64,000 nucleotides of DNA from positions 391,773 to 455,772 of the forward strand of contig NZ_VLKC01000001.1 of NCBI RefSeq assembly GCF_007830295.1, in the 5' to 3' direction. This document shows, in pieces, positions 1 through 64,000 of this stretch; position 1 is the stretch's first letter; each line of letters begins with the position of its first letter. The notes beneath the pieces are model-generated. The model saw only the letters and a list, made by a program, of their open reading frames with translations. It was not told the origin of the DNA and made no database searches. The DNA comes from Sporomusa sp. KB1 (GTDB lineage: Bacteria > Bacillota > Negativicutes > Sporomusales > Sporomusaceae). The translations under genes and the position numbers were made by a program.

Positions 1-1204
1 TAGGTGTGATGATGTCATAATACTCGACCTTGTCATCTTTAATCTGAGCACTATGGAGCAATGGACCCCGCATGGCATCTGTTACAGCAATGGCCTGATT
101 GCTAACCAATTCCTTTTTCTGCTTAATTGGTGGTTCACCGGGTTCAAGTTCGGTGAGCCATTTTTCTACCAGATCTGCTATTAGCTCTGTTTCTAATGAT
201 CGAGCCGCAATTCGATCCATAGTAGATGTCCCGCCTGCATAAAAGTTATTAAATATCATGCGCGCCAGGGGGCCTCCTTCGTAAGGTTTGCCATTATAAA
301 GTACCGCTTTTGTCCAGGAATAAGCCTCTGGTTTGTAGGGGGCAGGACAAACTTCGGGATTAATTAGGGATTGAGAACGTTCGTACCATGAATGGGTTAT
401 GTCTTCTTGGAGAAGATCTAGCTTCGGTTTAGAGTACTGATCATTAAAAACGCCGTCTTTCCATAGAAGCTGTTCATTTTTACTTCCAAACCGGAAAAGA
501 CCAAAAGATAGTAAACGTCCTGGCGTTTTGCCGATAGAAAAATAGTCCTCATAGCAGTGGGCAATTAGTTCAGTATCCGGCATCAGATAACGGCCAATAA
601 ACTTACGAATATCCCGGATTAACGTAAGTGCTTGATTAATTTTATCGGCGGTCGGGGCTACCGTTACGCCTCCATGGACAAAACTATGTTGATGAGGTAC
701 TTTTCCACCGAAGAGAGTCAACAATTGGTGACATTTTTCGGATATTTGTACTGCTTCAATATAATGAGAGGCTACACGACGATTATCTTCATTAGTTAAC
801 CGACAATCGTTACAGTTTTGTTCAAGAAACGGAGGACAGTTTGGCATGACAACGTAGTCCGGCAGACCAAAGAAATAAAAATGTCTGATATGATTCTGCA
901 GAAAATCGGCAGCTAACATGATATTCCTTACATACTGAGCGCTTTCTTGAATTTCATTATTATATAAAGCATCCAATAAGTAACTTGCGACGGCACCGTG
1001 AGCAGTTGAGCATATGCCACAAATGCGTTGTGTTAAATAGACAGCATCAGTAACATGATGTTCACGCATAATATATTCAAATCCGCGGAACATGGTACAG
1101 CTGACATCAGCTCCCCGAATCACTTTGTTGTCGACAGTTAATTCCACTGACAGCAATCCACTCAGGCGGGTGACTGGACTAAACAGGATTTTTTTGGGAC
1201 TCAT
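1..1204 (-). CDS. [NiFe] hydrogenase large subunit, 3' end outside window
   Basis: This is the N-terminal ~401 residues of a [NiFe] hydrogenase large subunit, which carries the Ni-Fe(CN)2CO site that oxidises or evolves H2. The start is the ATG at 1204-1202, preceded by AGGAG at good spacing; it overlaps the end of the small-subunit gene by 26 bp, so the two are translationally coupled. The L1 motif RICGICSTAHG near residue 63 supplies the first two nickel-binding cysteines. The C-terminal L2 motif (DPCxxCxxH) would lie past position 1, so the gene is cut by the window edge. Beyond L1 the chain reads through without a stop. Whether the complex is membrane-bound cannot be told, because any cytochrome b or maturation protease gene would be outside the window. 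Confidence 0.93.
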   Translation of the reverse strand, partial: MSPKKILFSPVTRLSGLLSVELTVDNKVIRGADVSCTMFRGFEYIMREHHVTDAVYLTQRICGICSTAHGAVASYLLDALYNNEIQESAQYVRNIMLAADFLQNHIRHFYFFGLPDYVVMPNCPPFLEQNCNDCRLTNEDNRRVASHYIEAVQISEKCHQLLTLFGGKVPHQHSFVHGGVTVAPTADKINQALTLIRDIRKFIGRYLMPDTELIAHCYEDYFSIGKTPGRLLSFGLFRFGSKNEQLLWKDGVFNDQYSKPKLDLLQEDITHSWYERSQSLINPEVCPAPYKPEAYSWTKAVLYNGKPYEGGPLARMIFNNFYAGGTSTMDRIAARSLETELIADLVEKWLTELEPGEPPIKQKKELVSNQAIAVTDAMRGPLLHSAQIKDDKVEYYDIITP

Positions 1205-2171
1205 TGGAATCTCCTTTCACTGTTGAATCCGATTTTAGCCCATTTGTTTGGGCATTTTTATTTTTTTGCGGTAGTGGCACAAAAAAAGGAGTGGAGCCGT
1301 CTGGGAAATCCTGATTGGTGCAGCCGATACAAGGTGTATTTGCTTTAACGGGCCAATTTACATGGTTGACCCATTGACGGTATGGGCAATCTGCGCCAGT
1401 TTTCGGTCCAACGCAACCTAAAGAAAACATACACTCGATATCGCCTAGTTTTTCAGCAAAATCTTTTGTATCAAAATAAGAACGACGTTGGCAATGCCGG
1501 TGAATCGTATTGCCGTAAAATAAAGAAGGGCGTCCTAGTGGATCAAGTTCCGGCATGCCATACATGAGTAAATGAGTCAGTGTACCCACAAACCAATCGG
1601 GATTAACGGGGCATCCGCTTACATTTATGACTTCTCGGGTTAATATTTTATTGACTCCAACCGAGCCAGTCAGGTTAGGTGCAGATGACGAGGCACCGCC
1701 GAAGCTTGCACAAGTTCCGAGGGCTATAACGTAGCCAGCCATATCTCCTAGAGTTGTAACTGCTTCCAAAGCCGTAATCACTCTTCTTTTTGTCCGGGCC
1801 ACTACGTTGTAAATGCCATTATCTTTAGTTGGAATAGCCCCTTCTACTACCAGGATAAAGTTTCCCTTGTATTTTTTAGCTGAGCCAAACAACAGTTCAA
1901 GAGCGTCCGTACCCTGGGAGGCCATAAAGGTATTACTATATAAGAGGTTAATCATATCGGTAAATACTTGTTGCAAATAAGGATAGGTAGTATTCATGAA
2001 GGCAATATTGTTGTCTCCGCTATCATTAGTTTCAAGCCATATTACCGGTAGTTTATTTTTACTTTGCTGTAATATATATTTGCGAGCAGCAGGTAAGATT
2101 TTTGCCGATAACTCATGATTAGCTATTGTTACGTTGTCTCGACAAAGTTGAATAAATTCATCCTTGTCCAT
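1179..2171 (-). CDS. [NiFe] hydrogenase small subunit, unusual proximal-cluster motif
   Basis: This is the electron-transfer subunit of the hydrogenase, with three Fe-S clusters expected. The medial and distal cluster ligands are present (an HRHC pair, a GC-GP motif near residue 260, and CIGC near the C-terminus), and so are the second pair of proximal ligands (GTCASFGG and SGCPVNP). The first proximal pair, normally CTGC after the conserved VIWL, reads D50-S-G-D53, so both expected cysteines are replaced. I chose the ATG at 2171 (MDKDEF) because GAGG precedes it at 6 nt; an in-frame TTG at 2183 is less likely. There is no hydrophobic Tat signal, unlike periplasmic uptake enzymes, so a cytoplasmic location is inferred. 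The last ~25 residues are a polar, low-complexity tail overlapping the large-subunit gene. Confidence 0.9.
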   Translation of the reverse strand: MDKDEFIQLCRDNVTIANHELSAKILPAARKYILQQSKNKLPVIWLETNDSGDNNIAFMNTTYPYLQQVFTDMINLLYSNTFMASQGTDALELLFGSAKKYKGNFILVVEGAIPTKDNGIYNVVARTKRRVITALEAVTTLGDMAGYVIALGTCASFGGASSSAPNLTGSVGVNKILTREVINVSGCPVNPDWFVGTLTHLLMYGMPELDPLGRPSLFYGNTIHRHCQRRSYFDTKDFAEKLGDIECMFSLGCVGPKTGADCPYRQWVNHVNWPVKANTPCIGCTNQDFPDGSTPFFVPLPQKNKNAQTNGLKSDSTVKGDSNESQKNPV

Positions 2172-2251
2172 ATTACGCCTCAATTCAAGTTTTTAACATG
2201 ATATGCAAAGAATTTTATAGTGATTACTAAAACACTAAGTATATAAAATAA

Positions 2252-2274
2252 AAGCCTGCCAATGAGGCAGGCTT
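2252..2274 (-). terminator. Rho-independent terminator
   Basis: A perfect 9-bp stem (AAGCCTGCC / GGCAGGCTT) with a 5-nt loop is followed on the minus strand by a T-rich run (TTTTATTTT). It lies directly downstream of the ferritin-like gene at 2282 and separates it from the hydrogenase operon. Confidence 0.88.
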
Positions 2275-2281
2275 AAAGAGA

Positions 2282-2521
2282 TTAACAGCAGCAATCTTCA
2301 CAACAATTTTTGCTATATAAGAAATTCCATTTTACAGAATGTTTAAGCTCATCGGTAATAATCTCGAATAGCATGTCTCGATGTCGCTGGGTACAGAGCC
2401 CAAACATAATTTTCCTATACGTTCCTACTGCGCCGAGTTCACCGAAAATAGCTTTTTGGATAGCATTGCAATCGCTATCTGGCTTTTTGAATTTTTTTGC
2501 TCTGCTGCGGGTAGTTCGCAA
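2282..2521 (-). CDS. Short ferritin-like protein with Cys-rich tail, possibly frameshifted at N-terminus
   Basis: The 79-residue product matches a ferritin/rubrerythrin-type four-helix pattern: a GELGAVGTYR helix and a later DELKHSVKWN helix carry the E...E..H residues used for a di-metal site. It ends in NCCEDCCC, which could bind a metal. The only start in this frame is a TTG with no clear ribosome-binding site. In the overlapping frame just upstream there is an ATG (about 2546) preceded by AAGGA, reading MFRMIYQEITCELPAAEQ, which looks like the natural N-terminus of such proteins. The two frames meet at an A-rich stretch (about 2485-2500), so a one-base indel may have split a ~90-residue gene. 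Function is inferred only from the fold: iron storage or peroxide/oxygen defence. Confidence 0.6.
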   Translation of the reverse strand: MRTTRSRAKKFKKPDSDCNAIQKAIFGELGAVGTYRKIMFGLCTQRHRDMLFEIITDELKHSVKWNFLYSKNCCEDCCC

Positions 2522-2687
2522 GTAATTTCTTGGTAAATCATGCGGAACATCTTAAAATGTTTAATTCCTTAGACTCTATCATAGTAACGTACTCCACGTG
2601 CATCTCGACTCCATTCATCTATTGTATGACAACTATTTGCCACCACTCTGCAAATGGCTTCCATTCTGCTTTTTTTTACTTCATACC

Positions 2688-3557
2688 CTACTCTGTCGTG
2701 GTGCTATCTTCGCCCTTCAGAATAGTAATTAGCTTCATTGCAGCTCGTGATAATTTCTTCTCCTTGTGATATACGACCCAAACACTAAAATCCGGGCGTG
2801 GGACATTCGTAAACTCAATTAACGAGCCGTCTGCAAGCAGTTTTTTGACCATATTTAGCGGCAAGGCGCCACATCCCAATCCCTGCAAAATGGAGTTTTT
2901 CATCGCTTCCGCATCGTTGTAGACAATGGACGGTTCATTTTTTTTGCGTCCAAGCGTTTTTTCATATAACGTGCGAAACAATCCCCCTACTTTATAGTCC
3001 AACAGAGGATAATCCAAGATGTCCGTGCTGTGATTGAATTTTTCAGCCACCTTCGGATGTACAACCCAAACCAATTGCTCTTTGAACACTTCAAATCCAG
3101 TGAGGTAATCCAAAGACAGTTCTTTTTGAATAATTCCCAAATCAAAACGATTTTCCGCAATGCCTTTTGGAACGGTGGCCGCATGAGAGCACATTTCCAT
3201 GGTAACTGAGCATTGGGGCACTTGTTGTTGAAACATCTGGAGATAAGGCGCCAAAATATAATTGACCGTGGTTGTCGAAATGCCAATTTTAATATTCCCA
3301 GGATGAGCGCTTAATGCCTTCTGAGCCTCATCATAGGTCGTCAATAGCTTTTCCGCGTAATCAATCAATTCCCGTCCAGCATCAGTAATAAACAGTTTTT
3401 TCCCGACTCGGTCAAATAGCATAACGCCAAAATCTTGCTCTAAAGCGCGTATCTGTCCCGTAATCGCTGGCTGGGAAAAATTCAATTGTTCTGCTGCTTG
3501 GGTCATGTTGCCAAGTTTTGCAACCATTAAAAAAGTTTTCAAAAACTGAATGTCCAT
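2688..3557 (-). CDS. LysR-family transcriptional regulator
   Basis: This 289-residue protein has the standard LysR layout. Residues 1-60 form a winged helix-turn-helix (MTQAAEQLNFSQPAIT with the following ALEQDFGVMLFDR). From about residue 90 there is a periplasmic-binding-protein-like effector domain (NIKIGISTTTVNY and onward). Length is normal for the family. It starts with ATG at 3557. It is flanked by a small ferritin-like gene on one side and a 545-bp intergenic stretch on the other, so its target is not obvious; LysR proteins usually control a neighbouring or divergent gene, and here the only divergent candidate is the tiny ORF at 3783. Confidence 0.9.
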   Translation of the reverse strand: MDIQFLKTFLMVAKLGNMTQAAEQLNFSQPAITGQIRALEQDFGVMLFDRVGKKLFITDAGRELIDYAEKLLTTYDEAQKALSAHPGNIKIGISTTTVNYILAPYLQMFQQQVPQCSVTMEMCSHAATVPKGIAENRFDLGIIQKELSLDYLTGFEVFKEQLVWVVHPKVAEKFNHSTDILDYPLLDYKVGGLFRTLYEKTLGRKKNEPSIVYNDAEAMKNSILQGLGCGALPLNMVKKLLADGSLIEFTNVPRPDFSVWVVYHKEKKLSRAAMKLITILKGEDSTTTE

Positions 3558-3782
3558 ATTTCACCTTTTTGTCCCATTAGAATGTCAGGTTTGCCATCGT
3601 AAAACTATGATTGACGTAGTAACATTATACTCTTCTAATTCCATCTGCTTTCTCCTGCTGAGTAATGTGAAGCTTGCTAAGAAAACCTTATTGATGCAAT
3701 AACCATTGCCAATTTCACAGATCAATGTACCAGGACTATACTTTAATCAAACCCAAGAAATATTATGAGGAGAACATTAAAA

Positions 3783-3866
3783 ATGGAAATGCTCATATTT
3801 TATTTAATTGCTATTTACATTTCAGCAATTGAGACCAGCAAGGAAAGAAAAGAGTACAAAAATTAG
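3783..3866 (+). CDS. Possible 27-residue membrane peptide
   Basis: The short ORF starts with ATG 10 nt after a GAGGAG ribosome-binding site. Its first ~16 residues are hydrophobic (MEMLIFYLIAIYISAIET) and the rest is highly charged (SKERKEYKN), the pattern of a single-span small membrane protein. It is divergent from the LysR gene. No family is recognised. It could be a chance ORF, but the ribosome-binding site and amphipathic layout are better than random. Confidence 0.35.
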   Translation: MEMLIFYLIAIYISAIETSKERKEYKN

Positions 3867-3989
3867 TCGATAACTTAGCTGTGTCAGCCCCGATTGCTCA
3901 TAATTTCGGTAGTTGATCATCATTTCACTCACCTAAAGAACCATAGATAGTTTAAAACAGTAACCTCAAGCCATGGTTGTCTAATATAA

Positions 3990-4040
3990 AGGCCAAAGAA
4001 AGCTATTTTACACAACTCTCTTTGGCCTCTAGTTTTTCTA
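3990..4040. terminator. Bidirectional hairpin terminator at the end of the sulfonate operon
   Basis: An inverted repeat AGGCCAAAGA ... TCTTTGGCCT (3990-3999 and 4019-4028) lies ~65 bp past the stop of the binding-protein gene. On the plus strand it is followed by CTAGTTTTTCTAATCAG, a tail that recurs at two sites near 11.95 and 12.0 kb. Confidence 0.7.
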
Positions 4041-4102
4041 ATCAGCCTATTACTATGTAAATACTAATAAAAATCTCACCTTCTCAAAGAGAGCATATTA
4101 TC

Positions 4103-5107
4103 TTATTGAATTCCTGCCGCCTTTAAATACTGATCATCCACAAAATCCTTCACATTTACGTCATTGCGAATTAATTTGTTTTCTTTCAAAAATACCGCGG
4201 TTTCCGCAATCGACTTAACAGCCTCATCGGTCAGGCGCAGATCAAAAATTACGTTTTCAAAGCCTGGCCTTAATACCTCAGGCTTAAACCCAGAATTTTT
4301 GGCAATAATCTCTAACGCTTTGTCTGGATTGGCTTTAATCCACTTCTCAGCCCGATCCAACACTTTTAGCAATCGTACCGTGATGTCTGGATATTTGCTT
4401 AAAAACTCACTGCGACCGACAATTACATTAATATTTTCTTTATATCCCGTAGCATCCGTAACAAGTTTACCGGCTCCCGACGCTACAACATTGGACAGAG
4501 TAGGTTCCCAAATAACTGCCGCATCAATATGATTAGATGCAATCGAGGATAAAATATCTGACGACGCCAGATTTACTTGCTGAATATCATTCGGCTTTAG
4601 CCCAGCCGACTTCAGATAAATATATAGCAACTGATGGGAAACAGAACCTACCACAAAACCAACCTTTTTTCCTTTTAAATCTGCAGGTGAATTAATGTTT
4701 GCACCGTTCGCAGCTATTAATCCGGTTATTTTTGTCCCATTGCTATAAACGCCAATGGCCTTAACATCAACATTATTGGATTTAAGCTGAATAGCCGGTT
4801 GATCGCCAACTTGCCCAAAGTCAATGCGGTTGCCAGCAAATGCTTCATTCATAGCCGGACCGGAAGCGAATTTTTCCAGTTCAAAAGTAATCTCGTCTTT
4901 TTCAAACTCTTCTTTAAGCCAGCCCATTTCCCTCGCAACTACGATCTGAACATGCCCCGGCTGATAGCCATAATGAACGGTTAGCGGAGTTTTCGCCACA
5001 GGTTTTTCTGCTTTCTCGGTTGCTGTCTTACCACCGCAGCCAGACAACGCTACCGCGAAAAAAACTATCATGCATGCCAATACAATATTGCGTAAAAATT
5101 TTTTCAT
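4103..5107 (-). CDS. Sulfonate/taurine ABC transporter substrate-binding lipoprotein
   Basis: This is a solute-binding protein of the SsuA/TauA (NMT1-like) family that would capture an organosulfonate outside the membrane. Residues 1-24 form a lipoprotein signal ending in the lipobox LSGC. The mature part has the family features TVHYGYQPGHVQIVVAREMG and a GVGDQPA-like loop (GQVGDQPA). At 334 aa it has normal length. The ATG follows GGGAG at 8 nt. It is the last gene of the operon, 42 bp after the amidohydrolase, and no permease or ATPase gene accompanies it, so it must use a transporter encoded elsewhere or share one. The match to sulfonates is inferred from family and context; alkanesulfonate, taurine, isethionate or a taurine conjugate all fit. 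Confidence 0.85.
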   Translation of the reverse strand: MKKFLRNIVLACMIVFFAVALSGCGGKTATEKAEKPVAKTPLTVHYGYQPGHVQIVVAREMGWLKEEFEKDEITFELEKFASGPAMNEAFAGNRIDFGQVGDQPAIQLKSNNVDVKAIGVYSNGTKITGLIAANGANINSPADLKGKKVGFVVGSVSHQLLYIYLKSAGLKPNDIQQVNLASSDILSSIASNHIDAAVIWEPTLSNVVASGAGKLVTDATGYKENINVIVGRSEFLSKYPDITVRLLKVLDRAEKWIKANPDKALEIIAKNSGFKPEVLRPGFENVIFDLRLTDEAVKSIAETAVFLKENKLIRNDVNVKDFVDDQYLKAAGIQ

Positions 5108-5149
5108 TATACCATCTCCCTGAAATTAAATATATAGTTTGCTAAAGAT

Positions 5150-6763
5150 CTACTCTGTATAGATACTCTGTCCCTCAACAATAGTTTCCAACACTCGGAT
5201 ATCCTTCAATTCCACTCTGCCAGATAGCGGATTGTCTGATAAAATAACTAAATCGGCAAATTTACCCGGTTCAATCGAACCCCTGGTTGTCTCAGTGAAA
5301 CTTTGCCATGCAGCATGTATGGTCAGTGCCTTCAAGGCGTCTAATGGTGTAATCCTTTGCTTTTCACCAATGATTTGCCCGCTCGCCGTTTGGCGCTGTA
5401 CGGCTGACCATGCTAAAAACAGCGGATTTATGGGCACCACCGGCGTATCGGAATGAATGGTAAAGCGCATATCCCTGATAACGGCTGAATGCGCCGGATT
5501 CATGCGAAAAGCGCGTTCAGGCCCTACAAAGATTGCCGCATGACGATCACCCCAATAATACGTATGCAGACTAAAAAAAGAGGGTATTATTCCCAATTGT
5601 TTCATCCGGTCTAACTGGTCTTCTCTTACCGTCTGCGCATGCACGATAACGTGACGCGTATTTTGACGGGAATATTTTTGTTGTGCCCCAGCAAACGCAT
5701 CCAATGCAGCATCAATGGCGGCATCGCCATTACAATGAACCGCCACCTGCCAGCCTTCGCAGTGGAGTTTTTCAATCTGCCCAAACAGATCATCCCGTTT
5801 GATTGCTGGCCAGCCGCTATAATCGGTTGGCAAATCATGCGGAATGACATAATAGGGCTTACTCAAATAGGCTGTATAAATTTGAATGGAACCATCGAAA
5901 AATAATTTGCCCGAAGTTAGAGAGAGTCTGTCCGGATCAACTCCTTTCAGTATATTCTGTTGCTGTATCTCATCGAGAATGTGCGGGCATGCCCAAACAA
6001 TAACCCTTAGCGGCAGTTCTTTTTGCTTTATGGCTGTTTTTAAATTACCCAGAAAATCAATATCAGACAGATAGCCTACCTGTGTAGTCGTGATTCCTCG
6101 TGCCGCATACTCCACCGCCGCTTGCTGAATGGCTGACAGCTGCTGGCTATGTGTAAGTGCTAACGCCTCAGCAATATATTGAAATCCTGTTTCTACAAAA
6201 AGCCCCGTCGGCTCATTAGTAAGGGCATCACGTTCAATATATCCACTCTGCGGAACACCTGCCTCTCTATTAATACCCAGCCTCTTCAGCGCCGCTGAAT
6301 TTACCACAAAGCGGTGCATGGAGCAATGAATTGCTGCAACTGGATGATCTGTTGAAACTTTATCTAAATCCAGGCGATTGGGATGTCTGTTTTCTGCGAG
6401 CAGCGTATCGTCATAGCCAACACCCACAATCCATTCCCCTACTGGGGTTTGCTTTGCTTTTTCCTGCAGGCGCAAAATTACTGCAGCCATGTTGCTTGTA
6501 GTTCCAATCGGCGGGCTAGCTAAATCTACACGATATAAGGAATTTGCACCTGACATAGGAAAATGGCTGTGCGCATCAATAAAGCCTGGCAGCATGGTTT
6601 TGCCGTCCAAATCAATAATTTGCGTCCCTGCCGTACGCAGGTACAAAATATCCTTTTCCGAACCTATGGCTTGAATGCGTCCGCCACTAATAGCTACAGC
6701 CTCGGCGATCATATCGCTGCCATCCATGGTAATAATCGTGCCATTTATATAGATCGTGTCCAT
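5150..6763 (-). CDS. YtcJ-like amidohydrolase
   Basis: This is a metal-dependent hydrolase of the amidohydrolase superfamily (YtcJ / N-substituted formamide deformylase-like group). The N-terminal TIYINGTIITMDG strand, GGRIQAIG, and PGFIDAHSHFP with its HxH metal ligands are followed by further metal-site regions (VAVHCNGDAAID, VHAQTV, IHSDTPV). The start is the ATG at 6763, preceded by AGGAG; a longer TTG start at 6787 is unlikely. It follows islA by 35 bp. Members cleave amide or related C-N bonds, so in this operon it may release taurine or an amine from a conjugate, but the substrate is unknown. Confidence 0.85.
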   Translation of the reverse strand: MDTIYINGTIITMDGSDMIAEAVAISGGRIQAIGSEKDILYLRTAGTQIIDLDGKTMLPGFIDAHSHFPMSGANSLYRVDLASPPIGTTSNMAAVILRLQEKAKQTPVGEWIVGVGYDDTLLAENRHPNRLDLDKVSTDHPVAAIHCSMHRFVVNSAALKRLGINREAGVPQSGYIERDALTNEPTGLFVETGFQYIAEALALTHSQQLSAIQQAAVEYAARGITTTQVGYLSDIDFLGNLKTAIKQKELPLRVIVWACPHILDEIQQQNILKGVDPDRLSLTSGKLFFDGSIQIYTAYLSKPYYVIPHDLPTDYSGWPAIKRDDLFGQIEKLHCEGWQVAVHCNGDAAIDAALDAFAGAQQKYSRQNTRHVIVHAQTVREDQLDRMKQLGIIPSFFSLHTYYWGDRHAAIFVGPERAFRMNPAHSAVIRDMRFTIHSDTPVVPINPLFLAWSAVQRQTASGQIIGEKQRITPLDALKALTIHAAWQSFTETTRGSIEPGKFADLVILSDNPLSGRVELKDIRVLETIVEGQSIYTE

Positions 6764-6798
6764 CTCATATCTAGCTCCTTTTATCAACTCATACCTGC

Positions 6799-9267
6799 CT
6801 ACCAGCCCGTATGTTCCGTTCTGGAAATTAAGTCATCCTGTAAATCTGCCGACAAATCAACAAAGTAAGCACTGTAACCAGCAATTCTCACAATAAGGCT
6901 ACGATATTTTTCTGGATCTTTTTTAGCTTCGAGCAAAGTTTGCCGATTAATAACATTAAACTGAACATGCCACAAACGCAAATCACACCAAGTTCTAATG
7001 AAGGATACCAGCTTTTCTGTGCCTTTTTCGCCCGCCACCACCGACGGACTCAGCTTTACATTGAGAAGCCGCGACGCCCGTTCCCGATAATCTGGATTTT
7101 TTGAGGCATAGTTAGAAAGCAGCACTGCGGTTGGCCCTTTACTGTCCGCCCCTTGCGAGGCCGATGAACCATCAGACAGTGGCGTATATTCCTTTCGGCC
7201 ATCCGGCGTAGCGCTCACTACCTTGCCAAACGGCACATGAGAAGTAAACGGCACTAAGCGAAGATCGAGATGAACTCCTAATTCTTTAGAATATTTACGA
7301 GTAAATTCCAAGCATTCCTTATCCAGCTGCTTAGCGATAGAATCCGCATACTCATTGTTATTGCCGTACTTAGGAGCATGCAATAGGAGCTGTCTGGTAA
7401 ATTCATGCCCTTCAAAGTTCGTTTCTAGCGCAGTTATTAATTCCGGGATACTCAGGCGTTTTTCTTCATATACCAATTTTTTAATAGCTGCCAGAGAATC
7501 CACTACCGTAGCATATCCCATAAATTCAAAATACCCTAAGTCGATGCCACCCTCAATGCGCGATTCGTGAATATCTTTATACTCTTTCATGCAAAGATCA
7601 TGCAGCGCGGAACCTAATGGCCAAGCAAAATGCTGCGGACGAAGCCGGATAATGACATGCTGCTGAATAAAGGCCTGTTTCAAAAAGTTGATGTGCTGCT
7701 TAACATACGCCTGCCAAAAAGTTTCCCAATCCTGCCATGCTGCTGGATCACCCAACGCCAACCCAATTTGCTCATTACCGTATTTTCTCATTTTGCCATT
7801 ATGCAGTGTCATTTCTAATGCTGCCGGGAAATTGATATATGCGCAGGGACTCGTATACGTATCACGGTTTGGCATCCTCGCTTCCGAACAACCAGATACC
7901 GCATAGTCATAGGCTTCCGCAAACGTTGCGCCTTTTGACAATAATAAGGGCACCACTTCTTCATCATTGATCAGTTTAGGAAAGCCCGAGCCTTCCTTAA
8001 TTGTTTCCGCCACTTCATAGAGATAGCGTTGCGGTGAACGCGTATGAATTCTTGCCGCTAAATCCGGATAGTGCAAAGGAAATTCCCGCTTGGATTGTAA
8101 AAAGAGATATGTCAGAGTGTTGGTGGCATCTTGTCCGCCAGGCGTTTGTCCCCCAATGGTCACTGCCTCCCAATGAGCATAACCTTCATTAAATGACCCG
8201 CCGGTGGGAGAAATATATAAATCAATAAACTGCGCCATAGCCAACCACATGCATTCTAAGAGTTCAAGTACCTTTTCCTCAGTAAGTACGCCGACTTCCA
8301 TATCCCTTTGATAATACGAATACAAATACTGATCCATTCGACCATTAGAAATAATCGTGCCCGTTTTTTGTTCCATGCGGGAAAACATTTGCGTAAACCA
8401 TTGGGATTGCATCGCTTCCCGGAAATTACGCGCCGGATTTTCCGGCACCCATTCGCACACTTCAGCAATTTCTAATAATTCCTGCCTACGCACAGGGTTT
8501 TGTTCCGAGTTCGCCAGTTGGCGCGCCAGTGCCGCATGGCGCTTCGCCCAGAGTATAATTGCTTCCGATGCCAAAACAACTGATTGCAGAAAAGGAGCTT
8601 TCTCCAAAGAATCTCGTGCGCTAAGAGGGTCCAGTCGCGATAATTCTTCTTCCGCTTCCTCTTTAATTTTCTTAAATCCCTTTTTGAGTACTTTTTCATA
8701 ATCATGTACCCACTGGATGGAGGAGCGAAATGAAGCGGTCTCATTGACGATAAATCGAGATTCCAGTACATTGTCGGGATTATAAGTATATTTGAGAGTT
8801 TCCTTTGGTAACGCTTGAACCAAGTGTTCATGAAAGGTCTTACCTCGCCAATATGGTGCGATTTCATTAACCACAATCTGCACATCTTCAGGTGCAATAT
8901 TGAACGGTGCGCCGACCCGTTTAGGAAGTTCTGCTAAGCCAATATCTAAAAAATCGCCATCTAATTCTGGATATAAAATACCATAGCGCCCAATGCCGCC
9001 GCTCCGTCCTACCAGCAATTGATGCTCATCAATATAGACGGTAATGTGTTCTGCAATGTGTTTCATGGCCTTCGCCCAGCGTAAAATAAGCGGCTCCCCC
9101 TCGGTTTGCCGAAAAGACTCCGTAAAATAACGAGCCCTTTCTACGTCAATTACCGGACGTAAATTTTTAAAGCCTTCTAAAATAGCATTCGTTCTCGGAC
9201 GATGCTGCGCCGCTTTTCCGGCGATTTCCTGCTGAATGCGTTCTTCTTGCGGTGATAATACTACCAT
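6799..9267 (-). CDS. islA: Isethionate sulfite-lyase (glycyl-radical enzyme)
   Basis: This 822-residue glycyl-radical enzyme is predicted to cleave the C-S bond of isethionate, giving acetaldehyde and sulfite. The radical site is [10 protein letters not shown] (G797) and the thiyl site is SGCSEA (C460, E462). Relative to what I recall of Bilophila wadsworthia IslA (R189, Q193, W374, C468, E470, R678, G805), the equivalents R181, Q185, W366, C460, E462, R670 and G797 are all present at a constant offset of 8, which argues against choline, glycerol or propanediol lyases. The start follows AGGAGG. It lies between an M20 peptidase and an amidohydrolase, downstream of a taurine aminotransferase. 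No intact activating enzyme is next to it; only a remnant exists at 12.9-13.15 kb. Sulfite could serve as an electron sink. Confidence 0.88.
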
Positions 9268-9300
9268 AAAAATTCCTCCTCTAAGTTGTTGCTATATCTG

Positions 9301-10482
9301 CTAAATACACTCCTGTAGACCAAGTTCCATTAATAAGCGCGTCAAAAGATACAACCGGGGAACTATTGATTTTACATCTGCGCCTTCCTGAACCGTATGG
9401 TTCTGTCCATTACTGACGGGACCCACACTGCATAATGTTGCTTCATTAACAGCTGCCGCCCATCCGGCATCTGTCGCGGCAGCACCGCTGGCGAGCGTAA
9501 GCGTAAGCCCAATTTCTTGATAAACCTGTTGGGCTAATCCGGCCAGTTTTAGGTTCTTTGCCGATTGTACAAAAGGCGGGAAGGCCAACTGAAAGCTAGA
9601 TGTCACTTGCGTGCCGGAAATTTGCGTTTTCTGAGCTAATGCCCATGCGGCTTGTTCTACACGATCCATTTCTTCAGGACTATGCGCATACACACGCATA
9701 ACTGCTCTAGCTTGATCAGGCACCACGTTCTTTTCGACGTTATCCATTCCCGCTTCCAAAATGCGTGTAGTAATAATGGTACCGGCTTCTTGATTTGCTA
9801 ATTGATTCAGGTGCAATACCTGATATGCTAACTCATCTGCTGCGTTGTATCCTTGCCACGGATAGGCCGCATGAGCCGTCCGCCCTTTTACCTCCGTTAC
9901 TAAATTACCGCTGCCCACACGCTTTGTGCAAATTCCATCACCTGGCAGACCCGCTTCAGCGCACAATACACAATCATGCTCGCGCGCCAGTTTCATGATT
10001 AGTTCCCTAGTTTCATGTGAACCATTTTCCTCTTGACAGTTGGCTAGTAGGGTGATTTTTTTATACGCTGTATATCCTAGATTCCGCAAAATTTCCAACG
10101 CATGCAAACATTGCACAATGCCTGCTTTATCATCCGAAACACCCGGACCATGAGCTATCCCTTCGTCATCAATATGGAACGGTCTCTCTACGGCGGCCCC
10201 TACTGGAAATACCGTATCCATATGTACTAAAAGCAGTATGCTGCCCCCTCCATTTCCTTCAATCGTTCCCACCACATTGTAGCCGTCCTGTCCATCATTC
10301 ACAGGGTACGTAACCACTGTCGCACCCAGCCCAATCAGTTTATTTACTATAAAATCGCCCATTTGCGCCAAGCCATCTTGGCAACACGTGGGTGAATCAA
10401 TCGCAACAAGGGCTTGCCAATCCTTAATAAATGAGACTTCCACCTGTTGACAAGCTGCTAAAACCTGTTCAGAATCTTTCAT
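9301..10482 (-). CDS. M20-family metallopeptidase (carboxypeptidase G2-like)
   Basis: This zinc-dependent amidohydrolase belongs to the M20 (CPG2/ArgE/DapE) family. Metal-site motifs are visible: LLLVHMDTVFP, GPGVSDDKAG (bridging Asp), NCQEENGS (general base Glu pair) and a C-terminal QNHTVQEGADV histidine. The dimerisation domain has GRTAHAAYPWQGYNA. I prefer the ATG at 10482 over the one at 10491 because AGGGG sits 9 nt before it. It lies 35 bp after the aminotransferase. Relatives remove an amino acid from N-acyl or peptide conjugates, so here it might release taurine from an N-acyl- or gamma-glutamyl-taurine. That role is inference; dipeptides are the main alternative. Confidence 0.85.
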   Translation of the reverse strand: MKDSEQVLAACQQVEVSFIKDWQALVAIDSPTCCQDGLAQMGDFIVNKLIGLGATVVTYPVNDGQDGYNVVGTIEGNGGGSILLLVHMDTVFPVGAAVERPFHIDDEGIAHGPGVSDDKAGIVQCLHALEILRNLGYTAYKKITLLANCQEENGSHETRELIMKLAREHDCVLCAEAGLPGDGICTKRVGSGNLVTEVKGRTAHAAYPWQGYNAADELAYQVLHLNQLANQEAGTIITTRILEAGMDNVEKNVVPDQARAVMRVYAHSPEEMDRVEQAAWALAQKTQISGTQVTSSFQLAFPPFVQSAKNLKLAGLAQQVYQEIGLTLTLASGAAATDAGWAAAVNEATLCSVGPVSNGQNHTVQEGADVKSIVPRLYLLTRLLMELGLQECI

Positions 10483-10517
10483 GTTATCCATCCCCTATTC
10501 TTGTCGCATTGCAGGTA

Positions 10518-11894
10518 TTACTTCATGCTCTCCAAGGCTTTCTGAATTGCAGCCGCAATGCGATCGGCCTCATTTTGCGTAAGAATAAGCGGCGGAGCCA
10601 TGGTCAGCACGTTATTGTGTCCCGGCACACTACGATTCATTTTCCCTATAAGTACTCCCTCTGCAGCGACTTTGCCAACCACTTCAGCCATATACGCCTC
10701 ACTGGCTGGAGTCTTAGATTGTTTGTCAGTTACCAGTTCTATACCGATAAATAGTCCTTTGCCACGAACATCTCCAATCATTGGCAAATCAGCAAACTCC
10801 CTTAGCCGATTTGCTAAATAGTTTCCAATACGAGCGCTATTTAAAATTAGTTCCTCTTCCTCAATGATCTTTATGTTTTCTAACGCTGCTGCGCAAGCGC
10901 CGGCGCTGCCGCCAAACGTACTGATGTCACGGAAATAATCCAAATGCTGTTGAGGTTCATGCTTAAACGCATTGAATAGTTCTTCGGTTGTTATAGTTGC
11001 TGATAGTGGCATATAAGAACTAGTAATACCTTTGGCCGTCGTGAGAATATCCGGTTTCACCTCCCAATGACTGTGACCAAAGGCTTTGCCTGTCCTGCCA
11101 AATCCAGTCACCACCTCATCCACAATTAGCAAAACCTCATACTTACGGCAGATCTCTTGAATCACGCTAAAATACTCATCGACGGGAATAATAATGCCCC
11201 CACCAGCAGTGATGGGTTCTAAGATCAACGCGCCAACACTATCCGGACCTTCTTTTCGAATGACGTCTTCTAAGGCGTGCGCGCACTCTAAATTGCAGCC
11301 AGGGTAATTCTTATTAAACGGACAACGATAGCAATATACAGGCGGAATACCAGCGAAACCAGGAACCAACGGTTCATATCCCTTTGTCCGCTCTCCCTGA
11401 CCCGTAGCGCTTAACGCACCCAGCGTTGTACCATGGTAATCCCGCTCACGATATAAAATCTTGTATTTATCCTGCTTAGGATGAACGAGACGATTATACT
11501 GCCGGGATATCTTAAAGGCCTTTTCATTCGCTTCTGAACCGCTGTTCGACAGATAAACCCGCTGAAAATGCGGCAGCAATTCAGTCAGTTTTTTAGCCAG
11601 TAAAATAGCCGGCGGATTCCCTGCACTACCAGCATAATAAGAAAGCTGCAGTAATTGTTTGTGAACGGCTTCAGCGATCGAACTCCGGCCATATCCTGCA
11701 TTGACACACCATACGCCACCGGCCAGAGCATCCAAATACTCTCTGCCATGAACATCCTTCACATAAGCACCATGCCCTTCCACCATAATGGGTGGTTCTT
11801 TACTTTCAAATGCTTTGTGCTGCGTAATATGGTGCCACAAACATTCCCTATCCATTTCAATAAGTTTTTCTGTGCTAACATTATATTCTCTCAT
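10518..11894 (-). CDS. tpa: Taurine:pyruvate aminotransferase (class III)
   Basis: This PLP enzyme of the class III (omega) aminotransferases is predicted to convert taurine and pyruvate to sulfoacetaldehyde and alanine. Recognisable features are LWHHITQHKAF at the N-terminus, YLDALAGGVWCVNAGYG, YLSNSGSEANEKAFK, YRERDYHGTTLGALS, the cofactor region LLIVDEVVTGFGRTG, TTAKGITSSYMPL with the Schiff-base lysine, and RDISTFGGSAG; this overall pattern is close to Bilophila Tpa as I recall it. The start is the ATG at 11894, 6 nt after AGGAGG; the 12 extra codons upstream run through a hairpin and are not expected to be coding. It is the first enzyme gene after the GntR regulator. The sulfoacetaldehyde reductase (SarD) needed to reach isethionate is not in the window. 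Confidence 0.85.
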   Translation of the reverse strand: MREYNVSTEKLIEMDRECLWHHITQHKAFESKEPPIMVEGHGAYVKDVHGREYLDALAGGVWCVNAGYGRSSIAEAVHKQLLQLSYYAGSAGNPPAILLAKKLTELLPHFQRVYLSNSGSEANEKAFKISRQYNRLVHPKQDKYKILYRERDYHGTTLGALSATGQGERTKGYEPLVPGFAGIPPVYCYRCPFNKNYPGCNLECAHALEDVIRKEGPDSVGALILEPITAGGGIIIPVDEYFSVIQEICRKYEVLLIVDEVVTGFGRTGKAFGHSHWEVKPDILTTAKGITSSYMPLSATITTEELFNAFKHEPQQHLDYFRDISTFGGSAGACAAALENIKIIEEEELILNSARIGNYLANRLREFADLPMIGDVRGKGLFIGIELVTDKQSKTPASEAYMAEVVGKVAAEGVLIGKMNRSVPGHNNVLTMAPPLILTQNEADRIAAAIQKALESMK

Positions 11895-11913
11895 AGTACA
11901 TCCTCCTAAAACT

Positions 11914-11950
11914 AAAAGGTCGGAAAGCAAGTTATGCTCTCCGACCTTTA
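11914..11950 (-). terminator. Hairpin in the tpa leader (terminator or attenuator)
   Basis: A 9-bp stem AAAGGTCGG / CCGACCTTT (11915-11923, 11941-11949) is followed on the minus strand by TTTTAGTTTT, then directly by the AGGAGG of tpa. It could terminate the gntR transcript or attenuate entry into the operon. The T-tract ends only ~6 nt before the ribosome-binding site, so it could also block translation. Confidence 0.6.
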
Positions 11951-12047
11951 GTTGTTTCTAATCAGTCGTATAGTGAGTTATGAGGCTGTTATGGCGCTAC
12001 AACCTTTAGTTTTTTTCTAATCAGTTATAACATGTTCGCAGCCACTG

Positions 12048-12779
12048 TCATCTTTTTCTCTTACGTGTTAGATTGATGCGAAATGAATACATATCCGCCC
12101 GATACAGACTTTTTTCATATTCCCACGGTTTACCTTCCAAATCAACCACCAAACGTTTAGAAAGTAATGCACAACTGGGTGCAGCCGACAAATTCAATAA
12201 CTTTTTTTCTTCTGCTGTAGGAATAATCGCCGTAATGGTTTGCTTAGCTTCCCATAACGTAATGCCTATCTCATTTTCCAAAATCTCATAGGTAGATGCA
12301 TTATTTAAGTCTACCTCAGCCAGTTTTTGCCCTATTTTCAAAGGATAATACTGCTTTTCCACTACGATCGGCACATCATTCGCTAGCCGCAGTCGATTCG
12401 TTTCATAAATCTCCTTAGTCCCAAATATAACAGCAACATCTTGCGGTGAAGGGACAATGCCTTGACTTAACAATCTAATGTTTGGTTTCATTCCCATATC
12501 CTGAACGATTTCAAAATACGTACTAAGATTCCCCAACCATTCTTCGATTGATCTCGCCGAAACGAAGGTACCGAGACCTTGCTTTGTTTCGAGCACTCCT
12601 TCCTCCGTCAGCGTACGAACAGCTCTCCTAATGGTTGCCCGGCTGACGCTAAACATTTCCATAAGTTCATATTCCGAGGGTATCTTCTCTGTATAAGTCC
12701 CTTTTAATATTTCATTGCGCAAAACATTTCTAACCTGCAAGTGCAGGGGCATTGCGTCCGTTTTATCTACAGTAAACAT
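12048..12779 (-). CDS. GntR/HutC-family regulator of the sulfonate operon
   Basis: This 243-residue regulator has an N-terminal GntR winged helix (PSEYELMEMFSVSRATIRRA, residues about 33-52) and a C-terminal UTRA ligand-binding domain of the HutC type (from about residue 85). The start follows AAAGGTGGG. It is the promoter-proximal gene of the sulfonate operon, 153 bp before tpa, with a hairpin between, so it most likely senses taurine, isethionate or a conjugate and controls the genes downstream and itself. Just upstream of its start are A+T-rich sequences with AAACGTTAACG, a possible operator. Confidence 0.88.
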   Translation of the reverse strand: MFTVDKTDAMPLHLQVRNVLRNEILKGTYTEKIPSEYELMEMFSVSRATIRRAVRTLTEEGVLETKQGLGTFVSARSIEEWLGNLSTYFEIVQDMGMKPNIRLLSQGIVPSPQDVAVIFGTKEIYETNRLRLANDVPIVVEKQYYPLKIGQKLAEVDLNNASTYEILENEIGITLWEAKQTITAIIPTAEEKKLLNLSAAPSCALLSKRLVVDLEGKPWEYEKSLYRADMYSFRINLTRKRKR

Positions 12780-12868
12780 TACCCACCTTTACGTTTATAA
12801 AAATTATCTACCAAACGTTAACGTAGTTATATTATACCATCATCAGGATGTCCGTACAAGTTGGTTTT

Positions 12869-13154
12869 TTATTTTTCCTCAACTGATTTTGCCAGCTGTC
12901 GCATGACAGATTCACTCAGCATTACGTTTCCCAAAGGATACTCTCGGCCTAGTGATTGGTACTTCGGCTGCCCCATACGATGATACGGCAAAAGTTCATA
13001 ACTAGCATTGGTGGTGGTGACTTTTGTAAGATTATCTAAACTAAGTCGGTTGTCTACCCCGGTATGCTGCTTATGCCGCAAGCCAATCAAGGCATTTTAT
13101 GTCATAAATGAGCGTGTCCAAATACTCACAGACTTTTTTTAAGTTTTCCCCGGG
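12869..13154 (-). pseudogene. Glycyl-radical enzyme activase remnant (probable former islB)
   Basis: Three segments of a radical-SAM glycyl-radical activase can be read. PGENLKKVCEYLDTLIYDIK (from 13154, the 'YDLKHMD' region) is followed, after a frame change near 13085, by HKQHTGVDNRLSLDNLTKV. A direct jump then leads to the C-terminal segment NASYELLPYHRMGQPKYQS ending at 12869. The N-terminal half, including the CxxxCxxC cluster motif, and the segment between TGVDN and YELLPYHR are missing. It sits just upstream of the islA operon on the same strand, so it was probably the dedicated IslA activase. It cannot be functional. Its 5' end abuts a DNA-glycosylase remnant, which marks a deletion junction. 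Confidence 0.8.
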
Positions 13155-13273
13155 AAGGACCACCGGAAAACCGCGCGACTTTGTGGGACCCATGTCACCT
13201 TTTCTATGCGCTTGTCCTTTATGGTTTGATTGAGTTGCGCCGCAATAATGATTGCTTCCGGGATTTCAAGAAT
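13139..13273 (-). pseudogene. Fpg/Nei-type DNA glycosylase N-terminal remnant
   Basis: A ~45-codon fragment reads LEIPEAIIIAAQLNQTIKDK followed by RIEKV, matching the N-terminus of clostridial formamidopyrimidine-DNA glycosylase / endonuclease VIII-like proteins (usually starting MxEIPE). The methionine is absent (ATT at 13273-13271) and the rest of the enzyme is missing: it runs into the activase remnant in another frame. It follows the TfoX-like gene on the same strand. Confidence 0.6.
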
Positions 13274-13291
13274 AGGCCATCTTCCTTCGCG

Positions 13292-13555
13292 CTATTCTTT
13301 TGATAAACTATGGAAAAATGCTTTTAATTCCAGTTTGGTATCAGCAGGCATAAGTGTATCCAGAATACCAAGGATTGCGCCCTGTATCCCGTACAGCATG
13401 TGGAGGCAGGCGCCGGGGTCGCGCTGGAGACGGATGCGGCGAAACGCTTCCTTCGCACCAATCTCCCGGAGCTGCTCCGGCGTTTCAATGCCGACAGCCA
13501 GCAGATTTGCTTCTAATATTTTGCCTATGTTGGGCAGTTTGGACAATTTGCTCAT
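13292..13555 (-). CDS. TfoX C-terminal-domain protein
   Basis: This ~87-residue protein matches the TfoX/Sxy C-terminal domain, a helix-hairpin-helix-like fold: LSKLPNIGKILEANLLAVGI, TPEQLREIGAKEAFRRI, and a following LHMLYGIQGAI segment. I chose the ATG at 13555 because GAGGG precedes it at 9 nt. In Firmicutes such stand-alone domains are common and their role is not settled; in Haemophilus and E. coli the full-length protein affects competence regulation. It is followed by the glycosylase remnant and precedes nothing intact, so its context gives no functional clue. Confidence 0.75.
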   Translation of the reverse strand: MSKLSKLPNIGKILEANLLAVGIETPEQLREIGAKEAFRRIRLQRDPGACLHMLYGIQGAILGILDTLMPADTKLELKAFFHSLSKE

Positions 13556-13650
13556 ACAACGCATCCCTCTTATTCCTGTGCAATCTCACCCTGTACCGTA
13601 ATTCCTAAACGCAGTCAAGCGCCTGTATCAATTTTATTCATGCAACAATC

Positions 13651-13677
13651 AAACCCACTCGTCCAACGGGTGGGTTT
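13651..13677. terminator. Hairpin, probable bidirectional terminator
   Basis: An inverted repeat AAACCCAC ... GTGGGTTT with a short loop lies in the ~280-bp gap between the TfoX-like gene and the FMN dehydrogenase. The T-tail is weak in both directions (TTTGTT on plus). The rest of the gap (13678-13843) contains a G-run and nothing recognisable. Confidence 0.45.
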
Positions 13678-13843
13678 GTTCGCTCCTATAAGGGGCTGCT
13701 ACCGACCAGCGCCTAAAAACGCCGGCTTTCACTTTGTTCAAGCCTTAACGTCTTTGACTCGTTACCACCCTTAAGAAAAACAGGGGGGACAGGGATTTCA
13801 TTATAAGTTATTTCTAGTTAATTAAGCTTTTTGGCGAAATTCA

Positions 13844-14860
13844 TTATCTACGTACCATATCCTTTGTAATCTCACTCAGGCTAAAAGCACCACACATCGC
13901 CATCGTATCCTTTAATTCTTCAGCCAATTTTTCAATATAAATCTTCACGCCCTCCTTTTCACCGCCATAGACAGCTGTTACAAACGGACGACAGATTAGG
14001 ACACCGTCTGCACCAAGTGCTAGGGCCTTGAAAATATCTGTACCAGAACGGATACCACCATCAACAAGAATCTTCATCTCGCTTCCGACAGCCTCTGCGA
14101 TTTCAGGAAGCACTTCCGCAGTTGACGGACACTGATCCAGCACCCTGCCGCCATGGTTAGAAACAACAATTGCTTTTGCTCCTGCTTCTTTGGCCTTCAG
14201 TGCGCCCTTTATGTTCATTATCCCTTTTACAATAAACGGAACACCTGCAATTTCGGAAATGCGACGAAGCTCATCAACTGATTTCCCACCAGCCGGAGGT
14301 GTCATATTTTTTAAGAAAGGCAATCCGGCTGCATCTATATCCATGGCAACAGCAAAAGCTGCTGCCTTATGTACCAGATCCATTTTCTCGTTAATTGTAT
14401 CCATATTCCATGGTTTAATAGTAGGAATACCACGACCATTCACCTTAGCTATTGCCGCTGTTGCACTCTCCATGACTTTCGGATTTGTACCATCACCGGT
14501 AAACGCAGCTATTCCATTTTCCATGCAGGCAGAAACCAGAATATCATTATAAGTCATATCGCTAAATTTATCACTGTAGTGCATATTTACCGCACCAACA
14601 GGTCCCGCAAAAAATGGATATTTGAACGTCTGTCCAAATAATTTCAATGTTGTATCTACTGGTCTGCTCTGACAGAGTGTATCCATATTGACACGAATCT
14701 CCTGCCATTTCTGGTAGTTGCGGATGGCTGTGTCTCCAACGCCCTTTGCCCCTGGTCCAGGAATGCTGTTTTTACAGACAATACCATTGCAGACATTGCA
14801 TGCCTTGCAGTAACTACCGATACAGGTACGTGCATTTTCCAGTACTTCCTTATAATTCAT
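13844..14860 (-). CDS. FMN-dependent alpha-hydroxy-acid dehydrogenase-like protein
   Basis: This 338-residue TIM-barrel flavoprotein belongs to the lactate/glycolate oxidase (LldD-like) family, which oxidises 2-hydroxy acids to 2-oxo acids. Conserved regions include the catalytic histidine-arginine segment VSNHGGRVLDQCPST, the phosphate-binding DGGIRSGTDIFKALALGAD, and FIVKGIM with the catalytic lysine. The N-terminus carries a cluster of cysteines within 25 residues (CIGSYCKACNVCNG...C), seen in anaerobe versions and suggestive of a metal or Fe-S site; this is not a standard feature of aerobic members. It is monocistronic, with a T-rich promoter region upstream. Substrate unknown; lactate is the default guess. 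Confidence 0.85.
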   Translation of the reverse strand: MNYKEVLENARTCIGSYCKACNVCNGIVCKNSIPGPGAKGVGDTAIRNYQKWQEIRVNMDTLCQSRPVDTTLKLFGQTFKYPFFAGPVGAVNMHYSDKFSDMTYNDILVSACMENGIAAFTGDGTNPKVMESATAAIAKVNGRGIPTIKPWNMDTINEKMDLVHKAAAFAVAMDIDAAGLPFLKNMTPPAGGKSVDELRRISEIAGVPFIVKGIMNIKGALKAKEAGAKAIVVSNHGGRVLDQCPSTAEVLPEIAEAVGSEMKILVDGGIRSGTDIFKALALGADGVLICRPFVTAVYGGEKEGVKIYIEKLAEELKDTMAMCGAFSLSEITKDMVRR

Positions 14861-14951
14861 AATTTTCTCCTTCTTTCCTTATCTTTTTAAGTAATTTACT
14901 GATTAGAATTATATTATACACTATTTGCGGTTTCTCTTCTTTGCAGGAGAA

Positions 14952-15225
14952 TTACTGACTCGACGTATGTACGAAAGTTATCAATCGATTATCGATGTTA
15001 GCAACATCCTCCTCAAACATCTTCATTATCGTATCAGGATTGACCGGCATCCCTTTCACCGTAGCATCCATATCCATGGTCGCCCGTGTATCAAGTCCTA
15101 CCAGCGCAGCGACCAAAAATCCGCCAAATTCTCACAGTAGGAAGATACCGAAATCCGTTCCAGCAGCCGTTCGAGCATGAAATTTTGCAAAACGTTTGCG
15201 CTGAGATATTATTTTCGCCCCTCAT
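14952..15225 (-). pseudogene. AbiEii/AbiGii-type nucleotidyltransferase toxin remnant
   Basis: Read in three successive frames the minus strand spells an AbiEii-like N-terminus. NISAQTFCKI (from ATG 15225) is followed after a frame change by MLERLLERISVSSYCENL (from 15178), and then, after another, by GGFLVAALVGLDTRATMDMD and VKGMPVNPDTI. The GG...DMD pattern is the nucleotidyltransferase active site of DUF1814 toxins. At least two frameshifts and loss of the C-terminal two thirds make it a dead gene. The partner antitoxin (AbiEi) is not present. It lies in a scar-rich zone beside a repeat shared with 44.2 kb. Confidence 0.7.
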
Positions 15226-15324
15226 TTTGTTTTAAGTACATTTCTATAATACCAACACTGAAGCATAGCGACAAATTCTTTTTTTCGTTTTCCCGCCCCC
15301 TCATTTCCGTTCTATCAACGCTAC

Positions 15325-15415
15325 GTACTCGACGTGTCATTTGATAGCTACGTGATACTGATTCGCGAAATTGAAGTTTCGCGGAAAGGTTCGACAATAT
15401 TTTACCCGGGGGTTC
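15325..15415. repeat. Dispersed repeat, copy 1 (second copy at 44245-44330)
   Basis: About 85 bp here resemble 44245-44330 in the same orientation: both contain TTTGATAGC, then ATACTGATYCGCRAAATT, a TTCGCG-rich segment, and TTTACCCGGGGG. On the minus strand both can be translated into a similar short tail (NFANQYHVAIK here, NFADQYYLAIK in copy 2), so the repeat may come from the 3' end of an unidentified, possibly mobile, gene. Neither copy is an intact gene. Confidence 0.6.
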
Positions 15416-16285
15416 CTATACCTTTCTGGCTACTACAGCTATCCAGTCGCTACTCTCCTTATATTCTGTACCGTCAAGAGCACTGCAAACGTATTCTATT
15501 TCAAAGCCATTATTGTTCAATACCTGTGAAATCGTCGGCAATGAATAGTCGTGAAACCAAAGCCGGTATGTTTTAATCTCGCCGGCTTCATCTATAACAG
15601 TATATTGATCTAGCCAAGTATCCTGTTTGGGATAACCAAATCCCTGTTCCAGAACTATATGCCTATTGGGCCGCCAAAAACCACCATCAGAATAGTACCA
15701 CCTGTTTTTTATTCCTTCACTCATCCTTAAATTATGAGTGGAGACATCAAAAATAAACCGTCCGCCATCTTTCAATGCTCTGTGAATAAGCCCAAGCAAC
15801 CGATTCCGCGTCTCGTCAGAAAAGGTACATAACTCCCCATATATTTGTTGCACACAATCGAACACACCATCATAGTCAATATCAAAAAAGCTTCCGCAAA
15901 TATAATCAATGCTTAACCCTTGCTCTCCAGCTTTCTTCCGCGCATAATTGATTGATCTTCTCGAAATATCAATACCCGTTACCTTTATGCCATGCATACA
16001 AAGTCTACTGCTATACAGACCTGGTCCGCATCCCAAATCAAGCACCTTATCACCTTGGTTTATAATTGAAGCACCAAGAAGATGCTCTACTGTTTTTTCA
16101 ATAGACTCCGTCCTTCTACTCGCACCGTCAACATTGGGATTTAAATGATTTTCAAGCATACTCTTTGAAATGTGCGGGTCATCCCAAAATAAAGTCTCGC
16201 CTGGTTCAAACAGTTTTGGTCTTCTTCCCGAGTCAGCCAAGCATTCAAAAATCTTTTGAAACATCTTTTCGTTTTTCTCCATCAA
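15416..16285 (-). CDS. Class I SAM-dependent methyltransferase
   Basis: This 289-residue protein has a Rossmann-type methyltransferase core: motif I KVLDLGCGPGLYSSRL (about residue 83), then GIKVTGIDISRRSI, and FDCVQQIYGELC with a following DGGRFIFDVS strand. The start codon overlaps the stop of the GrpB-like gene (ATGA type), showing translational coupling. It is the last gene of a four-gene group (kinase, nucleotidyltransferase, GrpB-like, methyltransferase) that resembles clusters of small detoxifying enzymes; the acceptor substrate is unknown. Confidence 0.85.
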   Translation of the reverse strand: MMEKNEKMFQKIFECLADSGRRPKLFEPGETLFWDDPHISKSMLENHLNPNVDGASRRTESIEKTVEHLLGASIINQGDKVLDLGCGPGLYSSRLCMHGIKVTGIDISRRSINYARKKAGEQGLSIDYICGSFFDIDYDGVFDCVQQIYGELCTFSDETRNRLLGLIHRALKDGGRFIFDVSTHNLRMSEGIKNRWYYSDGGFWRPNRHIVLEQGFGYPKQDTWLDQYTVIDEAGEIKTYRLWFHDYSLPTISQVLNNNGFEIEYVCSALDGTEYKESSDWIAVVARKV

Positions 16286-16734
16286 AATCCTCCTACTTTC
16301 AGATAATCTCTAAAATATAGCTCATCCCAATCGCCCAGATACCTAACATGAAGATGATATACTTTTTCAGCAAATCCATCCGTTGTATATCCTTTATTAA
16401 ATACAAGTCTCAAATCCGGCCCATACTCACTTGACATAAGTATCCAGCCATTAGTTTTTAGGGTTTCAATTAGATTTGTAATGTGACAATTATTTTCTAA
16501 TTCTAATAAAATATCCACAGTCGGCTTTGAAATCATTCCTTCTACCGCACTGCTTCCAATATGGTTGATACGTTTTATATACACATTGTTGATACAATTA
16601 AAAAGTTGTCTTTCTTCGATTTTATACCATTCTTTATATTGGGGATTGTACTCTTTTAGGATAATGGGAAATAACTCCCACAATTCTTTCAATGACATCG
16701 CTGATAAGTCTTTTTTCAATGCTTGCCACCTCAT
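16282..16734 (-). CDS. GrpB-family nucleotidyltransferase-like protein, short C-terminus
   Basis: The 150-residue product matches the GrpB/UPF0157 family (minimal nucleotidyltransferase fold): INHIGSSAVEGMISKPTVDI is the hallmark with the two active-site acidic positions, and HLHVRYLGDWDELYFRDYL is the conserved distal segment. Usual members run ~30 residues further; here the reading frame ends KVGGF immediately before the methyltransferase start, so the C-terminus appears cut. The start abuts the stop of the upstream nucleotidyltransferase pseudogene. Function of the family is poorly defined. Confidence 0.75.
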   Translation of the reverse strand: MRWQALKKDLSAMSLKELWELFPIILKEYNPQYKEWYKIEERQLFNCINNVYIKRINHIGSSAVEGMISKPTVDILLELENNCHITNLIETLKTNGWILMSSEYGPDLRLVFNKGYTTDGFAEKVYHLHVRYLGDWDELYFRDYLKVGGF

Positions 16735-17402
16735 CAGTAGGTTTGCAAAAGTTTACTGCTCCAAGCAATGATTTTATCGTAATATGAGGCTAAATCCGTT
16801 CCATTCATTGCGGTTAGCTTTTTTCTATCCATACAAATATTCATTATCTCTTTATCTATCCCTTTTAAATGTTTTTCCAGATCTGTCTTGCTGCTTATAT
16901 ATTGATTTGTTTCATCAAAATATTTGGCCTGCAAAATAAAAAATGCCGGCTTGTAAAGTGCCGATAACGTTTCGGGGCTGTCTTTAAAGATGAAATTATG
17001 GCAGCACGCATGATACAGATTGCACGCACCTATTTTTATAGCACGTTTAACATCATCTTTGCTAATGAGCGGCAGCAAATAGTCTATACTACCGTAGATT
17101 GGCTGCGTATCATAATAGAATTAAAATAAATCGGATTTTTCCCAATTTGAAATTTCACTTTGTCCGGAAATAAATCCGCAGGCTTTTTCCTTATAAGGCA
17201 TTTGGGAAATTATAGCCCGATATTTTTGCAGATCTTTCATAGTTAGCTCATTCAGAATAACCACAATATCTATATCACTGCTATCATTCGCTTCTTTTCG
17301 TTTGTAGCTTCCCTGCAAACCGATAAAGGCAACCCTATCTCTATATTCATTTTTTATTTTTGTTACAAGTTCATCTATCCAATCATTTATAAAGAAGGGC
17401 AT
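16734..17402 (-). pseudogene. Nucleotidyltransferase interrupted by one in-frame stop
   Basis: The N-terminal part (start ATG 17402 after GAGGTG) has the nucleotidyltransferase motif GLQGSYKRKEANDSSDIDIV (G-S...DxD) and runs to a TAA at 17121-17123. The same frame continues as FYYDTQPIYGSIDYLLPLIS with a helical C-terminal domain to 16734. A single CAA-to-TAA change would explain the break, so the gene is either a very recent pseudogene or a sequencing error. The layout resembles aminoglycoside adenylyltransferases and related small-molecule nucleotidyltransferases of ~220 residues. It follows the P-loop kinase gene at 17450 with 47 bp between. Confidence 0.8.
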
Positions 17403-17449
17403 TTTTTCACCTCGCAATTTGTCCAAAGCATTCCATCCAGCATACATAA

Positions 17450-17956
17450 TCAGTTGCGGCGTACAAGGTGTTTAATTTCTATTGCCGCCTGTTCCGCTGT
17501 AATATCACTCACATCAATTTTTTTTGTATCCATAGAATGGTATAAAGCAAGTCGGGGTATGCTTCTTTCAATAATATCACGATTACGGATACCTGCCTCC
17601 ACATCGTATTGCAGGCGAGCTGCCAGTGCCTGCTCGGAACATATTAGCGATATTTTATGAAGTTCAAACTCCCAACCTTGCAGCCGCATCAGTAATTGAT
17701 TGAAAATATCCTCTTGATGGATTACCCAGCAGAAAATTACATACTCGTACCCAGTATTATTCAAAAACGATTTGAGCAGATAGCAGATGTTGTCCAGCAC
17801 CATCGCTTTGTTTTCTTCCGAAACAACAAACGGGTTCATATTCCAACACCAGTCACCATCCAACCAAACTCCCGGCGGCAAAATCTTAAGCAGCTGTCTA
17901 CATACCGCGCTCTTGCCAACCCCCATTGTACCATTGATAATTATTAGCTTTTTCAT
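17450..17956 (-). CDS. Small P-loop kinase / AAA nucleotide-binding protein
   Basis: The 168-residue protein begins with a Walker A motif GTMGVGKSAVC (residues 9-19), followed by WLDGDWCWNMNPF and a C-terminal NRDIIERSIPR segment, the arrangement of shikimate/gluconate-kinase-like or chloramphenicol-phosphotransferase-like small kinases. It is the first gene of the four-gene group running to 15416. The substrate is unknown. In this context a phosphotransferase acting on a small antibiotic-like molecule is possible but unproven. Confidence 0.75.
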   Translation of the reverse strand: MKKLIIINGTMGVGKSAVCRQLLKILPPGVWLDGDWCWNMNPFVVSEENKAMVLDNICYLLKSFLNNTGYEYVIFCWVIHQEDIFNQLLMRLQGWEFELHKISLICSEQALAARLQYDVEAGIRNRDIIERSIPRLALYHSMDTKKIDVSDITAEQAAIEIKHLVRRN

Positions 17957-18202
17957 TTTTCAAAATGCTCTCTTTCGGCTTCCAATTCTTTATTAGGCTT
18001 AATCAATAAAAGTGCATCCATCGTGGAGTATCACCACGAAAGTTAGCGACCCTATAAAATATCTTATTCCCCTTTGTAGCGGTTGCCATATGAAATTGCA
18101 CAAACAGTTAAAACGTGAAGAATTGGCAAAGAAAGTATGATTTCACAGTATAAGCATAATGCCACGTAACATCCATAATAGCATTTATACTTGATTAACA
18201 GT

Positions 18203-18496
18203 TCACCCGGGCCAACTGCACGACTTCATATCAACGCGGCCATCCATTAGGAATGTCACACCTTCGGCTACCAAAAGAGCCTTGCGTATATTTGCATACA
18301 TGCCGCCTGTAATGGAGCCGTCCGCCATAACGACCCGTTGCCACGGCAAATGCTCCGGGCAACAACGCATAGCCCAACCGACCACACGCGCCGCGCGGGG
18401 GCGTCCCAACATCCGGGCGATCTGGCCATATGATACCACTCTGCCGTAAGGTATTTGCTCGACAACGGCGTACACTTGCTTAAAAAATGGATTCAA
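18203..18496 (-). CDS. Alkyltransferase-like protein (ATL, MGMT family)
   Basis: This 97-residue protein is the DNA-binding domain of the O6-alkylguanine-DNA methyltransferase family: IPYGRVVSYGQIARMLGRP carries the recognition helix, and the position of the reactive cysteine in PCHRV is replaced by tryptophan (LPWQRVV). Such ATL proteins bind alkylated guanine without repairing it directly and hand the lesion to nucleotide excision repair. The gene is free-standing; the 250 bp between it and the kinase gene hold no gene. Confidence 0.88.
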   Translation of the reverse strand: MNPFFKQVYAVVEQIPYGRVVSYGQIARMLGRPRAARVVGWAMRCCPEHLPWQRVVMADGSITGGMYANIRKALLVAEGVTFLMDGRVDMKSCSWPG

Positions 18497-18894
18497 AATA
18501 AACTCATCCTGACTTGTTTATAATTATCTTCATTATAAAACACAATACCAAATTACAAAAGATTATTATTTTTCGTAACACCAAATGACAAGTAAACTAT
18601 AATTTCTTTGTATATAACTTTAATTCTGTAGCCTTTGTAAAATAAACTTTCTTTTGATATGTTTTATTTGTGACTGAGCCGATTCCCACTGGCGTACACT
18701 ACACTGAGGTTTAAACTAGACAACATAACAAAAATGAAAAAACTTACATTTCTCTGTAATACTTCTCAAATTTTTCCACGCTTTTCTACCGTCTTAACCA
18801 GCTTGGTCAGTGTCTTATTTACCGGTGTAGGTATGCCTATTTTTTTCCTTCCTCCACTATAGCGCCATTGATCGCGTAATCCTAACAAAGGAAG
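18497..18894. other. Gap left of the IS element; remnant ORF split by the insertion
   Basis: This ~400 bp is A+T-rich and has no complete gene. Reading the minus strand across the insertion (20310 to 20254, then 18894 to 18760) restores a frame of ~57 codons containing VVPEVYGYKQQKQLPLLG and IPTPVNKTLTKLVKTV. The IS256 element therefore may have landed in the 3' part of a small unidentified gene. The rest shows nothing recognisable. Confidence 0.4.
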
Positions 18895-20253
18895 GATAAG
18901 GTACAATAAGTTTCGCAAATTGAAATACGGCTAAAAAAGAGGACAAGTTTGCAGTTCCCCGGTAAAATGAAGTCACCACACACCATTTACCGAAAGGGGA
19001 AGAGCAAACATGTCCAAAGAAATTATACAGTTGAATGAAGAAATCATCAAGGTAGAACTGAAGGAACTGGTGCGTAGCAGCGTGGAGGAAACGCTCAATA
19101 ACTTGCTGGATCAGGAAGCCAAAGACCTAACCCAGGCGGCCCGATATGAGCGTACTGAAACCCGTCAAGGTTACCGCTCCGGTCACTACGACAGGCGGTT
19201 GACTACTACCTCCGGCGATGTCACGCTGAAAGTTCCCAAGCTCAAGGGCATTCCTTTTGAAACCGCCATTATCGAACGCTATCGCCGGCGGGAAAGTTCC
19301 GTAGAAGAAGCGCTCATCGAAATGTATCTAGCTGGCGTATCCGTCCGGCGAGTGGAAGACATCACCGAGGCTCTGTGGGGCAGCAAGGTATCGCCGTCCA
19401 CCATCAGTGAGTTGAATAAGAAGGCCTATGTCCACATTGAAGAGTGGCGCAGTCGGCCGCTGCAAAGTGGTAAGTATCCCTATGTTTACGTCGACGGCAT
19501 TTACTTACGCCGCAACTGGGGCGGTGAATATGAGAATGTGAGCGTATTGGTGGCGATTGCCGTCAACGAAGACGGCTACCGTGAAGTGCTGGGAGCGGCC
19601 GAAGGCATGAAAGAAGACAAAGTCAGTTGGCTGGAATTCTTCAAATGGCTGAAAAGCCGCGGTTTAACAGGCGTCCAACTGATCATTGGTGATAAATGCC
19701 AAGGGATGCTGGCAGCGGCAAATGAGGTCTTCCCCCAGGCCAAATACCAGCGCTGCACTGTTCACTTTTACCGCAATGTCTTTTCAGTTGTTCCCCGCTC
19801 CAAGGTCAAAACGGTTGCGAAAATGCTCAAAGCGATTCATGCGCAGGAAAGCAAGTCCGCTGCCCGGGAAAAGGCGGCACAGGTAGCAAAAAGCTTGCGC
19901 GACATGAAACTCAAAGAAGCGGCGGCCAAAATCGAGGAAAGCATCGAGGAAACGCTTGCTTATGCCGACTTTCCCGGCGAGCACTGGACAAGAATCCGGA
20001 CTAACAATGTGATTGAGAGACTCAACCGGGAGATCAGGCGGCGAACCAGGGTCGTGGGTGCTTTCCCGGATGGGCAGTCCGCTCTGATGCTGGTCTGCGC
20101 CCGCCTTCGCCACGTTGCTGGAACCCAGTGGGGCAGTAAAAAGTATATGAATATGAAACATCTAGAAAATACCGACCCTGAGTCGGATTTTAGTGATGAC
20201 TGATTTTACTACCTAGGACTGCAAACCTTTTTGCGAAACTTTCTTGACACTAC
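18895..20253 (+). mobile_element. IS256-family insertion sequence, 1359 bp
   Basis: The element is flanked by a 9-bp direct repeat CAAAGGAAG (18886-18894 and 20254-20262), the size expected for IS256 target duplication. The ends carry imperfect inverted repeats sharing AAGTTTCGCAAA (left GATAAGGTACAATAAG..., right GTAGTGTCAAGAAAG... on the minus strand). It contains one intact transposase gene. The G+C content of the transposase is visibly higher than the flanks, consistent with acquisition. Intact target repeats suggest a recent insertion. Confidence 0.88.
19010..20203 (+). CDS. IS256-family transposase (mutator type)
   Basis: The 397-residue DDE transposase has the family features: N-terminal RQGYRSGHYDRRLTTTSGDV, KVPKLKGIPFETAIIERYRR, SVSTIS-like region SKVSPSTISELNKKA, catalytic Asp in YPYVYVDGIYLRRNW, second Asp in LIIGDKCQGM, and the glutamate in NNVIERLNREIRRRTRVVG. 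The second-Asp motif reads GDKCQG rather than the common SDGHKG/SDAHxG but keeps the Asp. Length and termini are intact, so it is probably active. It starts with ATG after AGGGGAAGAG. Confidence 0.95.
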   Translation: MSKEIIQLNEEIIKVELKELVRSSVEETLNNLLDQEAKDLTQAARYERTETRQGYRSGHYDRRLTTTSGDVTLKVPKLKGIPFETAIIERYRRRESSVEEALIEMYLAGVSVRRVEDITEALWGSKVSPSTISELNKKAYVHIEEWRSRPLQSGKYPYVYVDGIYLRRNWGGEYENVSVLVAIAVNEDGYREVLGAAEGMKEDKVSWLEFFKWLKSRGLTGVQLIIGDKCQGMLAAANEVFPQAKYQRCTVHFYRNVFSVVPRSKVKTVAKMLKAIHAQESKSAAREKAAQVAKSLRDMKLKEAAAKIEESIEETLAYADFPGEHWTRIRTNNVIERLNREIRRRTRVVGAFPDGQSALMLVCARLRHVAGTQWGSKKYMNMKHLENTDPESDFSDD

Positions 20254-20341
20254 CAAAGGAAGCTGCTGCTTCTGTTGTTTATAGCCATAAACTTCTGGAA
20301 CCACACGCCTAGAAGCGTATACTTTTCATCAGACAACCAAA

Positions 20342-20372
20342 AGCTCCTACCTGTAAAATCAAGTAGGAGCTA
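20342..20372 (-). terminator. Rho-independent terminator
   Basis: A 9-bp stem AGCTCCTAC / GTAGGAGCT (20342-20350, 20363-20371) is followed by TTTTGG on the minus strand, 10 bp after the end of the broken FadR-type regulator. Confidence 0.7.
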
Positions 20373-20381
20373 GTTTAGTAG

Positions 20382-20791
20382 TCAAGGATTATGAAAATCC
20401 TCCAATTCCAACTTGGCAATTTCTTTAATTTCCTCATCTGTAGCATTCTCCACGATCATACGCATTATTTCAGTTTCTAACGCTAAGCGTACAGAATACC
20501 AATCTCGCATCATCTTTTTTTATCCTGCATAAAACTCATGCCTAACGGATCGGAAGACATTCCTGGATTTTCCGCTACAAAAATTCCCAACGCCTTTTTA
20601 ATGACTAAAACCCCATTAGCTTCCAGAGTTTTAACTGCTTCTCTTATTGAGGTACGGCTAACACCAAACTGTATTGCCATTGTGCGTTCGTCAGGTAATC
20701 TATCCCCCGGGGATAGTTCCTTCTTGAGTAGAATTGCATCTCGTATTTTAATCGCGATTTCTTCTGATTTAGGTTGAGCCCCTTTTTTCAT
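20382..20791 (-). pseudogene. GntR/FadR-family regulator, frameshifted and truncated
   Basis: The first 93 codons encode a GntR-type winged helix (LPDERTMAIQFGVSRTSIRE) and the start of the linker LGMSFMQDKKR, then stop. In the next frame the sequence continues MMRDWYSVRLALETEIMRMI with a following ENATDEEIKEIAKLE, which is the beginning of the FCD ligand domain, and ends at 20382. The break is at a run of seven A (about 20515-20521); an eighth A would restore the frame. Even then the FCD domain would be only about one third of its usual length, so the gene was also truncated, probably by the rearrangements around the IS element. Confidence 0.78.
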
Positions 20792-21022
20792 ATATCAGAA
20801 CCCTCACAGGCCACATTGAGGCAATACTTAGGAAGGGTGGAGCGCATCTATCATACTTTTCCTCATATAACTAGAGTTTTGGTCTTCTTGCCTGTATTTT
20901 TTAAAATTTATAAGCGTTATCTTCTTTTTCATATTCTACTATCTCCTAATATTTTTCTTAACTAGTAATTTTATGTTTAAATCGCATCCAAACAGCAATT
21001 TAGAGACACAAGAAAGAAGAAA

Positions 21023-21886
21023 TCACTTACCACAGTTCAACCACTTTAAGAGTTCAACTACTTCGTAACTGTTGTTCCTTACCTGTCCAATTCGAATATG
21101 TGGTTTACTTTTTCCATGAAAATCGCTACCACACGTAGCGATGATCCCGCTCTTCCGACAAAACTGGAAATAATGATCTTCCTGTTCTTTCGTATGCCAA
21201 GTAGTAAAAGCCTCGATACCCATAAGTCCGAACTCCAAAAGATCACGAAGCAAGGAATCATCAGAAATGCTGAGAGTAGCAGCCGGATGCGCCAGGACAG
21301 GAACACCTCCACTCTGTACGATAAGACGAATAACATCTTGCACCCCCGGAATGTATCGAGGAGCGTTATATGGTCGACCAGTAACGATCCAGTCAATGCA
21401 AAATTGCAATATATGGTTGTCCTGAAATCTGTATTGATTCAAAAGCCGATTATGGGTATTACGGTCATCAAGAAAAATAGCCTGGCTATAACAAATCGGC
21501 ATGGGCTGCGGGCCATTCTCCAATACCTTTTCTTTATCTAAATAAAACCCCGCCTCACGTAATCTGGCAATCTGCGCATCAATGTTTTCTTTGCGGCCTT
21601 TTTCAATTATATCACACCAATGCGTTATGTCGGGGTGGGTATAATCAATGAAATACCCTAGAACATGCAGCCATTTTTCTTTATATATAGTAGAAAATTC
21701 GCAGCCTGGTATGACTTCAATTCCACAATTTTTGCCCCAATATATTGCTTCTTCAACATTATAAACCGTATCGTGATCAGTTATTGCGATAGCTTGAAGC
21801 TGATTAGTTTTCGCTAGTTTGACTATTTCTTGTGGTGAATATTCCCCATCGCCACTTGCAGCTGTATGTATATGTAAATCTACCAT
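21023..21886 (-). CDS. PHP-domain phosphoesterase
   Basis: This 287-residue protein starts with VDLHIHTAASGDGEYSP, the first PHP metal motif, followed by AIAITDHDTV, VIPGCEFST, GGVPVLAHPA and ATCGSDFHGKS. These give the complete trinuclear metal site of the YciV/RNase AM-like PHP family, which hydrolyses phosphoesters such as 3',5'-bisphosphonucleotides or the 5' ends of short RNAs. The ATG follows GGGGAAAAT. It stands alone on the minus strand between a broken regulator and a sigma-54 activator. Confidence 0.88.
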   Translation of the reverse strand: MVDLHIHTAASGDGEYSPQEIVKLAKTNQLQAIAITDHDTVYNVEEAIYWGKNCGIEVIPGCEFSTIYKEKWLHVLGYFIDYTHPDITHWCDIIEKGRKENIDAQIARLREAGFYLDKEKVLENGPQPMPICYSQAIFLDDRNTHNRLLNQYRFQDNHILQFCIDWIVTGRPYNAPRYIPGVQDVIRLIVQSGGVPVLAHPAATLSISDDSLLRDLLEFGLMGIEAFTTWHTKEQEDHYFQFCRKSGIIATCGSDFHGKSKPHIRIGQVRNNSYEVVELLKWLNCGK

Positions 21887-22082
21887 ATTTTCCCCGTATA
21901 ATATTTAATTTAGAATATCCTGACTGATAAGTAAGCAGTTATTGGCAAAACCTAGGAACGGCGGATACGTCTTATAAAAATAAGCTGAGCCTCTGTAAAT
22001 CTTCGGTTGTTTCGTTTTCTTTTATTTTTACAAAACCTTTTCTCTTCTGCCTAGTTAATGTAACCAATTCTATAAAGATAAA

Positions 22083-23525
22083 TCAAAATTGGCTTTTTAG
22101 CTTGCGCAAATAGTAAGCTATACGATAATACTCAATTTCATATCCTTCATTAAGCATTTTTTGTGCTATACGTCGGGGACCGTAACCTAGGTTATGGTAG
22201 TCTTTGATAATTATCTCAGCCCTTTTGTCTAAGTTGATTTTCTTTTCATGTTTTGCCTTAGTTGTTACAGATTGATCGTCAGGTTCAAAGGGAAGATGCT
22301 CTTTGTCCACTATTACGTAAATAGTATCCTTGCCTTTGATGTCAGATATTAAGGGAGTTGATGCGTCTATGCTGTAGTTTATAACATCTCTCAACTGACG
22401 TATATTTCTAGGATAGTTTGCACTCAAAATTGCTTCTTCAGCATCTTTATTAAAACTTAGATTAAAATTTATTCCATGAAGATTCTCTACGGCACGAATA
22501 TATTTATCTACAAAATGATTAAATAAACTCCTTTTTTCCTCAAAGCTCCTCTCCATTAATGATGGAATATATAACTCGTATTGTGCCAAACGTTGATAAA
22601 GTTCTGGCAGCATTTCTTCTTTTAGGTTTTTTGTAGAGGCTGCTATGATTATTACATCAACAGCTATATCTCGACTGCAGCCAATCCTTCGAATACGACC
22701 GGATTCGATTGCCTTGAGAAGAAGCGTCTGGTACTTTTCCAGGGCATGAGCTTCATCAAGAAATAAAATCCCACCATTGGCTTGTTCAAATAATCCCTTT
22801 TTCTGTTTGGAGCCTGTATAGGCTCCTTCTTCACTTCCAAATATCTCTACGGCAGCAATATCAGGATTTGTAAATTGGCCACAGTTTATTTCAATAAAAG
22901 GGGCTTTCTTATCAAGCACACCAACATCTATGGCGTACTTATATATAAGATTGGCTAGCATTGTTTTACCAGTTCCAGATTCACCAATTATGATGGAATG
23001 TCTAGGGCCCGCTAATGATCCTACAGTTCTTTTAGCCCTAACTAGTACATTCTGAAGACTCCCCGTATTACCAATAACAGAACTAATATTGTCTTCCGGT
23101 CTACTTAGGGTCAGATGGAGTTCCAAACTCTTTATTCTGTTATTAAGTTCTTCAATCTCTTGAATATCTTGGAACACCGAAAAGGCTCCTTGAAATTCGT
23201 TATCTATGTATATTGGATAAGAGCTTATCACATATTTCTTTTTTCCAACATAATGAATCTTTTTGTCTAGCAAAGCATTCTTATTCTTTAATACCTTAAG
23301 TACGGCCGCTTGCGGATAAAAAGCTGCAATATGTTTACCTATCATATCTGACCGATTACTATTGGCATAGTCAGCAGATATTTTATTTGAGTAAACTAAA
23401 ATTCCATCACTATTTACTACATTAATACCGTCTTTGCAATAATCAAGTATCTTCTCAAGTAGTTTATGTTTATACAAATCTTCGTACTTTAAAATAAAAT
23501 CACCCGCATTACAACATTTTTTCAA
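22083..23525 (-). CDS. Sigma-54-dependent PAS/AAA+ activator
   Basis: The 480-residue protein has a PAS domain (about residues 15-130: KDGINVVNSDGILVYSN), an AAA+ sigma-54 activation domain with Walker A GESGTGKTML, the sigma-54 contact loop EGAYTGSKQ (a variant of GAFTGA), Walker B GGILFLDEAHAL, and a C-terminal helix-turn-helix (GYGPRRIAQKMLNEGYEIEY). It is divergent from the 2-oxoacid oxidoreductase operon, whose upstream region has a strong -24/-12 promoter, so it is the likely activator of that operon in response to a signal seen by the PAS domain. The start is uncertain: the assigned start is a TTG without a clear ribosome-binding site. Confidence 0.88.
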   Translation of the reverse strand: MKKCCNAGDFILKYEDLYKHKLLEKILDYCKDGINVVNSDGILVYSNKISADYANSNRSDMIGKHIAAFYPQAAVLKVLKNKNALLDKKIHYVGKKKYVISSYPIYIDNEFQGAFSVFQDIQEIEELNNRIKSLELHLTLSRPEDNISSVIGNTGSLQNVLVRAKRTVGSLAGPRHSIIIGESGTGKTMLANLIYKYAIDVGVLDKKAPFIEINCGQFTNPDIAAVEIFGSEEGAYTGSKQKKGLFEQANGGILFLDEAHALEKYQTLLLKAIESGRIRRIGCSRDIAVDVIIIAASTKNLKEEMLPELYQRLAQYELYIPSLMERSFEEKRSLFNHFVDKYIRAVENLHGINFNLSFNKDAEEAILSANYPRNIRQLRDVINYSIDASTPLISDIKGKDTIYVIVDKEHLPFEPDDQSVTTKAKHEKKINLDKRAEIIIKDYHNLGYGPRRIAQKMLNEGYEIEYYRIAYYLRKLKSQF

Positions 23526-23590
23526 TTTATTCTAACATTTATAACAAATATAAGCAATGAGTCTTGCGGGAAAAGCAACAGCTGTGGATT

Positions 23591-23605
23591 TGGCATGGTT
23601 CTTGC
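23591..23605 (+). promoter_or_regulatory. Sigma-54 (-24/-12) promoter of the oxidoreductase operon
   Basis: TGGCATGGTTCTTGC matches the consensus TGGCAC-N5-TTGC, with GG at 23592 and GC at 23604 separated as required. It lies ~40 bp before the first start codon and faces away from the sigma-54 activator gene. Confidence 0.88.
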
Positions 23606-23644
23606 TTGTATTTATGAGCCAAATCAGATTAGGAGGTTCTATCT

Positions 23645-24217
23645 ATGTCCAAATTAATTGAAATCCGCTGGCATGGCAGGGGCGGGCAGGGCGCCAAAAC
23701 GGCTGCTTTGTTATTAGCTGACGTAGCTTTCAGTACAGGCATGTATGTGCAAGGGTTCCCAGAGTATGGTCCTGAACGTATGGGTGCACCCATTACTGCT
23801 TACAACAGAATAAGTGATACAAGGATTAGGGTTCACTCCAACATATATGAACCTGACTATGTTGTAGTAGTAGACGAAACATTGCTTGATTCAGTGCCTG
23901 TTACCAAAGGTTTAAAAAATGATGGCGCTATTATAATCAATACCGATAAGACACCAGAGGAAATGAAAAAGCTCTATTCTAACTATGCTTGCCGGATGCA
24001 TACCATTGATGCTAGAAAAATATCAGAAAAAGCACTTGGCAAGTATTTTCCTAATACCCCAATGTTGGCAGCAGTTGTTAAGATTAGCAACCTTATGGAT
24101 GAAGCAAAGTTTATTGAAGAGATGAATTTGTCATTTGAACATAAGTTTGCAGCTAAACGGAGTATGATCAACGGGAATATGAATGCCCTTATATCCGCAC
24201 TTAAGGAGGTTAAATAA
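23645..24217 (+). CDS. 2-oxoacid:ferredoxin oxidoreductase, gamma subunit
   Basis: The 190-residue gamma subunit of a four-subunit 2-oxoacid:ferredoxin oxidoreductase of the pyruvate-synthase type. The N-terminal IEIRWHGRGGQGAKTAA is the family signature, followed by QGFPEYGPERMGAPITAYNR. It starts 7 nt after AGGAGG, first in the operon and just after the sigma-54 promoter; its stop overlaps the delta-subunit start. The enzyme decarboxylates a 2-oxoacid oxidatively to acyl-CoA, with electrons going to ferredoxin; which oxoacid is used cannot be told from sequence alone. Confidence 0.93.
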   Translation: MSKLIEIRWHGRGGQGAKTAALLLADVAFSTGMYVQGFPEYGPERMGAPITAYNRISDTRIRVHSNIYEPDYVVVVDETLLDSVPVTKGLKNDGAIIINTDKTPEEMKKLYSNYACRMHTIDARKISEKALGKYFPNTPMLAAVVKISNLMDEAKFIEEMNLSFEHKFAAKRSMINGNMNALISALKEVK

Positions 24218-24513
24218 TGGCTAATAATATAACTATTGATGAAACCATTGTCTGGCAAAAGATAACTCCTGGTGGAGACATTTATGCGAGTGGCAATTCA
24301 GAAGAGTTTCATACGGGGGACTGGCGAACCACTAAGCCAATATTTATCGAGGATAGATGTATTCAATGTTTACTCTGTGTCCCTGTATGCCCAGATATAT
24401 CGATACCTATAAAAGCAGAAAAACGAACAGATTTCGCCTACAATCATTGTAAGGGCTGCGGTATTTGCGCAAGAGTCTGCCCGGTCAATGCAATTGAAAT
24501 AAAAGCGGAATAA
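24217..24513 (+). CDS. 2-oxoacid:ferredoxin oxidoreductase, delta subunit (2[4Fe-4S])
   Basis: The 98-residue ferredoxin-like delta subunit has two typical 4Fe-4S motifs, CIQCLLCVPVCPD and CKGCGICARVCPV, for passing electrons to external ferredoxin. It overlaps the gamma gene by one base pair and is followed 21 bp later by the alpha gene with its own GGAGGA site. Confidence 0.93.
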   Translation: MANNITIDETIVWQKITPGGDIYASGNSEEFHTGDWRTTKPIFIEDRCIQCLLCVPVCPDISIPIKAEKRTDFAYNHCKGCGICARVCPVNAIEIKAE

Positions 24514-24534
24514 GAGCAGGAGGAGGAAAAAGAA

Positions 24535-25728
24535 ATGTCTATAAGAGAGAGATTATCCGGTAATGAAGCCGTAGCCCATGCAATGAAGCAAATAAATCCT
24601 GATGTAGTAGCAGCATTCCCAATAACACCATCGACAGAAGTTCCCCAGTACTTTTCGCAGTATGTAGCAGATGGAATAGTAGACACAGAATTTGTACCTG
24701 TAGAAAGTGAACATAGTGCCATCTCCGCATGTGTTGGCTCACAAGCTGCTGGTGCAAGAACAATGACAGCTACTTCCTCCTGTGGTTTGGCGTTAATGCA
24801 TGAGATTCTCTATGTTGCTGCATCAAATAGATTACCAATAACCATGGCGGCTATAAACAGAGCTTTGTCTGGTCCTATCAATATTAATGCGGATCATTCA
24901 GATACTATGGGGTCAAGAGATTCCGGTTGGATACAGATATATTCGGAAACTAATCAAGAAGCTTATGACAACTTCATACAAGCAGTTAGAATTGCAGAAC
25001 ATAAGGACGTTAGATTACCCATAATGGTTTGTCAAGATGGCTTCATTACTAGTCATGCAGTAGAAAATATTGAGCTTATTGAAGATGAAAAGGTAAAAGA
25101 ATTTGTTGGAGAGTATGAGCCCGAAAACTACCTCTTAAATGAGAAACAGCCTATGTCTGTAGGCCCCTATGATACCCCTGCTTACTATATGGAGCATAAA
25201 AGATTGCAAGCAGAAGGAATGCGGAAGGCCAAAGAAATAGCTTTAGAAGTAGCCGCTGAGTTTGAGAAAATAAGCGGTAGAAGATACGAATTGTTCGAAA
25301 AATATAAGCTTGAAGATGCCGAGGTAGCTATAGTGGTTATTAACTCAATGGCTGGTACTGCGAAAGATGCAATTGATCAGCTAAGAAATGATGGAAAAAA
25401 AGCAGGACTACTAAAGATAAGATTATTTAGACCATTTCCTGCAGAAGAAATTGCGGAAGCCTTAAAACATATTAAGGTCTTGGCTGTAATGGATAGATCA
25501 GAGAGTTTTAGTAATCAAGGCGGTCCTTTGGGAGCGGAAATCAAAGCTGCTCTATATCATATTGAAAAAGCTCCTATAATAATAAACTACATTTACGGCT
25601 TAGGTGGTAGGGATATTAAAGTAGAAGATGTCAATAGTGTGTATAAGTCACTTCTGTCGATAATGTCAACTGGTATAACTGGAGAAACCTACAGATACCT
25701 TTCTGTCAGAAATGAGGAGGAGAAATAA
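24535..25728 (+). CDS. 2-oxoacid:ferredoxin oxidoreductase, alpha subunit
   Basis: The 397-residue alpha subunit has the pyrimidine-binding domain opening SGNEAVAHAMKQINPDVVAA with FPITPSTEVPQ, and ESEHSAISACVGSQAAGART, as in PorA proteins. A C-terminal transketolase-like domain follows (AEVAIVVINSMAGTAKDAID, LRLFRPFP region). Length is typical. It sits directly before the beta gene with no gap. Confidence 0.93.
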   Translation: MSIRERLSGNEAVAHAMKQINPDVVAAFPITPSTEVPQYFSQYVADGIVDTEFVPVESEHSAISACVGSQAAGARTMTATSSCGLALMHEILYVAASNRLPITMAAINRALSGPININADHSDTMGSRDSGWIQIYSETNQEAYDNFIQAVRIAEHKDVRLPIMVCQDGFITSHAVENIELIEDEKVKEFVGEYEPENYLLNEKQPMSVGPYDTPAYYMEHKRLQAEGMRKAKEIALEVAAEFEKISGRRYELFEKYKLEDAEVAIVVINSMAGTAKDAIDQLRNDGKKAGLLKIRLFRPFPAEEIAEALKHIKVLAVMDRSESFSNQGGPLGAEIKAALYHIEKAPIIINYIYGLGGRDIKVEDVNSVYKSLLSIMSTGITGETYRYLSVRNEEEK

Positions 25729-26667
25729 ATGGCGTACAATCTTAAACAAGAACTGACAAAGCCCGAAAGATTAGCATGTGGGCATAGAATGTGTGCAGGT
25801 TGTGGTGCTCCAATAGCAGTAAGAGGGGTAACACGCGCAGTAAAAGAAGATGATAAACTTGTTGTAGGTTGTGCAACGGGCTGCTTAGAAGTTTCAACAT
25901 TTATGTACCCCTATACTTCGTGGAAGGATTCTTTTATTCATAATGCATTTGAAAACGCTGGAGCAACTATGAGCGGAGTGGAGGCAGCTTATAATTCCCT
26001 TAAAAGAAAAGGTAAAATAAAGGGTGAATATAAATTCATTGCTTTTGGGGGTGATGGTGGTACATACGATATAGGTTTTCAATCACTTTCTGGAGCCATG
26101 GAAAGAGGACATGATCTGGTTTACGTATGCTATGACAATGGTGCTTATATGAATACTGGCATACAAAGATCATCTGCAACCCCCAGGTTTGCAGATACTA
26201 CCACCACTCCATCCGGTGCTGCATCTGTTGGTAAATCGCAGTCGAGAAAAGATCTAACGCAGATAATAGCCAACCATCATATACCTTATGTAGCACAAAC
26301 AACTTTTACAAAGAACTTTAAAGACTTGCATGAAAAGTCTGAGAAGGCGATTTATAAAAAAGGAGCCGCCTTTATGAATATATTAGCTCCATGCCCTAGA
26401 GGGTGGAGATATCCTACTGAGGATCTAATGGAGATGTGCCGGCTTGCAGTAGAAACTTGTTATTGGCCACTATTCGAAGTTGAAGATGGAAATTGGAAGC
26501 TTAGCTATATTCCCAAAAATAAGCTCCCGATTGAGGTTTTTCTCAAGCCACAAGGAAGATTTAAGCATTTATTCGCAAAAGATAATGAACATTTGATTGA
26601 GGAGTTCCAAAAAGAAGTCGATCAAAGATGGAGTGAATTATTAAAAATGTGTGATGTGAAGCCTTAA
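25729..26667 (+). CDS. 2-oxoacid:ferredoxin oxidoreductase, beta subunit (TPP-binding)
   Basis: The 312-residue beta subunit binds thiamine diphosphate: FGGDGGTYDIGFQSLSGAME and CYDNGAYMNTGIQ form the GDG...N motif. The N-terminal CGHRMCAGCGAP and a later cysteine (GCATGCLEV) bind the proximal 4Fe-4S cluster. These features and the MNTGIQRS segment resemble pyruvate-type enzymes, but substrate assignment stays open. It is the last gene of the operon; no convincing terminator follows. Confidence 0.93.
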   Translation: MAYNLKQELTKPERLACGHRMCAGCGAPIAVRGVTRAVKEDDKLVVGCATGCLEVSTFMYPYTSWKDSFIHNAFENAGATMSGVEAAYNSLKRKGKIKGEYKFIAFGGDGGTYDIGFQSLSGAMERGHDLVYVCYDNGAYMNTGIQRSSATPRFADTTTTPSGAASVGKSQSRKDLTQIIANHHIPYVAQTTFTKNFKDLHEKSEKAIYKKGAAFMNILAPCPRGWRYPTEDLMEMCRLAVETCYWPLFEVEDGNWKLSYIPKNKLPIEVFLKPQGRFKHLFAKDNEHLIEEFQKEVDQRWSELLKMCDVKP

Positions 26668-27017
26668 TAGTCCCGGGAATTCGTTAAACGTTAACCGAAT
26701 AATCCTGGGGTCTGCGGCAAATTTTGTGTGATTAATAATTTCTTAAGTCAAGTGGAACAAGAGAACCGATGGTATAGACTAACAGGATCGACAGCGCCGC
26801 TACTCTGTGCGAACAATGGCAAAGTCGGAGTAAACATGAATGCTGAAATGTACATGAAAACAGCGCTAGCCAGGAGTAAAATAAATTTTTTTGTCCATAA
26901 AGGCTCTGAATGAGATTGCTTTTTCAATATATTTCGAATCCTCTTTTCTTTATTTATAAGACTTCGCTAATATTGGAATTCTTCCAACGTCAACAGTTTA
27001 AACTTCTGCATACATTG
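26668..27017. other. Gap after the oxidoreductase operon
   Basis: About 350 bp with no recognised gene. Just past the stop there is an imperfect inverted repeat (CCCGGGAATTCG ... CGAATAATCCTGGG) that may weakly terminate the operon. A 61-codon open frame at 26728-26913 has no ribosome-binding site and no recognisable family; I do not call it. The right edge borders the duplicated araC tail. Confidence 0.5.
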
Positions 27018-27090
27018 GGTATGTTTGGCCTTCCACTGAAAGAAGATATGAAGCGCACGAAAGCGAATTATAACCAAGATCGATGCATAG
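27018..27090 (+). pseudogene. AraC-regulator 3'-end fragment (duplicate of 38164-38239)
   Basis: About 24 codons read MFGLPLKEDMKRTKANYNQ, almost identical to the C-terminus of the AraC regulator at 37322-38239 (MFGLPPKEDMKRMKANYNQ), followed by the same stop context and the same terminator. The upstream coding part is absent. Confidence 0.8.
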
Positions 27091-27140
27091 AACCATTCGG
27101 GGGAGTACGGCTTTTACCGCACTCCCCCCGAATGGTTTTT
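27091..27140 (+). terminator. Strong hairpin terminator (copy within repeat)
   Basis: A long stem AACCATTCGGGGGAGT / ACTCCCCCCGAATGGTT followed by TTTTT. The same structure lies after the intact araC gene at 38241-38287. Confidence 0.88.
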
Positions 27141-27193
27141 GAACAGTTGATATAATCAGGCAAACTTTGGAGAGAGGCATGGCATAACAGTCG

Positions 27194-28129
27194 CTATTCC
27201 ATGTGGGACATTGGCACTGTATTCTCCGCCCCTTTTGGGACTGGTAGGTAATAGGGATCATCCCTCTCCCTCCTCTCTTTGCCAGTTTCACCTATCCAAA
27301 TAGAACCCAATAGCAAGACGGCGCCAATCAGCTGTTGCAAAGTCATTTTCTCTCCTACCACCAAAGCTGAAATTAATAGTGATGTAAGAGGGTCGACATA
27401 GCTCAATACGGCGATACTTTGGCCTTTTAGTCCTTTCATTCCGACAAAGAACAGATAGAATCCAACCCCGCCATGAAGGATACCCAGTACAAGCATCAAT
27501 ATAACCGTGTCGCCGGTGATCGAAAAAAAATTGAAGCCATCCGTGAACAGCACAAATGGGTACAGTATCGTAACCGACAAGCCAAGCTGCAGAAGCGTAT
27601 TTGCCAACCCGTCCAGGTCCCGAATAAACTTATTAACCAGCGTCAAAATGGCGTAGAAACCCGCCGCAACCAGTCCGTAGCCGATGCCGAGCAGATGATT
27701 CCCGGTTGTTTCCATCCTGCTGTTTTGCAAAATGAGGAACAAGCCGAGCAAAGCAATGCCGATACATACTGCCTTTCTGAGCGACAACTTTTCTTTCAAA
27801 ATGAAAGGTGAGAGCATAATAACTAAAACAGGTGCAAAATAATAGCTCAGTGCCGCATTGGCAATCGTTGTTTCCTTATACGCCTGAAACAAAAAAATCC
27901 AGTTGCCGCTCAAAGCAACGCTCGCTATGAACAGAGGGGCGACATTCTTCTTCACCTTACACCATAATACTTTCTGCTTCGTCCCTACGAAGACGACTAA
28001 CAGAAACAGGGCGCCGATCAAGCTCAAGAACAACGCGATTTTACTAGAAGGCATGTCGATATATTTTGCAAACACGCCAACTGCGCCGAAGATGATCATC
28101 GACAGCACGAAATACAGTTTTTCCTTCAC
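27194..28129 (-). CDS. EamA/DMT-family membrane exporter
   Basis: This ~312-residue protein with about ten hydrophobic segments has two EamA repeats, as in drug/metabolite transporters of the RhaT/RarD group (LYFVLSMIIFGAVGVFAKYI first helix; YVDPLTSLLISALVVGEKMT in the last repeat). I prefer the GTG at 28129 (VKEKLYF) over the upstream ATG because the extra residues would be polar and non-family. Its last ~10 codons run into the duplicated araC-tail segment, so the natural C-terminus was probably replaced. It is divergent from the LysR gene at 28307, which probably controls it. The exported compound is unknown. Confidence 0.85.
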   Translation of the reverse strand: MKEKLYFVLSMIIFGAVGVFAKYIDMPSSKIALFLSLIGALFLLVVFVGTKQKVLWCKVKKNVAPLFIASVALSGNWIFLFQAYKETTIANAALSYYFAPVLVIMLSPFILKEKLSLRKAVCIGIALLGLFLILQNSRMETTGNHLLGIGYGLVAAGFYAILTLVNKFIRDLDGLANTLLQLGLSVTILYPFVLFTDGFNFFSITGDTVILMLVLGILHGGVGFYLFFVGMKGLKGQSIAVLSYVDPLTSLLISALVVGEKMTLQQLIGAVLLLGSIWIGETGKERRERDDPYYLPVPKGAENTVPMSHME

Positions 28130-28306
28130 GATATATTCCCGCTTTCTTCTGATTGATGAGATAGTGCATAACAGCAACATCTATAACATAGTTCATTCAC
28201 ATTCACTTGAATTTATTTCATTTATAAGTTATCATATTTTTACAAATTACAAAAATGAATATTTGTCATGATTTCAATGATAAAACCAGATGAAAGGTAA
28301 ATAAGC

Positions 28307-29194
28307 ATGGACATGAATATTCAGAAATACCTGGCCTTTGTAAAAACTGTAGAACAGGGAAGTTTCACAAGAGCGGCAAGTGCGCTCAACTATTCGCAGT
28401 CTGGTATTAGCCGAATGATTAGTGACTTAGAAAATGATTGGAAAGTATCGCTTCTGGAGCGCGGCCGTTCGGGCGTTCGGCTAACTTCTGATGGTCTAAA
28501 GTTATTGCCATTTGCCCAAAGAGTGTGTAACGAATACCAGGAGTTACAAGCACAAGTCGATGAAATAAATGGTCTACAATCCGGGTTGATACGAATTGGG
28601 ACTTTTTCAAGTGTGGCAACGCACTGGCTCCCCAACATTATCCGGGAATTTCAAAAAAGTTATCCTAATATTGATTATGAATTACTGCTGGGTGACTACA
28701 GCGAAATTGAACGCTGGATTTTAGAAGGACGGGTAGATTGTGGTTTTCTCAGGCTCCCTGCACACCCGGAATTGGAAACAATTTTTTTAGATCAGGATAA
28801 GCTATTAGTGGTTTTACCAGAAAACCACCCTTTAACTAAATGCAAACAAATCCCAATTAATGCGTTATGTGATTACCCCTTCATGTTATTAGAAAAAGGA
28901 GCGCGGTCTGAAATATCAGAACTTCTTGAACAATGGAATGTATTGCCCAACATAAAGTTTACTACCTGGGATGATTATGCTATTCTTTCAATGATCGAAG
29001 GCGGACTTGGTATCAGCATTTTACCTCAACTCATTTTGCATCGCATTCCTTATCAGGTAGTTATAAAAGAATTGGAAGTGCCAGCTTATCGTAAAATATG
29101 TCTTGCAATGAAAGAGAAAAAAACGGCTTCCCTTGCTGTTACTCGTTTTTTAGAATACCTTCCATACAGACATTCTTCGCCTGTGTACACGTAG
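28307..29194 (+). CDS. LysR-family regulator, divergent from the EamA exporter
   Basis: The 295-residue protein has an N-terminal LysR helix-turn-helix (GSFTRAASALNYSQSGISRM) and the substrate-binding domain (SGLIRIGTFSSVATHWLPNI through SMIEGGLGISILPQ). It starts after GAAAGGTAAATAAGC. Divergent arrangement with the transporter at 28129, 177 bp apart, is the classic LysR-target layout, so it probably regulates exporter expression. Confidence 0.9.
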   Translation: MDMNIQKYLAFVKTVEQGSFTRAASALNYSQSGISRMISDLENDWKVSLLERGRSGVRLTSDGLKLLPFAQRVCNEYQELQAQVDEINGLQSGLIRIGTFSSVATHWLPNIIREFQKSYPNIDYELLLGDYSEIERWILEGRVDCGFLRLPAHPELETIFLDQDKLLVVLPENHPLTKCKQIPINALCDYPFMLLEKGARSEISELLEQWNVLPNIKFTTWDDYAILSMIEGGLGISILPQLILHRIPYQVVIKELEVPAYRKICLAMKEKKTASLAVTRFLEYLPYRHSSPVYT

Positions 29195-29225
29195 CCTATT
29201 TTGGGTCTCTACTAAATGGCAAGCA

Positions 29226-29254
29226 GGGCAAATGTCAAGACACTTGCCCTTTTT
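29226..29254 (+). terminator. Rho-independent terminator after lysR
   Basis: Stem GGGCAAATGTC / GACACTTGCCC with a 2-nt loop followed by TTTTT, 32 bp after the LysR stop. The remaining sequence to 29525 has no recognisable gene. Confidence 0.85.
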
Positions 29255-29525
29255 AGAATTTTCCCCTGCGATCAAATCCAAAAAATTGCTTGTTGGGACC
29301 AGCGGCCCAAACCCTGCGACTTCGGGACAGCATGGAGGTGTTGACAAACCCCAGCAAATTCATCACAAAACGTCGAAAATAGCATAAGAGCCCCGCGTAT
29401 GTGCGAAGGTTCACTCAAAAAAACAGTGCCCGGGAGACTATCCTAGGCACTTAACATTCGTTTAAGTTGAAAGCGGTCGCTGACAAGAGGCAGCGGGAAC
29501 ATATACCACTTTTTTCAGCAGAACA

Positions 29526-29897
29526 ACCAGCGGCGGAGCTTCCCTCCTGGAAATGCTCCGGGAACAAGGGACATTCGATCCCAATCAAGTCGAAAAAGCG
29601 CTAATTGAATCGGACGGCCATCTTAGTGTATTAAAAAAATCAGAATATCAAAACCCGACAATGAAAGATTTAAATAACTCCGTAGGCCAGCCCCCAGTAA
29701 GCCATCTAGCCGGTACGGAAGTTATAATTGATGGGAATGTTATCGACCAAGGATTAGCCAAGAGCGGTTTAACGCTTCAAAAACTAGAGAACCATTTGCG
29801 CAACCTAGGCATCAAAAGTGTTGAAGATGTAACGCTGGCAATGTTTACTCCCGAGGGTAATCTATATGTTGATAAGAAAAGCGATGCCTTATTATAA
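29526..29897 (+). pseudogene. DUF421/YetF C-terminal fragment
   Basis: The open frame reads SLLEMLREQGTFDPNQVEKA, then LIESDGHLSVLKKSEYQ, and later EVIIDGNVIDQGLAKSGLTL. This is the cytoplasmic C-terminal domain of YetF-type (DUF421) membrane proteins. The transmembrane N-terminal half is absent and the first codons have no start or ribosome-binding site, so this is a truncated remnant. An internal ATG at 29553 could still give a 114-residue soluble fragment. Confidence 0.7.
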
Positions 29898-30260
29898 GGC
29901 GTTTAACGATCCGCACGAATGCCTACTGGAGCCTTTCTTCGTCCACGGCCGGCACGCCGCAACTTTCCGGCTATTCTCAGCCCGGCTCCGGCATAGCCAG
30001 ACTGGTTTTACACCCTGACACACCTGACTTCATCAGGACAGAGTAGAAGGGTGAAACTCCACCTTCGCCGGGTAGAGAGGCCACCCAATTGGTGGCCCGA
30101 ACCCCCAAGACCCCGGCGAGCGGATTTCCCGCACCGGGTTCTTCAAAAATTGGCTCACAGCACTGCGTACATTTTCGCTTAGTTTTATCGTAAACCTAGA
30201 AGAGAGCTTTTAAGTCTCCAAAAACATATTTCTTGTTGAATTTACAAATGCAATCTTATA
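29898..30260 (-). other. GC-rich structured block, possible group II intron or mobile-element remnant
   Basis: This ~360-bp gap differs from its surroundings by high G+C. On the minus strand it contains GAACCCGGTGCGGGAAATCC, a GGCCACC-AATT-GGGTGGCC hairpin and TCTCTACCC, a succession that resembles the tail end of group II intron/retroelement sequences. No reverse-transcriptase reading frame remains. The assignment is tentative. Confidence 0.3.
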
Positions 30261-31499
30261 TCACTTCTCTTGGACTTCCGTCGAATGCAATGCCTCTACC
30301 TCCTCAGTAATAAGCTGGTTTCCACGCTTAACTTTGCACCCATGCAAGAAATAGTATAAGCACATAATGGTGATAGTGCCGATAGCCATAATTACATACA
30401 GTCCGCGGAAACCAATTATCGGAACCAGAAACCCTAAGAAGAACGGACCGATTCCAACCCCTCCATCCGTAAGGGAAAAAAAGGTTGATGTGGCTAGCCC
30501 CATGCGATATTGCGGCGATACATTGATAGCAATTGCTTGACCACTTGATAGGAAGGTCCCCCATCCTAAACCCAGAAAAGTGGCGGCCAATAAAAGGACA
30601 AAACCATGATGAACCTGACTGAGGATAATCAGTCCAACTGCGAACAGTATAAATGATGGATACATCACAATATTCTCCCCTTTTTGATCAAACAAGCGAC
30701 CGGTTACCGGTCGGGAAATTAAGATGACCACAGAATAAGCAACAAAAAAGGTGCTGCCGGCATCAATCAAATTGATTTCCCTTGTATACGGGGCCAGAAA
30801 ACTGAGAATACTCGAAAAGCAAAAACCCAGCAATGCGCCGATAATCGCAATCGGCAAGGCTTTAAATTCAATGAAATTATTTAATGTAAATTGTTTCATA
30901 TTGTTTAGTTGCTCTTCTGTCAACTCAGGGGCAATTACTTTTAGGAAAAATACGGCAATGTAACTAACGGCCAATAAAATAGCGCACAAACCCATAATCA
31001 TGTCAAAACTTACATGATTATTAAGATATATGCCCAGAAAAGGGCCGATAGCCGAGGCCAGAGTGGTACTCATGGCATAATAGCCCACACCTTCTCCACG
31101 TCGCTCTTTTGGTATAATATTAGCCACAATTGTCCCCGTCGCTGTTGCAGCAATGCCAAATCCTGCTCCGTGCAAAAATCGAATAAAAAAGAGAAACGGC
31201 AGGTTGGTTATTTTAAAATATAAAAAGGTTGACAGTAAGTAGATGGTCAAACCGATATAAAGCATTCTTTTCCGCCCTACCTGCTCTATCGATCTTCCGG
31301 TAAAGATCCGGGCAAAAAGGGCCGCTAAGATAAAAATACCGGCCGCAAACCCAGCTTCGCTTGGTGAGGCCTGTAATTTGTCCATCGCGTAGATTGCGAT
31401 AATCACCATCAATATATAATACACTACATAAATGAGAAAATTGGCTATCGAATCAATCACAAAATCCTTAGTGCATAATTGAGGCTCGTCCATTTGCAT
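30261..31499 (-). CDS. Major facilitator superfamily transporter
   Basis: This 412-residue protein has twelve predicted membrane spans and the MFS loop 2-3 signature (GRSIEQVGRKRMLYIG) with the later GRLFDQKGENIVM. It has full length and no frameshift. The start follows AAGGATGGTAAT. It is monocistronic. The close similarity of the MFS layout to multidrug or sugar/osmolyte exporters does not define a substrate. Confidence 0.87.
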   Translation of the reverse strand: MQMDEPQLCTKDFVIDSIANFLIYVVYYILMVIIAIYAMDKLQASPSEAGFAAGIFILAALFARIFTGRSIEQVGRKRMLYIGLTIYLLSTFLYFKITNLPFLFFIRFLHGAGFGIAATATGTIVANIIPKERRGEGVGYYAMSTTLASAIGPFLGIYLNNHVSFDMIMGLCAILLAVSYIAVFFLKVIAPELTEEQLNNMKQFTLNNFIEFKALPIAIIGALLGFCFSSILSFLAPYTREINLIDAGSTFFVAYSVVILISRPVTGRLFDQKGENIVMYPSFILFAVGLIILSQVHHGFVLLLAATFLGLGWGTFLSSGQAIAINVSPQYRMGLATSTFFSLTDGGVGIGPFFLGFLVPIIGFRGLYVIMAIGTITIMCLYYFLHGCKVKRGNQLITEEVEALHSTEVQEK

Positions 31500-31565
31500 A
31501 TTACCATCCTTATTTCTTAAATTATTGTATTGGGAGATAAGTTTCGAAAGCAGGCTAAATTTCCC

Positions 31566-32014
31566 TTATTTAACAACAAGAACGGAAATTTTCGCATACT
31601 GCACGATGGCTGACACTGCCCATAAATTCCTTAATACCGGTTAATCCCCGGCATCTCATAATGATAAGATCACAGTTATGTTCTTGGGCATGCTTTAAAA
31701 TAATATGAGCGGGTGAACCCTCCAACAAGTACGACTGATGGAAATTAGGAAGCTTAGACAGCTCTTACTCTGCTTTGGCAATGATCTTTTGTCCTTCCTG
31801 GTAAATGGCATCCTCGATGACTTGTGAGTTGTCTAAAACGGTATAAGGTAATGGAGGTTGCCATGACATGGACTATTTCAAGTTGCATTGATGAATCTAG
31901 CTTTGCAAATTCCATCGCTTTTTCCAGGGCCTTTGGGGCTAAATCTGAACCATCACTGGCACCTAAAACTTTAGAGTACAACAAAATTTTCACAACCTTT
32001 CGTTCCATAATCAT
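31566..32014 (-). pseudogene. Universal stress protein (UspA), multiply frameshifted
   Basis: The first part encodes KVLGASDGSDLAPKALEKAM and LEIVHVMATSI, then shifts frame to NSQVIEDAIYQEGQKIIAKA, hits an internal TAA, and continues LSKLPNFHQSYLLEGSPAHI, HNCDLIIMRCRGLTGIKEF and MGSVSHRAV. This covers the whole UspA fold including the G-x2-G-x9-GS ATP-binding segment. At least two indels and one stop separate the parts, so the gene is decayed. The annotated open part (31754-32014) alone would not fold. Confidence 0.8.
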
Positions 32015-32143
32015 TTACGGAACCATATTTATGATAACATTGAATATTTATAAATAAAAATACATCATACTCAAACCACCCTTGTTAGTGGTATCGCGCT
32101 CGGCAGGAATACATCAATTTTTTGTTAATCATAAGAAACCTGT

Positions 32144-32779
32144 TCATTCCCGGATAAAATTCGTATAAATGGCTTCTTCTTTCTCAGGGAATGGCACACC
32201 AGCCTTGATGCCAGCTTCTTTACATTTCAGGAACCAGGCCATGTTTCTTGCCAGTACGCGCATGGTCTGCAGCCCTTCCAAATCTTTTTTCACCTCTTCC
32301 GGCGTGGCACCGTGAACCATATTCCAATAACGCGATGAGATAACAGGCATTTCCGATAGGGTGAAATACTTGTTGAGCTGGTCAAAAGTCGCGGTCGTCC
32401 CGGCTCTTCTGGCGGAAACAATGCCTGCCGCCGGCTTTAAATAAAAGGACTGCCGACCGGAACGCAAGTCTGTATAAAAGGCCCGGTCCATGAAAGAAGT
32501 AATCGCACCGGTTGCGGCCGCATAATGTACGGGAGAACCAAAAATAAATCCATCGGCATCCTTAGCGAGATCAAGAAAGTCGTTGACACGATCCGAAAAA
32601 GTGCAACGCCCGGTTTTTGCACAAGTTTTGCAGGCAATACAACCGGCCAGGGGCTTTACTCCAATCTGGAAGACCTGTGTTTCAATTCCCTCACTATTTA
32701 GCGTCTTCGCTACTTCATCAAGTGCAGTATAGGTACAGCCGCTGGCGTGTGGGCTACCATTGACTAATAAAACATTCAT
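32144..32779 (-). CDS. Flavodoxin-family NAD(P)H-dependent FMN reductase-like protein (cytosolic)
   Basis: This 211-residue protein has the flavodoxin-like fold: VLLVNGSPHASGCTYTALDE binds the FMN phosphate, IACKTCAKTGRCTFSD is the cysteine-bearing loop common in anaerobe iron-sulfur flavoprotein relatives, and FIFGSPVHYAAATGAITSFM is the isoalloxazine loop. No signal peptide is seen. The gene follows the aldo-keto reductase by 60 bp on the minus strand. It probably serves NAD(P)H-dependent reduction of quinones or other electrophiles; the substrate is unknown. Confidence 0.85.
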   Translation of the reverse strand: MNVLLVNGSPHASGCTYTALDEVAKTLNSEGIETQVFQIGVKPLAGCIACKTCAKTGRCTFSDRVNDFLDLAKDADGFIFGSPVHYAAATGAITSFMDRAFYTDLRSGRQSFYLKPAAGIVSARRAGTTATFDQLNKYFTLSEMPVISSRYWNMVHGATPEEVKKDLEGLQTMRVLARNMAWFLKCKEAGIKAGVPFPEKEEAIYTNFIRE

Positions 32780-32839
32780 AGTTACTTACCTCCATTAGAG
32801 CCTTTAACGAAAACATTGAAGAAATACGATTTCTTCCTG

Positions 32840-34566
<1,727 letters not shown>

Positions 34567-34772
34567 TTTTAAGACCTTCTTTCCTATTAATTTTTACAAT
34601 TCAACTATTGGGAATAAGCTCCAAGAAAGAGTAAATATCAACTTTTTATACAGCATTATCGTTTTGTGAAAAGGTTTCAATCCAGAGATATATTGCGCGT
34701 TAGATTTCTATATTATCGGTTGTGGCTTCCACCTATTTTATGTTGCCGTTAGTTTCCAAACCGTGGTAAGAC

Positions 34773-35213
34773 TTAAGCTGAGGATACCAGTGAGGCACTA
34801 AAGCCCATAGATATGTTGGACATGGCTTCGCCCTGGTGTCCGGGAGAAGCCAGCATCGCCGTTATCGCATAGGCGGTGACGACGAAAACACCCGTTCCGA
34901 CCCCGAGTATGACGCGGGAAGCCATCAGGAAGCCAAAGCCCGGAAGGGCCAGCGTCGCAACGATGCCAAGTAAAAAGATCGCGAGAGCCAGCAGCAGTTG
35001 CTTACGCTGATCCATCCTCGCCGTCGCTACCATGAGAAGGGGAGTGCCGATTGCGCTTGCGAGCGCAAAGGCGGTAATCAGCTGCCCTGCTGTTACTACC
35101 GATACACCGGCGGAAGCAGCGACTTTATCCAATATACCCACGATGACGAATTGCGATGTGCCAATCAGAAAGCTGATCATGGTCAGCATGTAAATTTTCC
35201 AGGTGTTGTTCAT
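34773..35213 (-). pseudogene. MFS transporter, truncated after ~145 residues
   Basis: The open frame encodes the first four to five helices of an MFS drug/sugar efflux protein (YMLTMISFLIGTSQFVIVGI, VTAGQLITAFALASAIGTPL, and ending NISMGFSASLVSSA), then stops. Normal members have ~390 residues and continue after SMGFSASLVLG. The remaining two thirds are missing from the downstream 200 bp, so this is a deletion remnant. An AraC-type operator copy lies ~110-145 bp upstream (35325-35357). Confidence 0.75.
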
Positions 35214-35324
35214 AATGCTGTATGCTCCTATATCTGTATTTGCTAAAGTAATTCATGGTAAAGCAATGAACAACTTCAGTATCTTTAATTATGCGCCAAA
35301 TGAAACAGCAAACGTTAGCTCATT

Positions 35325-35357
35325 CATGCCAAATGATTGCCTAATCCTGTTATCCCA
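35325..35357 (-). promoter_or_regulatory. Candidate AraC-regulon operator, copy 1
   Basis: The core CAAATGATTGCCTAATCCT (plus strand) lies with flanking GTTAGCTCATTC to its left and GTTATCCCATTAC just to its right. It is shared with the copies at 37215-37253, 38293-38335 and 41942-41980, and it sits upstream of the truncated MFS gene in the same relative orientation as the others. Confidence 0.65.
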
Positions 35358-35410
35358 TTACACAACAAATGAATATCCGTGTGAATTGTGGATCAGGCAT
35401 TTCCATATAA

Positions 35411-35444
35411 GAAAGGAAGCCGCATAAATCAAAGGCTTCCTTTC
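35411..35444. terminator. Bidirectional terminator after the cytosolic flavodoxin
   Basis: An 11-bp perfect stem GAAAGGAAGCC / GGCTTCCTTTC with a 12-nt loop lies just beyond the stop of the gene at 35454; T-rich on the minus side (TTTCTTAT). Confidence 0.82.
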
Positions 35445-35453
35445 TTCGTTGAA

Positions 35454-35987
35454 TTACATTCCCATTCCCTTATCCAACGCCTCTTTCATTGCTTTGTTTC
35501 CTTGAATCTCGCCTTTTTGCCATGCACCGGCACCATAGATAAGACCTCTGATCTTAGCACCTGGCAAACAATCGGTAAAGCCACGAAGCCCATCCATCGT
35601 TCGCTCCATAGCGGCTTTTCCGTCAGCTGCCGTTGCGATGAAGTAAAATTCCTTGTTACGGATTTCTGTATAACGCGGCAGTGTGCGATCGATTAGGGTT
35701 TTAAGCTGTCCATCCATCGTATAAAAATAAACAGGCGTCGCAAGGACAAGCACATCGGCAGCTACCATCTTATCAAGAATAGCGGACATAGCATCCTCCT
35801 GTATACAAGCGCCTGTTGCCTTACAGGCATAACAGGCCATACAGTAACCGATTGCCTGGTTATGGACATAGATTTTTTCTACCGTATTTCCGGAGGCTTC
35901 TGCTCCTTTGATAAATTGATCGCATAGCGTATCGGAATTTCCCCCGATTCGAGGACTTGCTGATAATACGAGTACATTTTTTGGCAT
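35454..35987 (-). CDS. Flavodoxin-family NADPH-dependent FMN reductase-like protein (cytosolic)
   Basis: This 177-residue protein has VLVLSASPRIGGNSDTLCDQ (FMN phosphate loop), GYCMACYACKATGACIQEDA (two CxxC-like pairs typical of iron-sulfur flavoprotein relatives) and VLATPVYFYTMDGQLKTLID (flavin loop). There is no signal peptide. It is 20 bp downstream of the esterase lipoprotein gene and probably cotranscribed with it from the operator-bearing promoter at ~37.2 kb. It likely reduces quinones or nitro compounds. Confidence 0.87.
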   Translation of the reverse strand: MPKNVLVLSASPRIGGNSDTLCDQFIKGAEASGNTVEKIYVHNQAIGYCMACYACKATGACIQEDAMSAILDKMVAADVLVLATPVYFYTMDGQLKTLIDRTLPRYTEIRNKEFYFIATAADGKAAMERTMDGLRGFTDCLPGAKIRGLIYGAGAWQKGEIQGNKAMKEALDKGMGM

Positions 35988-36006
35988 TTTTTATTCCTGC
36001 TTTCGT

Positions 36007-37134
36007 TTATTTACTAAATCTACCGTTATTTTCTCGCTTCATACTGTCAGATGGTCGCCTAAAATTATTGGAACCCATATGCTCCTCCCCAAATTGAACC
36101 GCTGCTTCTAACCATCCCTCTGCCGTAGTGCCAATACCAAGTCCGAAACCATGGCCAATATTCGGATACTGGTGAAACTCAACAGCAACACCGGCCTCTC
36201 TTAAAACATTCGCACGTCTTTTCATAACTGCCGGATTAGCAATCTGATCGTTTTCGCCAACGGCAACAAAGGTCGGCGGATCATCCTTGGTATAGGTCGA
36301 GTGACCAGTATAAGCCATGACTACCGTGGACGGTTTTGGAAACTCATAATAGCCAAAGCCAGAAGGACCATAAGAACCGATATTCGCTGCCATTCTTGCC
36401 CCTGCAGAACTGCCCCATACAGAGTAATCTTCCGTAGCGACATTCAACAATTCCGCATTTCTAAAGATATAAGAAATTGCGGCTGCCAAATCCTCGCAGG
36501 CGGCTTTCTCGCTGCCTACACGATATTGGATTACAAAGGCATTGTATCCTTTCTGACTCAACGTTATGGCGTAGGAAAAGCCTTCATGGACAGAACCCAC
36601 ATAAGAAAAACCACCGCCAGGGCACACTACGGCAAAGGGCGCCCTCGGTTCGCCCTTGAAGAAAAACAAGCCTGTAGATTTTTTGCTTGGATCAACCTGT
36701 ACTTGCTGAGCTGTATAGAAAGGATAGAATATTTTATCTCCATCCTGGACTTTGTCTATCATGTAGTTAATGGTATCTACTACCACTACGGGATCAACAT
36801 TATTGTGATAAGGAAGAAGGGAACTAACGTGATTCAGTTGCATATTTTCATCATAATGCCCTCGTGTGAGTGGCAGTATAAATTGGCCAAATCCTTCAAA
36901 CGCGGGATGCTTCACAATGTCAGAAATGGTATTATTGACTTTCACATGAGCATACTTGCTCTTGTCATTTACGCTCTTTCCTTCATATGAACTTTTACGG
37001 CTAATTGATTCGGGCATAACTGTTGCCTCCTCCATAGAAGTATCGATACCAGCATCGCTTTTCGCACAACCGGAATAAACCAGCATCAAACCGAAAAAGA
37101 GACTACCTGCTATGATTCGGCTCACAAACTTCAT
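36007..37134 (-). CDS. Alpha/beta-hydrolase (esterase) lipoprotein
   Basis: The ~375-residue product starts at ATG 37134 after AAAGGTG and has a lipoprotein signal ending LVYSGC. The esterase core shows the oxyanion motif VVCPGGGFSYVGSVHEG, the nucleophile elbow VWGSSAGARMA and the histidine in NIGHGFGLG, as in BD-FAE/acetyl-xylan-esterase-like hydrolases. It is predicted to be anchored outside the membrane. It is divergent from the AraC regulator, and the shared intergenic region carries the operator copy at 37215-37253. The substrate ester is unknown. Confidence 0.87.
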   Translation of the reverse strand: MKFVSRIIAGSLFFGLMLVYSGCAKSDAGIDTSMEEATVMPESISRKSSYEGKSVNDKSKYAHVKVNNTISDIVKHPAFEGFGQFILPLTRGHYDENMQLNHVSSLLPYHNNVDPVVVVDTINYMIDKVQDGDKIFYPFYTAQQVQVDPSKKSTGLFFFKGEPRAPFAVVCPGGGFSYVGSVHEGFSYAITLSQKGYNAFVIQYRVGSEKAACEDLAAAISYIFRNAELLNVATEDYSVWGSSAGARMAANIGSYGPSGFGYYEFPKPSTVVMAYTGHSTYTKDDPPTFVAVGENDQIANPAVMKRRANVLREAGVAVEFHQYPNIGHGFGLGIGTTAEGWLEAAVQFGEEHMGSNNFRRPSDSMKRENNGRFSK

Positions 37135-37214
37135 TTCGACACACCTTTCTAGCACCTGTAACCAGAGATATAAGCTTTGCCACCTTCATTATGCAACTAA
37201 TCGGCAGACAGCCG

Positions 37215-37253
37215 CTATCTCATTTATATCAAATAATTGCCTAATCCTATCAC
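37215..37253 (-). promoter_or_regulatory. Candidate AraC-regulon operator, copy 2 (araC/esterase intergenic)
   Basis: CTATCTCATTTATATC followed by AAATAATTGCCTAATCCTAT on the plus strand matches the other copies. It lies 81-119 bp upstream of the esterase start and 70 bp upstream of araC, where both divergent genes could be controlled. Confidence 0.7.
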
Positions 37254-37321
37254 GTCGAGTTGCAAGCAGCTAAATATGTATTATAATAGACTTACTCAAG
37301 CTGAAAGAACAGGAGGCTCTT

Positions 37322-38239
37322 ATGTCTGAATCAATCGATAGACAGCAGGACGAACTCGCCAAAGTCATTGAATGCTATTCCGGCCAGGACGGTGTTCATG
37401 CGACTGCTATTCCGTCTTTATTTTTTAACCGCCAGTCTGCAATTACCGGACCCGTTTATGGAGTTTTCAAGCCGTCCTTATGCATTGTCGTTCAGGGTGC
37501 GAAGGATGTATGGCTGGCTCAGGAGCGCTTTCGGTACAGTCCTGCCGATTACCTTGTTGCATCCATTGACGTGCCTGTTATCGGCCAGGTTGCGGAAGCC
37601 GCTCCCGACCTTCCGTATCTGTCTCTCAAACTGGAATTTACGCCAAAGCAGGTTTTGGATGTTCTCAGCAATTTAGAAGCTCGCCTTGATTCGAAAGAAA
37701 ATTCCAGTCGCGCTATTTTTGTCAGCCGGATTGAGACCTCTTTGTTGGATGCGGTAATCAGGCTGGTTCGTTTGCTGGACAATCCCGTCGATATTCCGGT
37801 GCTTGCTCCTCTCGTGACGAAGGAAATTCTCTATCGGGTTCTGAGGGGACAGCATGGGGGAAAATTAGAACAGATTGCTATGGAGGGAAGCTATACCTAT
37901 CGAATTAACAACGTCATTGAACGCCTCGTGCATCGCTATGATCAGTCTTTTCGGATTGAAGATCTGGCGGAAATGGCCAATATGAGTGTTTCTTCCTTTC
38001 ACCGGCACTTTAAAGAGGTAACCGCGATGAGTCCTCTTCAGTTCCAGAAACAACTACGTTTATACGAAGCAAGGCGCCTCTTATTATCCGAGTCAGCCGA
38101 TGCCGCTGAGGTCGCATTTCGGGTAGGCTATGAGAGTCCATCGCAGTTCAGCCGGGAATATTCCCGTATGTTTGGCCTTCCGCCCAAAGAAGATATGAAG
38201 CGCATGAAAGCCAATTATAACCAGCAGATCGATGCATAG
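37322..38239 (+). CDS. AraC-family regulator (YqhC-like)
   Basis: This 305-residue regulator has an N-terminal AraC_N cupin-like domain (VHATAIPSLFFNRQSAITGP, PSLCIVVQGAKDVWL) and two C-terminal helix-turn-helices (FRIEDLAEMANMSVSSFHRH and DAAEVAFRVGYESPSQFSRE). The start follows AGGAGG. E. coli YqhC, with the same domain order, activates aldehyde-reductase genes; here the neighbours (aldo-keto reductase, flavodoxins, hydrolases) suggest an analogous electrophile or aldehyde response. It is the best candidate to bind the repeated operators near 35.3, 37.2, 38.3 and 41.95 kb. Confidence 0.9.
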   Translation: MSESIDRQQDELAKVIECYSGQDGVHATAIPSLFFNRQSAITGPVYGVFKPSLCIVVQGAKDVWLAQERFRYSPADYLVASIDVPVIGQVAEAAPDLPYLSLKLEFTPKQVLDVLSNLEARLDSKENSSRAIFVSRIETSLLDAVIRLVRLLDNPVDIPVLAPLVTKEILYRVLRGQHGGKLEQIAMEGSYTYRINNVIERLVHRYDQSFRIEDLAEMANMSVSSFHRHFKEVTAMSPLQFQKQLRLYEARRLLLSESADAAEVAFRVGYESPSQFSREYSRMFGLPPKEDMKRMKANYNQQIDA

Positions 38240-38240
38240 A

Positions 38241-38287
38241 ACCATTCGGGGGAGTCGGTAAAAGCCGCACTCCCCCGAATGGTTTTT
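38241..38287 (+). terminator. Strong hairpin terminator after araC
   Basis: Stem ACCATTCGGGGGAGT / ACTCCCCCGAATGGT followed by TTTTT, two bases past the araC stop. It is part of the segment duplicated at 27.1 kb. Confidence 0.92.
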
Positions 38288-38292
38288 GCACA

Positions 38293-38335
38293 GTTGATAC
38301 AATTAGGCAATCATTTGAGAGAAATGGGATAACGG
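38293..38335 (+). promoter_or_regulatory. Candidate AraC-regulon operator, copy 3
   Basis: GATACAATTAGGCAATCATT, then TGAGAGAAATGGGATAAC, is the reverse complement of the other copies. The following gene (38422) is on the plus strand, so the orientation relative to the target gene is conserved. The same segment, degenerated, occurs in the duplicated copy at ~27.15 kb. Confidence 0.7.
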
Positions 38336-38421
38336 TCGCTATTCCATGTGGGGCATAATAAGTTTGAGTGAAACCGCTCTAAATAATAAGACGCGTCTGC
38401 GTAAATTAGGAGGACATATGA

Positions 38422-39144
38422 ATGAAGAAAACGTTAACTCTTGTTTTAGCTGTGATTATTATATTAGCCGGTTTGGCGGGCTGCGGCAACAGTAAAAATC
38501 AGTCCAACAACAGTTCGCAGCCGCAGCCTTCCAGTACCGAACAAAGCAAGACAACATCTCCCCTTGCCGAAGCCTCAGCTGCAAATAAAGCAGGCAAGAA
38601 GACTCTGGTAGTATACTTTTCCCTGCCAGAAACAACGAATCCCAATAATATGACCAAGGAAGAGGCAAACAGCACGGTAGTAGTGGGCGGTGAAGTTTTA
38701 GGCAACACCCAATATGTGGCATATTTGATTCAGAAAAATACCGGCGCCGATATCTTCCGTATTGAACCAAAAACGCCGTATCCCACTAATCACAAAACAT
38801 TGGTAGATTTGGCCAAAGCAGAACAGAATAATAAAGCAAGACCGGAGCTTGCGAAAAAAGTAGAGAATCTTGGACAGTATGATGTGATTTTTCTAGGATA
38901 CCCCAACTGGTGGGGCGACATGCCGATGATTTTGTACTCTTTCCTTGAAAGTCATAATCTGTCCGGCAAAACCATTATTCCGTTCAATACCCACGGCGGC
39001 AGCGGATTTTCTAATACTATCAGCACCATTGCCGCATTACAGCCGAATGCCAACGTTATTAAAAACGGCTTTACTGTTTCCAGAAATACCGTGCAAAATT
39101 GTGCAGATGATGTTGCTGCCTGGGTGAAGGAATTAGGGTATTAA
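38422..39144 (+). CDS. Exported flavodoxin lipoprotein
   Basis: The 240-residue protein has a lipoprotein signal with lipobox LAGC (LVLAVIIILAGLAGC), a Ser/Gln-rich linker (residues ~25-50), and a flavodoxin domain: KKTLVVYFSLPETTNPNN, IFLGYPNWWGDMPMILYS and IPFNTHGGSGFSNTISTI. An SD (AGGAGG) precedes the start, with the operator copy 3 about 90 bp further upstream. It is predicted to hold flavin outside the membrane. Its 3' end overlaps the 3' end of the convergent CMD gene by 12 bp. Confidence 0.88.
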   Translation: MKKTLTLVLAVIIILAGLAGCGNSKNQSNNSSQPQPSSTEQSKTTSPLAEASAANKAGKKTLVVYFSLPETTNPNNMTKEEANSTVVVGGEVLGNTQYVAYLIQKNTGADIFRIEPKTPYPTNHKTLVDLAKAEQNNKARPELAKKVENLGQYDVIFLGYPNWWGDMPMILYSFLESHNLSGKTIIPFNTHGGSGFSNTISTIAALQPNANVIKNGFTVSRNTVQNCADDVAAWVKELGY

Positions 39145-39855
39145 AAGAGAGCCTTTCACATTGTTCAGCACGCCCGTTGCATTATCGGCTTCCTGCTTGC
39201 CCACTCTCATTTCAAGCACGGTTATCAGGCTCCTCAGCTGCGCTTCGGTCAGCCCTACATTCAATCCCACATTGAAATGGGAACGAAGCTGGTTATTGAC
39301 GCCGTTTATGCTGGCCAAGGCCGAAATGGTCGCGATCTCCCTACTTTGGAAATCCAGGTTGTCGCGTCCGAAGATATCCCCAAACAAATGTCCTTTTAGA
39401 AACTCATCAATGGCGGGAGCGAATGTATAGATTGCCCCGCTAGCGGGTGCACCTATCAGGCTTGTCTGAACTTCTGTGCCAAGTTCGATGCTGCTTTTGC
39501 CGGCAGGCAAGGGGCTCGCTTCCCTGCCCAATTCATCCTTGATACCTTTGGCTTCCCGTTCTTTCATTACGCTCATGAAGGTATTGATTCCATTCAGGCT
39601 GCGCGGAAATCCACAATAAGCGTACATCTGCACAAGAATTTCTTTAATTTCATTTACAGTCAATCCGGCATCCAAGCCTTCGTTTAACGCAGTTTTTAGC
39701 CTTTCTAAATCGCCTTTGGCAGTAAAAGCCGCAATGGTAACGATGCCCTGTTGTTTGGCAGACAGGTCTTGATCGCTTGCCGCCTGCAAAACCGGAGTTA
39801 ATCCGACTAATGAGAAGAAAATTCCTGCCAAAAATATGGCAATTTTATGCTTCAT
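39133..39855 (-). CDS. Exported carboxymuconolactone-decarboxylase-family protein
   Basis: The ~240-residue protein has a cleavable signal peptide (KIAIFLAGIFFSLVGLTPVL, cleavage near LQA-AS). Two carboxymuconolactone decarboxylase/AhpD-like repeats follow: one around FTAKGDLERLKTALNEGLDA and one around IATISALASINGVNNQLRSH. The CxxC of AhpD is absent; the first repeat keeps only YAYCGFPR. The ATG at 39855 is preferred because of GAGAGG spacing. Family members are usually cytosolic, so the export signal is notable. The following cupin gene upstream (39883) is in the same operon direction. Confidence 0.85.
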   Translation of the reverse strand: MKHKIAIFLAGIFFSLVGLTPVLQAASDQDLSAKQQGIVTIAAFTAKGDLERLKTALNEGLDAGLTVNEIKEILVQMYAYCGFPRSLNGINTFMSVMKEREAKGIKDELGREASPLPAGKSSIELGTEVQTSLIGAPASGAIYTFAPAIDEFLKGHLFGDIFGRDNLDFQSREIATISALASINGVNNQLRSHFNVGLNVGLTEAQLRSLITVLEMRVGKQEADNATGVLNNVKGSLLIP

Positions 39856-39882
39856 CCACATTACCTCTCTTTGTTTTCAAGT

Positions 39883-40377
39883 TTATTTACGATACTCTTT
39901 ATCGCTGACCTTTTCCAGCCAATCAACGCTTTTGCCATTGACTACGCCGGTAATAGCCATATGCGTCATGGGTGTGGTTGGCGATGCTCCATGCCAATGT
40001 TTGACGCCGGGCGGGCACCAAATTACATCGCCAGCGTGAACTTCTACAATCGGACCACCCCACTCCTGTGTCCAGCCAACACCATAAGTAACGACCAGTC
40101 GCTGCCCTGCCGGGTGGGTGTGCCAGGCGGAGCGGGCTCCGGGTTCAAAAGAAACGTAATTGCCCGAAAATGGAGTCGAATCGCTTACGGAAAATAAAGG
40201 ATCAACACGTACATTGCCAGTGAAATATTGACTTGAACCTTGGTAGGAAGCCTGTGCGCCGGCTCGGGTGACTGTTTGCGAATTTTTATTTGCTTCGGCA
40301 GCTACGCTGTTGCCCGTAAAAGCGCTCGCAGAAACGAGCAGAGAAAGCGACAGGATTACGGCTGTTAGTCGTCCCAT
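39883..40377 (-). CDS. Exported cupin-domain protein
   Basis: This 164-residue protein has a signal peptide (AVILSLSLLVSASAFTG, cleavage near VAA-EA) and one cupin barrel: WHTHPAGQRLVVTYGVGWTQ and VIWCPPGVKHWHGASPTTPM carry the metal-binding His/Glu set. Cupin-CMD pairs are frequent, and here both are exported. It precedes the CMD gene by 21-27 bp on the minus strand, so they form an operon. Upstream lies an inverted repeat CAATTGCC ... GGCAATTG (40422-40443). Confidence 0.86.
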   Translation of the reverse strand: MGRLTAVILSLSLLVSASAFTGNSVAAEANKNSQTVTRAGAQASYQGSSQYFTGNVRVDPLFSVSDSTPFSGNYVSFEPGARSAWHTHPAGQRLVVTYGVGWTQEWGGPIVEVHAGDVIWCPPGVKHWHGASPTTPMTHMAITGVVNGKSVDWLEKVSDKEYRK

Positions 40378-40569
40378 TATTCTCTCTCCTTTTATGTTAG
40401 TATGCTAAACTTAAAACTATGCAATTGCCGGCATTGGCAATTGAGTTACCGTCTGCTGCGTTCCTATATACTGATTTCAATAACTGAAACTCTTCCGCCA
40501 AGCCAGGTTCCAACCAAGCTGCCGATGTTTTCCACCCGCAGCATAATGGTAATATGCTGGAACATGTAA

Positions 40570-41727
40570 TCACAAATGCTTTCCATAGAACCCAGTCAAT
40601 TTATCAACGGCCTGATTCACATAGTTCGGCACCCAATACGTCTGAATATGGGTTGCTCCCTTGATCAGGAATAATTCCTTGTCATTTGTGCCAGTTGCTG
40701 CTGCAAAGGCCTGTTCGGTCATATAGAAGGTATCCGCATTGCTGCCGGCCATCATCAGTAACGGCTGGTTGATCAGATCCATATTATTGGCCGCATCAAA
40801 CGTGAATAAGTCAAGGTTGCTGCTCACCGTATAGCGGAACGTGGAATTCGGATGTGCGTGCGTCTTACCATAGTACTCATAGCCTTCACTATACAAATCC
40901 GGCATTTTGGCAAGCTGTTCTTCACTCAGCTTCATATCTAACATGTCTGGAGTATATTGTACTTCACCGCCGGCAACTTCCTGCGCTCTGGCCGCCGAGG
41001 CTTGCTGCAAACGCTTTTGAATAGTAGCCGTCTGAGAATCCAAGAAACCGTTACGGCGAACAATGCCCGTATTGAACATGCTGAGCGTTGCCACCGCTTT
41101 GAAACGCTTGTCAGTTTGCGCTGCCTTCAGCGTGTAGCCGCCACCGCCACAAATTCCCAGGATACCCAGGTGATCTGCGTTAACTCCCGGGTAAGAAGAA
41201 ATGACATCTGCCATACCATGAATGTCTTCAACCCGATAGGCCGGTTTATCAACATTGCGTGGGTACCCGCCGCTTGCTCCCTGGAAAGAGGCATCTGCCA
41301 CAATGGTGATATAGCCTTTTTCGGCCATACGCTGTGCATATAAGCCCGCTACCTGTTCCTTGACTCCCCCATTAGGATGGGCAACAACAAGTGCCGGATA
41401 TTTTTTCTTACTTGCCTGATCATAGCCTGCCGGCGTATACACATTGGCCGAAATCTTTATGCCATTCAAATCATAAGTGATGGGATGAATATTCACCTGA
41501 CCTGAGACATTCCTGGTAATTGCGCCTTGATAAACCAGACCAAATGGATTTTCATTCGGGCTTTTGATTGTGCTTGGATCTATTTCCTGAAAGGCTCTCT
41601 TTTCCATTATCACTGCAGGATGACTGCCTCGCTTCACCTCCTGTGCATTAACTTCCTGCCCGCCATATCCAATGCCCATCAGCCCCAATGCTAGCATTGC
41701 TATGCTTACTTTTAATTTCAATTTCAT
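40570..41727 (-). CDS. Exported dienelactone-hydrolase-like alpha/beta-hydrolase
   Basis: The ~385-residue product starts at ATG 41727 (AAGGAAGG upstream) with a signal peptide (VSIAMLALGLMGIGYGG, cleavage near VNA-QE). The hydrolase core has LGILGICGGGGYTLKAAQTD (nucleophile elbow with Cys, as in dienelactone hydrolases), MAGSNADTFYM (acid) and KGATHIQTYW (His). It is similar to the YcjY / acetyl-xylan-esterase-like secreted hydrolases. The 570 bp upstream contain operator copy 4 of the AraC set (41942-41980). Confidence 0.86.
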   Translation of the reverse strand: MKLKLKVSIAMLALGLMGIGYGGQEVNAQEVKRGSHPAVIMEKRAFQEIDPSTIKSPNENPFGLVYQGAITRNVSGQVNIHPITYDLNGIKISANVYTPAGYDQASKKKYPALVVAHPNGGVKEQVAGLYAQRMAEKGYITIVADASFQGASGGYPRNVDKPAYRVEDIHGMADVISSYPGVNADHLGILGICGGGGYTLKAAQTDKRFKAVATLSMFNTGIVRRNGFLDSQTATIQKRLQQASAARAQEVAGGEVQYTPDMLDMKLSEEQLAKMPDLYSEGYEYYGKTHAHPNSTFRYTVSSNLDLFTFDAANNMDLINQPLLMMAGSNADTFYMTEQAFAAATGTNDKELFLIKGATHIQTYWVPNYVNQAVDKLTGFYGKHL

Positions 41728-41941
41728 AAAAATTCCTTCCTTTTTCTTTAGAATTGCCGTTGCCAAATGCCGCAGCTTGATCCTGCCAGCCCTCGGCAGT
41801 TACGAGATCATCACCATTATGTAGAGAAAGATTCAAGTCAGTATTTCTTGGAAGTCCTTTATTCCGTCATACCAATATCCCCCCTTCCATGTGAAACAAG
41901 CTTGATTATCCTTAGTATATACTAGGAGAAAAAGCGACTGA

Positions 41942-41980
41942 TATCCCATTACTATCAAATGATTGCCGAATCATCTCACA
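41942..41980 (-). promoter_or_regulatory. Candidate AraC-regulon operator, copy 4
   Basis: TATCCCATTACTATCAAATG, then ATTGCCGAATCATCTCACA, matches the other copies with a few substitutions. It lies ~215 bp upstream of the exported hydrolase and reads in the same orientation relative to the gene. Confidence 0.62.
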
Positions 41981-42236
41981 AGTATTTTATCTGAGCCGCT
42001 TTTTGCTGATATAAATTCAATCTACAGTGAATATTTCAGAGTGAATAATCCGGAGCAAAATGAGCCATGTTTCTGGTAAAAGAGCACCATATCTCCGGAG
42101 TTTGAGCGCCACCATTTCGGAATAAGATCCACTGGTAAACTGCTTTGTTAGAATCTAACACTATTCATAGAAATCCCTATTTATAGAAATACAATTGGGA
42201 ACGAATCGTAAGACTGTAGCTATATGATTTCACAAA

Positions 42237-42274
42237 AATACCGTTATCCTCTTTCTTGTGAGAATAACGGTATT
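42237..42274 (-). terminator. Rho-independent terminator
   Basis: Stem AATACCGTTATCCT / AGAATAACGGTATT (one mismatch) lies 25 bp beyond the DUF362 gene, with A/T-rich flanks. Confidence 0.75.
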
Positions 42275-42298
42275 CCTCAGATATTTTTATTTAAAAGT

Positions 42299-43321
42299 TC
42301 AATCAATTGAAATCAATTCATACTTTTCATTTCCCATTTTAAGGTCACGCATAGCCGCAAGCTGATGAAGCCCATGGCGCGATTCGATACGTTCTACAAG
42401 ATCATGATTATCGATTCGCTGATAAACCATGTCGATAGATGCTTGGTCAATTGCCAAAATATCTGCAGATGCAACAATACCGATATCACCAATCGTCGGC
42501 GCAGCTGCACTGACACCAGCACAATCACAGTCAACCGACATACGGCGCATAACATTTAAAAAGATAATATGCTTACCAAAATAATCTACAGTTGCTTTAC
42601 CAGAATCCGCCAACAGTTCCATGAAATAATCCTGCATCGGCCACTGCCCGAAATCCGTTGGCATTTTGTCTACTACACCATGTACTTGACGTTTGCCAAC
42701 TTGTCCCGAGGCACAACCAATCGCAATATTCTTTAAAGAACCGCCAAATCCTCCCATAGCATGTCCTTTGAAATGTGTGAGCACAATCATGGAATCATAA
42801 TTGGTAATGTGCGCTCCCATTGCAACCTCTTTCAAATGTTTTCCACCGCGTACCGGAAGTGCTACATCACCTTCTTCGTCCATGATGTCCACAGGACAAA
42901 AAGTCCAACCATTTATTTCAAGAGTCTTTCTATGATCTTCTGTAGTATAGCGACCGCCCCGATAAAGCGTATTTGTTTCCACAATGGTACTGTCTGGTAC
43001 ATGTGCTTGGAAAGCTTTCACCATATCTCGTGGTAAAATATTTGGGCCATGCGGCTCACCAGTGTGTAGCTTAATTGCCACCTTACCATAAATCCCTTCA
43101 TCAATAACATCATACAGCTTCATCAGATGTTCGGCATCAATATGCTTCGTAAAATAAACTTTTGCACAAGAACCATTGCCACCAGCTTTCGGCATGTAAG
43201 TACTCCCTATAACCGGAGCCTGTGCAAAAGCATTTCCCAAGCCAGGAATTTGTGATAAAGCCAAGCCAGCAGCGGCTGCACCTGTCATTTTTACAAAGTC
43301 ACGACGATTGATATTTTTCAT
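42299..43321 (-). CDS. DUF362-domain protein with Tat signal
   Basis: The 340-residue protein begins with a twin-arginine signal (NINRRDFVKMTGAAAAG, RR at residues 5-6, hydrophobic stretch to ALSQIPGLGNAFA) and a DUF362 domain: YGKVAIKLHTGEPHGPNILP, LTHFKGHAMGGFGGSLKNIA and DCDCAGVSAAAPTIGDIGIV. Tat export implies folding with a cofactor in the cytoplasm. Unlike many DUF362 proteins it has no ferredoxin-type CxxCxxCxxxC motif. A MerR-type promoter lies upstream (43353-43383). The function of the domain is unknown. Confidence 0.85.
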   Translation of the reverse strand: MKNINRRDFVKMTGAAAAGLALSQIPGLGNAFAQAPVIGSTYMPKAGGNGSCAKVYFTKHIDAEHLMKLYDVIDEGIYGKVAIKLHTGEPHGPNILPRDMVKAFQAHVPDSTIVETNTLYRGGRYTTEDHRKTLEINGWTFCPVDIMDEEGDVALPVRGGKHLKEVAMGAHITNYDSMIVLTHFKGHAMGGFGGSLKNIAIGCASGQVGKRQVHGVVDKMPTDFGQWPMQDYFMELLADSGKATVDYFGKHIIFLNVMRRMSVDCDCAGVSAAAPTIGDIGIVASADILAIDQASIDMVYQRIDNHDLVERIESRHGLHQLAAMRDLKMGNEKYELISID

Positions 43322-43352
43322 CTAAATACACCTCCCAAATTTTATTATTTAT

Positions 43353-43383
43353 ATTCTATTCCTTGGACTAAGCTCCAGGTCAA
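43353..43383 (-). promoter_or_regulatory. MerR-type promoter of the DUF362 gene
   Basis: TTGACC (-35), a 19-bp spacer containing the dyad TGGAGCTTAGTCCAAGG, and TAGAAT (-10). The long spacer with a central dyad is the hallmark of MerR-family control. Confidence 0.75.
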
Positions 43384-43443
43384 GATAAAAATGTATATTT
43401 TTACGTAAAATTATTTTACAACATATGCTCATAGCAAACGCAC

Positions 43444-43474
43444 TTGACTTGGAGCCTACTTCAAATGATAGAGT
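43444..43474 (+). promoter_or_regulatory. MerR-type promoter facing the DUF4405 remnant
   Basis: TTGACT, a 19-bp spacer containing TGGAGCCTACTTCAA, and TAGAGT. It is back to back with the promoter at 43353-43383. Confidence 0.7.
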
Positions 43475-43574
43475 TTAGCTAAGAAATGGAGGGGATGCCG
43501 CCCATGAAATACTAGGCTTGTATGCCTCTTTCGCACAGTACCTATCAGCTTAATCCTGCTTCTTATAGTAAACC

Positions 43575-43910
43575 ATGTTGCTGGTCACCATAACCGGAGT
43601 GCTCATTTCACAAACCATTTTCTCCGGCTTTTCATAGGGTAGTCATCTTTGGATGCATCAACTGCATGGTGTATCAGCTTACCTTGGTTTTATCCTTATT
43701 GCAATACATCTTGGTTTTCATTGGAAAGAAATGCAGGAAAAACTATGTCGTTGGCTTGGAATAAGCTACACATCCTTTGCTTATGTATTTTTGAGCCGCA
43801 TCACTGCATTGATGATTATCGGCTATGGCATCCATGCTTCATTCCTGCGGGCTTCTTTGCGGATTATATGGCGATTATGGGGTGCTACATTGCAATCACG
43901 CATTATCTGA
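43575..43910 (+). pseudogene. DUF4405-type membrane protein remnant
   Basis: The frame reads MLLVTITGVLISQTIFSGFS, an in-frame TAG (43635), then MHQLHGVSAYLGFILIAIHL and FHWKEMQEKLCRWLGISYTS with a final hydrophobic helix. This is the middle of a DUF4405 four-helix membrane domain with histidines suited to heme ligation. N-terminal helices are in another frame upstream. It is related in layout to the membrane part of the fusion protein at 45299. A TAG plus frame shift makes it a pseudogene. A MerR-type promoter points at it. Confidence 0.7.
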
Positions 43911-43975
43911 CACAACTATTGCAAAATCGCAAAATACAAAGACTGACTACTGCTTATAACACCCTCTTGCTTACC

Positions 43976-44030
43976 AGAACAGGCCGGTCAAGGTGATCCA
44001 AAACATCACCCCAACCGGCCTGTATTCTGT
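43976..44030 (+). terminator. Long hairpin terminator
   Basis: Stem ACAGGCCGGT / ACCGGCCTGT (43979-43988, 44013-44022) with an inner GGTGAT / ATCACC stem, followed by ATTCTGTTT. It lies 66 bp after the DUF4405 remnant. Confidence 0.72.
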
Positions 44031-44244
44031 TTATATTCAATTAGACATTTGACCTCTGTATCTTCAAGCAAACCCACCGTCAATCTGCCCTCTTCATGTA
44101 CTACTACTTTTCTGATGTAATACTGCGTCACAAGTGTTTCTCCCTACGCGCAGGACAACATATACATCTGTTTCCAAAGACTAATAAAGCCTTGCGCCGC
44201 GAGGCTTTATTGGTTGTGTCTTCTTTCCAGCCGAACTACTGACT

Positions 44245-44345
44245 CAATGTGTGTTTTGATAGCCAGGTAATACTGATCCGCAAAATTAGAGTTCGCGAAA
44301 AGGTTTGGTTTATTTACCCCGGGGGTAAATAGAAACAATGACCCC
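44245..44345. repeat. Dispersed repeat, copy 2 (first copy 15325-15415)
   Basis: Shares TTTGATAGC, the ATACTGATCCGCAAAATT block and TTTACCCCGGGGGTAAA with copy 1. The last part is a perfect palindrome TTTACCCCCGGGGTAAA followed by ATAGAAACAATGACCCCC, which resembles mobile-element end sequences. Confidence 0.55.
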
Positions 44346-44452
44346 CTTTTGTTTTAGGAATAAATAGCTTTGACCATATTAAATTATTGCACTGGAACCC
44401 TGTAAACATATCACTAATATGTGTTTCCTATTACCGTCAAGAAGCTTTATCG

Positions 44453-45109
44453 TTATAAATGAATGTCCCGGCTCTCAATAATAGGAGTTGGAGCGCCTTG
44501 TTTAGCTACTTTGATCATTGTTCGCCCCAAAATTTCCGTTGTTGTAACAGATTTCGGAAAAATTCGTTTTAATACAGGATAGAAACTACCCAGAACACTA
44601 TACATTACCCGATATAACTTTGTTCTCGATACAATACCATTACACGGTTGAATATACGCTGGACGAAACATATAGACGCCATTAAACGGCAACCGCATCA
44701 ATGCGTTTTCAGTTTTCCCCTTTACTCGCGCCCACATAACACGTCCTTGCTCGGTGCTGTCGGCACCTGCTCCCGATATATAAATAAAAGTCATTTGAGA
44801 ATTAAGTTTAACCAGAATTTGCGCTACCGCCATTGTAATATCATAGGTAACCAACTGATATTCTCGTTCTTTCATACCTGATGAACTCACTCCGATGCAG
44901 AAAAAGCACGCATCATAGCCCGTTAAATCGACCTCAATTGTCGATAAATCAAGCAAATCTGTGTGTAAAATCTCTTTCAGCTTCTCATGTTGAATCCCGG
45001 TCACGCTGCGTCCTACCGTCAGAATAGCATCCACTTCAGCATCACAGAGACACTCCTGTAAGACACTTCTGCCAATCATGCCGGTAGCGCCAAAAATGAT
45101 GACTTTCAT
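44453..45109 (-). CDS. NAD(P)-binding short-chain-type oxidoreductase (YwnB/NmrA-like)
   Basis: The 218-residue protein starts with MKVIIFGATGMIGRSVLQEC, the glycine-rich dinucleotide motif of atypical SDRs. It continues with YDACFFCIGVSSSG and the C-terminal GVYMFRPAYIQP. It belongs to the Oxidored/HTATIP2-like group (NAD(P)H-binding). It is the last gene of the probable CMD-cupin-flavodoxin-SDR operon under MerR-type promoters. Substrate unknown. Confidence 0.83.
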   Translation of the reverse strand: MKVIIFGATGMIGRSVLQECLCDAEVDAILTVGRSVTGIQHEKLKEILHTDLLDLSTIEVDLTGYDACFFCIGVSSSGMKEREYQLVTYDITMAVAQILVKLNSQMTFIYISGAGADSTEQGRVMWARVKGKTENALMRLPFNGVYMFRPAYIQPCNGIVSRTKLYRVMYSVLGSFYPVLKRIFPKSVTTTEILGRTMIKVAKQGAPTPIIESRDIHL

Positions 45110-45148
45110 TCTATTTCTCTTCTCCTATCACACGTTATCAATTTTCAA

Positions 45149-45196
45149 CAATTGATTGGAGAGTAGTTAATAAAACTTACTCTCCAATTGATTGTC
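45149..45196. terminator. Long inverted repeat between SDR and fusion gene
   Basis: ACAATTGATTGGAGAGTA and TACTCTCCAATTGATTGT form an 18-bp stem with two mismatches. Located between the 45299 gene and the 44453 gene. It could be a terminator or an operator; no long T-tract follows. Confidence 0.45.
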
Positions 45197-45298
45197 ACCG
45201 TTAATTTTTAGGCAACACTGTCGTTCCTCACGTATTGTTCATGCCAATTAGATTAATAAACTGGACTGCCTGATTAAAATAAGGAATCGCACGATGTA

Positions 45299-46405
45299 TC
45301 ACTCATTTGTATTTCCTATAACGAAGTTTTTCAAGTAATTTGTCACATTGTTTCTGAACCGCGGAATATCGCTGCTGTATACGCTCAGTGGATCTGTCAC
45401 CTTCCCCTTTGCCAGCTCTCGCAACACTTTCACGCTATCACCCGCACCACCGCCGCCATGAGTTACGACTGGCACAATGGTCTTTCCCTCGAAATCATAT
45501 GCCTGCATAAAACTGGCCACCGGCCGGGGAAGCGTCCCCCACCACAAAGGATAAACCAGTACAATCGTATCATACTGTGCCAAATCCGGCGGCTTATGCT
45601 TCAGAACAGGAAAGCTCTGATTCGCTAGCTCATCCCCCGCAATCTTAGTGGTTTCATTATAACTGGCAGGATAGTTTTTCTCTGTCTGAATCGATGCAAT
45701 ATCTCCGCCTATTGCATTCTGTATCATCATAGCTAAAACCTGAGAATTTCCATAAAGAGCTCCATTTTCCTTCAGCAAAGAAGCACCAGATACGGCATCC
45801 ACTTGCTCAGGAAAATCAGTATTGCCTACCCGGCTAAAATATACAGTCAACACCTTGCCGGAGAAATCAACTTTTTCACCCGCAATGGTCTCTTGCAGAT
45901 TTATATTTACCGGATGATACCAACGTTCTATATAGGGCAGGCCAAAGATGCCGCCAATCATCAGCACAAGTGCCAATCCGGTCAAATAACAGAATTTTTT
46001 TCCCTGCATATACCTCCCCATATGCATGAGCACATGGAAAAGCAATGCTGCCATGGCAGCAATTGCAGCACCTAGATGCAGAGCGCGAACATTCCAGTCG
46101 GAAAGGAACCTTATATTAGGAAACAAATGTGTCGACATTGCGACTCCGCTAATTCCCAGTACCAAAACACTGATACCGAAAACGCCAATAACCACAACGC
46201 CTGCTATCCTTTTCCGACTATACCTGCCTCGGCCAACATTCATGTAATAGTCTTTATTGAGCACATTATGAATAATGAGCAGAACAAAAAAGACACAGCC
46301 CAATATTTCATGAATACGGCTCGCAGAAGCCATAAAGCCGGCTTCATAAAAGAACAGCCCCAGCAATATCACATCGATAAATTTCTTAATAGCATTTTTC
46401 CCCAT
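45299..46405 (-). CDS. Membrane cytochrome-b561-like (DUF4405) / flavodoxin fusion
   Basis: The 368-residue protein has about five hydrophobic helices in residues 1-160 with histidines that could ligate heme (RIHEILGCVFFVLLIIHNVL, ALHLGAAIAAMAALLFHVLM), then a full flavodoxin domain: LTVYFSRVGNTDFPEQ, IVLVYPLWWGTLPRPVASFM, VPVVTHGGGGAGDSVK. With five spans and a cytoplasmic N-terminus the flavodoxin would face outside. The combination suggests electron transfer between membrane (heme or quinone) and an external flavin. It follows the cupin pseudogene by 54 bp and precedes the SDR gene. Confidence 0.82.
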   Translation of the reverse strand: MGKNAIKKFIDVILLGLFFYEAGFMASASRIHEILGCVFFVLLIIHNVLNKDYYMNVGRGRYSRKRIAGVVVIGVFGISVLVLGISGVAMSTHLFPNIRFLSDWNVRALHLGAAIAAMAALLFHVLMHMGRYMQGKKFCYLTGLALVLMIGGIFGLPYIERWYHPVNINLQETIAGEKVDFSGKVLTVYFSRVGNTDFPEQVDAVSGASLLKENGALYGNSQVLAMMIQNAIGGDIASIQTEKNYPASYNETTKIAGDELANQSFPVLKHKPPDLAQYDTIVLVYPLWWGTLPRPVASFMQAYDFEGKTIVPVVTHGGGGAGDSVKVLRELAKGKVTDPLSVYSSDIPRFRNNVTNYLKNFVIGNTNE

Positions 46406-46458
46406 ATCATCATCCTGCTAAAATACTTTACCCGTAAATAACTTATTCTAATATCATT

Positions 46459-46776
46459 TTATTTTAGTTTGCCATACACTTCGTCATCCACCGGTTCCAG
46501 CCATTCATTGGAACTATCTTCTGCAGGCACTTCCACAGCCAGATTAGAAAACCAGCTGTCGCAGGCTGCTCCATGCCAGTGTTTTACTTCCGGCGGAATA
46601 TTTACCCATCTCCCTGACGCAGCTCTAAAGCTTCTTTTCCCCATTCCTGATAATAGCCCCGACCGCCTGTTACTAACAGAATCTACCCGCCTTTATGATG
46701 AATATGCCAGTTATCCCGGCAGTTTATCTCCGATAGAAAAAATGACTCCTTTACTTAAATCCGTTGTTTCACTCAT
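46459..46776 (-). pseudogene. Cytosolic cupin, frameshifted
   Basis: From ATG 46776 (SD AGGAGG) the frame reads MSETTDLSKGVIFSIGDKLP and stops. In shifted frames it continues NWHIHHKGG and ILLVTGGRGYYQEWGKEALE, and finally NIPPEVKHWHGAACDSWFSN to the stop at 46459. Together this is a ~105-residue cupin of the kind paired with CMD proteins, broken by two or three indels and a stop. It lies between the CMD gene and the fusion gene of the operon. Confidence 0.78.
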
Positions 46777-46828
46777 GTATATGCCTCCTATTCTTTTCGT
46801 TCGGTCGTGTTTTACCTGTAAAAACCTT

Positions 46829-47596
46829 TTACTTATTTTCCTCCATCCGGGTCGTAGCTTCATTGACACATCGAAGTGCATTCAAGCTTCTTGGGTATCC
46901 GATATACGGCAGACACTGGGATATGATTTTAATTAAAAACTGCTTGTCATTGCCAATACGCATGTTTGCCACTGCATGACTGGTAAGCTGTGGTTCACAG
47001 CCACCCTGTGCGGACAGAAAGCAAAAGGTAATCATCTCACGCATTTTGGAATCAAGGCCTGTACGGGTGTAATAATCTCCAAAGCAGTTATCTGCCAGCC
47101 AGTGATTAATATGGCGCGATTCCTCCGGTCCTGATTTATAAAACTCTGCCATTTGAGGGCCGAAAATGTCTACCTGCGCCTGGATTCCCTTTTCCAGACG
47201 GTTTTCTGTCGTTGTGGTTACCTGCCCTTCCAGCGGCAGCTGAATGCCCTGCTCTACCAATACATCATTGGTAGCATGTAAAAAATCAAATACCCTTCCA
47301 ATGCCAAGATAGGCGACTGCCTGATATACCACCTCTTTTATTTCAACCGGCGTGACGCCGAAATTTAGGGCCGCCTTCATTATCGCCTTGTATTCATTCA
47401 CGCACTGTGCACCAACAAGTGTTGCCAGAATCGCTATCATCCGCGTGCAGTCATCCAGGTCATCACTGTTTACGACTTCATCAAAAGCAAAGTTGTCAAA
47501 CCGCTCAATAAATTCCGGATCTGTTTCTAAAAATTTCGATACATCCACAGGAAACATTCTTTCATGATACTTCCTGGAAAACTCCGTAATTGCCAT
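46829..47596 (-). CDS. Carboxymuconolactone-decarboxylase-family protein (cytosolic)
   Basis: The 255-residue protein has two CMD/AhpD-like repeats (DDCTRMIAILATLVGAQCVN with FGVTPVEIKEVVYQAVAYLG, and LDSKMREMITFCFLSAQGGC). There is no signal peptide, unlike its relative at 39133. It is the first gene of the operon 47596-44453, with two MerR-type promoters upstream. Biochemical role unknown; similar proteins are often paired with cupins and flavodoxins in electrophile responses. Confidence 0.87.
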   Translation of the reverse strand: MAITEFSRKYHERMFPVDVSKFLETDPEFIERFDNFAFDEVVNSDDLDDCTRMIAILATLVGAQCVNEYKAIMKAALNFGVTPVEIKEVVYQAVAYLGIGRVFDFLHATNDVLVEQGIQLPLEGQVTTTTENRLEKGIQAQVDIFGPQMAEFYKSGPEESRHINHWLADNCFGDYYTRTGLDSKMREMITFCFLSAQGGCEPQLTSHAVANMRIGNDKQFLIKIISQCLPYIGYPRSLNALRCVNEATTRMEENK

Positions 47597-47634
47597 ACAT
47601 TTACCCCCTTCGTAACTGCTGTATTATTGTTTAA

Positions 47635-47665
47635 CGTTTAGTACTCGGAGTAAGCTCCAAGTCAA
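47635..47665 (-). promoter_or_regulatory. MerR-type promoter, proximal
   Basis: TTGACT followed by TGGAGCTTACTCCGAG, then TACTAAACG. The dyad matches that at 47748-47766; the -10 element is less clear (TACTAA with 16-bp or TAAACG with 19-bp spacing). Confidence 0.6.
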
Positions 47666-47741
47666 GATCGTTTTGCAGTTTGTAATAAATTCAGGTAGCA
47701 TAAAATATTAGCTATCTGCCTAATGTTTTTATATCACCGCC

Positions 47742-47772
47742 AGTATAGAACATGGAGTCCACTCCAAGTCAA
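47742..47772 (-). promoter_or_regulatory. MerR-type promoter, distal
   Basis: TTGACT, a 19-bp spacer with the dyad TGGAGTGGACTCCA, and a perfect TATACT -10. This is the clearest of the MerR-type sites in the window. Confidence 0.78.
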
Positions 47773-48022
47773 GTGTTTTTAATGGGAGTACATATCTTTT
47801 TTCTTTTTCGGCCTGCTCCCCTACCCAGACTACCGCATGACTTCCCGGCAGGCTACGGTTCTAAACTATTCAATGGTCAATAACGATTTCCGCTGGCTTT
47901 TGCGATCTACAAAACAGGGCCGTCGCACTTTGTTATGAAGTTTGAAAAGATTTAGTGTAAAAAAATTAAAATTCATATAAACATAATGAACTAATTCTTA
48001 CCCAAACAGTCTTTCGATCAAA

Positions 48023-48187
48023 TCAGCGAATATTAAAGTGTACGTCCCGGTGGTTCTTTGATGGTTCCGGCCCACCAACCTCTTGTACGAACTGGATATC
48101 TTGTGTGGTCATTTCCTGCGGCAATTCTTCCGTCATGTGCCCATCTTCAGATGCAAAGCCATCAAAAGTCGCCGAACGGATTAATGT
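48023..48187 (-). pseudogene. OYE-family ene-reductase remnant with internal deletion
   Basis: The frame reads TLIRSATFDGFASEDGHMTE, then EL joined directly to PQEMTTQDIQFVQEVG. The first part equals the N-terminal region of the ene-reductase at 49785-50867 (FIRSATHDGFADEKGHMTEE), the second its residues near 125-140 (PQEMTAQDIILVQQ). About 85 residues were deleted between them, and the rest of the gene is gone. Confidence 0.75.
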
Positions 48188-49023
48188 ATTGGGGGCCTAA
48201 ATTCACACGGAACATTGGTCTGACACAAGGAGCATCCTGCTGACGTTCCAGGCTTTCCCCCATAAGAAGCAGCTAATTTTTTCATCTCATCGCCATAAGC
48301 AAAACTTCTGCATTTTGTCTTATCATGCCCTTCTTGGGACAATGCCCCGGCGGGGCATCTTTTAATGCAGACTCCGCAAGTACCTTTACTAAAAAATAGA
48401 CAATTTGCATTATAAGGTCTGTCAGTTCGGCTATCCGGCGTAAGTTTTAATCCGGTTACGACAGACAGTAGCCGGACTGCAATCCCTTTTTCTGAGATGA
48501 ATCCTTCATTTAAACTAAACGTTCCCAAGCCCGCAGCATAGGCTATATGACGCTCTGACCAATTCGAACCTAACGCCAAATCAGGACCGAAAGGTTTCAT
48601 CACGAACCATTTCGCAATAGTGGGTGCTACTGTTCTATAGCCCTGCTTATTTAAATAAGTTTCTATGTGTTCTGCTAGCTTTGGAAGGAACAGATGACCG
48701 AAAGAATTGAACAAAGCCCATTCCTTTGACGGCCCTTCTGTTTGAGGCCGGTTGGATATTCTAATTTTTTCATTGATTGGCAAAAGAATGCTGATCACGG
48801 TTCCTCCGGAATAGGTGCCCTGTCCAAAAGCCAATTCAAACGCTTCCTTTGGGGTAAGGTGCTCAGGATAAAGAAGCTTTTTATATTCCTCAAATAATGA
48901 ATCATCAGCAGATGCGTATTGAATAAGCGGTTCATCATAATAATGATCTTTCGTTTCAGCAGACCAGTTTTCTACGCTCTCTGAAATATATCGAATAATT
49001 TCAGCTCTAATTATCTCTTTCAT
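48181..49023 (-). CDS. QueG-like double-cluster Fe-S protein
   Basis: The 280-residue protein has the C-terminal 2[4Fe-4S] region of epoxyqueuosine-reductase-like proteins: CGVCIKRCPAGAL, a single C in KTKCRSFAYG and CSLCQTNVPCEFRPP. The N-terminal half resembles the cobalamin-binding part only weakly (GTFSLNEGFISEKGIAVRLL). Stand-alone relatives often pair with flavin enzymes as reductase components, and the ene-reductase at 49785 is nearby; true queuosine function is doubtful. ATG 49023 lies ~120 bp downstream of the DUF3786 gene end. Confidence 0.78.
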   Translation of the reverse strand: MKEIIRAEIIRYISESVENWSAETKDHYYDEPLIQYASADDSLFEEYKKLLYPEHLTPKEAFELAFGQGTYSGGTVISILLPINEKIRISNRPQTEGPSKEWALFNSFGHLFLPKLAEHIETYLNKQGYRTVAPTIAKWFVMKPFGPDLALGSNWSERHIAYAAGLGTFSLNEGFISEKGIAVRLLSVVTGLKLTPDSRTDRPYNANCLFFSKGTCGVCIKRCPAGALSQEGHDKTKCRSFAYGDEMKKLAASYGGKPGTSAGCSLCQTNVPCEFRPPIH

Positions 49024-49141
49024 AAATTACTCCCCTCTCAATTTCTGATAATTGGGCAGATAACGCAACAGTGTACATACACTAATCAAGCCGCATGCAA
49101 CCTTTATCCTGCTGTAATAGGTGCTGGAGATAACGGCTTGC

Positions 49142-49771
49142 TTACACCCATCCAGTTGTGTCTCCGGTTTGGGCGGTCATAAGCATCGCTTTTACAAGGC
49201 ATCCCTCTAAAAAAGCCAGACATTCAAATTCCAAATACAATGAAGCATTTTTATCAAATAAGATCCGAACTTCGCAGGGAAATTCATCGTCTTCCTCATG
49301 ATAAATAATTTGAAGAGGAATTTTCGGCAATACTTGCAGGAGCCATGAATAGCCGCCTGATTTCAGCTTGCCATTAAAAACCCCACCTAACCTGCACATT
49401 GTTTCACTGAAGGCTTCATAGTTCCCACTAAAGGTTTTACCGAGCGGATCGGTCATCCATTTTATATCGGTACTGAATATAATTTCTGTGCCGGTATGAT
49501 AAGAAATCGGCACATAGGAAAATGCAGGTTCACCTGCGCCTGGGGACAATGTATAATAAGCCAGCACACTGCGGTTGTTAACATTAACCGACTTACCGTC
49601 AGTCGGATTAACGCCGCGGGAACTAATCTCATATTCTCGACCCAGAAAATTGACAGATAAGGTACCATCCGGCCGGAGCGATAGACCAAGCCGTTCGGCA
49701 ACTTCTAAAAAATCGCATTTGCGCAATTGGGGAATGAGGCCTTTATAAATTTGTTCATAGCCACTACCCAT
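49142..49771 (-). CDS. DUF3786-domain protein
   Basis: The ~209-residue protein starts at ATG 49771 after AAAGGAG. It has the DUF3786 pattern: CDFLEVAERLGLSLRPDGTL, FLGREYEISSRG, and a YYTLSPGAGEPAFSYVPISY region with later LGKTFSGNYEAFSE. Relatives occur in acetogens and other anaerobes, often beside corrinoid or Fe-S proteins. It follows the ene-reductase gene with ~13 bp between, so the two are an operon. Function unknown. Confidence 0.8.
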   Translation of the reverse strand: MGSGYEQIYKGLIPQLRKCDFLEVAERLGLSLRPDGTLSVNFLGREYEISSRGVNPTDGKSVNVNNRSVLAYYTLSPGAGEPAFSYVPISYHTGTEIIFSTDIKWMTDPLGKTFSGNYEAFSETMCRLGGVFNGKLKSGGYSWLLQVLPKIPLQIIYHEEDDEFPCEVRILFDKNASLYLEFECLAFLEGCLVKAMLMTAQTGDTTGWV

Positions 49772-49784
49772 AAAATACTCCTTT

Positions 49785-50867
49785 CTATTTTTGATTAAAA
49801 ATACATCTCGTTCCGTCAAGACGAAAACATTTAGTACATGACACACATTTGGAACGGCCAAGATCTCCGCTCTGCCAGCGTTTTATCAGATCACTTTCAC
49901 GAATCAACGGCCGGCAGAAGGAAAAGTATTCAATCGTAGTTTGCTTGAGAATCTCCATCAGGGCGGCAAAATCCCGGTTACCGCCCACCAGTATCACTGG
50001 TACATTGATTTCGCCGGCAATTTCCGCCGCATAGGTTCGAAAGTACGATCCCTGTTCCGCCGTAATCGTCCGGATCGTCCCCTCGCCAGGCCGCGACGAG
50101 CTTATGCCGCCGCTGACTTCAATTGCATTCACGCCGAGTTCGGCCAATTTATGGCACACATATTTGCAGTCGGCAAAGGTCAGTCCCTGCTCCATGAAAT
50201 CATCACAGTTGATTTTGATAAGAACCGGATAGTCCGGACCCACCTTGTCTCTGATTGCCTGATAGGTTTCGCGAACCATTCTTGTCCTGTTCTCGATATT
50301 ACCGCCATATTCGTCGCTTCTCCGGTTATAATAGGGAGTTAGGAATTTGCTTAAAAGGTAGCCATGGGCCACATGCAGCTGAACACCGTCGAACCCTGCC
50401 TTCTTGGCCCGGAGAGCCGCCTCGGCGAAAGCTTGCTGAACAAGGATGATGTCCTGCGCAGTCATTTCCTGAGGAGTGGTTTTAAAACCCAGGTCTGTCA
50501 CTGCGCTTGGCCCCCACATAACTTTTCCGCTTGTACTGGGAGAAGTTTGAGAGCCAAGACTAACTATTTGAAGAATAATCTTTGCATTATACCGATGGCT
50601 CATCTCCGTTAGCCTTTTATATTCTTCGATAAATGAATCATCGTAGATGCCCATCTGACCTGGATATGGTTCTTCTAAATCACTTACATAGGTCAGACCG
50701 GTAATAATGGCGCCGACTCCGCCCTTTGCCAGATTCTCATAAATCTGAAACAGTTCTTCTGTCATATGCCCCTTTTCATCCGCAAAACCATCATGAGTAG
50801 CCGAACGGATAAATCTGTTTTTTAGCGTCATCCCTGCTAATTGTGTCTGGTCAAACAATGATTTCAT
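49785..50867 (-). CDS. NADH:flavin oxidoreductase (Old Yellow Enzyme family)
   Basis: The 360-residue ene-reductase has the OYE barrel motifs: KNRFIRSATHDGFA, GVQLHVAHGYLLSKFLTPYY with NRRSDEYGGNIENRTRMV, and PVILVGGNRDF, plus C-terminal cysteines (CVSCTKCFRLDGTRC) that may bind an Fe-S cluster. It would reduce activated C=C bonds. It forms an operon with DUF3786. A hairpin GCCATACA ... TGTATGGC ~55 bp upstream may be an operator. Confidence 0.88.
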   Translation of the reverse strand: MKSLFDQTQLAGMTLKNRFIRSATHDGFADEKGHMTEELFQIYENLAKGGVGAIITGLTYVSDLEEPYPGQMGIYDDSFIEEYKRLTEMSHRYNAKIILQIVSLGSQTSPSTSGKVMWGPSAVTDLGFKTTPQEMTAQDIILVQQAFAEAALRAKKAGFDGVQLHVAHGYLLSKFLTPYYNRRSDEYGGNIENRTRMVRETYQAIRDKVGPDYPVLIKINCDDFMEQGLTFADCKYVCHKLAELGVNAIEVSGGISSSRPGEGTIRTITAEQGSYFRTYAAEIAGEINVPVILVGGNRDFAALMEILKQTTIEYFSFCRPLIRESDLIKRWQSGDLGRSKCVSCTKCFRLDGTRCIFNQK

Positions 50868-50921
50868 TTTGATCTCACTCCTTTTGATATTTTGAACCGT
50901 TAAACTGCCTTAGGATTTCCG

Positions 50922-50946
50922 GCCATACATGGCACTCTTGTATGGC
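50922..50946. promoter_or_regulatory. Inverted repeat upstream of the ene-reductase
   Basis: GCCATACA / TGTATGGC (8-bp perfect arms, 9-nt spacer), 55-80 bp upstream of the ene-reductase start. It could be an operator for the nearby MarR protein or another regulator. Confidence 0.4.
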
Positions 50947-51115
50947 ATATAAAAGCAAGCTTGTCATTTCAATTCGTTAATTAATAAACCCCTCTTAAGG
51001 CAACCTAACCGGGCAAAATTTTCATGCAAATAAAACAGCAATACTGGTCAGTAATAAAAATAGCAATTTCTCCAGAATTCATACGCTCACCCTCTTTACC
51101 ATATTTTTTATGTTT

Positions 51116-51501
51116 TCAAAATACTGACCTGATTTTGGACTTGCAATCATTCCTCAATTTTCCATTAGGGCTCCACCCTTTGTCTGCTGCATCCTTTCCT
51201 GCTTTCGTCAGCATTATCTCCCGGGTACGCGAATCTTTGCCAGGGTTGACAACGATAAATCCCGCCTCAAGCAAAGGTTTCATATTACGGTTCAGAGTAG
51301 TCCGGTCAATACGCATCCTGCCAGTTCATTCATAGTAGTTGGCTTTAGCATTTCAAGATGTCGTAGAAGCGACAGCCGGGCAACGGTTAATCCGCTAGGC
51401 TTTAGTACGTCATCATAAAATTGGGTAACTACCCGAGAAGCCCGGCGGATGTTCATACAGTAACATACGCCGGGAGGTTTGGGATAAATTTTATCGTTCA
51501 T
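51116..51501 (-). pseudogene. MarR-family regulator with frameshift
   Basis: The first part encodes CMNIRRASRVVTQFYDDVLK, LTVARLSLLRHLEMLKPTTM and NELAG, then enters the wrong frame. The next frame gives MRIDRTTLNRNMKPLLEAGF and GKDSRTREIMLTKAGKDA, the MarR recognition helix and wing. One extra base near 51310-51316 would join them. The C-terminal helix (after DAADKGWS) also looks altered. It is either a recent pseudogene or a sequencing error. The start region has a palindrome TATGTGTATATACGCATA (51528-51545) that could be its operator. Confidence 0.75.
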
Positions 51502-51527
51502 GATAATTACCCTTCAGTCTTTTTGTT

Positions 51528-51545
51528 TATGTGTATATACGCATA
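51528..51545. promoter_or_regulatory. Palindrome upstream of marR
   Basis: TATGTGTATATACGCATA is a near-perfect 18-bp palindrome 27 bp before the MarR start codon, the usual position for a MarR autoregulatory site. Confidence 0.5.
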
Positions 51546-51674
51546 TTTTTGTTTATTATACTATTTTTACCTACACCGTATTAAGCGCTCCTTTTGCCCT
51601 GTCGACAAAATACCTGATAAGTCATTTGGTGTAAAGGTGTTCACTCACATTCGATTCTTCCTTGATACTATGCC

Positions 51675-51724
51675 ATAAAGGTGTATATACACCGTTTCGG
51701 CACTACGCGCATATACACCTTTAT
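51675..51724. terminator. Hairpin terminator downstream of DUF2115
   Basis: Perfect 14-bp arms ATAAAGGTGTATAT / ATATACACCTTTAT flank a 22-nt loop; T-rich on both sides. It lies 36 bp after the DUF2115 stop. Confidence 0.7.
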
Positions 51725-51759
51725 TTCATCGTGCTTTCCCTTCACAAGGCGTCAATTAT

Positions 51760-52242
51760 TCAAATGTATCTTAAACACTTTGCAATACAATATTCGCACA
51801 AGGACCTGTCACTCAGTATATACTTACTTTTGGCAGGACAATAATAATTATTATCTTGTTCAATGATCTTCTGATTATCGCTAAAAAGCATGCCCGGAGG
51901 ATGCAGTGGTTTTCTTGCGACAAAAGTTAAATAGGTTGATATAATCCGAATATATTCCTTAAAATCGGGTTGATCAGGTATATGGTCATCCATATATTGA
52001 TTGATTCGAAGAGTAAAGTCTTCAAGCTTGTTGGAATCGATTTCTTCCGACATAATGACACAGTTTCGGTTTTTGATTTCAGAGAATATCTCCAGGTTAT
52101 ACTTGGCAACAGATTGGATTATATATTGAGCACTTCCCAGTGGGCTCTGTTTCTCATCATATTCGTTTACCTGTGTCAAATATTCAGAATCGATGTTGTC
52201 CGCTTCTCCTTTTAATGCAAGGAACAGTTCCCAAGAATTCAT
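51760..52242 (-). CDS. DUF2115 (UPF0305)-like protein
   Basis: The ~160-residue product (start ATG 52242, SD GAGGAG) ends with a conserved segment: KPLHPPGMLFSDNQKI, YYCPAKSKYILSDRSLCEYC and IAKCLRYI. This cysteine-containing tail matches UPF0305/DUF2115, a family I know mainly from methanogenic archaea. The function is unknown; the cysteines may bind a metal. It follows the TetR gene by 25 bp and is probably controlled by it. Confidence 0.7.
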   Translation of the reverse strand: MNSWELFLALKGEADNIDSEYLTQVNEYDEKQSPLGSAQYIIQSVAKYNLEIFSEIKNRNCVIMSEEIDSNKLEDFTLRINQYMDDHIPDQPDFKEYIRIISTYLTFVARKPLHPPGMLFSDNQKIIEQDNNYYCPAKSKYILSDRSLCEYCIAKCLRYI

Positions 52243-52267
52243 AGTTCTCCTCAATTTCAAACCAATA

Positions 52268-52846
52268 TTATAGTGAGAGACTTCCCTCAATTGCTTTCAG
52301 GTCTCTTCGGAGCTTCTCCAATTCATCAATATTTTTGCTTATTCTGTAGAATAACAGATATCCTTCATATATAGCCAAGGCATGATCGGCAATTAGGACT
52401 GCTTTTTCCTCAGATATCCCGGATCTTCTGAAGACATCGGCAAATATGCCTACAACTTTTTTTATCGATTCATAATATCTATCCGCAATATCCGGCTCCA
52501 AAAAAGCAATCTCCATGCCTAAAACAGCTAAAGGACAACCAAAGCTTTTTTTCTGTTTCGCTCTTTTTATCATATCGCCGATCAGTTTTTCAATAAAATC
52601 TTCCCATGTTCTGCCTTCTGCAGTTTTTGATATTTCGGATATTTTAATTCTGCTGTAGTAATCGGCGACTTCCATAGCCAACTCTTTTTTACTTGCGAAA
52701 TAAAAATAGAACGACCCTTTCGACACACCTGCTTTACTTAATATATCATTAATTCCGGTTGCATTATATCCGTTTTGCAGGAATAAATGAGCGGCACATT
52801 CAACTAAATGTTCTTTGGTCTTTTCCCCTTTGATATTTGGCCTCAC
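52268..52846 (-). CDS. TetR-family regulator
   Basis: The ~192-residue regulator starts at a GTG (52846) after GGAGG. The N-terminal TetR helix-turn-helix reads AHLFLQNGYNATGINDILSK followed by AGVSKGSFYFYFASKKELAM; the C-terminal ligand domain is of the YcdC/TetR_C_6-like type (SFGCPLAVLGMEIAF). It is divergent from azlCD and upstream of DUF2115. A half-palindromic ACCAACCGGTCTA at 52889-52904, in the intergenic region, is the likely operator. Confidence 0.88.
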   Translation of the reverse strand: MRPNIKGEKTKEHLVECAAHLFLQNGYNATGINDILSKAGVSKGSFYFYFASKKELAMEVADYYSRIKISEISKTAEGRTWEDFIEKLIGDMIKRAKQKKSFGCPLAVLGMEIAFLEPDIADRYYESIKKVVGIFADVFRRSGISEEKAVLIADHALAIYEGYLLFYRISKNIDELEKLRRDLKAIEGSLSL

Positions 52847-52888
52847 TAATCTTCCTCCATTACTTGGGTCGTAGTGCAAATCAAAAAT

Positions 52889-52904
52889 AAACCAACCGGT
52901 CTAA
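52889..52904. promoter_or_regulatory. Candidate TetR operator
   Basis: AAACCAACCGGTCTAA contains the ACCGGT core typical of TetR/YcdC-like operators, 43 bp upstream of the TetR start. Confidence 0.5.
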
Positions 52905-53131
52905 TTTGATAATACGGTAACCATCAAGTTTTGTCAACGAAATATTACTTCATCCTAAAAAAATATCATACTAAAATATGAAATCGTGTGAGGTCCATTA
53001 TTGTATTTGATGCACTGTACTTAATCTTTTAAAAATTGCAATACATACAATTCTATTATTGATTGCATGTATTTGTAATGTTAAAATTATAAATCATAAT
53101 ACCATTAAGCCGTTTAGGAGCACAAGAACAT

Positions 53132-53848
53132 ATGAAAAACAAAGAGAAAATAAAGATTGCATTTTACGCCGCATTTCCGTACACAGTACCCATTTTTGCA
53201 GGTTTTTTATTTCTTGGTATAGCCTACGGGATTTTTATGAATTCTTTAGGCTTCAGCGCAATGTATCCGGTTTTGATGAGCCTGACAATATTTGCAGGCT
53301 CTATGGAATTTGTGGCGGCAAATTTATTGCTCGGAGCCTTCGATCCAATAAACGCATTGTTGCTTACTTTGATGGTGAATGCACGCCATTTATTTTATGG
53401 CATTTCCATGCTGGATAAGTACAAGGGCACAGGGAAGAAAAAATTCTATCTGATTTTTGGACTGTGCGATGAATCTTTTTCGATCAATTGCACCGCTGAT
53501 ATTCCGCAAGATGTGGACAAGGGCTGGTTTATGTTCTTTGTTACGTTACTCAATCATTTATATTGGGTTTTGGGAGCTGCGATTGGCGGTGTTTTTGGCT
53601 CTCTCGTACAATTCAACACCGAAGGACTTGAGTTCATTATGACAGCTCTTTTTGTCGTCATATTTATCGAACAGTGGCTGAAAGAAAAAGCGCACTACAG
53701 TGCGCTTTTAGGGCTTGGGCTTTCGCTGGCCAGCCTTATTGTTTTCGGTGGCGAAAACTTCATCCTTCCTGCTATGGCCGCAATCTTAGGAATACTGACT
53801 GCACTTAGAAACTGGTTAGAGAAAGAAGGTGCTATTGCCTCACGATGA
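53132..53848 (+). CDS. azlC: AzlC-family branched-chain amino-acid exporter subunit
   Basis: The 238-residue membrane protein matches Azl[41 protein letters not shown], and [20 protein letters not shown]. AzlC and AzlD together export branched-chain amino acids or related compounds in Bacillus-type bacteria. It follows AGGAG and overlaps azlD by 4 bp (ATGA). It is divergent from the TetR gene, which may control it. Confidence 0.92.
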
Positions 53849-54171
53849 CTTTAAGCCAACAGATTATCACAATTGCTATGGTGGTTTTAGGAACAATGCT
53901 AACAAGATTTCTTGCCTTTGTCGCTTTTCCTCCCGGCCGGCCTACACCAAAATATGTACAATTTCTTGGTGCGCTACTTCCCTCTGCCGTGCTAGGCCTT
54001 CTGGTAATTTTTTGCTTTAAGAATGTGAAATTTCATACCGGCAGCCACGGTGTTCCCGAACTCATGGCCGCAGCGGTGGTGGCCCTGCTTCATATTTGGA
54101 AAAAAAACATGCTTTTTTCTATCGTCGGCGGCACATTAGTCTTTATGGTTTTGGTGCAAACAGTCTTTTAA
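53845..54171 (+). CDS. azlD: AzlD-family exporter subunit
   Basis: The 108-residue protein has four hydrophobic segments and the AzlD pattern: [40 protein letters not shown] and [20 protein letters not shown]. The start overlaps the stop of azlC, so synthesis is coupled. Confidence 0.92.
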
Positions 54172-54235
54172 CGAACGTATGCGGAAGGGCAGCATAAACA
54201 AAAAACGCTGTATCAGCAGATAGGGAGCGAAAAAA

Positions 54236-54820
54236 ATGAAAGCTTGTATTCTCATGGGAAGTCCAAGGAAAAAAGGGAATACCAATGCCCTATTGGAGCC
54301 CTTTATTGAAGAATTGGCGCAGCATCAGGTCGAACACGACCTAATTTGGCTTTATGACAAACGGATCGAGCCTTGTATCGCTTGCCGGGTCTGCCAGAAG
54401 GACTGGAAAATTTTTGGCTGCCGCTACAATGATGATGTTCAAGAAATTTTTGATACCATTATCGCTTGTGATGTCATTGTGCTGGCGACGCCGATCTACT
54501 CGTGGTATTGCACGCCGCCGATGAAAGCCCTGCTGGATCGCCTGGTGTACGGCATGAACAAGTATTATGGCGATAACCAGGGTCCGGCGCTTTGGGCGGG
54601 AAAACAGCTGGCGATCATCACAACTTGTGGCTACCGCCCCGAAAAGGGCGCTGACTTATTTGCGGAAGGTGTAAAACGATACTGTAAGCATTCGCAATTA
54701 CAATATTTGGGAATGCTTGCAGAAAGAGATTTAGGTTATCAATCAATTTTTATGGATGCGGAAAAAGCGCAGCATTCCTGCTTCTTTGCCCAAGAGCTTT
54801 TTAAACATACCTGGAGATGA
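54236..54820 (+). CDS. Flavodoxin-family NADPH-dependent FMN reductase-like protein
   Basis: The 194-residue protein has ACILMGSPRKKGNTNALLEP, the cysteine-bearing loop IEPCIACRVCQKDWKIFGCR, and VLATPIYSWYCTPPMKALLD, as in anaerobe iron-sulfur flavoprotein relatives. Cytosolic. It lies 64 bp after azlD with its own ribosome-binding site (GGGAGCG) and may be in the same transcript. Substrate unknown. Confidence 0.85.
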   Translation: MKACILMGSPRKKGNTNALLEPFIEELAQHQVEHDLIWLYDKRIEPCIACRVCQKDWKIFGCRYNDDVQEIFDTIIACDVIVLATPIYSWYCTPPMKALLDRLVYGMNKYYGDNQGPALWAGKQLAIITTCGYRPEKGADLFAEGVKRYCKHSQLQYLGMLAERDLGYQSIFMDAEKAQHSCFFAQELFKHTWR

Positions 54821-55186
54821 ACCGGACTGTATATCTTTGTTAAACAGTTTGTACTCTTTTATAAAGTTATTGTGATGATTGATTATGAATATACTGAACC
54901 GATAATATTTGAATATTGCAAATAAACCCGTTTGATTGAGGTAGGGCATCCGGAAAAATAATGAAAAAACCGTTATCTATACTATAGTTTTTCTTTTAGG
55001 GATAACAATAATTTTAAGCATTAGCCAGTTTAAGCGCCAAAAACAAAGCACAGAAGCACCGGCCGACATATCAATCTCTCAAAATAAGAACATTTCGCTA
55101 GAATATCTCTGTCAAAAGGCAGCATGACAACCCGCATGCTGCCTTTTGTAAAGTTTTTTTACTAATGTAAGATTTGTTTAGGTGTT
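54821..55186 (+). other. Gap with a possible membrane-anchor remnant and terminator
   Basis: This ~366-bp gap holds one open stretch (about 54975-55127) reading KTVIYTIVFLLGITIILSIS then QFKRQKQSTEAPADIS, a signal-anchor-like sequence with no in-frame start (a one-base shift would join it to ATGAAAAAA at 54961). It is followed by the hairpin AAAAGGCAGCAT / ATGCTGCCTTTT (55114-55147), a good plus-strand terminator. Confidence 0.5.
55114..55147. terminator. Hairpin terminator
   Basis: Perfect 12-bp arms AAAAGGCAGCAT / ATGCTGCCTTTT flank a 10-nt loop; TTTTGT follows on plus. It serves convergent transcripts from the 54.2 and 55.2 kb genes. Confidence 0.82.
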
Positions 55187-56119
55187 TCATATCCCTGCAA
55201 AATAAATAACGGCTGGAACAGTGATTACTGAAAGTATGGTAGTTAGTAGCAGACCGCTGGAAACCAGACCACTGTCCACATCATATTGGTATGCATAGAT
55301 TATGGTGATGCTACCTACAGGCATTGACAGCATGACAATAAGTATAGCAAAAATTTCGGGATCGTCTATGAATGGTCTATAAACGAGACTGAGCAGGAGC
55401 GGAATCGCCAAAAGGCGAAGAAAAGCAAAAGCCCAAAGCCTGGAGGAAGCTACCAGATCGGATATTCTGGCACTTGCCAGTGAAACGCCAATAACCATCA
55501 TTGAAAGAGGCCCTGTCATGTCACCTACCATTGTCGCTGTTTGTCCCATAAAGGCCGGCAGGTGAATGTCCAATATGAATACGAGCATTGCAATTAAGCT
55601 GGCGATCATGCCCGGATTTACGAACATGCTGCGGAAGTTGACTTGAAATTCTTCATTGCTCTTAGAAGCTTTGGTAAATATATAGATGCCATAGGAGTAA
55701 ACCATGATGTTATTGAAAAAAACGAATACAGCACCGTATAGTATGTACTGCGTGCCAAAAATCGCTCCTATAATCGGTATGCCCATAAAGCCGAAATTTG
55801 AAAAAACTGTCATGGCATTATAGATGATCTTTTCATGTCTCGGTGCTTTCAATATCTTGGGCATAAGCAAGCCTAGAATTACGGAAGCAACATAACAGCT
55901 TATGACCAGAAGGGCGATAAAACCGATATCAGCAGGAGAACCTATCCTTTTAGCTGAAGCGACACTTGAAATGATCATTGCCGGGTTGGTAAAGTTCATG
56001 ATGAGACTGGATATTTTTTTTGTGCTATTGTCATCCAAAATATTCTTTTTAAGTGCGATCGCCCCAAACAGCATGATAATAAAAAGCACAACCATTTGAT
56101 TAAAGAAGACAAGATACAA
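55187..56119 (-). CDS. AEC-family (auxin efflux carrier-like) transporter
   Basis: The 310-residue protein has ten hydrophobic segments and AEC features: SLIMNFTNPAMIISSVASA (first repeat), FGFMGIPIIGAIFGTQYILY, and PVGSITIIYAYQYDVDSGLV. The start is a TTG preceded by GAGGTGATG. AEC members export malonate-like or other carboxylates and amino acids; the substrate here is unknown. It stands alone. Confidence 0.87.
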   Translation of the reverse strand: MYLVFFNQMVVLFIIMLFGAIALKKNILDDNSTKKISSLIMNFTNPAMIISSVASAKRIGSPADIGFIALLVISCYVASVILGLLMPKILKAPRHEKIIYNAMTVFSNFGFMGIPIIGAIFGTQYILYGAVFVFFNNIMVYSYGIYIFTKASKSNEEFQVNFRSMFVNPGMIASLIAMLVFILDIHLPAFMGQTATMVGDMTGPLSMMVIGVSLASARISDLVASSRLWAFAFLRLLAIPLLLSLVYRPFIDDPEIFAILIVMLSMPVGSITIIYAYQYDVDSGLVSSGLLLTTILSVITVPAVIYFAGI

Positions 56120-56246
56120 TGTTACATCACCTCACTCAGTCAACCTAGGGGCTTTCCATTAGAATTCAGTATTTTCATTTATTACTTTTGAACGATTAAA
56201 ACGGCAGACGGGAGCACCATAACCGCAAGTTATACTGGACCGCAAA

Positions 56247-56270
56247 AAGGAACCCATTCGGGGGTCCCTT
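56247..56270 (-). terminator. Hairpin terminator
   Basis: AAGGAACCC / GGGTCCCTT (one mismatch) with loop, followed by TTTTTG on the minus strand, 53 bp beyond the DUF2284 gene. Confidence 0.7.
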
Positions 56271-56322
56271 ATAATCTGCTTGTTTTTACTTCTACGATCC
56301 AACCTTCTTGAGCCTTGCTTTT

Positions 56323-56862
56323 TTACTCAATAAGCAAAAAAGCATATCGATTCATAGCTTCACTATGATCCTTTAATACATGGATTGGATATCCGATATT
56401 TTTAACAGTCGAGAAAACATCGATCCCCATGGCATCAGCACCCAGACGTGCCATTTTAGGATTTTTACATTCTGCTCGGTTAACACCACAACTTTCGCAC
56501 AATTCACAAGAACCAAATGATATTAAAAAGGTTTTATAATACCCTGAAAGAAATACGTCCCTTTCAAGTCCAAGTAGTTTTATAGTTGTATCTCTAATCC
56601 AAGATTTAATCTCCTCTGGTTTTTCTAACTGCTTTTCCATGTGGAACACTGCCACATCATTGTATTCAGATATCATTTTCTTACATTCTTCTATAGTCGG
56701 AACGTTGGGAGGGCACGTACAGCTTTTCCCATATGATGAACAACCGAACATACAACGAAATCGCACCCATTGGGCTACAACAATATCTTTTGCATTTATC
56801 CATTTGAAGTCAATAAAACTATCCTGCTTGAAAACAGCTTCCAGTTTTTCTTTATTGACCAT
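56323..56862 (-). CDS. DUF2284 metal-binding protein
   Basis: The 179-residue protein has the DUF2284 cysteine pattern: FRCMFGCSSYGKSCTCPP near residue 33 and SCELCESCGVNRAECKNP near residue 117, which could bind Fe-S or zinc. A conserved FHMEKQ region and the C-terminal GYPIHVLKDHS follow. Length is typical. Start ATG 56862 after GGAGG. Function unknown; common in anaerobes. Confidence 0.85.
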   Translation of the reverse strand: MVNKEKLEAVFKQDSFIDFKWINAKDIVVAQWVRFRCMFGCSSYGKSCTCPPNVPTIEECKKMISEYNDVAVFHMEKQLEKPEEIKSWIRDTTIKLLGLERDVFLSGYYKTFLISFGSCELCESCGVNRAECKNPKMARLGADAMGIDVFSTVKNIGYPIHVLKDHSEAMNRYAFLLIE

Positions 56863-57040
56863 TTCATAATTCCTCCATATATTACAAGCCTGATTAACTA
56901 CATTACTTGATACAAGAAAAAATAACCTTACTCCGATAATATCCGGTTGTGAGATTCGTAAAATCTTGCATAGATCACCTAAATCGCATATGCATATGCG
57001 GATTGAATAATTTTAACCTATTTTATCACCCCCTTGTACA

Positions 57041-57135
57041 TACAATCAACAAAAAAATTGTATGTGATACAATTTACTTCAAGGATGATCCGCGAGTAAA
57101 ACATCATTGAAATCACATACAATAACTCATTATAA
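57041..57135. promoter_or_regulatory. Repeated ACATACAAT motifs upstream of mocR-like gene
   Basis: Three or four copies of ACATACAAT or its complement are present: TACATACAAT (57047-57056), ATTGTATGTGATACAAT (57058-57074), CACATACAATA (57115-57125) and AATGTATGTA (57134-57143). MocR regulators usually bind such direct/inverted repeats at their own promoter. Confidence 0.6.
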
Positions 57136-57168
57136 TGTATGTATTCTAAACCAAAAGGTGGATATTGT

Positions 57169-58575
57169 ATGCCAATAAATTCTTTTGATACTTACCCTAT
57201 GTCTTGGAAACCGAATAAAAAAGATCTTAAGCGTCCATTTTTCTTGTCTATAGCGTCCCTACTGGAACAAGACATCACCAATGGTTTTTTGGCTCCTGGC
57301 GCCAAGCTGCCCCCCCAGCGTGAACTAGCCGATTTTCTCGATATAAACTTTACTACAATCACCCGTGCCTATAAAATCTGTGAATCCAAGGGGTTAATCT
57401 ACGGCGTCACCGGCAGCGGAACCTTTGTCGCACCCAATGCGGCCCGTTCCATCATCATTTCAGCGGAAAAAATTTCACAAAACGGCATTGATCTTGCCTT
57501 TGTAGCCTCCTTTGAACAAAGCAATCATATCGTGGCTGAGATTATCCCAAAGGTTGTTAATAAAAGCTATTTGGAAAAGCTGCTTAATTACTCTGATCCG
57601 ACAGGCATTCCCCATCAGAAAAGAGCAGGATTAAACTGGATGGAGCCTTTTGGCATCTGCTCTGATCCGGAACATGTGGCAATTGTTTCCGGATCTCAGA
57701 ATGCCTTGGCCATTGCAGTCACTGCGCTATTTAAGTCAGGCAACCGTATCGTCACCGATTTATATACTTATTCTAACTTTATTGTCCTGGCGAAAATGTT
57801 TAACATCCATTTGGTGCCGATTGCCGGCGATCAGGATGGAATGCTGCCGGACGAACTGGAGAGACAGTGCCGACAGACGAATATCCATGGCATTTTTCTG
57901 ATGCCTTCCTGTTGCAACCCTACCACCATCATGATCTCTGATGATCGCAAACGAGAGTTGACCTCTGTCATTCGTAAATATAATTTAATCCTGTTGGAGG
58001 ATGACACGCATGTCTTTCTGACTGCTGGAATTATCCCGGATTATCAGCAGCCTATGTTTAATCTTTTACCCGAGCAGACCGTTTATATTTGCGGTACTGC
58101 CAAATCGATCTGTTCCGGCTTAAGAATAGCCTATATGGTATTTGGCGACGCTTTTCGTGCGAAAATTTTCAAGGCGATTTTTAGTATCAATGTTAAAACC
58201 TCTTCTTTAGACGCAGAAATTATTACAGAACTCATTCTCTCCGGCAAGGCGGCTGAAATTGCTTCTAGAAAGAAGCAGTGGGCCCAGGCCTCGAACGCTA
58301 TCTACAAGGAGTATTTTTTAGAGCATGAGCTTACTGGTCATCCCCTCAGTTTTTATCGCTGGCTCCCGCTGAAAAGGCAGTACGATGCAACGCAAATGGA
58401 GTCAGATCTGGAACGGATCGGCATCAGTGTTTTTCATTCCAATCGCTTCCTGAGCGGAAAAGCCTCTTCCAACCAGTATCTGCGTATTGCTCTTTCATCT
58501 ACAAATACTTTGGATGAACTAAGATTGGGACTAGAAGCTTTAAAACAGTATATTATTCGACATGATATGGAATAA
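57169..58575 (+). CDS. MocR-family PLP-dependent regulator
   Basis: The ~468-residue protein combines an N-terminal GntR helix-turn-helix (LPPQRELADFLDINFTTITR) with a class I aminotransferase-like domain (residues ~110-468) containing LLEDDTHVFLTAG and the PLP lysine segment CGTAKSICSGLRIAYM. The start ATG 57169 follows AAGGTGG. MocR proteins sense PLP or amino compounds and mostly activate adjacent metabolic genes. The divergent neighbour is the DUF2284 gene, a plausible target. Confidence 0.9.
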   Translation: MPINSFDTYPMSWKPNKKDLKRPFFLSIASLLEQDITNGFLAPGAKLPPQRELADFLDINFTTITRAYKICESKGLIYGVTGSGTFVAPNAARSIIISAEKISQNGIDLAFVASFEQSNHIVAEIIPKVVNKSYLEKLLNYSDPTGIPHQKRAGLNWMEPFGICSDPEHVAIVSGSQNALAIAVTALFKSGNRIVTDLYTYSNFIVLAKMFNIHLVPIAGDQDGMLPDELERQCRQTNIHGIFLMPSCCNPTTIMISDDRKRELTSVIRKYNLILLEDDTHVFLTAGIIPDYQQPMFNLLPEQTVYICGTAKSICSGLRIAYMVFGDAFRAKIFKAIFSINVKTSSLDAEIITELILSGKAAEIASRKKQWAQASNAIYKEYFLEHELTGHPLSFYRWLPLKRQYDATQMESDLERIGISVFHSNRFLSGKASSNQYLRIALSSTNTLDELRLGLEALKQYIIRHDME

Positions 58576-58896
58576 AAACATTTCCTTGTCTTCTCTGGGG
58601 TACATTGGCATTCCTGTTCCTGACATGTTTTTGTCCGCCAAAACGCCAGATTTGTTCATAAATGGTTACTTTGTGGCCGGATGAAAGAAAGGGCTTAAAT
58701 CAAATAAATACTCTATGAATCAAAAATGCCGCCTATAAATAAATGGTTATCTGCATTGGTGACATTACTTGGAGCCAAGGGACCGTATATCAATACAGAA
58801 AAAACGAGAGTCAGCTATAAGGCAAACTCTCGTTTTTCTGTAAAACATACGTTCTTACGGCATACGCAAGTTCTGTTTTCTGCAGCGGCCAGCAAT
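58576..58896. other. Gap with terminator
   Basis: About 320 bp without a gene. It contains the hairpin AAAACGAGAGT / ACTCTCGTTTT (58801-58836), a terminator for converging transcripts. Nothing else is recognised. Confidence 0.65.
58801..58836. terminator. Hairpin terminator
   Basis: Perfect 11-bp arms AAAACGAGAGT / ACTCTCGTTTT with a 14-nt loop and T-runs on both ends. Confidence 0.85.
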
Positions 58897-59364
58897 TTAC
58901 TCCTCAGATTGTAGAAGAGTTCTGGTCCAACCTTCGCGATGACCCGCCCAAATCCGTGGGGTAAACCGCATGGTCTGATACTTCCATTCGCCGTTGACCT
59001 TTACATAGTCTTCCAAATAAGCACCGGCGAGCCACATTTCCTTCTTAGTTTTGCGGAACCTATAAGGTCCTAATAAGTACCATGTTCCGGTCGCTTTGTC
59101 GCCATCCACCTGGATTCGCGGGTTAAACATGTTATGCTGCGAAAAGTCAATGGCCTCTGCAAAACCCTGGAATAGTTTACGAATTCCCTCTCGGCCTGTG
59201 CCGGTTCCCCACGTTCCAGTAGGATCTGTCCACACGCCATCTTCGACGAACAATTTCGCAACCTCGTCCGGATTGTGATCGTCGTCACAGAACCCAGCAT
59301 ATGTGTACTTGAGATGTTTGATCGCCTCGATGTCCAATAAACATTGTAATTCCTTCTGATCCAT
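58897..59364 (-). CDS. SnoaL-like (NTF2-fold) protein
   Basis: The ~155-residue protein has the SnoaL/NTF2-like pattern: LLDIEAIKHLKYTYAGFCDD, VAKLFVEDGVWTDPTGTWGT, and TGTWYLLGPYRFRK with the following AGAYLEDYVKVNGEWKYQTM. The family includes dehydratases and isomerases such as bile-acid 7alpha-dehydratase BaiE and ketosteroid isomerase. It is last in the cluster 62838-58897, next to an EthD-like protein and a BaiH/FldZ-type reductase, so it may act as a dehydratase or isomerase on a cyclic substrate. The ATG at 59364 follows GAGGAGAATGAC. Confidence 0.82.
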   Translation of the reverse strand: MDQKELQCLLDIEAIKHLKYTYAGFCDDDHNPDEVAKLFVEDGVWTDPTGTWGTGTGREGIRKLFQGFAEAIDFSQHNMFNPRIQVDGDKATGTWYLLGPYRFRKTKKEMWLAGAYLEDYVKVNGEWKYQTMRFTPRIWAGHREGWTRTLLQSEE

Positions 59365-59469
59365 AGTCATTCTCCTCTCATTTGATTTATTATTTGCAAA
59401 GGCGCTTTTGGTACCAGAAGCGTCTTTGCACTACCCGTACGAAAGCTATGCCCCGCAAAAAATACGTGC

Positions 59470-60462
59470 CTACTCTTGGGGTTTAAGGTTCCTGTTAGTT
59501 GCAACTTCTTGTCCGCCTTTATTTACTACGTTGTAATTGATGGCAGTAAACCATTCAGATTGTTTCTTGTCTACAAACTCATCCTCAGCGGCATCAATAG
59601 TTTTATAATCGTCTCCGCTCAGATACCACTCGCATTCTGTCATGGTTCTAAACGACATCATGGACATGGCATCAACTTTCTGCCCTGCTTCCTGCCAAAG
59701 CGGATTGCTCTTGTCGGTAGGCCCCACATTTAATAAAAGGGCGTATCTGCTTACATATTTCTGCGTGTCAGGTTTGGAGTATACAAGATCTGCATGTTCC
59801 CAAAGCAAACGCTTCTGGAATTCTTCGCGAGTCCCGCCATTCCTGTAATAGAATTTTACTACAACAATGGGAGAAGGAATTTCCGGTCCAGGAATTATAA
59901 CATACTCCGCCGACGCGAATACGAGAACTACGCGCAAGAATACCCGCTCATCGAATATAATCCTTTTATTATACTTGTCTGTCACAAAGAATTTTGCTGT
60001 TTCCGATAAGCTTCTATAGCAGATATGCGCCATGCCGTCCCATTTAGGACGAATGTAAGGAAGAACCTCCGCTGCCGGAGTCATGGACAACATACCATCT
60101 GATTTTAGTGGCGGTAAGTAAGGAGGCGGAAATTGTGAAGATGGTCCCCCTGTGATACGGTGAACCTGGTTGTACATCATGACGTAATCCGTACTGGGAT
60201 CTTCCGGGCCCTCTTTGTGAGCAAATTTGGGACCATGAATTTTACGCCAGTACTCGTCAAAGTGTTCAAACATCAAGTTAGGATTGGACTCCAAAGCGAT
60301 CTTCTCCGGATACTTATCCGGTTCAACAATCGGATTACCATTTTTGTCACTAGTGTTATTCGGGAACATCTCTCTTTCGTTCGGCGACGTGTTATCGACG
60401 CGAGTTAAGGGGAAGGGAAGACATATCAAGGGTTGCCCAGTTCCTTCAGGACGCTTATACAT
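59470..60462 (-). CDS. EthD-domain protein (two repeats)
   Basis: The ~330-residue product starts at ATG 60462 (GGAGGTG 10 nt upstream; the longer frame overlaps the previous gene). It contains two EthD/ferredoxin-like stress-type repeats, one with FDEYWRKIHGPKFAHKEGP (about residue 70) and one with EEFQKRLLWEHADLVYSKP (about residue 215). EthD proteins accompany degradation or polyketide-like pathways and may act as small isomerase or cyclase partners. The duplication in one chain is less usual. It lies between the reductase and the SnoaL-like gene. Confidence 0.75.
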   Translation of the reverse strand: MYKRPEGTGQPLICLPFPLTRVDNTSPNEREMFPNNTSDKNGNPIVEPDKYPEKIALESNPNLMFEHFDEYWRKIHGPKFAHKEGPEDPSTDYVMMYNQVHRITGGPSSQFPPPYLPPLKSDGMLSMTPAAEVLPYIRPKWDGMAHICYRSLSETAKFFVTDKYNKRIIFDERVFLRVVLVFASAEYVIIPGPEIPSPIVVVKFYYRNGGTREEFQKRLLWEHADLVYSKPDTQKYVSRYALLLNVGPTDKSNPLWQEAGQKVDAMSMMSFRTMTECEWYLSGDDYKTIDAAEDEFVDKKQSEWFTAINYNVVNKGGQEVATNRNLKPQE

Positions 60463-60550
60463 GATACAAAACACCTCCACGTTTTTGGATTTCTCGAAGT
60501 CTTTAGTGAGCAAGTTATTTGCTATACACAAAACCGCCTTGTCCAATTAC

Positions 60551-62467
60551 TTACAGCTCCCGGCCGAGCTCAAAGCCCCTCGACACGGCTTCACCGGCAA
60601 GACCTACCTTGAGAGCGTCGCCTATTATCCTTACGTTGTAGCCTTCTTCTTTTAAAGCATTGGCAAATCCATTTACAGATTCTGCGCCTACCGCCAAAAC
60701 GACGGTATCCGCCGGAATCTCCTCGTTGACTGCGCCGCTGACCTTAACGGCTCCGTCCATTATCTCCTTGACAGTTGTACCAGTGCAAATTCTCACTTTA
60801 TTTTCAGACAGTTCTTCCAGTAGACCCCAACGCGGAACAATTATTTCATCCATGGCGATATTATCAAGCATCTCCACCAATGTCACGGATTTCAGATGAG
60901 CGGCAAGATGGTTGGCGGTCTCAGCGCCTACGCAGCCACCACCGATCACAACGATGCGGTTTCCTGTATTGACAGCCCCGGAGAGAACGCTATGAGCCGT
61001 GACCACGTTCGCCTTATCAGCGCCCGGTATTCTCGGAATGATGGGTTCTGCGCCTGTCGCTGCAATGATGATATCCGGATTCTCGGCCTTTACCAAATCG
61101 AGCATAACCTCGGTGTTTAAAGCGACGGGTACGCCGAGCTTATTTAGCTCGTTCAACTGCCAGTTGATAAAGTTGATAATCTCGCCCTTGCCCGCAGGAA
61201 CAGCGCCCAGTCTGAACTGACCGCCCGCCCAGCGATTCTTTTCGTAAACCTTGACTTTGTGCCCGCAAGAAGCTGCTGAAACGGCTGCCGCCAAACCTCC
61301 TGGCCCCGCACCGATAACCATTACATTTTTGGGATTCTCAATCTTGATATCGGGATATTCGCTCTCCATTCCCAAGGTGGGATTAAGTATGCATTTGATG
61401 GGCTTGTTAAGCATCAAATTACCTATGCAACCGTGGTGGCAGCCTATGCAGGTGCAAATATCGTCGAATCTGCCTTCCTTCGCCTTGTTGGGAGTTTCGG
61501 GATCGCTGAGGGATTGACGGCCCATGGAGACCAGATCAGCTTTACCGCTGGCGAGAATTGTATTGGCAATACGAGGATCATTTACCCTGCCCACCGTAAT
61601 GACGGGCACTTTGCTGACCTTCTTGACCTCGGCCGCCAGATCGGCAATCCACCCGTGCCTGCAATACTGAGAGGGAATGACCGCGTCAAAGGTTCTGTAA
61701 ACGCCGGCAGTGACATGCACATAATCAATGCCCTCAGCCTCGATATACGGAATAATGGTCTTGGTGTCCTCAATGGTTCTTCCGCCAGTGACATACTCGT
61801 CGCCGGAAATGCGGTAGCCGACTATGAAATCATCGCCGCACTTTGCACGAATATCAGCGATGATTTCCAGGGCAAAGCGTATGCGGTTTTGCAGGGCGCC
61901 GCCGTAAATATCCGTGCGTTTGTTGGAGTAAGGAGACATGAATTGGGCGATTAGATATCCATGGCCGCCATGAATCTCGATACCGTCGAAACCGGCTTCT
62001 TTTGCTCTGCGGGCACAGTCGCCATACTGCGAGACGGTGAGCTTTATCTCGTCTATAGTCATCTCGTGCGGCATATCCGAACTGAATGGACACGGGATGG
62101 CCGAAGGCGCCCAAGGGGCTTGACCACATACAGCCTTGCTCGTCTGGCGGCCGCAATGATATATCTGGGCAATGATAAGGGCACCGTATTTGTGTATCCG
62201 CTTGGTGAATTCTGCGAACCCGGGTATCTGACCGTCATTCCAAAGGCCGGGAAGATTTGTAAAACCCTTGCCTCCCGGTGTAACTGCGAAATCCTCGGTG
62301 ATGATCATTGCGAATCCGCCTTTTGCCTTGGCCTCGTGATAAGCAGCAAATTTTTCGGTAGCGGTACCGTCTGCATTGCAGTAATTGGTAACCATAGGTG
62401 GAACTACACAACGATTTTTGAGCGTTTTACCCTTAATAGTTAACGTACTGAACAGATTATCCAACAT
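60551..62467 (-). CDS. BaiH/FldZ-type NADH:flavin oxidoreductase (OYE + Fe-S + FAD)
   Basis: The ~638-residue protein has three parts: an N-terminal OYE barrel (GFDGIEIHGGHGYLIAQFMS, YGGALQNRIRF), a 4Fe-4S motif CTCIGCHHGCIG, and a C-terminal NAD(P)/FAD domain (VMVIGAGPGGLAAAVSAASC and IVVIGGGCVGAETANHLAAH). This is the architecture of 2,4-dienoyl-CoA reductase, enoate reductases and BaiCD/BaiH, which reduce activated double bonds in steroids, enoates or xenobiotics. The ATG at 62467 follows AGGAGAG. First enzyme of the TetR-associated cluster. Confidence 0.9.
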   Translation of the reverse strand: MLDNLFSTLTIKGKTLKNRCVVPPMVTNYCNADGTATEKFAAYHEAKAKGGFAMIITEDFAVTPGGKGFTNLPGLWNDGQIPGFAEFTKRIHKYGALIIAQIYHCGRQTSKAVCGQAPWAPSAIPCPFSSDMPHEMTIDEIKLTVSQYGDCARRAKEAGFDGIEIHGGHGYLIAQFMSPYSNKRTDIYGGALQNRIRFALEIIADIRAKCGDDFIVGYRISGDEYVTGGRTIEDTKTIIPYIEAEGIDYVHVTAGVYRTFDAVIPSQYCRHGWIADLAAEVKKVSKVPVITVGRVNDPRIANTILASGKADLVSMGRQSLSDPETPNKAKEGRFDDICTCIGCHHGCIGNLMLNKPIKCILNPTLGMESEYPDIKIENPKNVMVIGAGPGGLAAAVSAASCGHKVKVYEKNRWAGGQFRLGAVPAGKGEIINFINWQLNELNKLGVPVALNTEVMLDLVKAENPDIIIAATGAEPIIPRIPGADKANVVTAHSVLSGAVNTGNRIVVIGGGCVGAETANHLAAHLKSVTLVEMLDNIAMDEIIVPRWGLLEELSENKVRICTGTTVKEIMDGAVKVSGAVNEEIPADTVVLAVGAESVNGFANALKEEGYNVRIIGDALKVGLAGEAVSRGFELGREL

Positions 62468-62544
62468 AAGAATCTCTCCTCTCAAATATTCATCTGCGGT
62501 AATCATAATAGGAAACGCATAAAATTTGTCGTCTTATAGATTAA

Positions 62545-62838
62545 TTAATTTATTTCTTCTGGTGATTTCTTCCCCAAGCCGAGGGATTCGAAAAGCACTA
62601 CGTATATCAGCAGTACGTAGATGAGCAAATCCATAAAGGCGAGAGCATCACCTCCAAAAGAGCCTAAAATGACTGGTTCATGCGACACATTGACAGCAAA
62701 GCCGTACCTGTTATAGGCCAGGAAACTAATAATGGCACGAACGAAGGTAATACTTACTCGTATCAAGCGATCTCTTCCTGGCTTGTCGGTAACAGGATAT
62801 TTTTCGAACATTAAAGCTCGTACTAGTACCCAAAGCAC
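62545..62838 (-). CDS. Small membrane protein of unknown family
   Basis: The 97-residue protein has two hydrophobic segments (SITFVRAIISFLAYN, FMDLLIYVLLIYVVLF) and a charged C-terminus (GKKSPEEIN). The start region is uncertain: in-frame codons continue upstream to the TetR operators. Family not recognised; may be a small transporter subunit, a membrane anchor or the remnant of a larger membrane protein. It is the most upstream gene of the cluster 62838-58897. Confidence 0.5.
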   Translation of the reverse strand: MLWVLVRALMFEKYPVTDKPGRDRLIRVSITFVRAIISFLAYNRYGFAVNVSHEPVILGSFGGDALAFMDLLIYVLLIYVVLFESLGLGKKSPEEIN

Positions 62839-63157
62839 ATAAGCAACCCCAAATTCTGCTGGCTATTACCGTTGCTAGCGACAGTACCACATTCTCCGGA
62901 TTGGCCAAGTAATGTTGAAAAGTAACCGGCCGGTCACTTATTGATATTATATCAAAAAGTAACCGGCCGGTCAACGATGAATATTCAGGTAATTAAAAAC
63001 GTTTTGGTTTTGTATGATTTAGATATCAAATCCCAGGATAAACAAAAACAAGTCTAATATTGTTAACTCTAAATTTATTTTAGAAATTACTTATACTATT
63101 TTTTACTGATAGGTTATAATTAGTTTATTAATACTAGAAATAGGTGAATATTTTATT
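62839..63157. other. Divergent regulatory region of the ene-reductase cluster and tetR
   Basis: This ~320-bp gap holds the duplicated TetR operator (62921-62973) and an A/T-rich promoter region for the TetR gene. No coding sequence seen. Confidence 0.65.
62921..62973. promoter_or_regulatory. Two identical TetR operators
   Basis: AGTAACCGGCCGGTCA occurs at 62921-62936 and 62958-62973, start-to-start distance 37 bp. The core ACCGGCCGGT is a perfect palindrome. They lie upstream of the minus-strand cluster and ~185 bp from the divergent TetR gene. Confidence 0.85.
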
Positions 63158-63736
63158 ATGGCAATATCAAAAGAAAAAAGCCAGCAAATACAAGCGGAAC
63201 GCCGTAAACAGATTCTTGACACGGCATTAGTTCTATTTGACGAAAAAGGATATGTTAATACACGCGTAAGTGACATTGCAGATATGATTGGGGTAAGCAA
63301 AGCTCTTGTGTTTAAGTATTTTCCGGCAAAAGTGGATATTTTTATTGCCATTACGGAATATATAGAGTCTTGCTTAATAGAAGTTTTAAGTGGCCCTACT
63401 CCAACAGATTCATTGAAAAATTTCGGACTTAGGCTTACTTCTACGACAGAAGACTATATACCACCTATGAGAATCTATATAGCTACTTTCATAAGGGGAG
63501 AGCTTCCCATAGAAATGAAGGAGAATTTTCTTCGCGATAATTTTGCAAAACAATGGATAACTCCTATCATTAAAAAAGGACAAGCTACCGGTGAATTTCG
63601 TGAAGGCGACCCGCAAGAACTTGCCGATGCCTTTTGGCTTTATATGTTTGGAGCAGTTGCAAATTATATTCACAACCGTAATAATGCAGCGTATATGCCC
63701 GATATTGATATTCCCCTTAGAATGCTGAAAAAGTAG
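63158..63736 (+). CDS. TetR-family regulator
   Basis: This 192-residue regulator has the TetR N-terminal domain: ILDTALVLFDEKGYVNTRVS followed by DIADMIGVSKALVFKYFPAK. The C-terminal ligand domain starts near residue 75. The ATG follows AGGTGA. It is divergent from the SnoaL/EthD/ene-reductase cluster and is the natural partner of the two operators in between, so it probably represses the cluster until a substrate binds. Confidence 0.9.
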   Translation: MAISKEKSQQIQAERRKQILDTALVLFDEKGYVNTRVSDIADMIGVSKALVFKYFPAKVDIFIAITEYIESCLIEVLSGPTPTDSLKNFGLRLTSTTEDYIPPMRIYIATFIRGELPIEMKENFLRDNFAKQWITPIIKKGQATGEFREGDPQELADAFWLYMFGAVANYIHNRNNAAYMPDIDIPLRMLKK

Positions 63737-63767
63737 TAGAAGAGGAAAACTACTATTTGGTTAAAGT

Positions 63768-63812
63768 AAAGGACGGCTCTGGATTTGTATTCTCATCCAG
63801 AGCCGTCCTTTT
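63768..63812 (+). terminator. Strong terminator after tetR
   Basis: An ~18-bp stem AAAGGACGGCTCTGGAT / ATCCAGAGCCGTCCTTTT with a 9-nt loop. It also faces the convergent gene entering from the right. Confidence 0.92.
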
Positions 63813-63840
63813 GCTGTTGCCTCCGATTATATTTTATCAA

Positions 63841-64000
63841 TTAAAGTCGTGTTCTGTGGAATGTCTTCTTAAACGCTTCTTCATCCATATTTTCCATACT
63901 GCATTTCAGCGTTTCGATCATCTTTTTTTTATCTCTGCCCAAAAATCCGGCGATTGGCGTGGCGTTCAGGACGTGGTTTGCCCAGAGATACGTCCCCGGC
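63841..64000 (-). CDS. C-terminal 52 residues of an unidentified gene
   Basis: The minus frame entering from the right edge reads GTYLWANHVLNATPIAGFLG, then RDKKKMIETLKCSM and EEAFKKTFHRTRL before a TAA at 63843-63841. It is open to the window end. No family is recognised from this fragment. It converges on the tetR terminator. Confidence 0.6.
   Translation of the reverse strand, partial: PGTYLWANHVLNATPIAGFLGRDKKKMIETLKCSMENMDEEAFKKTFHRTRL

Follow-up and report, generated by a model that had tools for sequence, protein, structure and literature searches.

A six-gene row in Sporomusa sp. KB1 as a candidate operon for scavenging sulfur from bound taurine

Background

The taurine-to-sulfite pathway of Bilophila wadsworthia comprises Tpa, SarD, and IslA/IslB, and the isethionate transporters of Desulfovibrio are of the TRAP or MFS type, as described in excerpts of two reports (PMC6386719, PMC6453916). 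In the portions of the literature at hand, bacteria with the isethionate sulfite-lyase IslA are supplied with free taurine or isethionate, and the one conjugate route is the hydrolysis of bile salts by a secreted enzyme in Bilophila. A preprint on Bilophila and Taurinivorans describes metalloBSH, an Amidohydro_3 enzyme that is taurine-specific and also takes other N-acyltaurines (PMC13081902). For N-acetyltaurine, the genes naaS, naaR, and naaT and a transporter are annotated for Ruegeria in the available part of PMC4334477, and the Bilophila islAB microcompartment locus includes a gene with predicted amidohydrolase function according to an extract of PMC8667426. An earlier note on the DNA considered here had placed its two amide hydrolases outside known taurine fermentation operons, a statement that these precedents (naaS, the amidohydrolase of the Bilophila islAB locus, and metalloBSH) oblige us to soften.

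In the present work, we compare the locus of Sporomusa sp. KB1 with these systems and with related gene clusters. We lean toward reading it as a sulfonate-scavenging operon for bound taurine, in which the Amidohydro_3 hydrolase (hereafter AH3) is the better supported taurine-conjugate partner, judged by its gene neighborhoods, and the M20 hydrolase the lesser one.

Results

The window (the whole stretch of DNA analyzed, 64,000 nucleotides) carries on its minus strand, from position 12779 to 4103, genes for a GntR regulator, a tpa-type aminotransferase, an M20 hydrolase, an IslA-type glycyl radical enzyme (GRE), AH3, and an SsuA-type substrate-binding protein (SBP). All six are intact, co-directional open reading frames with families assigned by Pfam and NCBIfam, so the gene order and direction given in the earlier note are borne out. 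The intergenic gaps are short (26 bp for tpa-M20, 33 bp for M20-GRE, 11 or 35 bp for GRE-AH3, and 42 bp for AH3-SBP), and the longer gap between gntR and tpa (117 or 153 bp) holds two hairpins. The row lacks a sulfoacetaldehyde reductase, an ABC permease, an ABC ATPase, and a full activase. The earlier note had held that an arrangement unique to one genome would count against its proposal, and this applies by half: among the genomes searched, the complete six-gene order was found only in Sporomusa sp. KB1, whereas AH3 keeps company with tpa, gntR, islA, and sulfonate transporters elsewhere too. The last gene (4103..5107, minus strand) encodes an SsuA-type sulfonate-binding lipoprotein that exceeds the cut-off of TIGR01728 (222.5 bits against 163.5), has PDB 2x26 as its best structural match, and shows a lipobox-like N-terminus on inspection by eye.

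The regulator (12048..12779, minus strand; Pfam UTRA and GntR) is a candidate taurine repressor, with relatives adjoining tpa in eight other Negativicutes loci (57-73% identity) and further ones in four Paenibacillaceae loci (65-67%). Its candidate operator, TTGTACGGACATCCTGATG (12841..12859, minus strand, located by motif match), lies ahead of a TATAAT-like box and is matched once in the 64-kb window, where the mean expected by chance is 0.01; similar sites were found by gntR or tpa in relatives. The aminotransferase (10518..11894, minus strand; likely ATG at 11894, with the reading frame opening at 11930) is a class III protein of 458 aa (Aminotran_3). It is 72% and 68% identical to the tpa products of clusters L208 and L209, and 51% and 55% identical to aminotransferases adjoining ald (L191) or xsc (L193). 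Its orthologs are class III aminotransferases in ald, xsc, or islA taurine clusters and also in gntR-tpa-ABC rows, which supports its assignment as a Tpa with taurine and pyruvate as predicted substrates. In-frame stops that seemed to interrupt tpa in genomes G006 and G035 were set aside, as they seemingly lie upstream of the true start and both frames run uninterrupted for 460-462 aa.

Ahead of tpa, islA, and ssu genes lies a small attenuator-like hairpin that shows covariation. Two copies precede tpa here (12001..12026, 30.5 bits, and 11943..11967, 31.2 bits), the second overlapped by a terminator-like hairpin (11915..11949; 15 pairs, 7 of them GC, then T-rich), and a third, with a terminator-like stem after it, lies past the last gene (4024..4047, 32.6 bits); all are on the minus strand, and the three scored copies were in the training set of the covariance model, R1. 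The 46 matches of R1 come down to 39 once six duplicates (three in L029 and one each in L148, L150, and L151) and the match in L192 (E 0.17) are removed, with the match in L044 (E 0.12) retained. No Rfam family matched the hairpin at its gathering score in five sources or by E-value in the operon, and in L112 and L115 the sole overlap was a sub-threshold psRNA14 hit (28.8 bits, gathering score 60, E 0.5).

AH3 (5150..6763, minus strand; likely ATG at 6763, with the frame opening at 6787) is a candidate N-acyltaurine amidohydrolase on the strength of its PF07969 match (5.9e-103), its residues, and its genomic linkage. The two-metal ligands are present (H73, H75, K294, H351, H383, and D447), and S156, H158, Q302, N353, and H408 appear to correspond to the modelled sulfonate-pocket and catalytic residues Ser194, His196, Gln381, Asn443, and His544 of metalloBSH. 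This mapping used the spacing of motifs and not the BwBSH1 sequence itself, and the pocket residues derive from docking. We do not take these pocket residues as proof of taurine specificity, since they also occur in most AH3 homologs unlinked to sulfonate genes, and two of them are missing from the xsc-linked one.

A rival explanation is that the row is a plain taurine or isethionate operon in which both hydrolases are passengers, inserted upon loss of ABC and activase genes and serving substrates free of sulfur, such as peptides, N-acyl amino acids, or folate-like compounds. AH3 lies within sulfonate ABC transporter operons in 5/5 of the IslA-bearing Paenibacillaceae genomes examined and within sulfonate transporter operons in two Ruminococcus MAGs; in G445, it is 1.6 kb from xsc; and among 148 genomes of the G061 family, a single genome has AH3, and that genome is also the only one with IslA. 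The linkage to sulfonate genes is seen in four lineages. On the AH3 tree, which leaves out the distant homologs L155, L156, and L157 and the duplicate L117, four changes of sulfonate linkage are needed if the G445 protein is scored as linked (xsc being nearby) and three if it is scored as unlinked, and at least two are forced by well-supported (starred) branches. The repeated linkage, the single strand with gaps of 11-42 bp, and the position of AH3 directly between islA and the sulfonate-binding protein all speak against unrelated passengers. On the other side stand the AH3 homologs found on roseobacter plasmids with peptide-type ABC transporters and M81 genes, the resemblance of the M20 protein to carboxypeptidase G2 and its want of a linked ortholog, and the evident rearrangement of the row (see the activase remnant below). 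Counting against the bound-taurine reading itself, besides the absence of activase, reductase, and permease genes from the row, 11 of the 12 AH3 matches found in 7 other genomes of the phylum sample had none of the tested sulfonate genes in the stretch read, and AH3 was present in 5 of 44 IslA genomes tested, being absent from most. We regard the passenger explanation as rather unlikely overall.

The M20 metallohydrolase (9301..10491, minus strand; Pfam Peptidase_M20 and M20_dimer) is carboxypeptidase-G2-like, with PDB 6xj5 and 1cg2 as best structural matches and 332.7 bits against the NCBIfam model PRK06133, under the cut-off of 349. Among the searched genomes, no linked ortholog was found. 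We rejected conservation of this M20: matches at E 1e-60 turned up in 8 of the 59 other genomes of the relatives set, the best of them sharing 43% identity, and in the phylum sample 0 of 397 other genomes reached E 1e-88. M20 hydrolases of other types do occur in two other Negativicutes tpa clusters. A density check found 8 M20-like matches in 2.23 Mb, 5 of them within 5 kb of tpa; it is only suggestive, because the check was devised after the fact, three of the five nearby matches had gone into building its profile, and two of the five lie outside any gene row with tpa. The conjugated-taurine idea of the earlier note is supported unevenly: indirectly through AH3, by the four-lineage linkage and a published taurine-releasing Amidohydro_3 enzyme, and weakly through the M20 protein, which has no conserved linkage.

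The GRE (6799..9267, minus strand; PFL-like and Gly_radical domains) has PDB 5ymr, 7kq3, and 6lon as best matches. Its motifs VSGCSE and RIAGYSAY supply the Cys, Glu, and Gly-loop residues, and it keeps Arg189, Gln193, and Arg678 (B. wadsworthia numbering), which are sulfonate-binding in IslA according to excerpts of PMC8473560 and PMC6453916. Three positions tell the IslA structures apart from 6lon, and at all of them it has the IslA-type residues (Ile192, Thr312, and Phe682). The structure 6lon, which we take to be HpsG, has Leu/Ala/Ile there, none of which the operon enzyme shares, and a paralogous GRE on contig C1 has Leu/Ala/Val. The best NCBIfam match is nevertheless the HpsG model NF048011 (1519.8 bits, cut-off 1000), a score that may not tell IslA from HpsG, since no separate IslA model is among the 12 matches listed. 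The name islA consequently depends on active-site residues and PDB neighbors, and not on the automatic label; we rejected HpsG as the function because the residues indicate IslA. That label could still be held to favor an HpsG-like GRE acting on a C3 sulfonate, with another bound sulfonate (e.g., a guanidino- or C3-sulfonate conjugate) as the substrate of the row, as could the related tpa cluster L211, where an SsuA SBP is accompanied by a DDAH/ADI-type hydrolase and a carbamoylase-like M20. We find this improbable given the Ile/Thr/Phe signature, the tpa in the row, which would yield a C2 aldehyde from taurine, and the IslA-type copies that share a cluster with tpa in L208 and three Paenibacillaceae loci. 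Residues and conserved context together thus sustain the tpa/islA reading of the earlier note, with the automatic label dissenting on the second gene.

A cognate activase (IslB) adjoining islA was not found at the locus. What is found, upstream of gntR, is a remnant (12893..13148, minus strand) with no open gene, consisting of two C-terminal pieces that match residues 257-295 (61.5%, E 3.7e-11) and 177-197 (71%, E 2.6e-5) of the C1 activase by tblastn. Contig C1 encodes that activase as a full-length ORF, and two ABC sets lie near its GRE. That the operon is decaying or silent, its GRE inactive for want of an activase and its genes remnants of a mobile row, seems very unlikely: the remnant, the missing permease and ATPase genes, and the confinement of the full set to one searched genome would fit, but six open genes of normal length, intact GRE and AH3 active-site residues, the retained operator and leader hairpins, and the C1 activase do not.

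A related cluster, L208 of another Negativicutes genome, reads gntR-tpa-ssu-ssu-islA-islB and is alike in its GntR (71%), Tpa (72%), and IslA-type enzyme (65%), as well as in a leader hairpin and an operator-like site. It has transporter and activase genes and no hydrolases, whereas the Sporomusa sp. KB1 row shows the reverse. The two hydrolases at the places of the L208 importer and activator genes suggest that taurine is freed from bound forms for sulfur.

Discussion

Building on the computed gene content, GRE and AH3 active-site residues, linkage, activase remnant, and leader hairpins, we propose the following route for the bound-taurine operon. The SsuA-type SBP, with an ABC permease and ATPase presumably encoded elsewhere, would import a taurine conjugate, and a cytoplasmic, two-metal AH3 would cleave its amide to give free taurine; the M20 enzyme probably frees taurine from another conjugate (e.g., a peptide-like or acyl one). 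Tpa would convert taurine and pyruvate to sulfoacetaldehyde and alanine, a reductase presumed to be encoded elsewhere in the genome would form isethionate, and IslA, presumably relying on the C1 activase in trans, would release acetaldehyde and sulfite, the latter entering sulfur assimilation. GntR and the leader attenuator would turn the operon on, each at a presumed signal. In the relatives, islA or AH3 has sulfite-reductase-like, homocysteine-synthase-type, or SsuD genes close by, or such genes follow the attenuator, a context that suggests scavenging of sulfur more than fermentation of taurine.

More tentatively, the locus may belong to a modular bound-taurine regulon of Bacillota. Its conserved gntR-tpa core, controlled by a GntR operator and by a small non-Rfam antiterminator RNA, would have gained amide hydrolases repeatedly (Amidohydro_3, several M20 types, and perhaps a deiminase-carbamoylase pair for taurocyamine), and the taurine set free would go to IslA or Xsc as a sulfur source. 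Should the hydrolases release taurine intracellularly, acylated or peptide-bound taurine could come within reach of other anaerobes, AH3 adjoining a sulfonate SBP would serve as a genome marker for such conjugate users, and the metalloBSH finding, made on a secreted gut enzyme, would extend to a cytoplasmic one encoded in an operon. The operon hydrolases would then be directly testable enzymes for the taurine-freeing step.

With the Bilophila wadsworthia pathway, the row shares Tpa and IslA-type enzymes and, by inference, isethionate as the cleaved intermediate; it differs in having no sarD, ald, or islB, in its two additional amide hydrolases, and in a context that suggests assimilation and not sulfite respiration. 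Uptake differs as well, being TRAP- or MFS-based for isethionate in Desulfovibrio, with an ABC-type SBP here. The naa system, whose biochemistry reportedly comes from a Cupriavidus study, is similar in gene content (an amidohydrolase and a binding-protein transporter, with tpa annotated nearby in the accessible part of the Ruegeria description), although the metallochaperone and five-gene transporter given there are absent from the Sporomusa sp. KB1 row. MetalloBSH resembles AH3 in its Amidohydro_3 domain, its metal ligands, apparently its modelled sulfonate-pocket residues, and probably its release of taurine from an amide. At 545 aa against 945 aa, AH3 has no room for the C-terminal domain of metalloBSH, and its N-terminus shows no signal peptide by eye.

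Gene order and core enzymes

The six-gene row read by the earlier note in the window (C2:391773-455772 of a 6.06 Mb genome in two contigs) is borne out, as six consecutive ORFs were found in order on the minus strand (12779-4103). They encode a GntR/UTRA regulator, a class III aminotransferase (Tpa), an M20 hydrolase (10491-9301), a glycyl radical enzyme (GRE), an Amidohydro_3 hydrolase (AH3; 6763-5150) and an SsuA-type substrate-binding protein (SBP). Downstream of the operon is a NiFe hydrogenase small subunit gene (1179-2183, minus strand), followed, as judged by eye, by a probable large subunit gene.

The top PDB matches of the window GRE are 5ymr, which we take to be IseG of Desulfovibrio vulgaris, 7kq3, labelled isethionate sulfite-lyase in the PDB match table, and 6lon, presumably HpsG. 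Three positions separate 5ymr and 7kq3 from 6lon (Ile192/Leu, Thr312/Ala, Phe682/Ile), and the window GRE carries Ile, Thr and Phe. Isethionate-binding residues named in the available parts of two papers (PMC8473560, PMC6453916) are also retained. The fetched loci supplied 87 GRE rows, with some genes counted more than once where loci overlap: 53 rows are ITF, 8 LTF and 7 LAV, and the remaining 19 have I and T, with the third-position search pattern unmatched. Since the NCBIfam label of the window GRE is HpsG, the database may misname it.

Directly upstream of gntR, two C-terminal pieces of an activase persist (13148-12893, minus strand), which suggests that an activase gene formerly stood there and has since been lost. 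The activase on the other contig, C1, would need to activate the window GRE in trans. This activase (L027:7642-8580) adjoins the second GRE of the genome (L027:8593-11073), which has Leu, Ala and Val at positions 192, 312 and 682, an exact match to neither IslA nor 6lon. Also near this GRE are a FAD protein resembling fumarate-reductase flavoproteins and two ABC sets whose SBPs are related to SsuA.

The window Tpa is 55% identical to an aminotransferase 0.2 kb from xsc (L193) and 51% identical to one adjoining alanine dehydrogenase, with xsc 8 kb off (L191). In a class search, 13 of 380 genomes gave Tpa matches at E 1e-140, and we inspected the neighbourhoods in the other 12 (G025 and G048 via G626 and G625, which have identical match coordinates). 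In seven, gntR and tpa are accompanied by an ABC set whose SBP is a relative of the window SBP (L028, L197, L208, L209, L212, L214, L215), and L210 has the row gntR-tpa-Fe-ADH-ald. In L189, L190, L211 and L213 a PucR-type regulator precedes tpa, called by Pfam in L190 and by similar N-termini in the other three.

Linkage of AH3 to sulfonate genes

The earlier note had proposed that M20 and AH3 free taurine from conjugates ahead of Tpa and IslA. For AH3 this is likely, given its linkage to sulfonate genes; the M20 part did not gain the same support.

In the window AH3 the metal ligands are present, and motif spacing also places there all five pocket residues that the available part of a 2026 preprint (PMC13081902) gives for a Bilophila Amidohydro_3 enzyme. 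According to that part, the Bilophila enzyme hydrolyses taurine-conjugated bile salts, cuts other N-acyltaurines less well and does not cut glycine conjugates, while shorter amidohydrolases of the same strain have weak or undetectable taurocholate activity. Because the five residues also occur in most unlinked AH3 homologs, and two modelled taurine-pocket residues are absent from the xsc-linked AH3 of genome G445 (L145), they appear, on sequence, to mark the AH3 subfamily and not the substrate. The case for the AH3 role rests on linkage, not residues.

Among 11 tested genomes of its genus and family, AH3 was found in the window genome only (E 1e-60). Among the best 80 of 228 confirmed relative loci in an IslA scan of named genomes, all five Paenibacillaceae genomes have AH3 (G060, G061, G062, G063, G643), at 43-46% identity to the window AH3 and each inside an ABC operon; the adjoining SBP exceeds the SsuA cut-off in all three cases tested (L148, L149, L168). 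Four of the five have tpa and gntR in the AH3 row, and G063 has AH3 on one contig and tpa on another. The G060 row includes an alkanesulfonate monooxygenase and the G061 row a luciferase-type relative; neither was seen in the G062 row. In a 148-genome sample of the G061 family, AH3 (E 1e-150) and IslA (E 1e-250) were each found in G061 only; with a single positive genome, the result speaks for absence in the other genomes and is not a test of an AH3-IslA correlation.

In two Ruminococcus MAGs (L087, L169), AH3 is flanked by SBP and permease genes; SsuA is the best match of their SBPs, at scores below its cut-off. The L087 operon converges on a GRE-activase-AraC-FeADH-aminotransferase row, whose aminotransferase shares only 33% identity with the window Tpa; in L169 a homocysteine-synthase-like gene is next in the row, with a ThiF-like gene also seen by eye. 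A 398-genome phylum sample gave at least 13 AH3 matches (E 1e-90; at most three candidates scored per genome) in 8 genomes, the window's included. For 11 of the 12 others, the inspected stretch held no relatives of the window tpa, GRE or SBP, the C1 activase or xsc; the G445 AH3 has xsc 1.6 kb away (849 bits, cut-off 676). G445, a member of the same phylum assembled as one contig, has the row AH3 - MFS-like - xsc - GntR (L145:8575-14684). Six Desulfobacterota homologs in IslA genomes are unlinked, some of them on short contigs (L170, L171, two in L172, L173, L174). These linkage judgements leave aside L154 to L158 and L160.

In a tree of 30 AH3 rows, linkage requires four changes, of which starred branches force at least two. 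AH3 was found in 5 of 44 IslA genomes tested at E 1e-80 and matched in 8 of 20 at the looser E 1e-30 (the lists share G467, and G060 is also in the E 1e-60 search). Given these tree changes, and since most tested IslA genomes have no AH3, it is an optional module, added repeatedly. Two Roseobacter plasmid rows (L135:1614-10145, L136:1587-10113) contain an AH3 homolog, an M81 family metallopeptidase and an ABC transporter composed like those for peptides, with an SBP, two permeases and two ATPases.

The M20 hydrolase

Nine other M20 matches are 39-43% identical to the window M20, and all nine rows are without sulfonate genes within the inspected stretches, four of which are only 4 kb. At E 1e-88, M20 was found in no further genome of the phylum sample. 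As M20-family hydrolases of other types sit in two other tpa clusters (L190, L211), a hydrolytic, taurine-freeing role of the window M20 is plausible. L190:5997-11013, from an IslA-bearing MAG titled Sporomusaceae, has the row PucR - YgeY-like M20 - Fe-ADH - tpa. L211:255-9974 carries, on one strand, a DDAH/ADI-type hydrolase, an ABC set with an SsuA-type SBP, a carbamoylase-like M20, two PucR-like regulators and tpa, and is possibly a taurocyamine cluster.

Operator-like site and leader hairpin

Allowing up to 3 mismatches, the window has a single TTGTMCGGACATCCTGATG site, ahead of gntR (chance mean 0.01). Of 215 loci, 26 contain TTGTNCGGACA; 22 of the 26 belong to gntR/tpa clusters, many being overlapping copies.

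A covarying hairpin of 23-26 nt, of the type GGCUGAUCAG-N-CUGAAGGCC, has three minus-strand copies in the window, two between gntR and tpa (12001-12026, 11943-11967) and one after the SBP gene (4024-4047). Its regular expression gave 28 distinct matches versus 1 in a mononucleotide shuffle of the 2.74 Mb of fetched sequence, which includes overlaps and is biased towards sulfonate loci. The alignment of 24 distinct rows has 99.0% paired cells, and in three of its eight pairs both sides vary. Its covariation of 0.245 was reached in 0/500 shuffles, whose mean was 0.123, and slid versions give at most 0.071. Weaker statistics are the double-changed pair count, reached by 21/500 shuffles, and the pair types, by 137/500.

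Covariance model R1 gave 39 distinct matches (E 0.5), three in the window and 36 in related loci (L023, L025, L026, L027, L028, L030, L037, L044, L061, L065, L066, L112, L115, L168, L196, L197, L208, L209, L212, L214, L215). Thirty-three precede tpa (14), a GRE gene (8), an ABC permease then ATPase (6), a small gene and SBP (2), an MFS-like gene and GRE (2) or homocysteine synthase (1), and six have other genes downstream, or none. Of seven matches outside the training set, six lie ahead of one of the gene types named for the thirty-three. In most matches a terminator stem and the 3' arm overlap, from which we infer that the hairpin could oppose the terminator as an antiterminator. No Rfam family scored above threshold. 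The available part of Naville and Gautheret 2010 (PMC2965389) mentions that an ABC operon for sulfonates is preceded by an attenuator, which may be the same element.

Physiology and comparison with known systems

In one congener (L025) the IslA ortholog has a sulfite-reductase-like gene nearby, and in another (L023) it has such a gene together with a Cys/Met-metabolism enzyme and ThiF; no such sulfur-metabolism neighbours accompany the ortholog of a third (L024). Together with the ABC binding proteins, and with SsuD in rows of Paenibacillaceae, these sulfite-reductase-like neighbours make sulfur scavenging, in our view, more likely than fermentation or respiration.

Among the abstracts and passages listed by the literature searches, mostly outside subscription journals, we found no islA operon described as containing a hydrolase for taurine amides. 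The available part of one paper notes a gene with predicted amidohydrolase function in the Bilophila islAB microcompartment locus (PMC8667426), and that of another has naaS, an N-acetyltaurine amidohydrolase, annotated in Ruegeria (PMC4334477). The closest relative cluster, L208 (Tpa 72%), reads gntR-tpa-ABC-ABC-islA-islB with an IslA-type GRE. Between tpa and islA, the window has M20 where L208 has ABC genes, and 3' of islA it has AH3 and SBP where L208 has islB.
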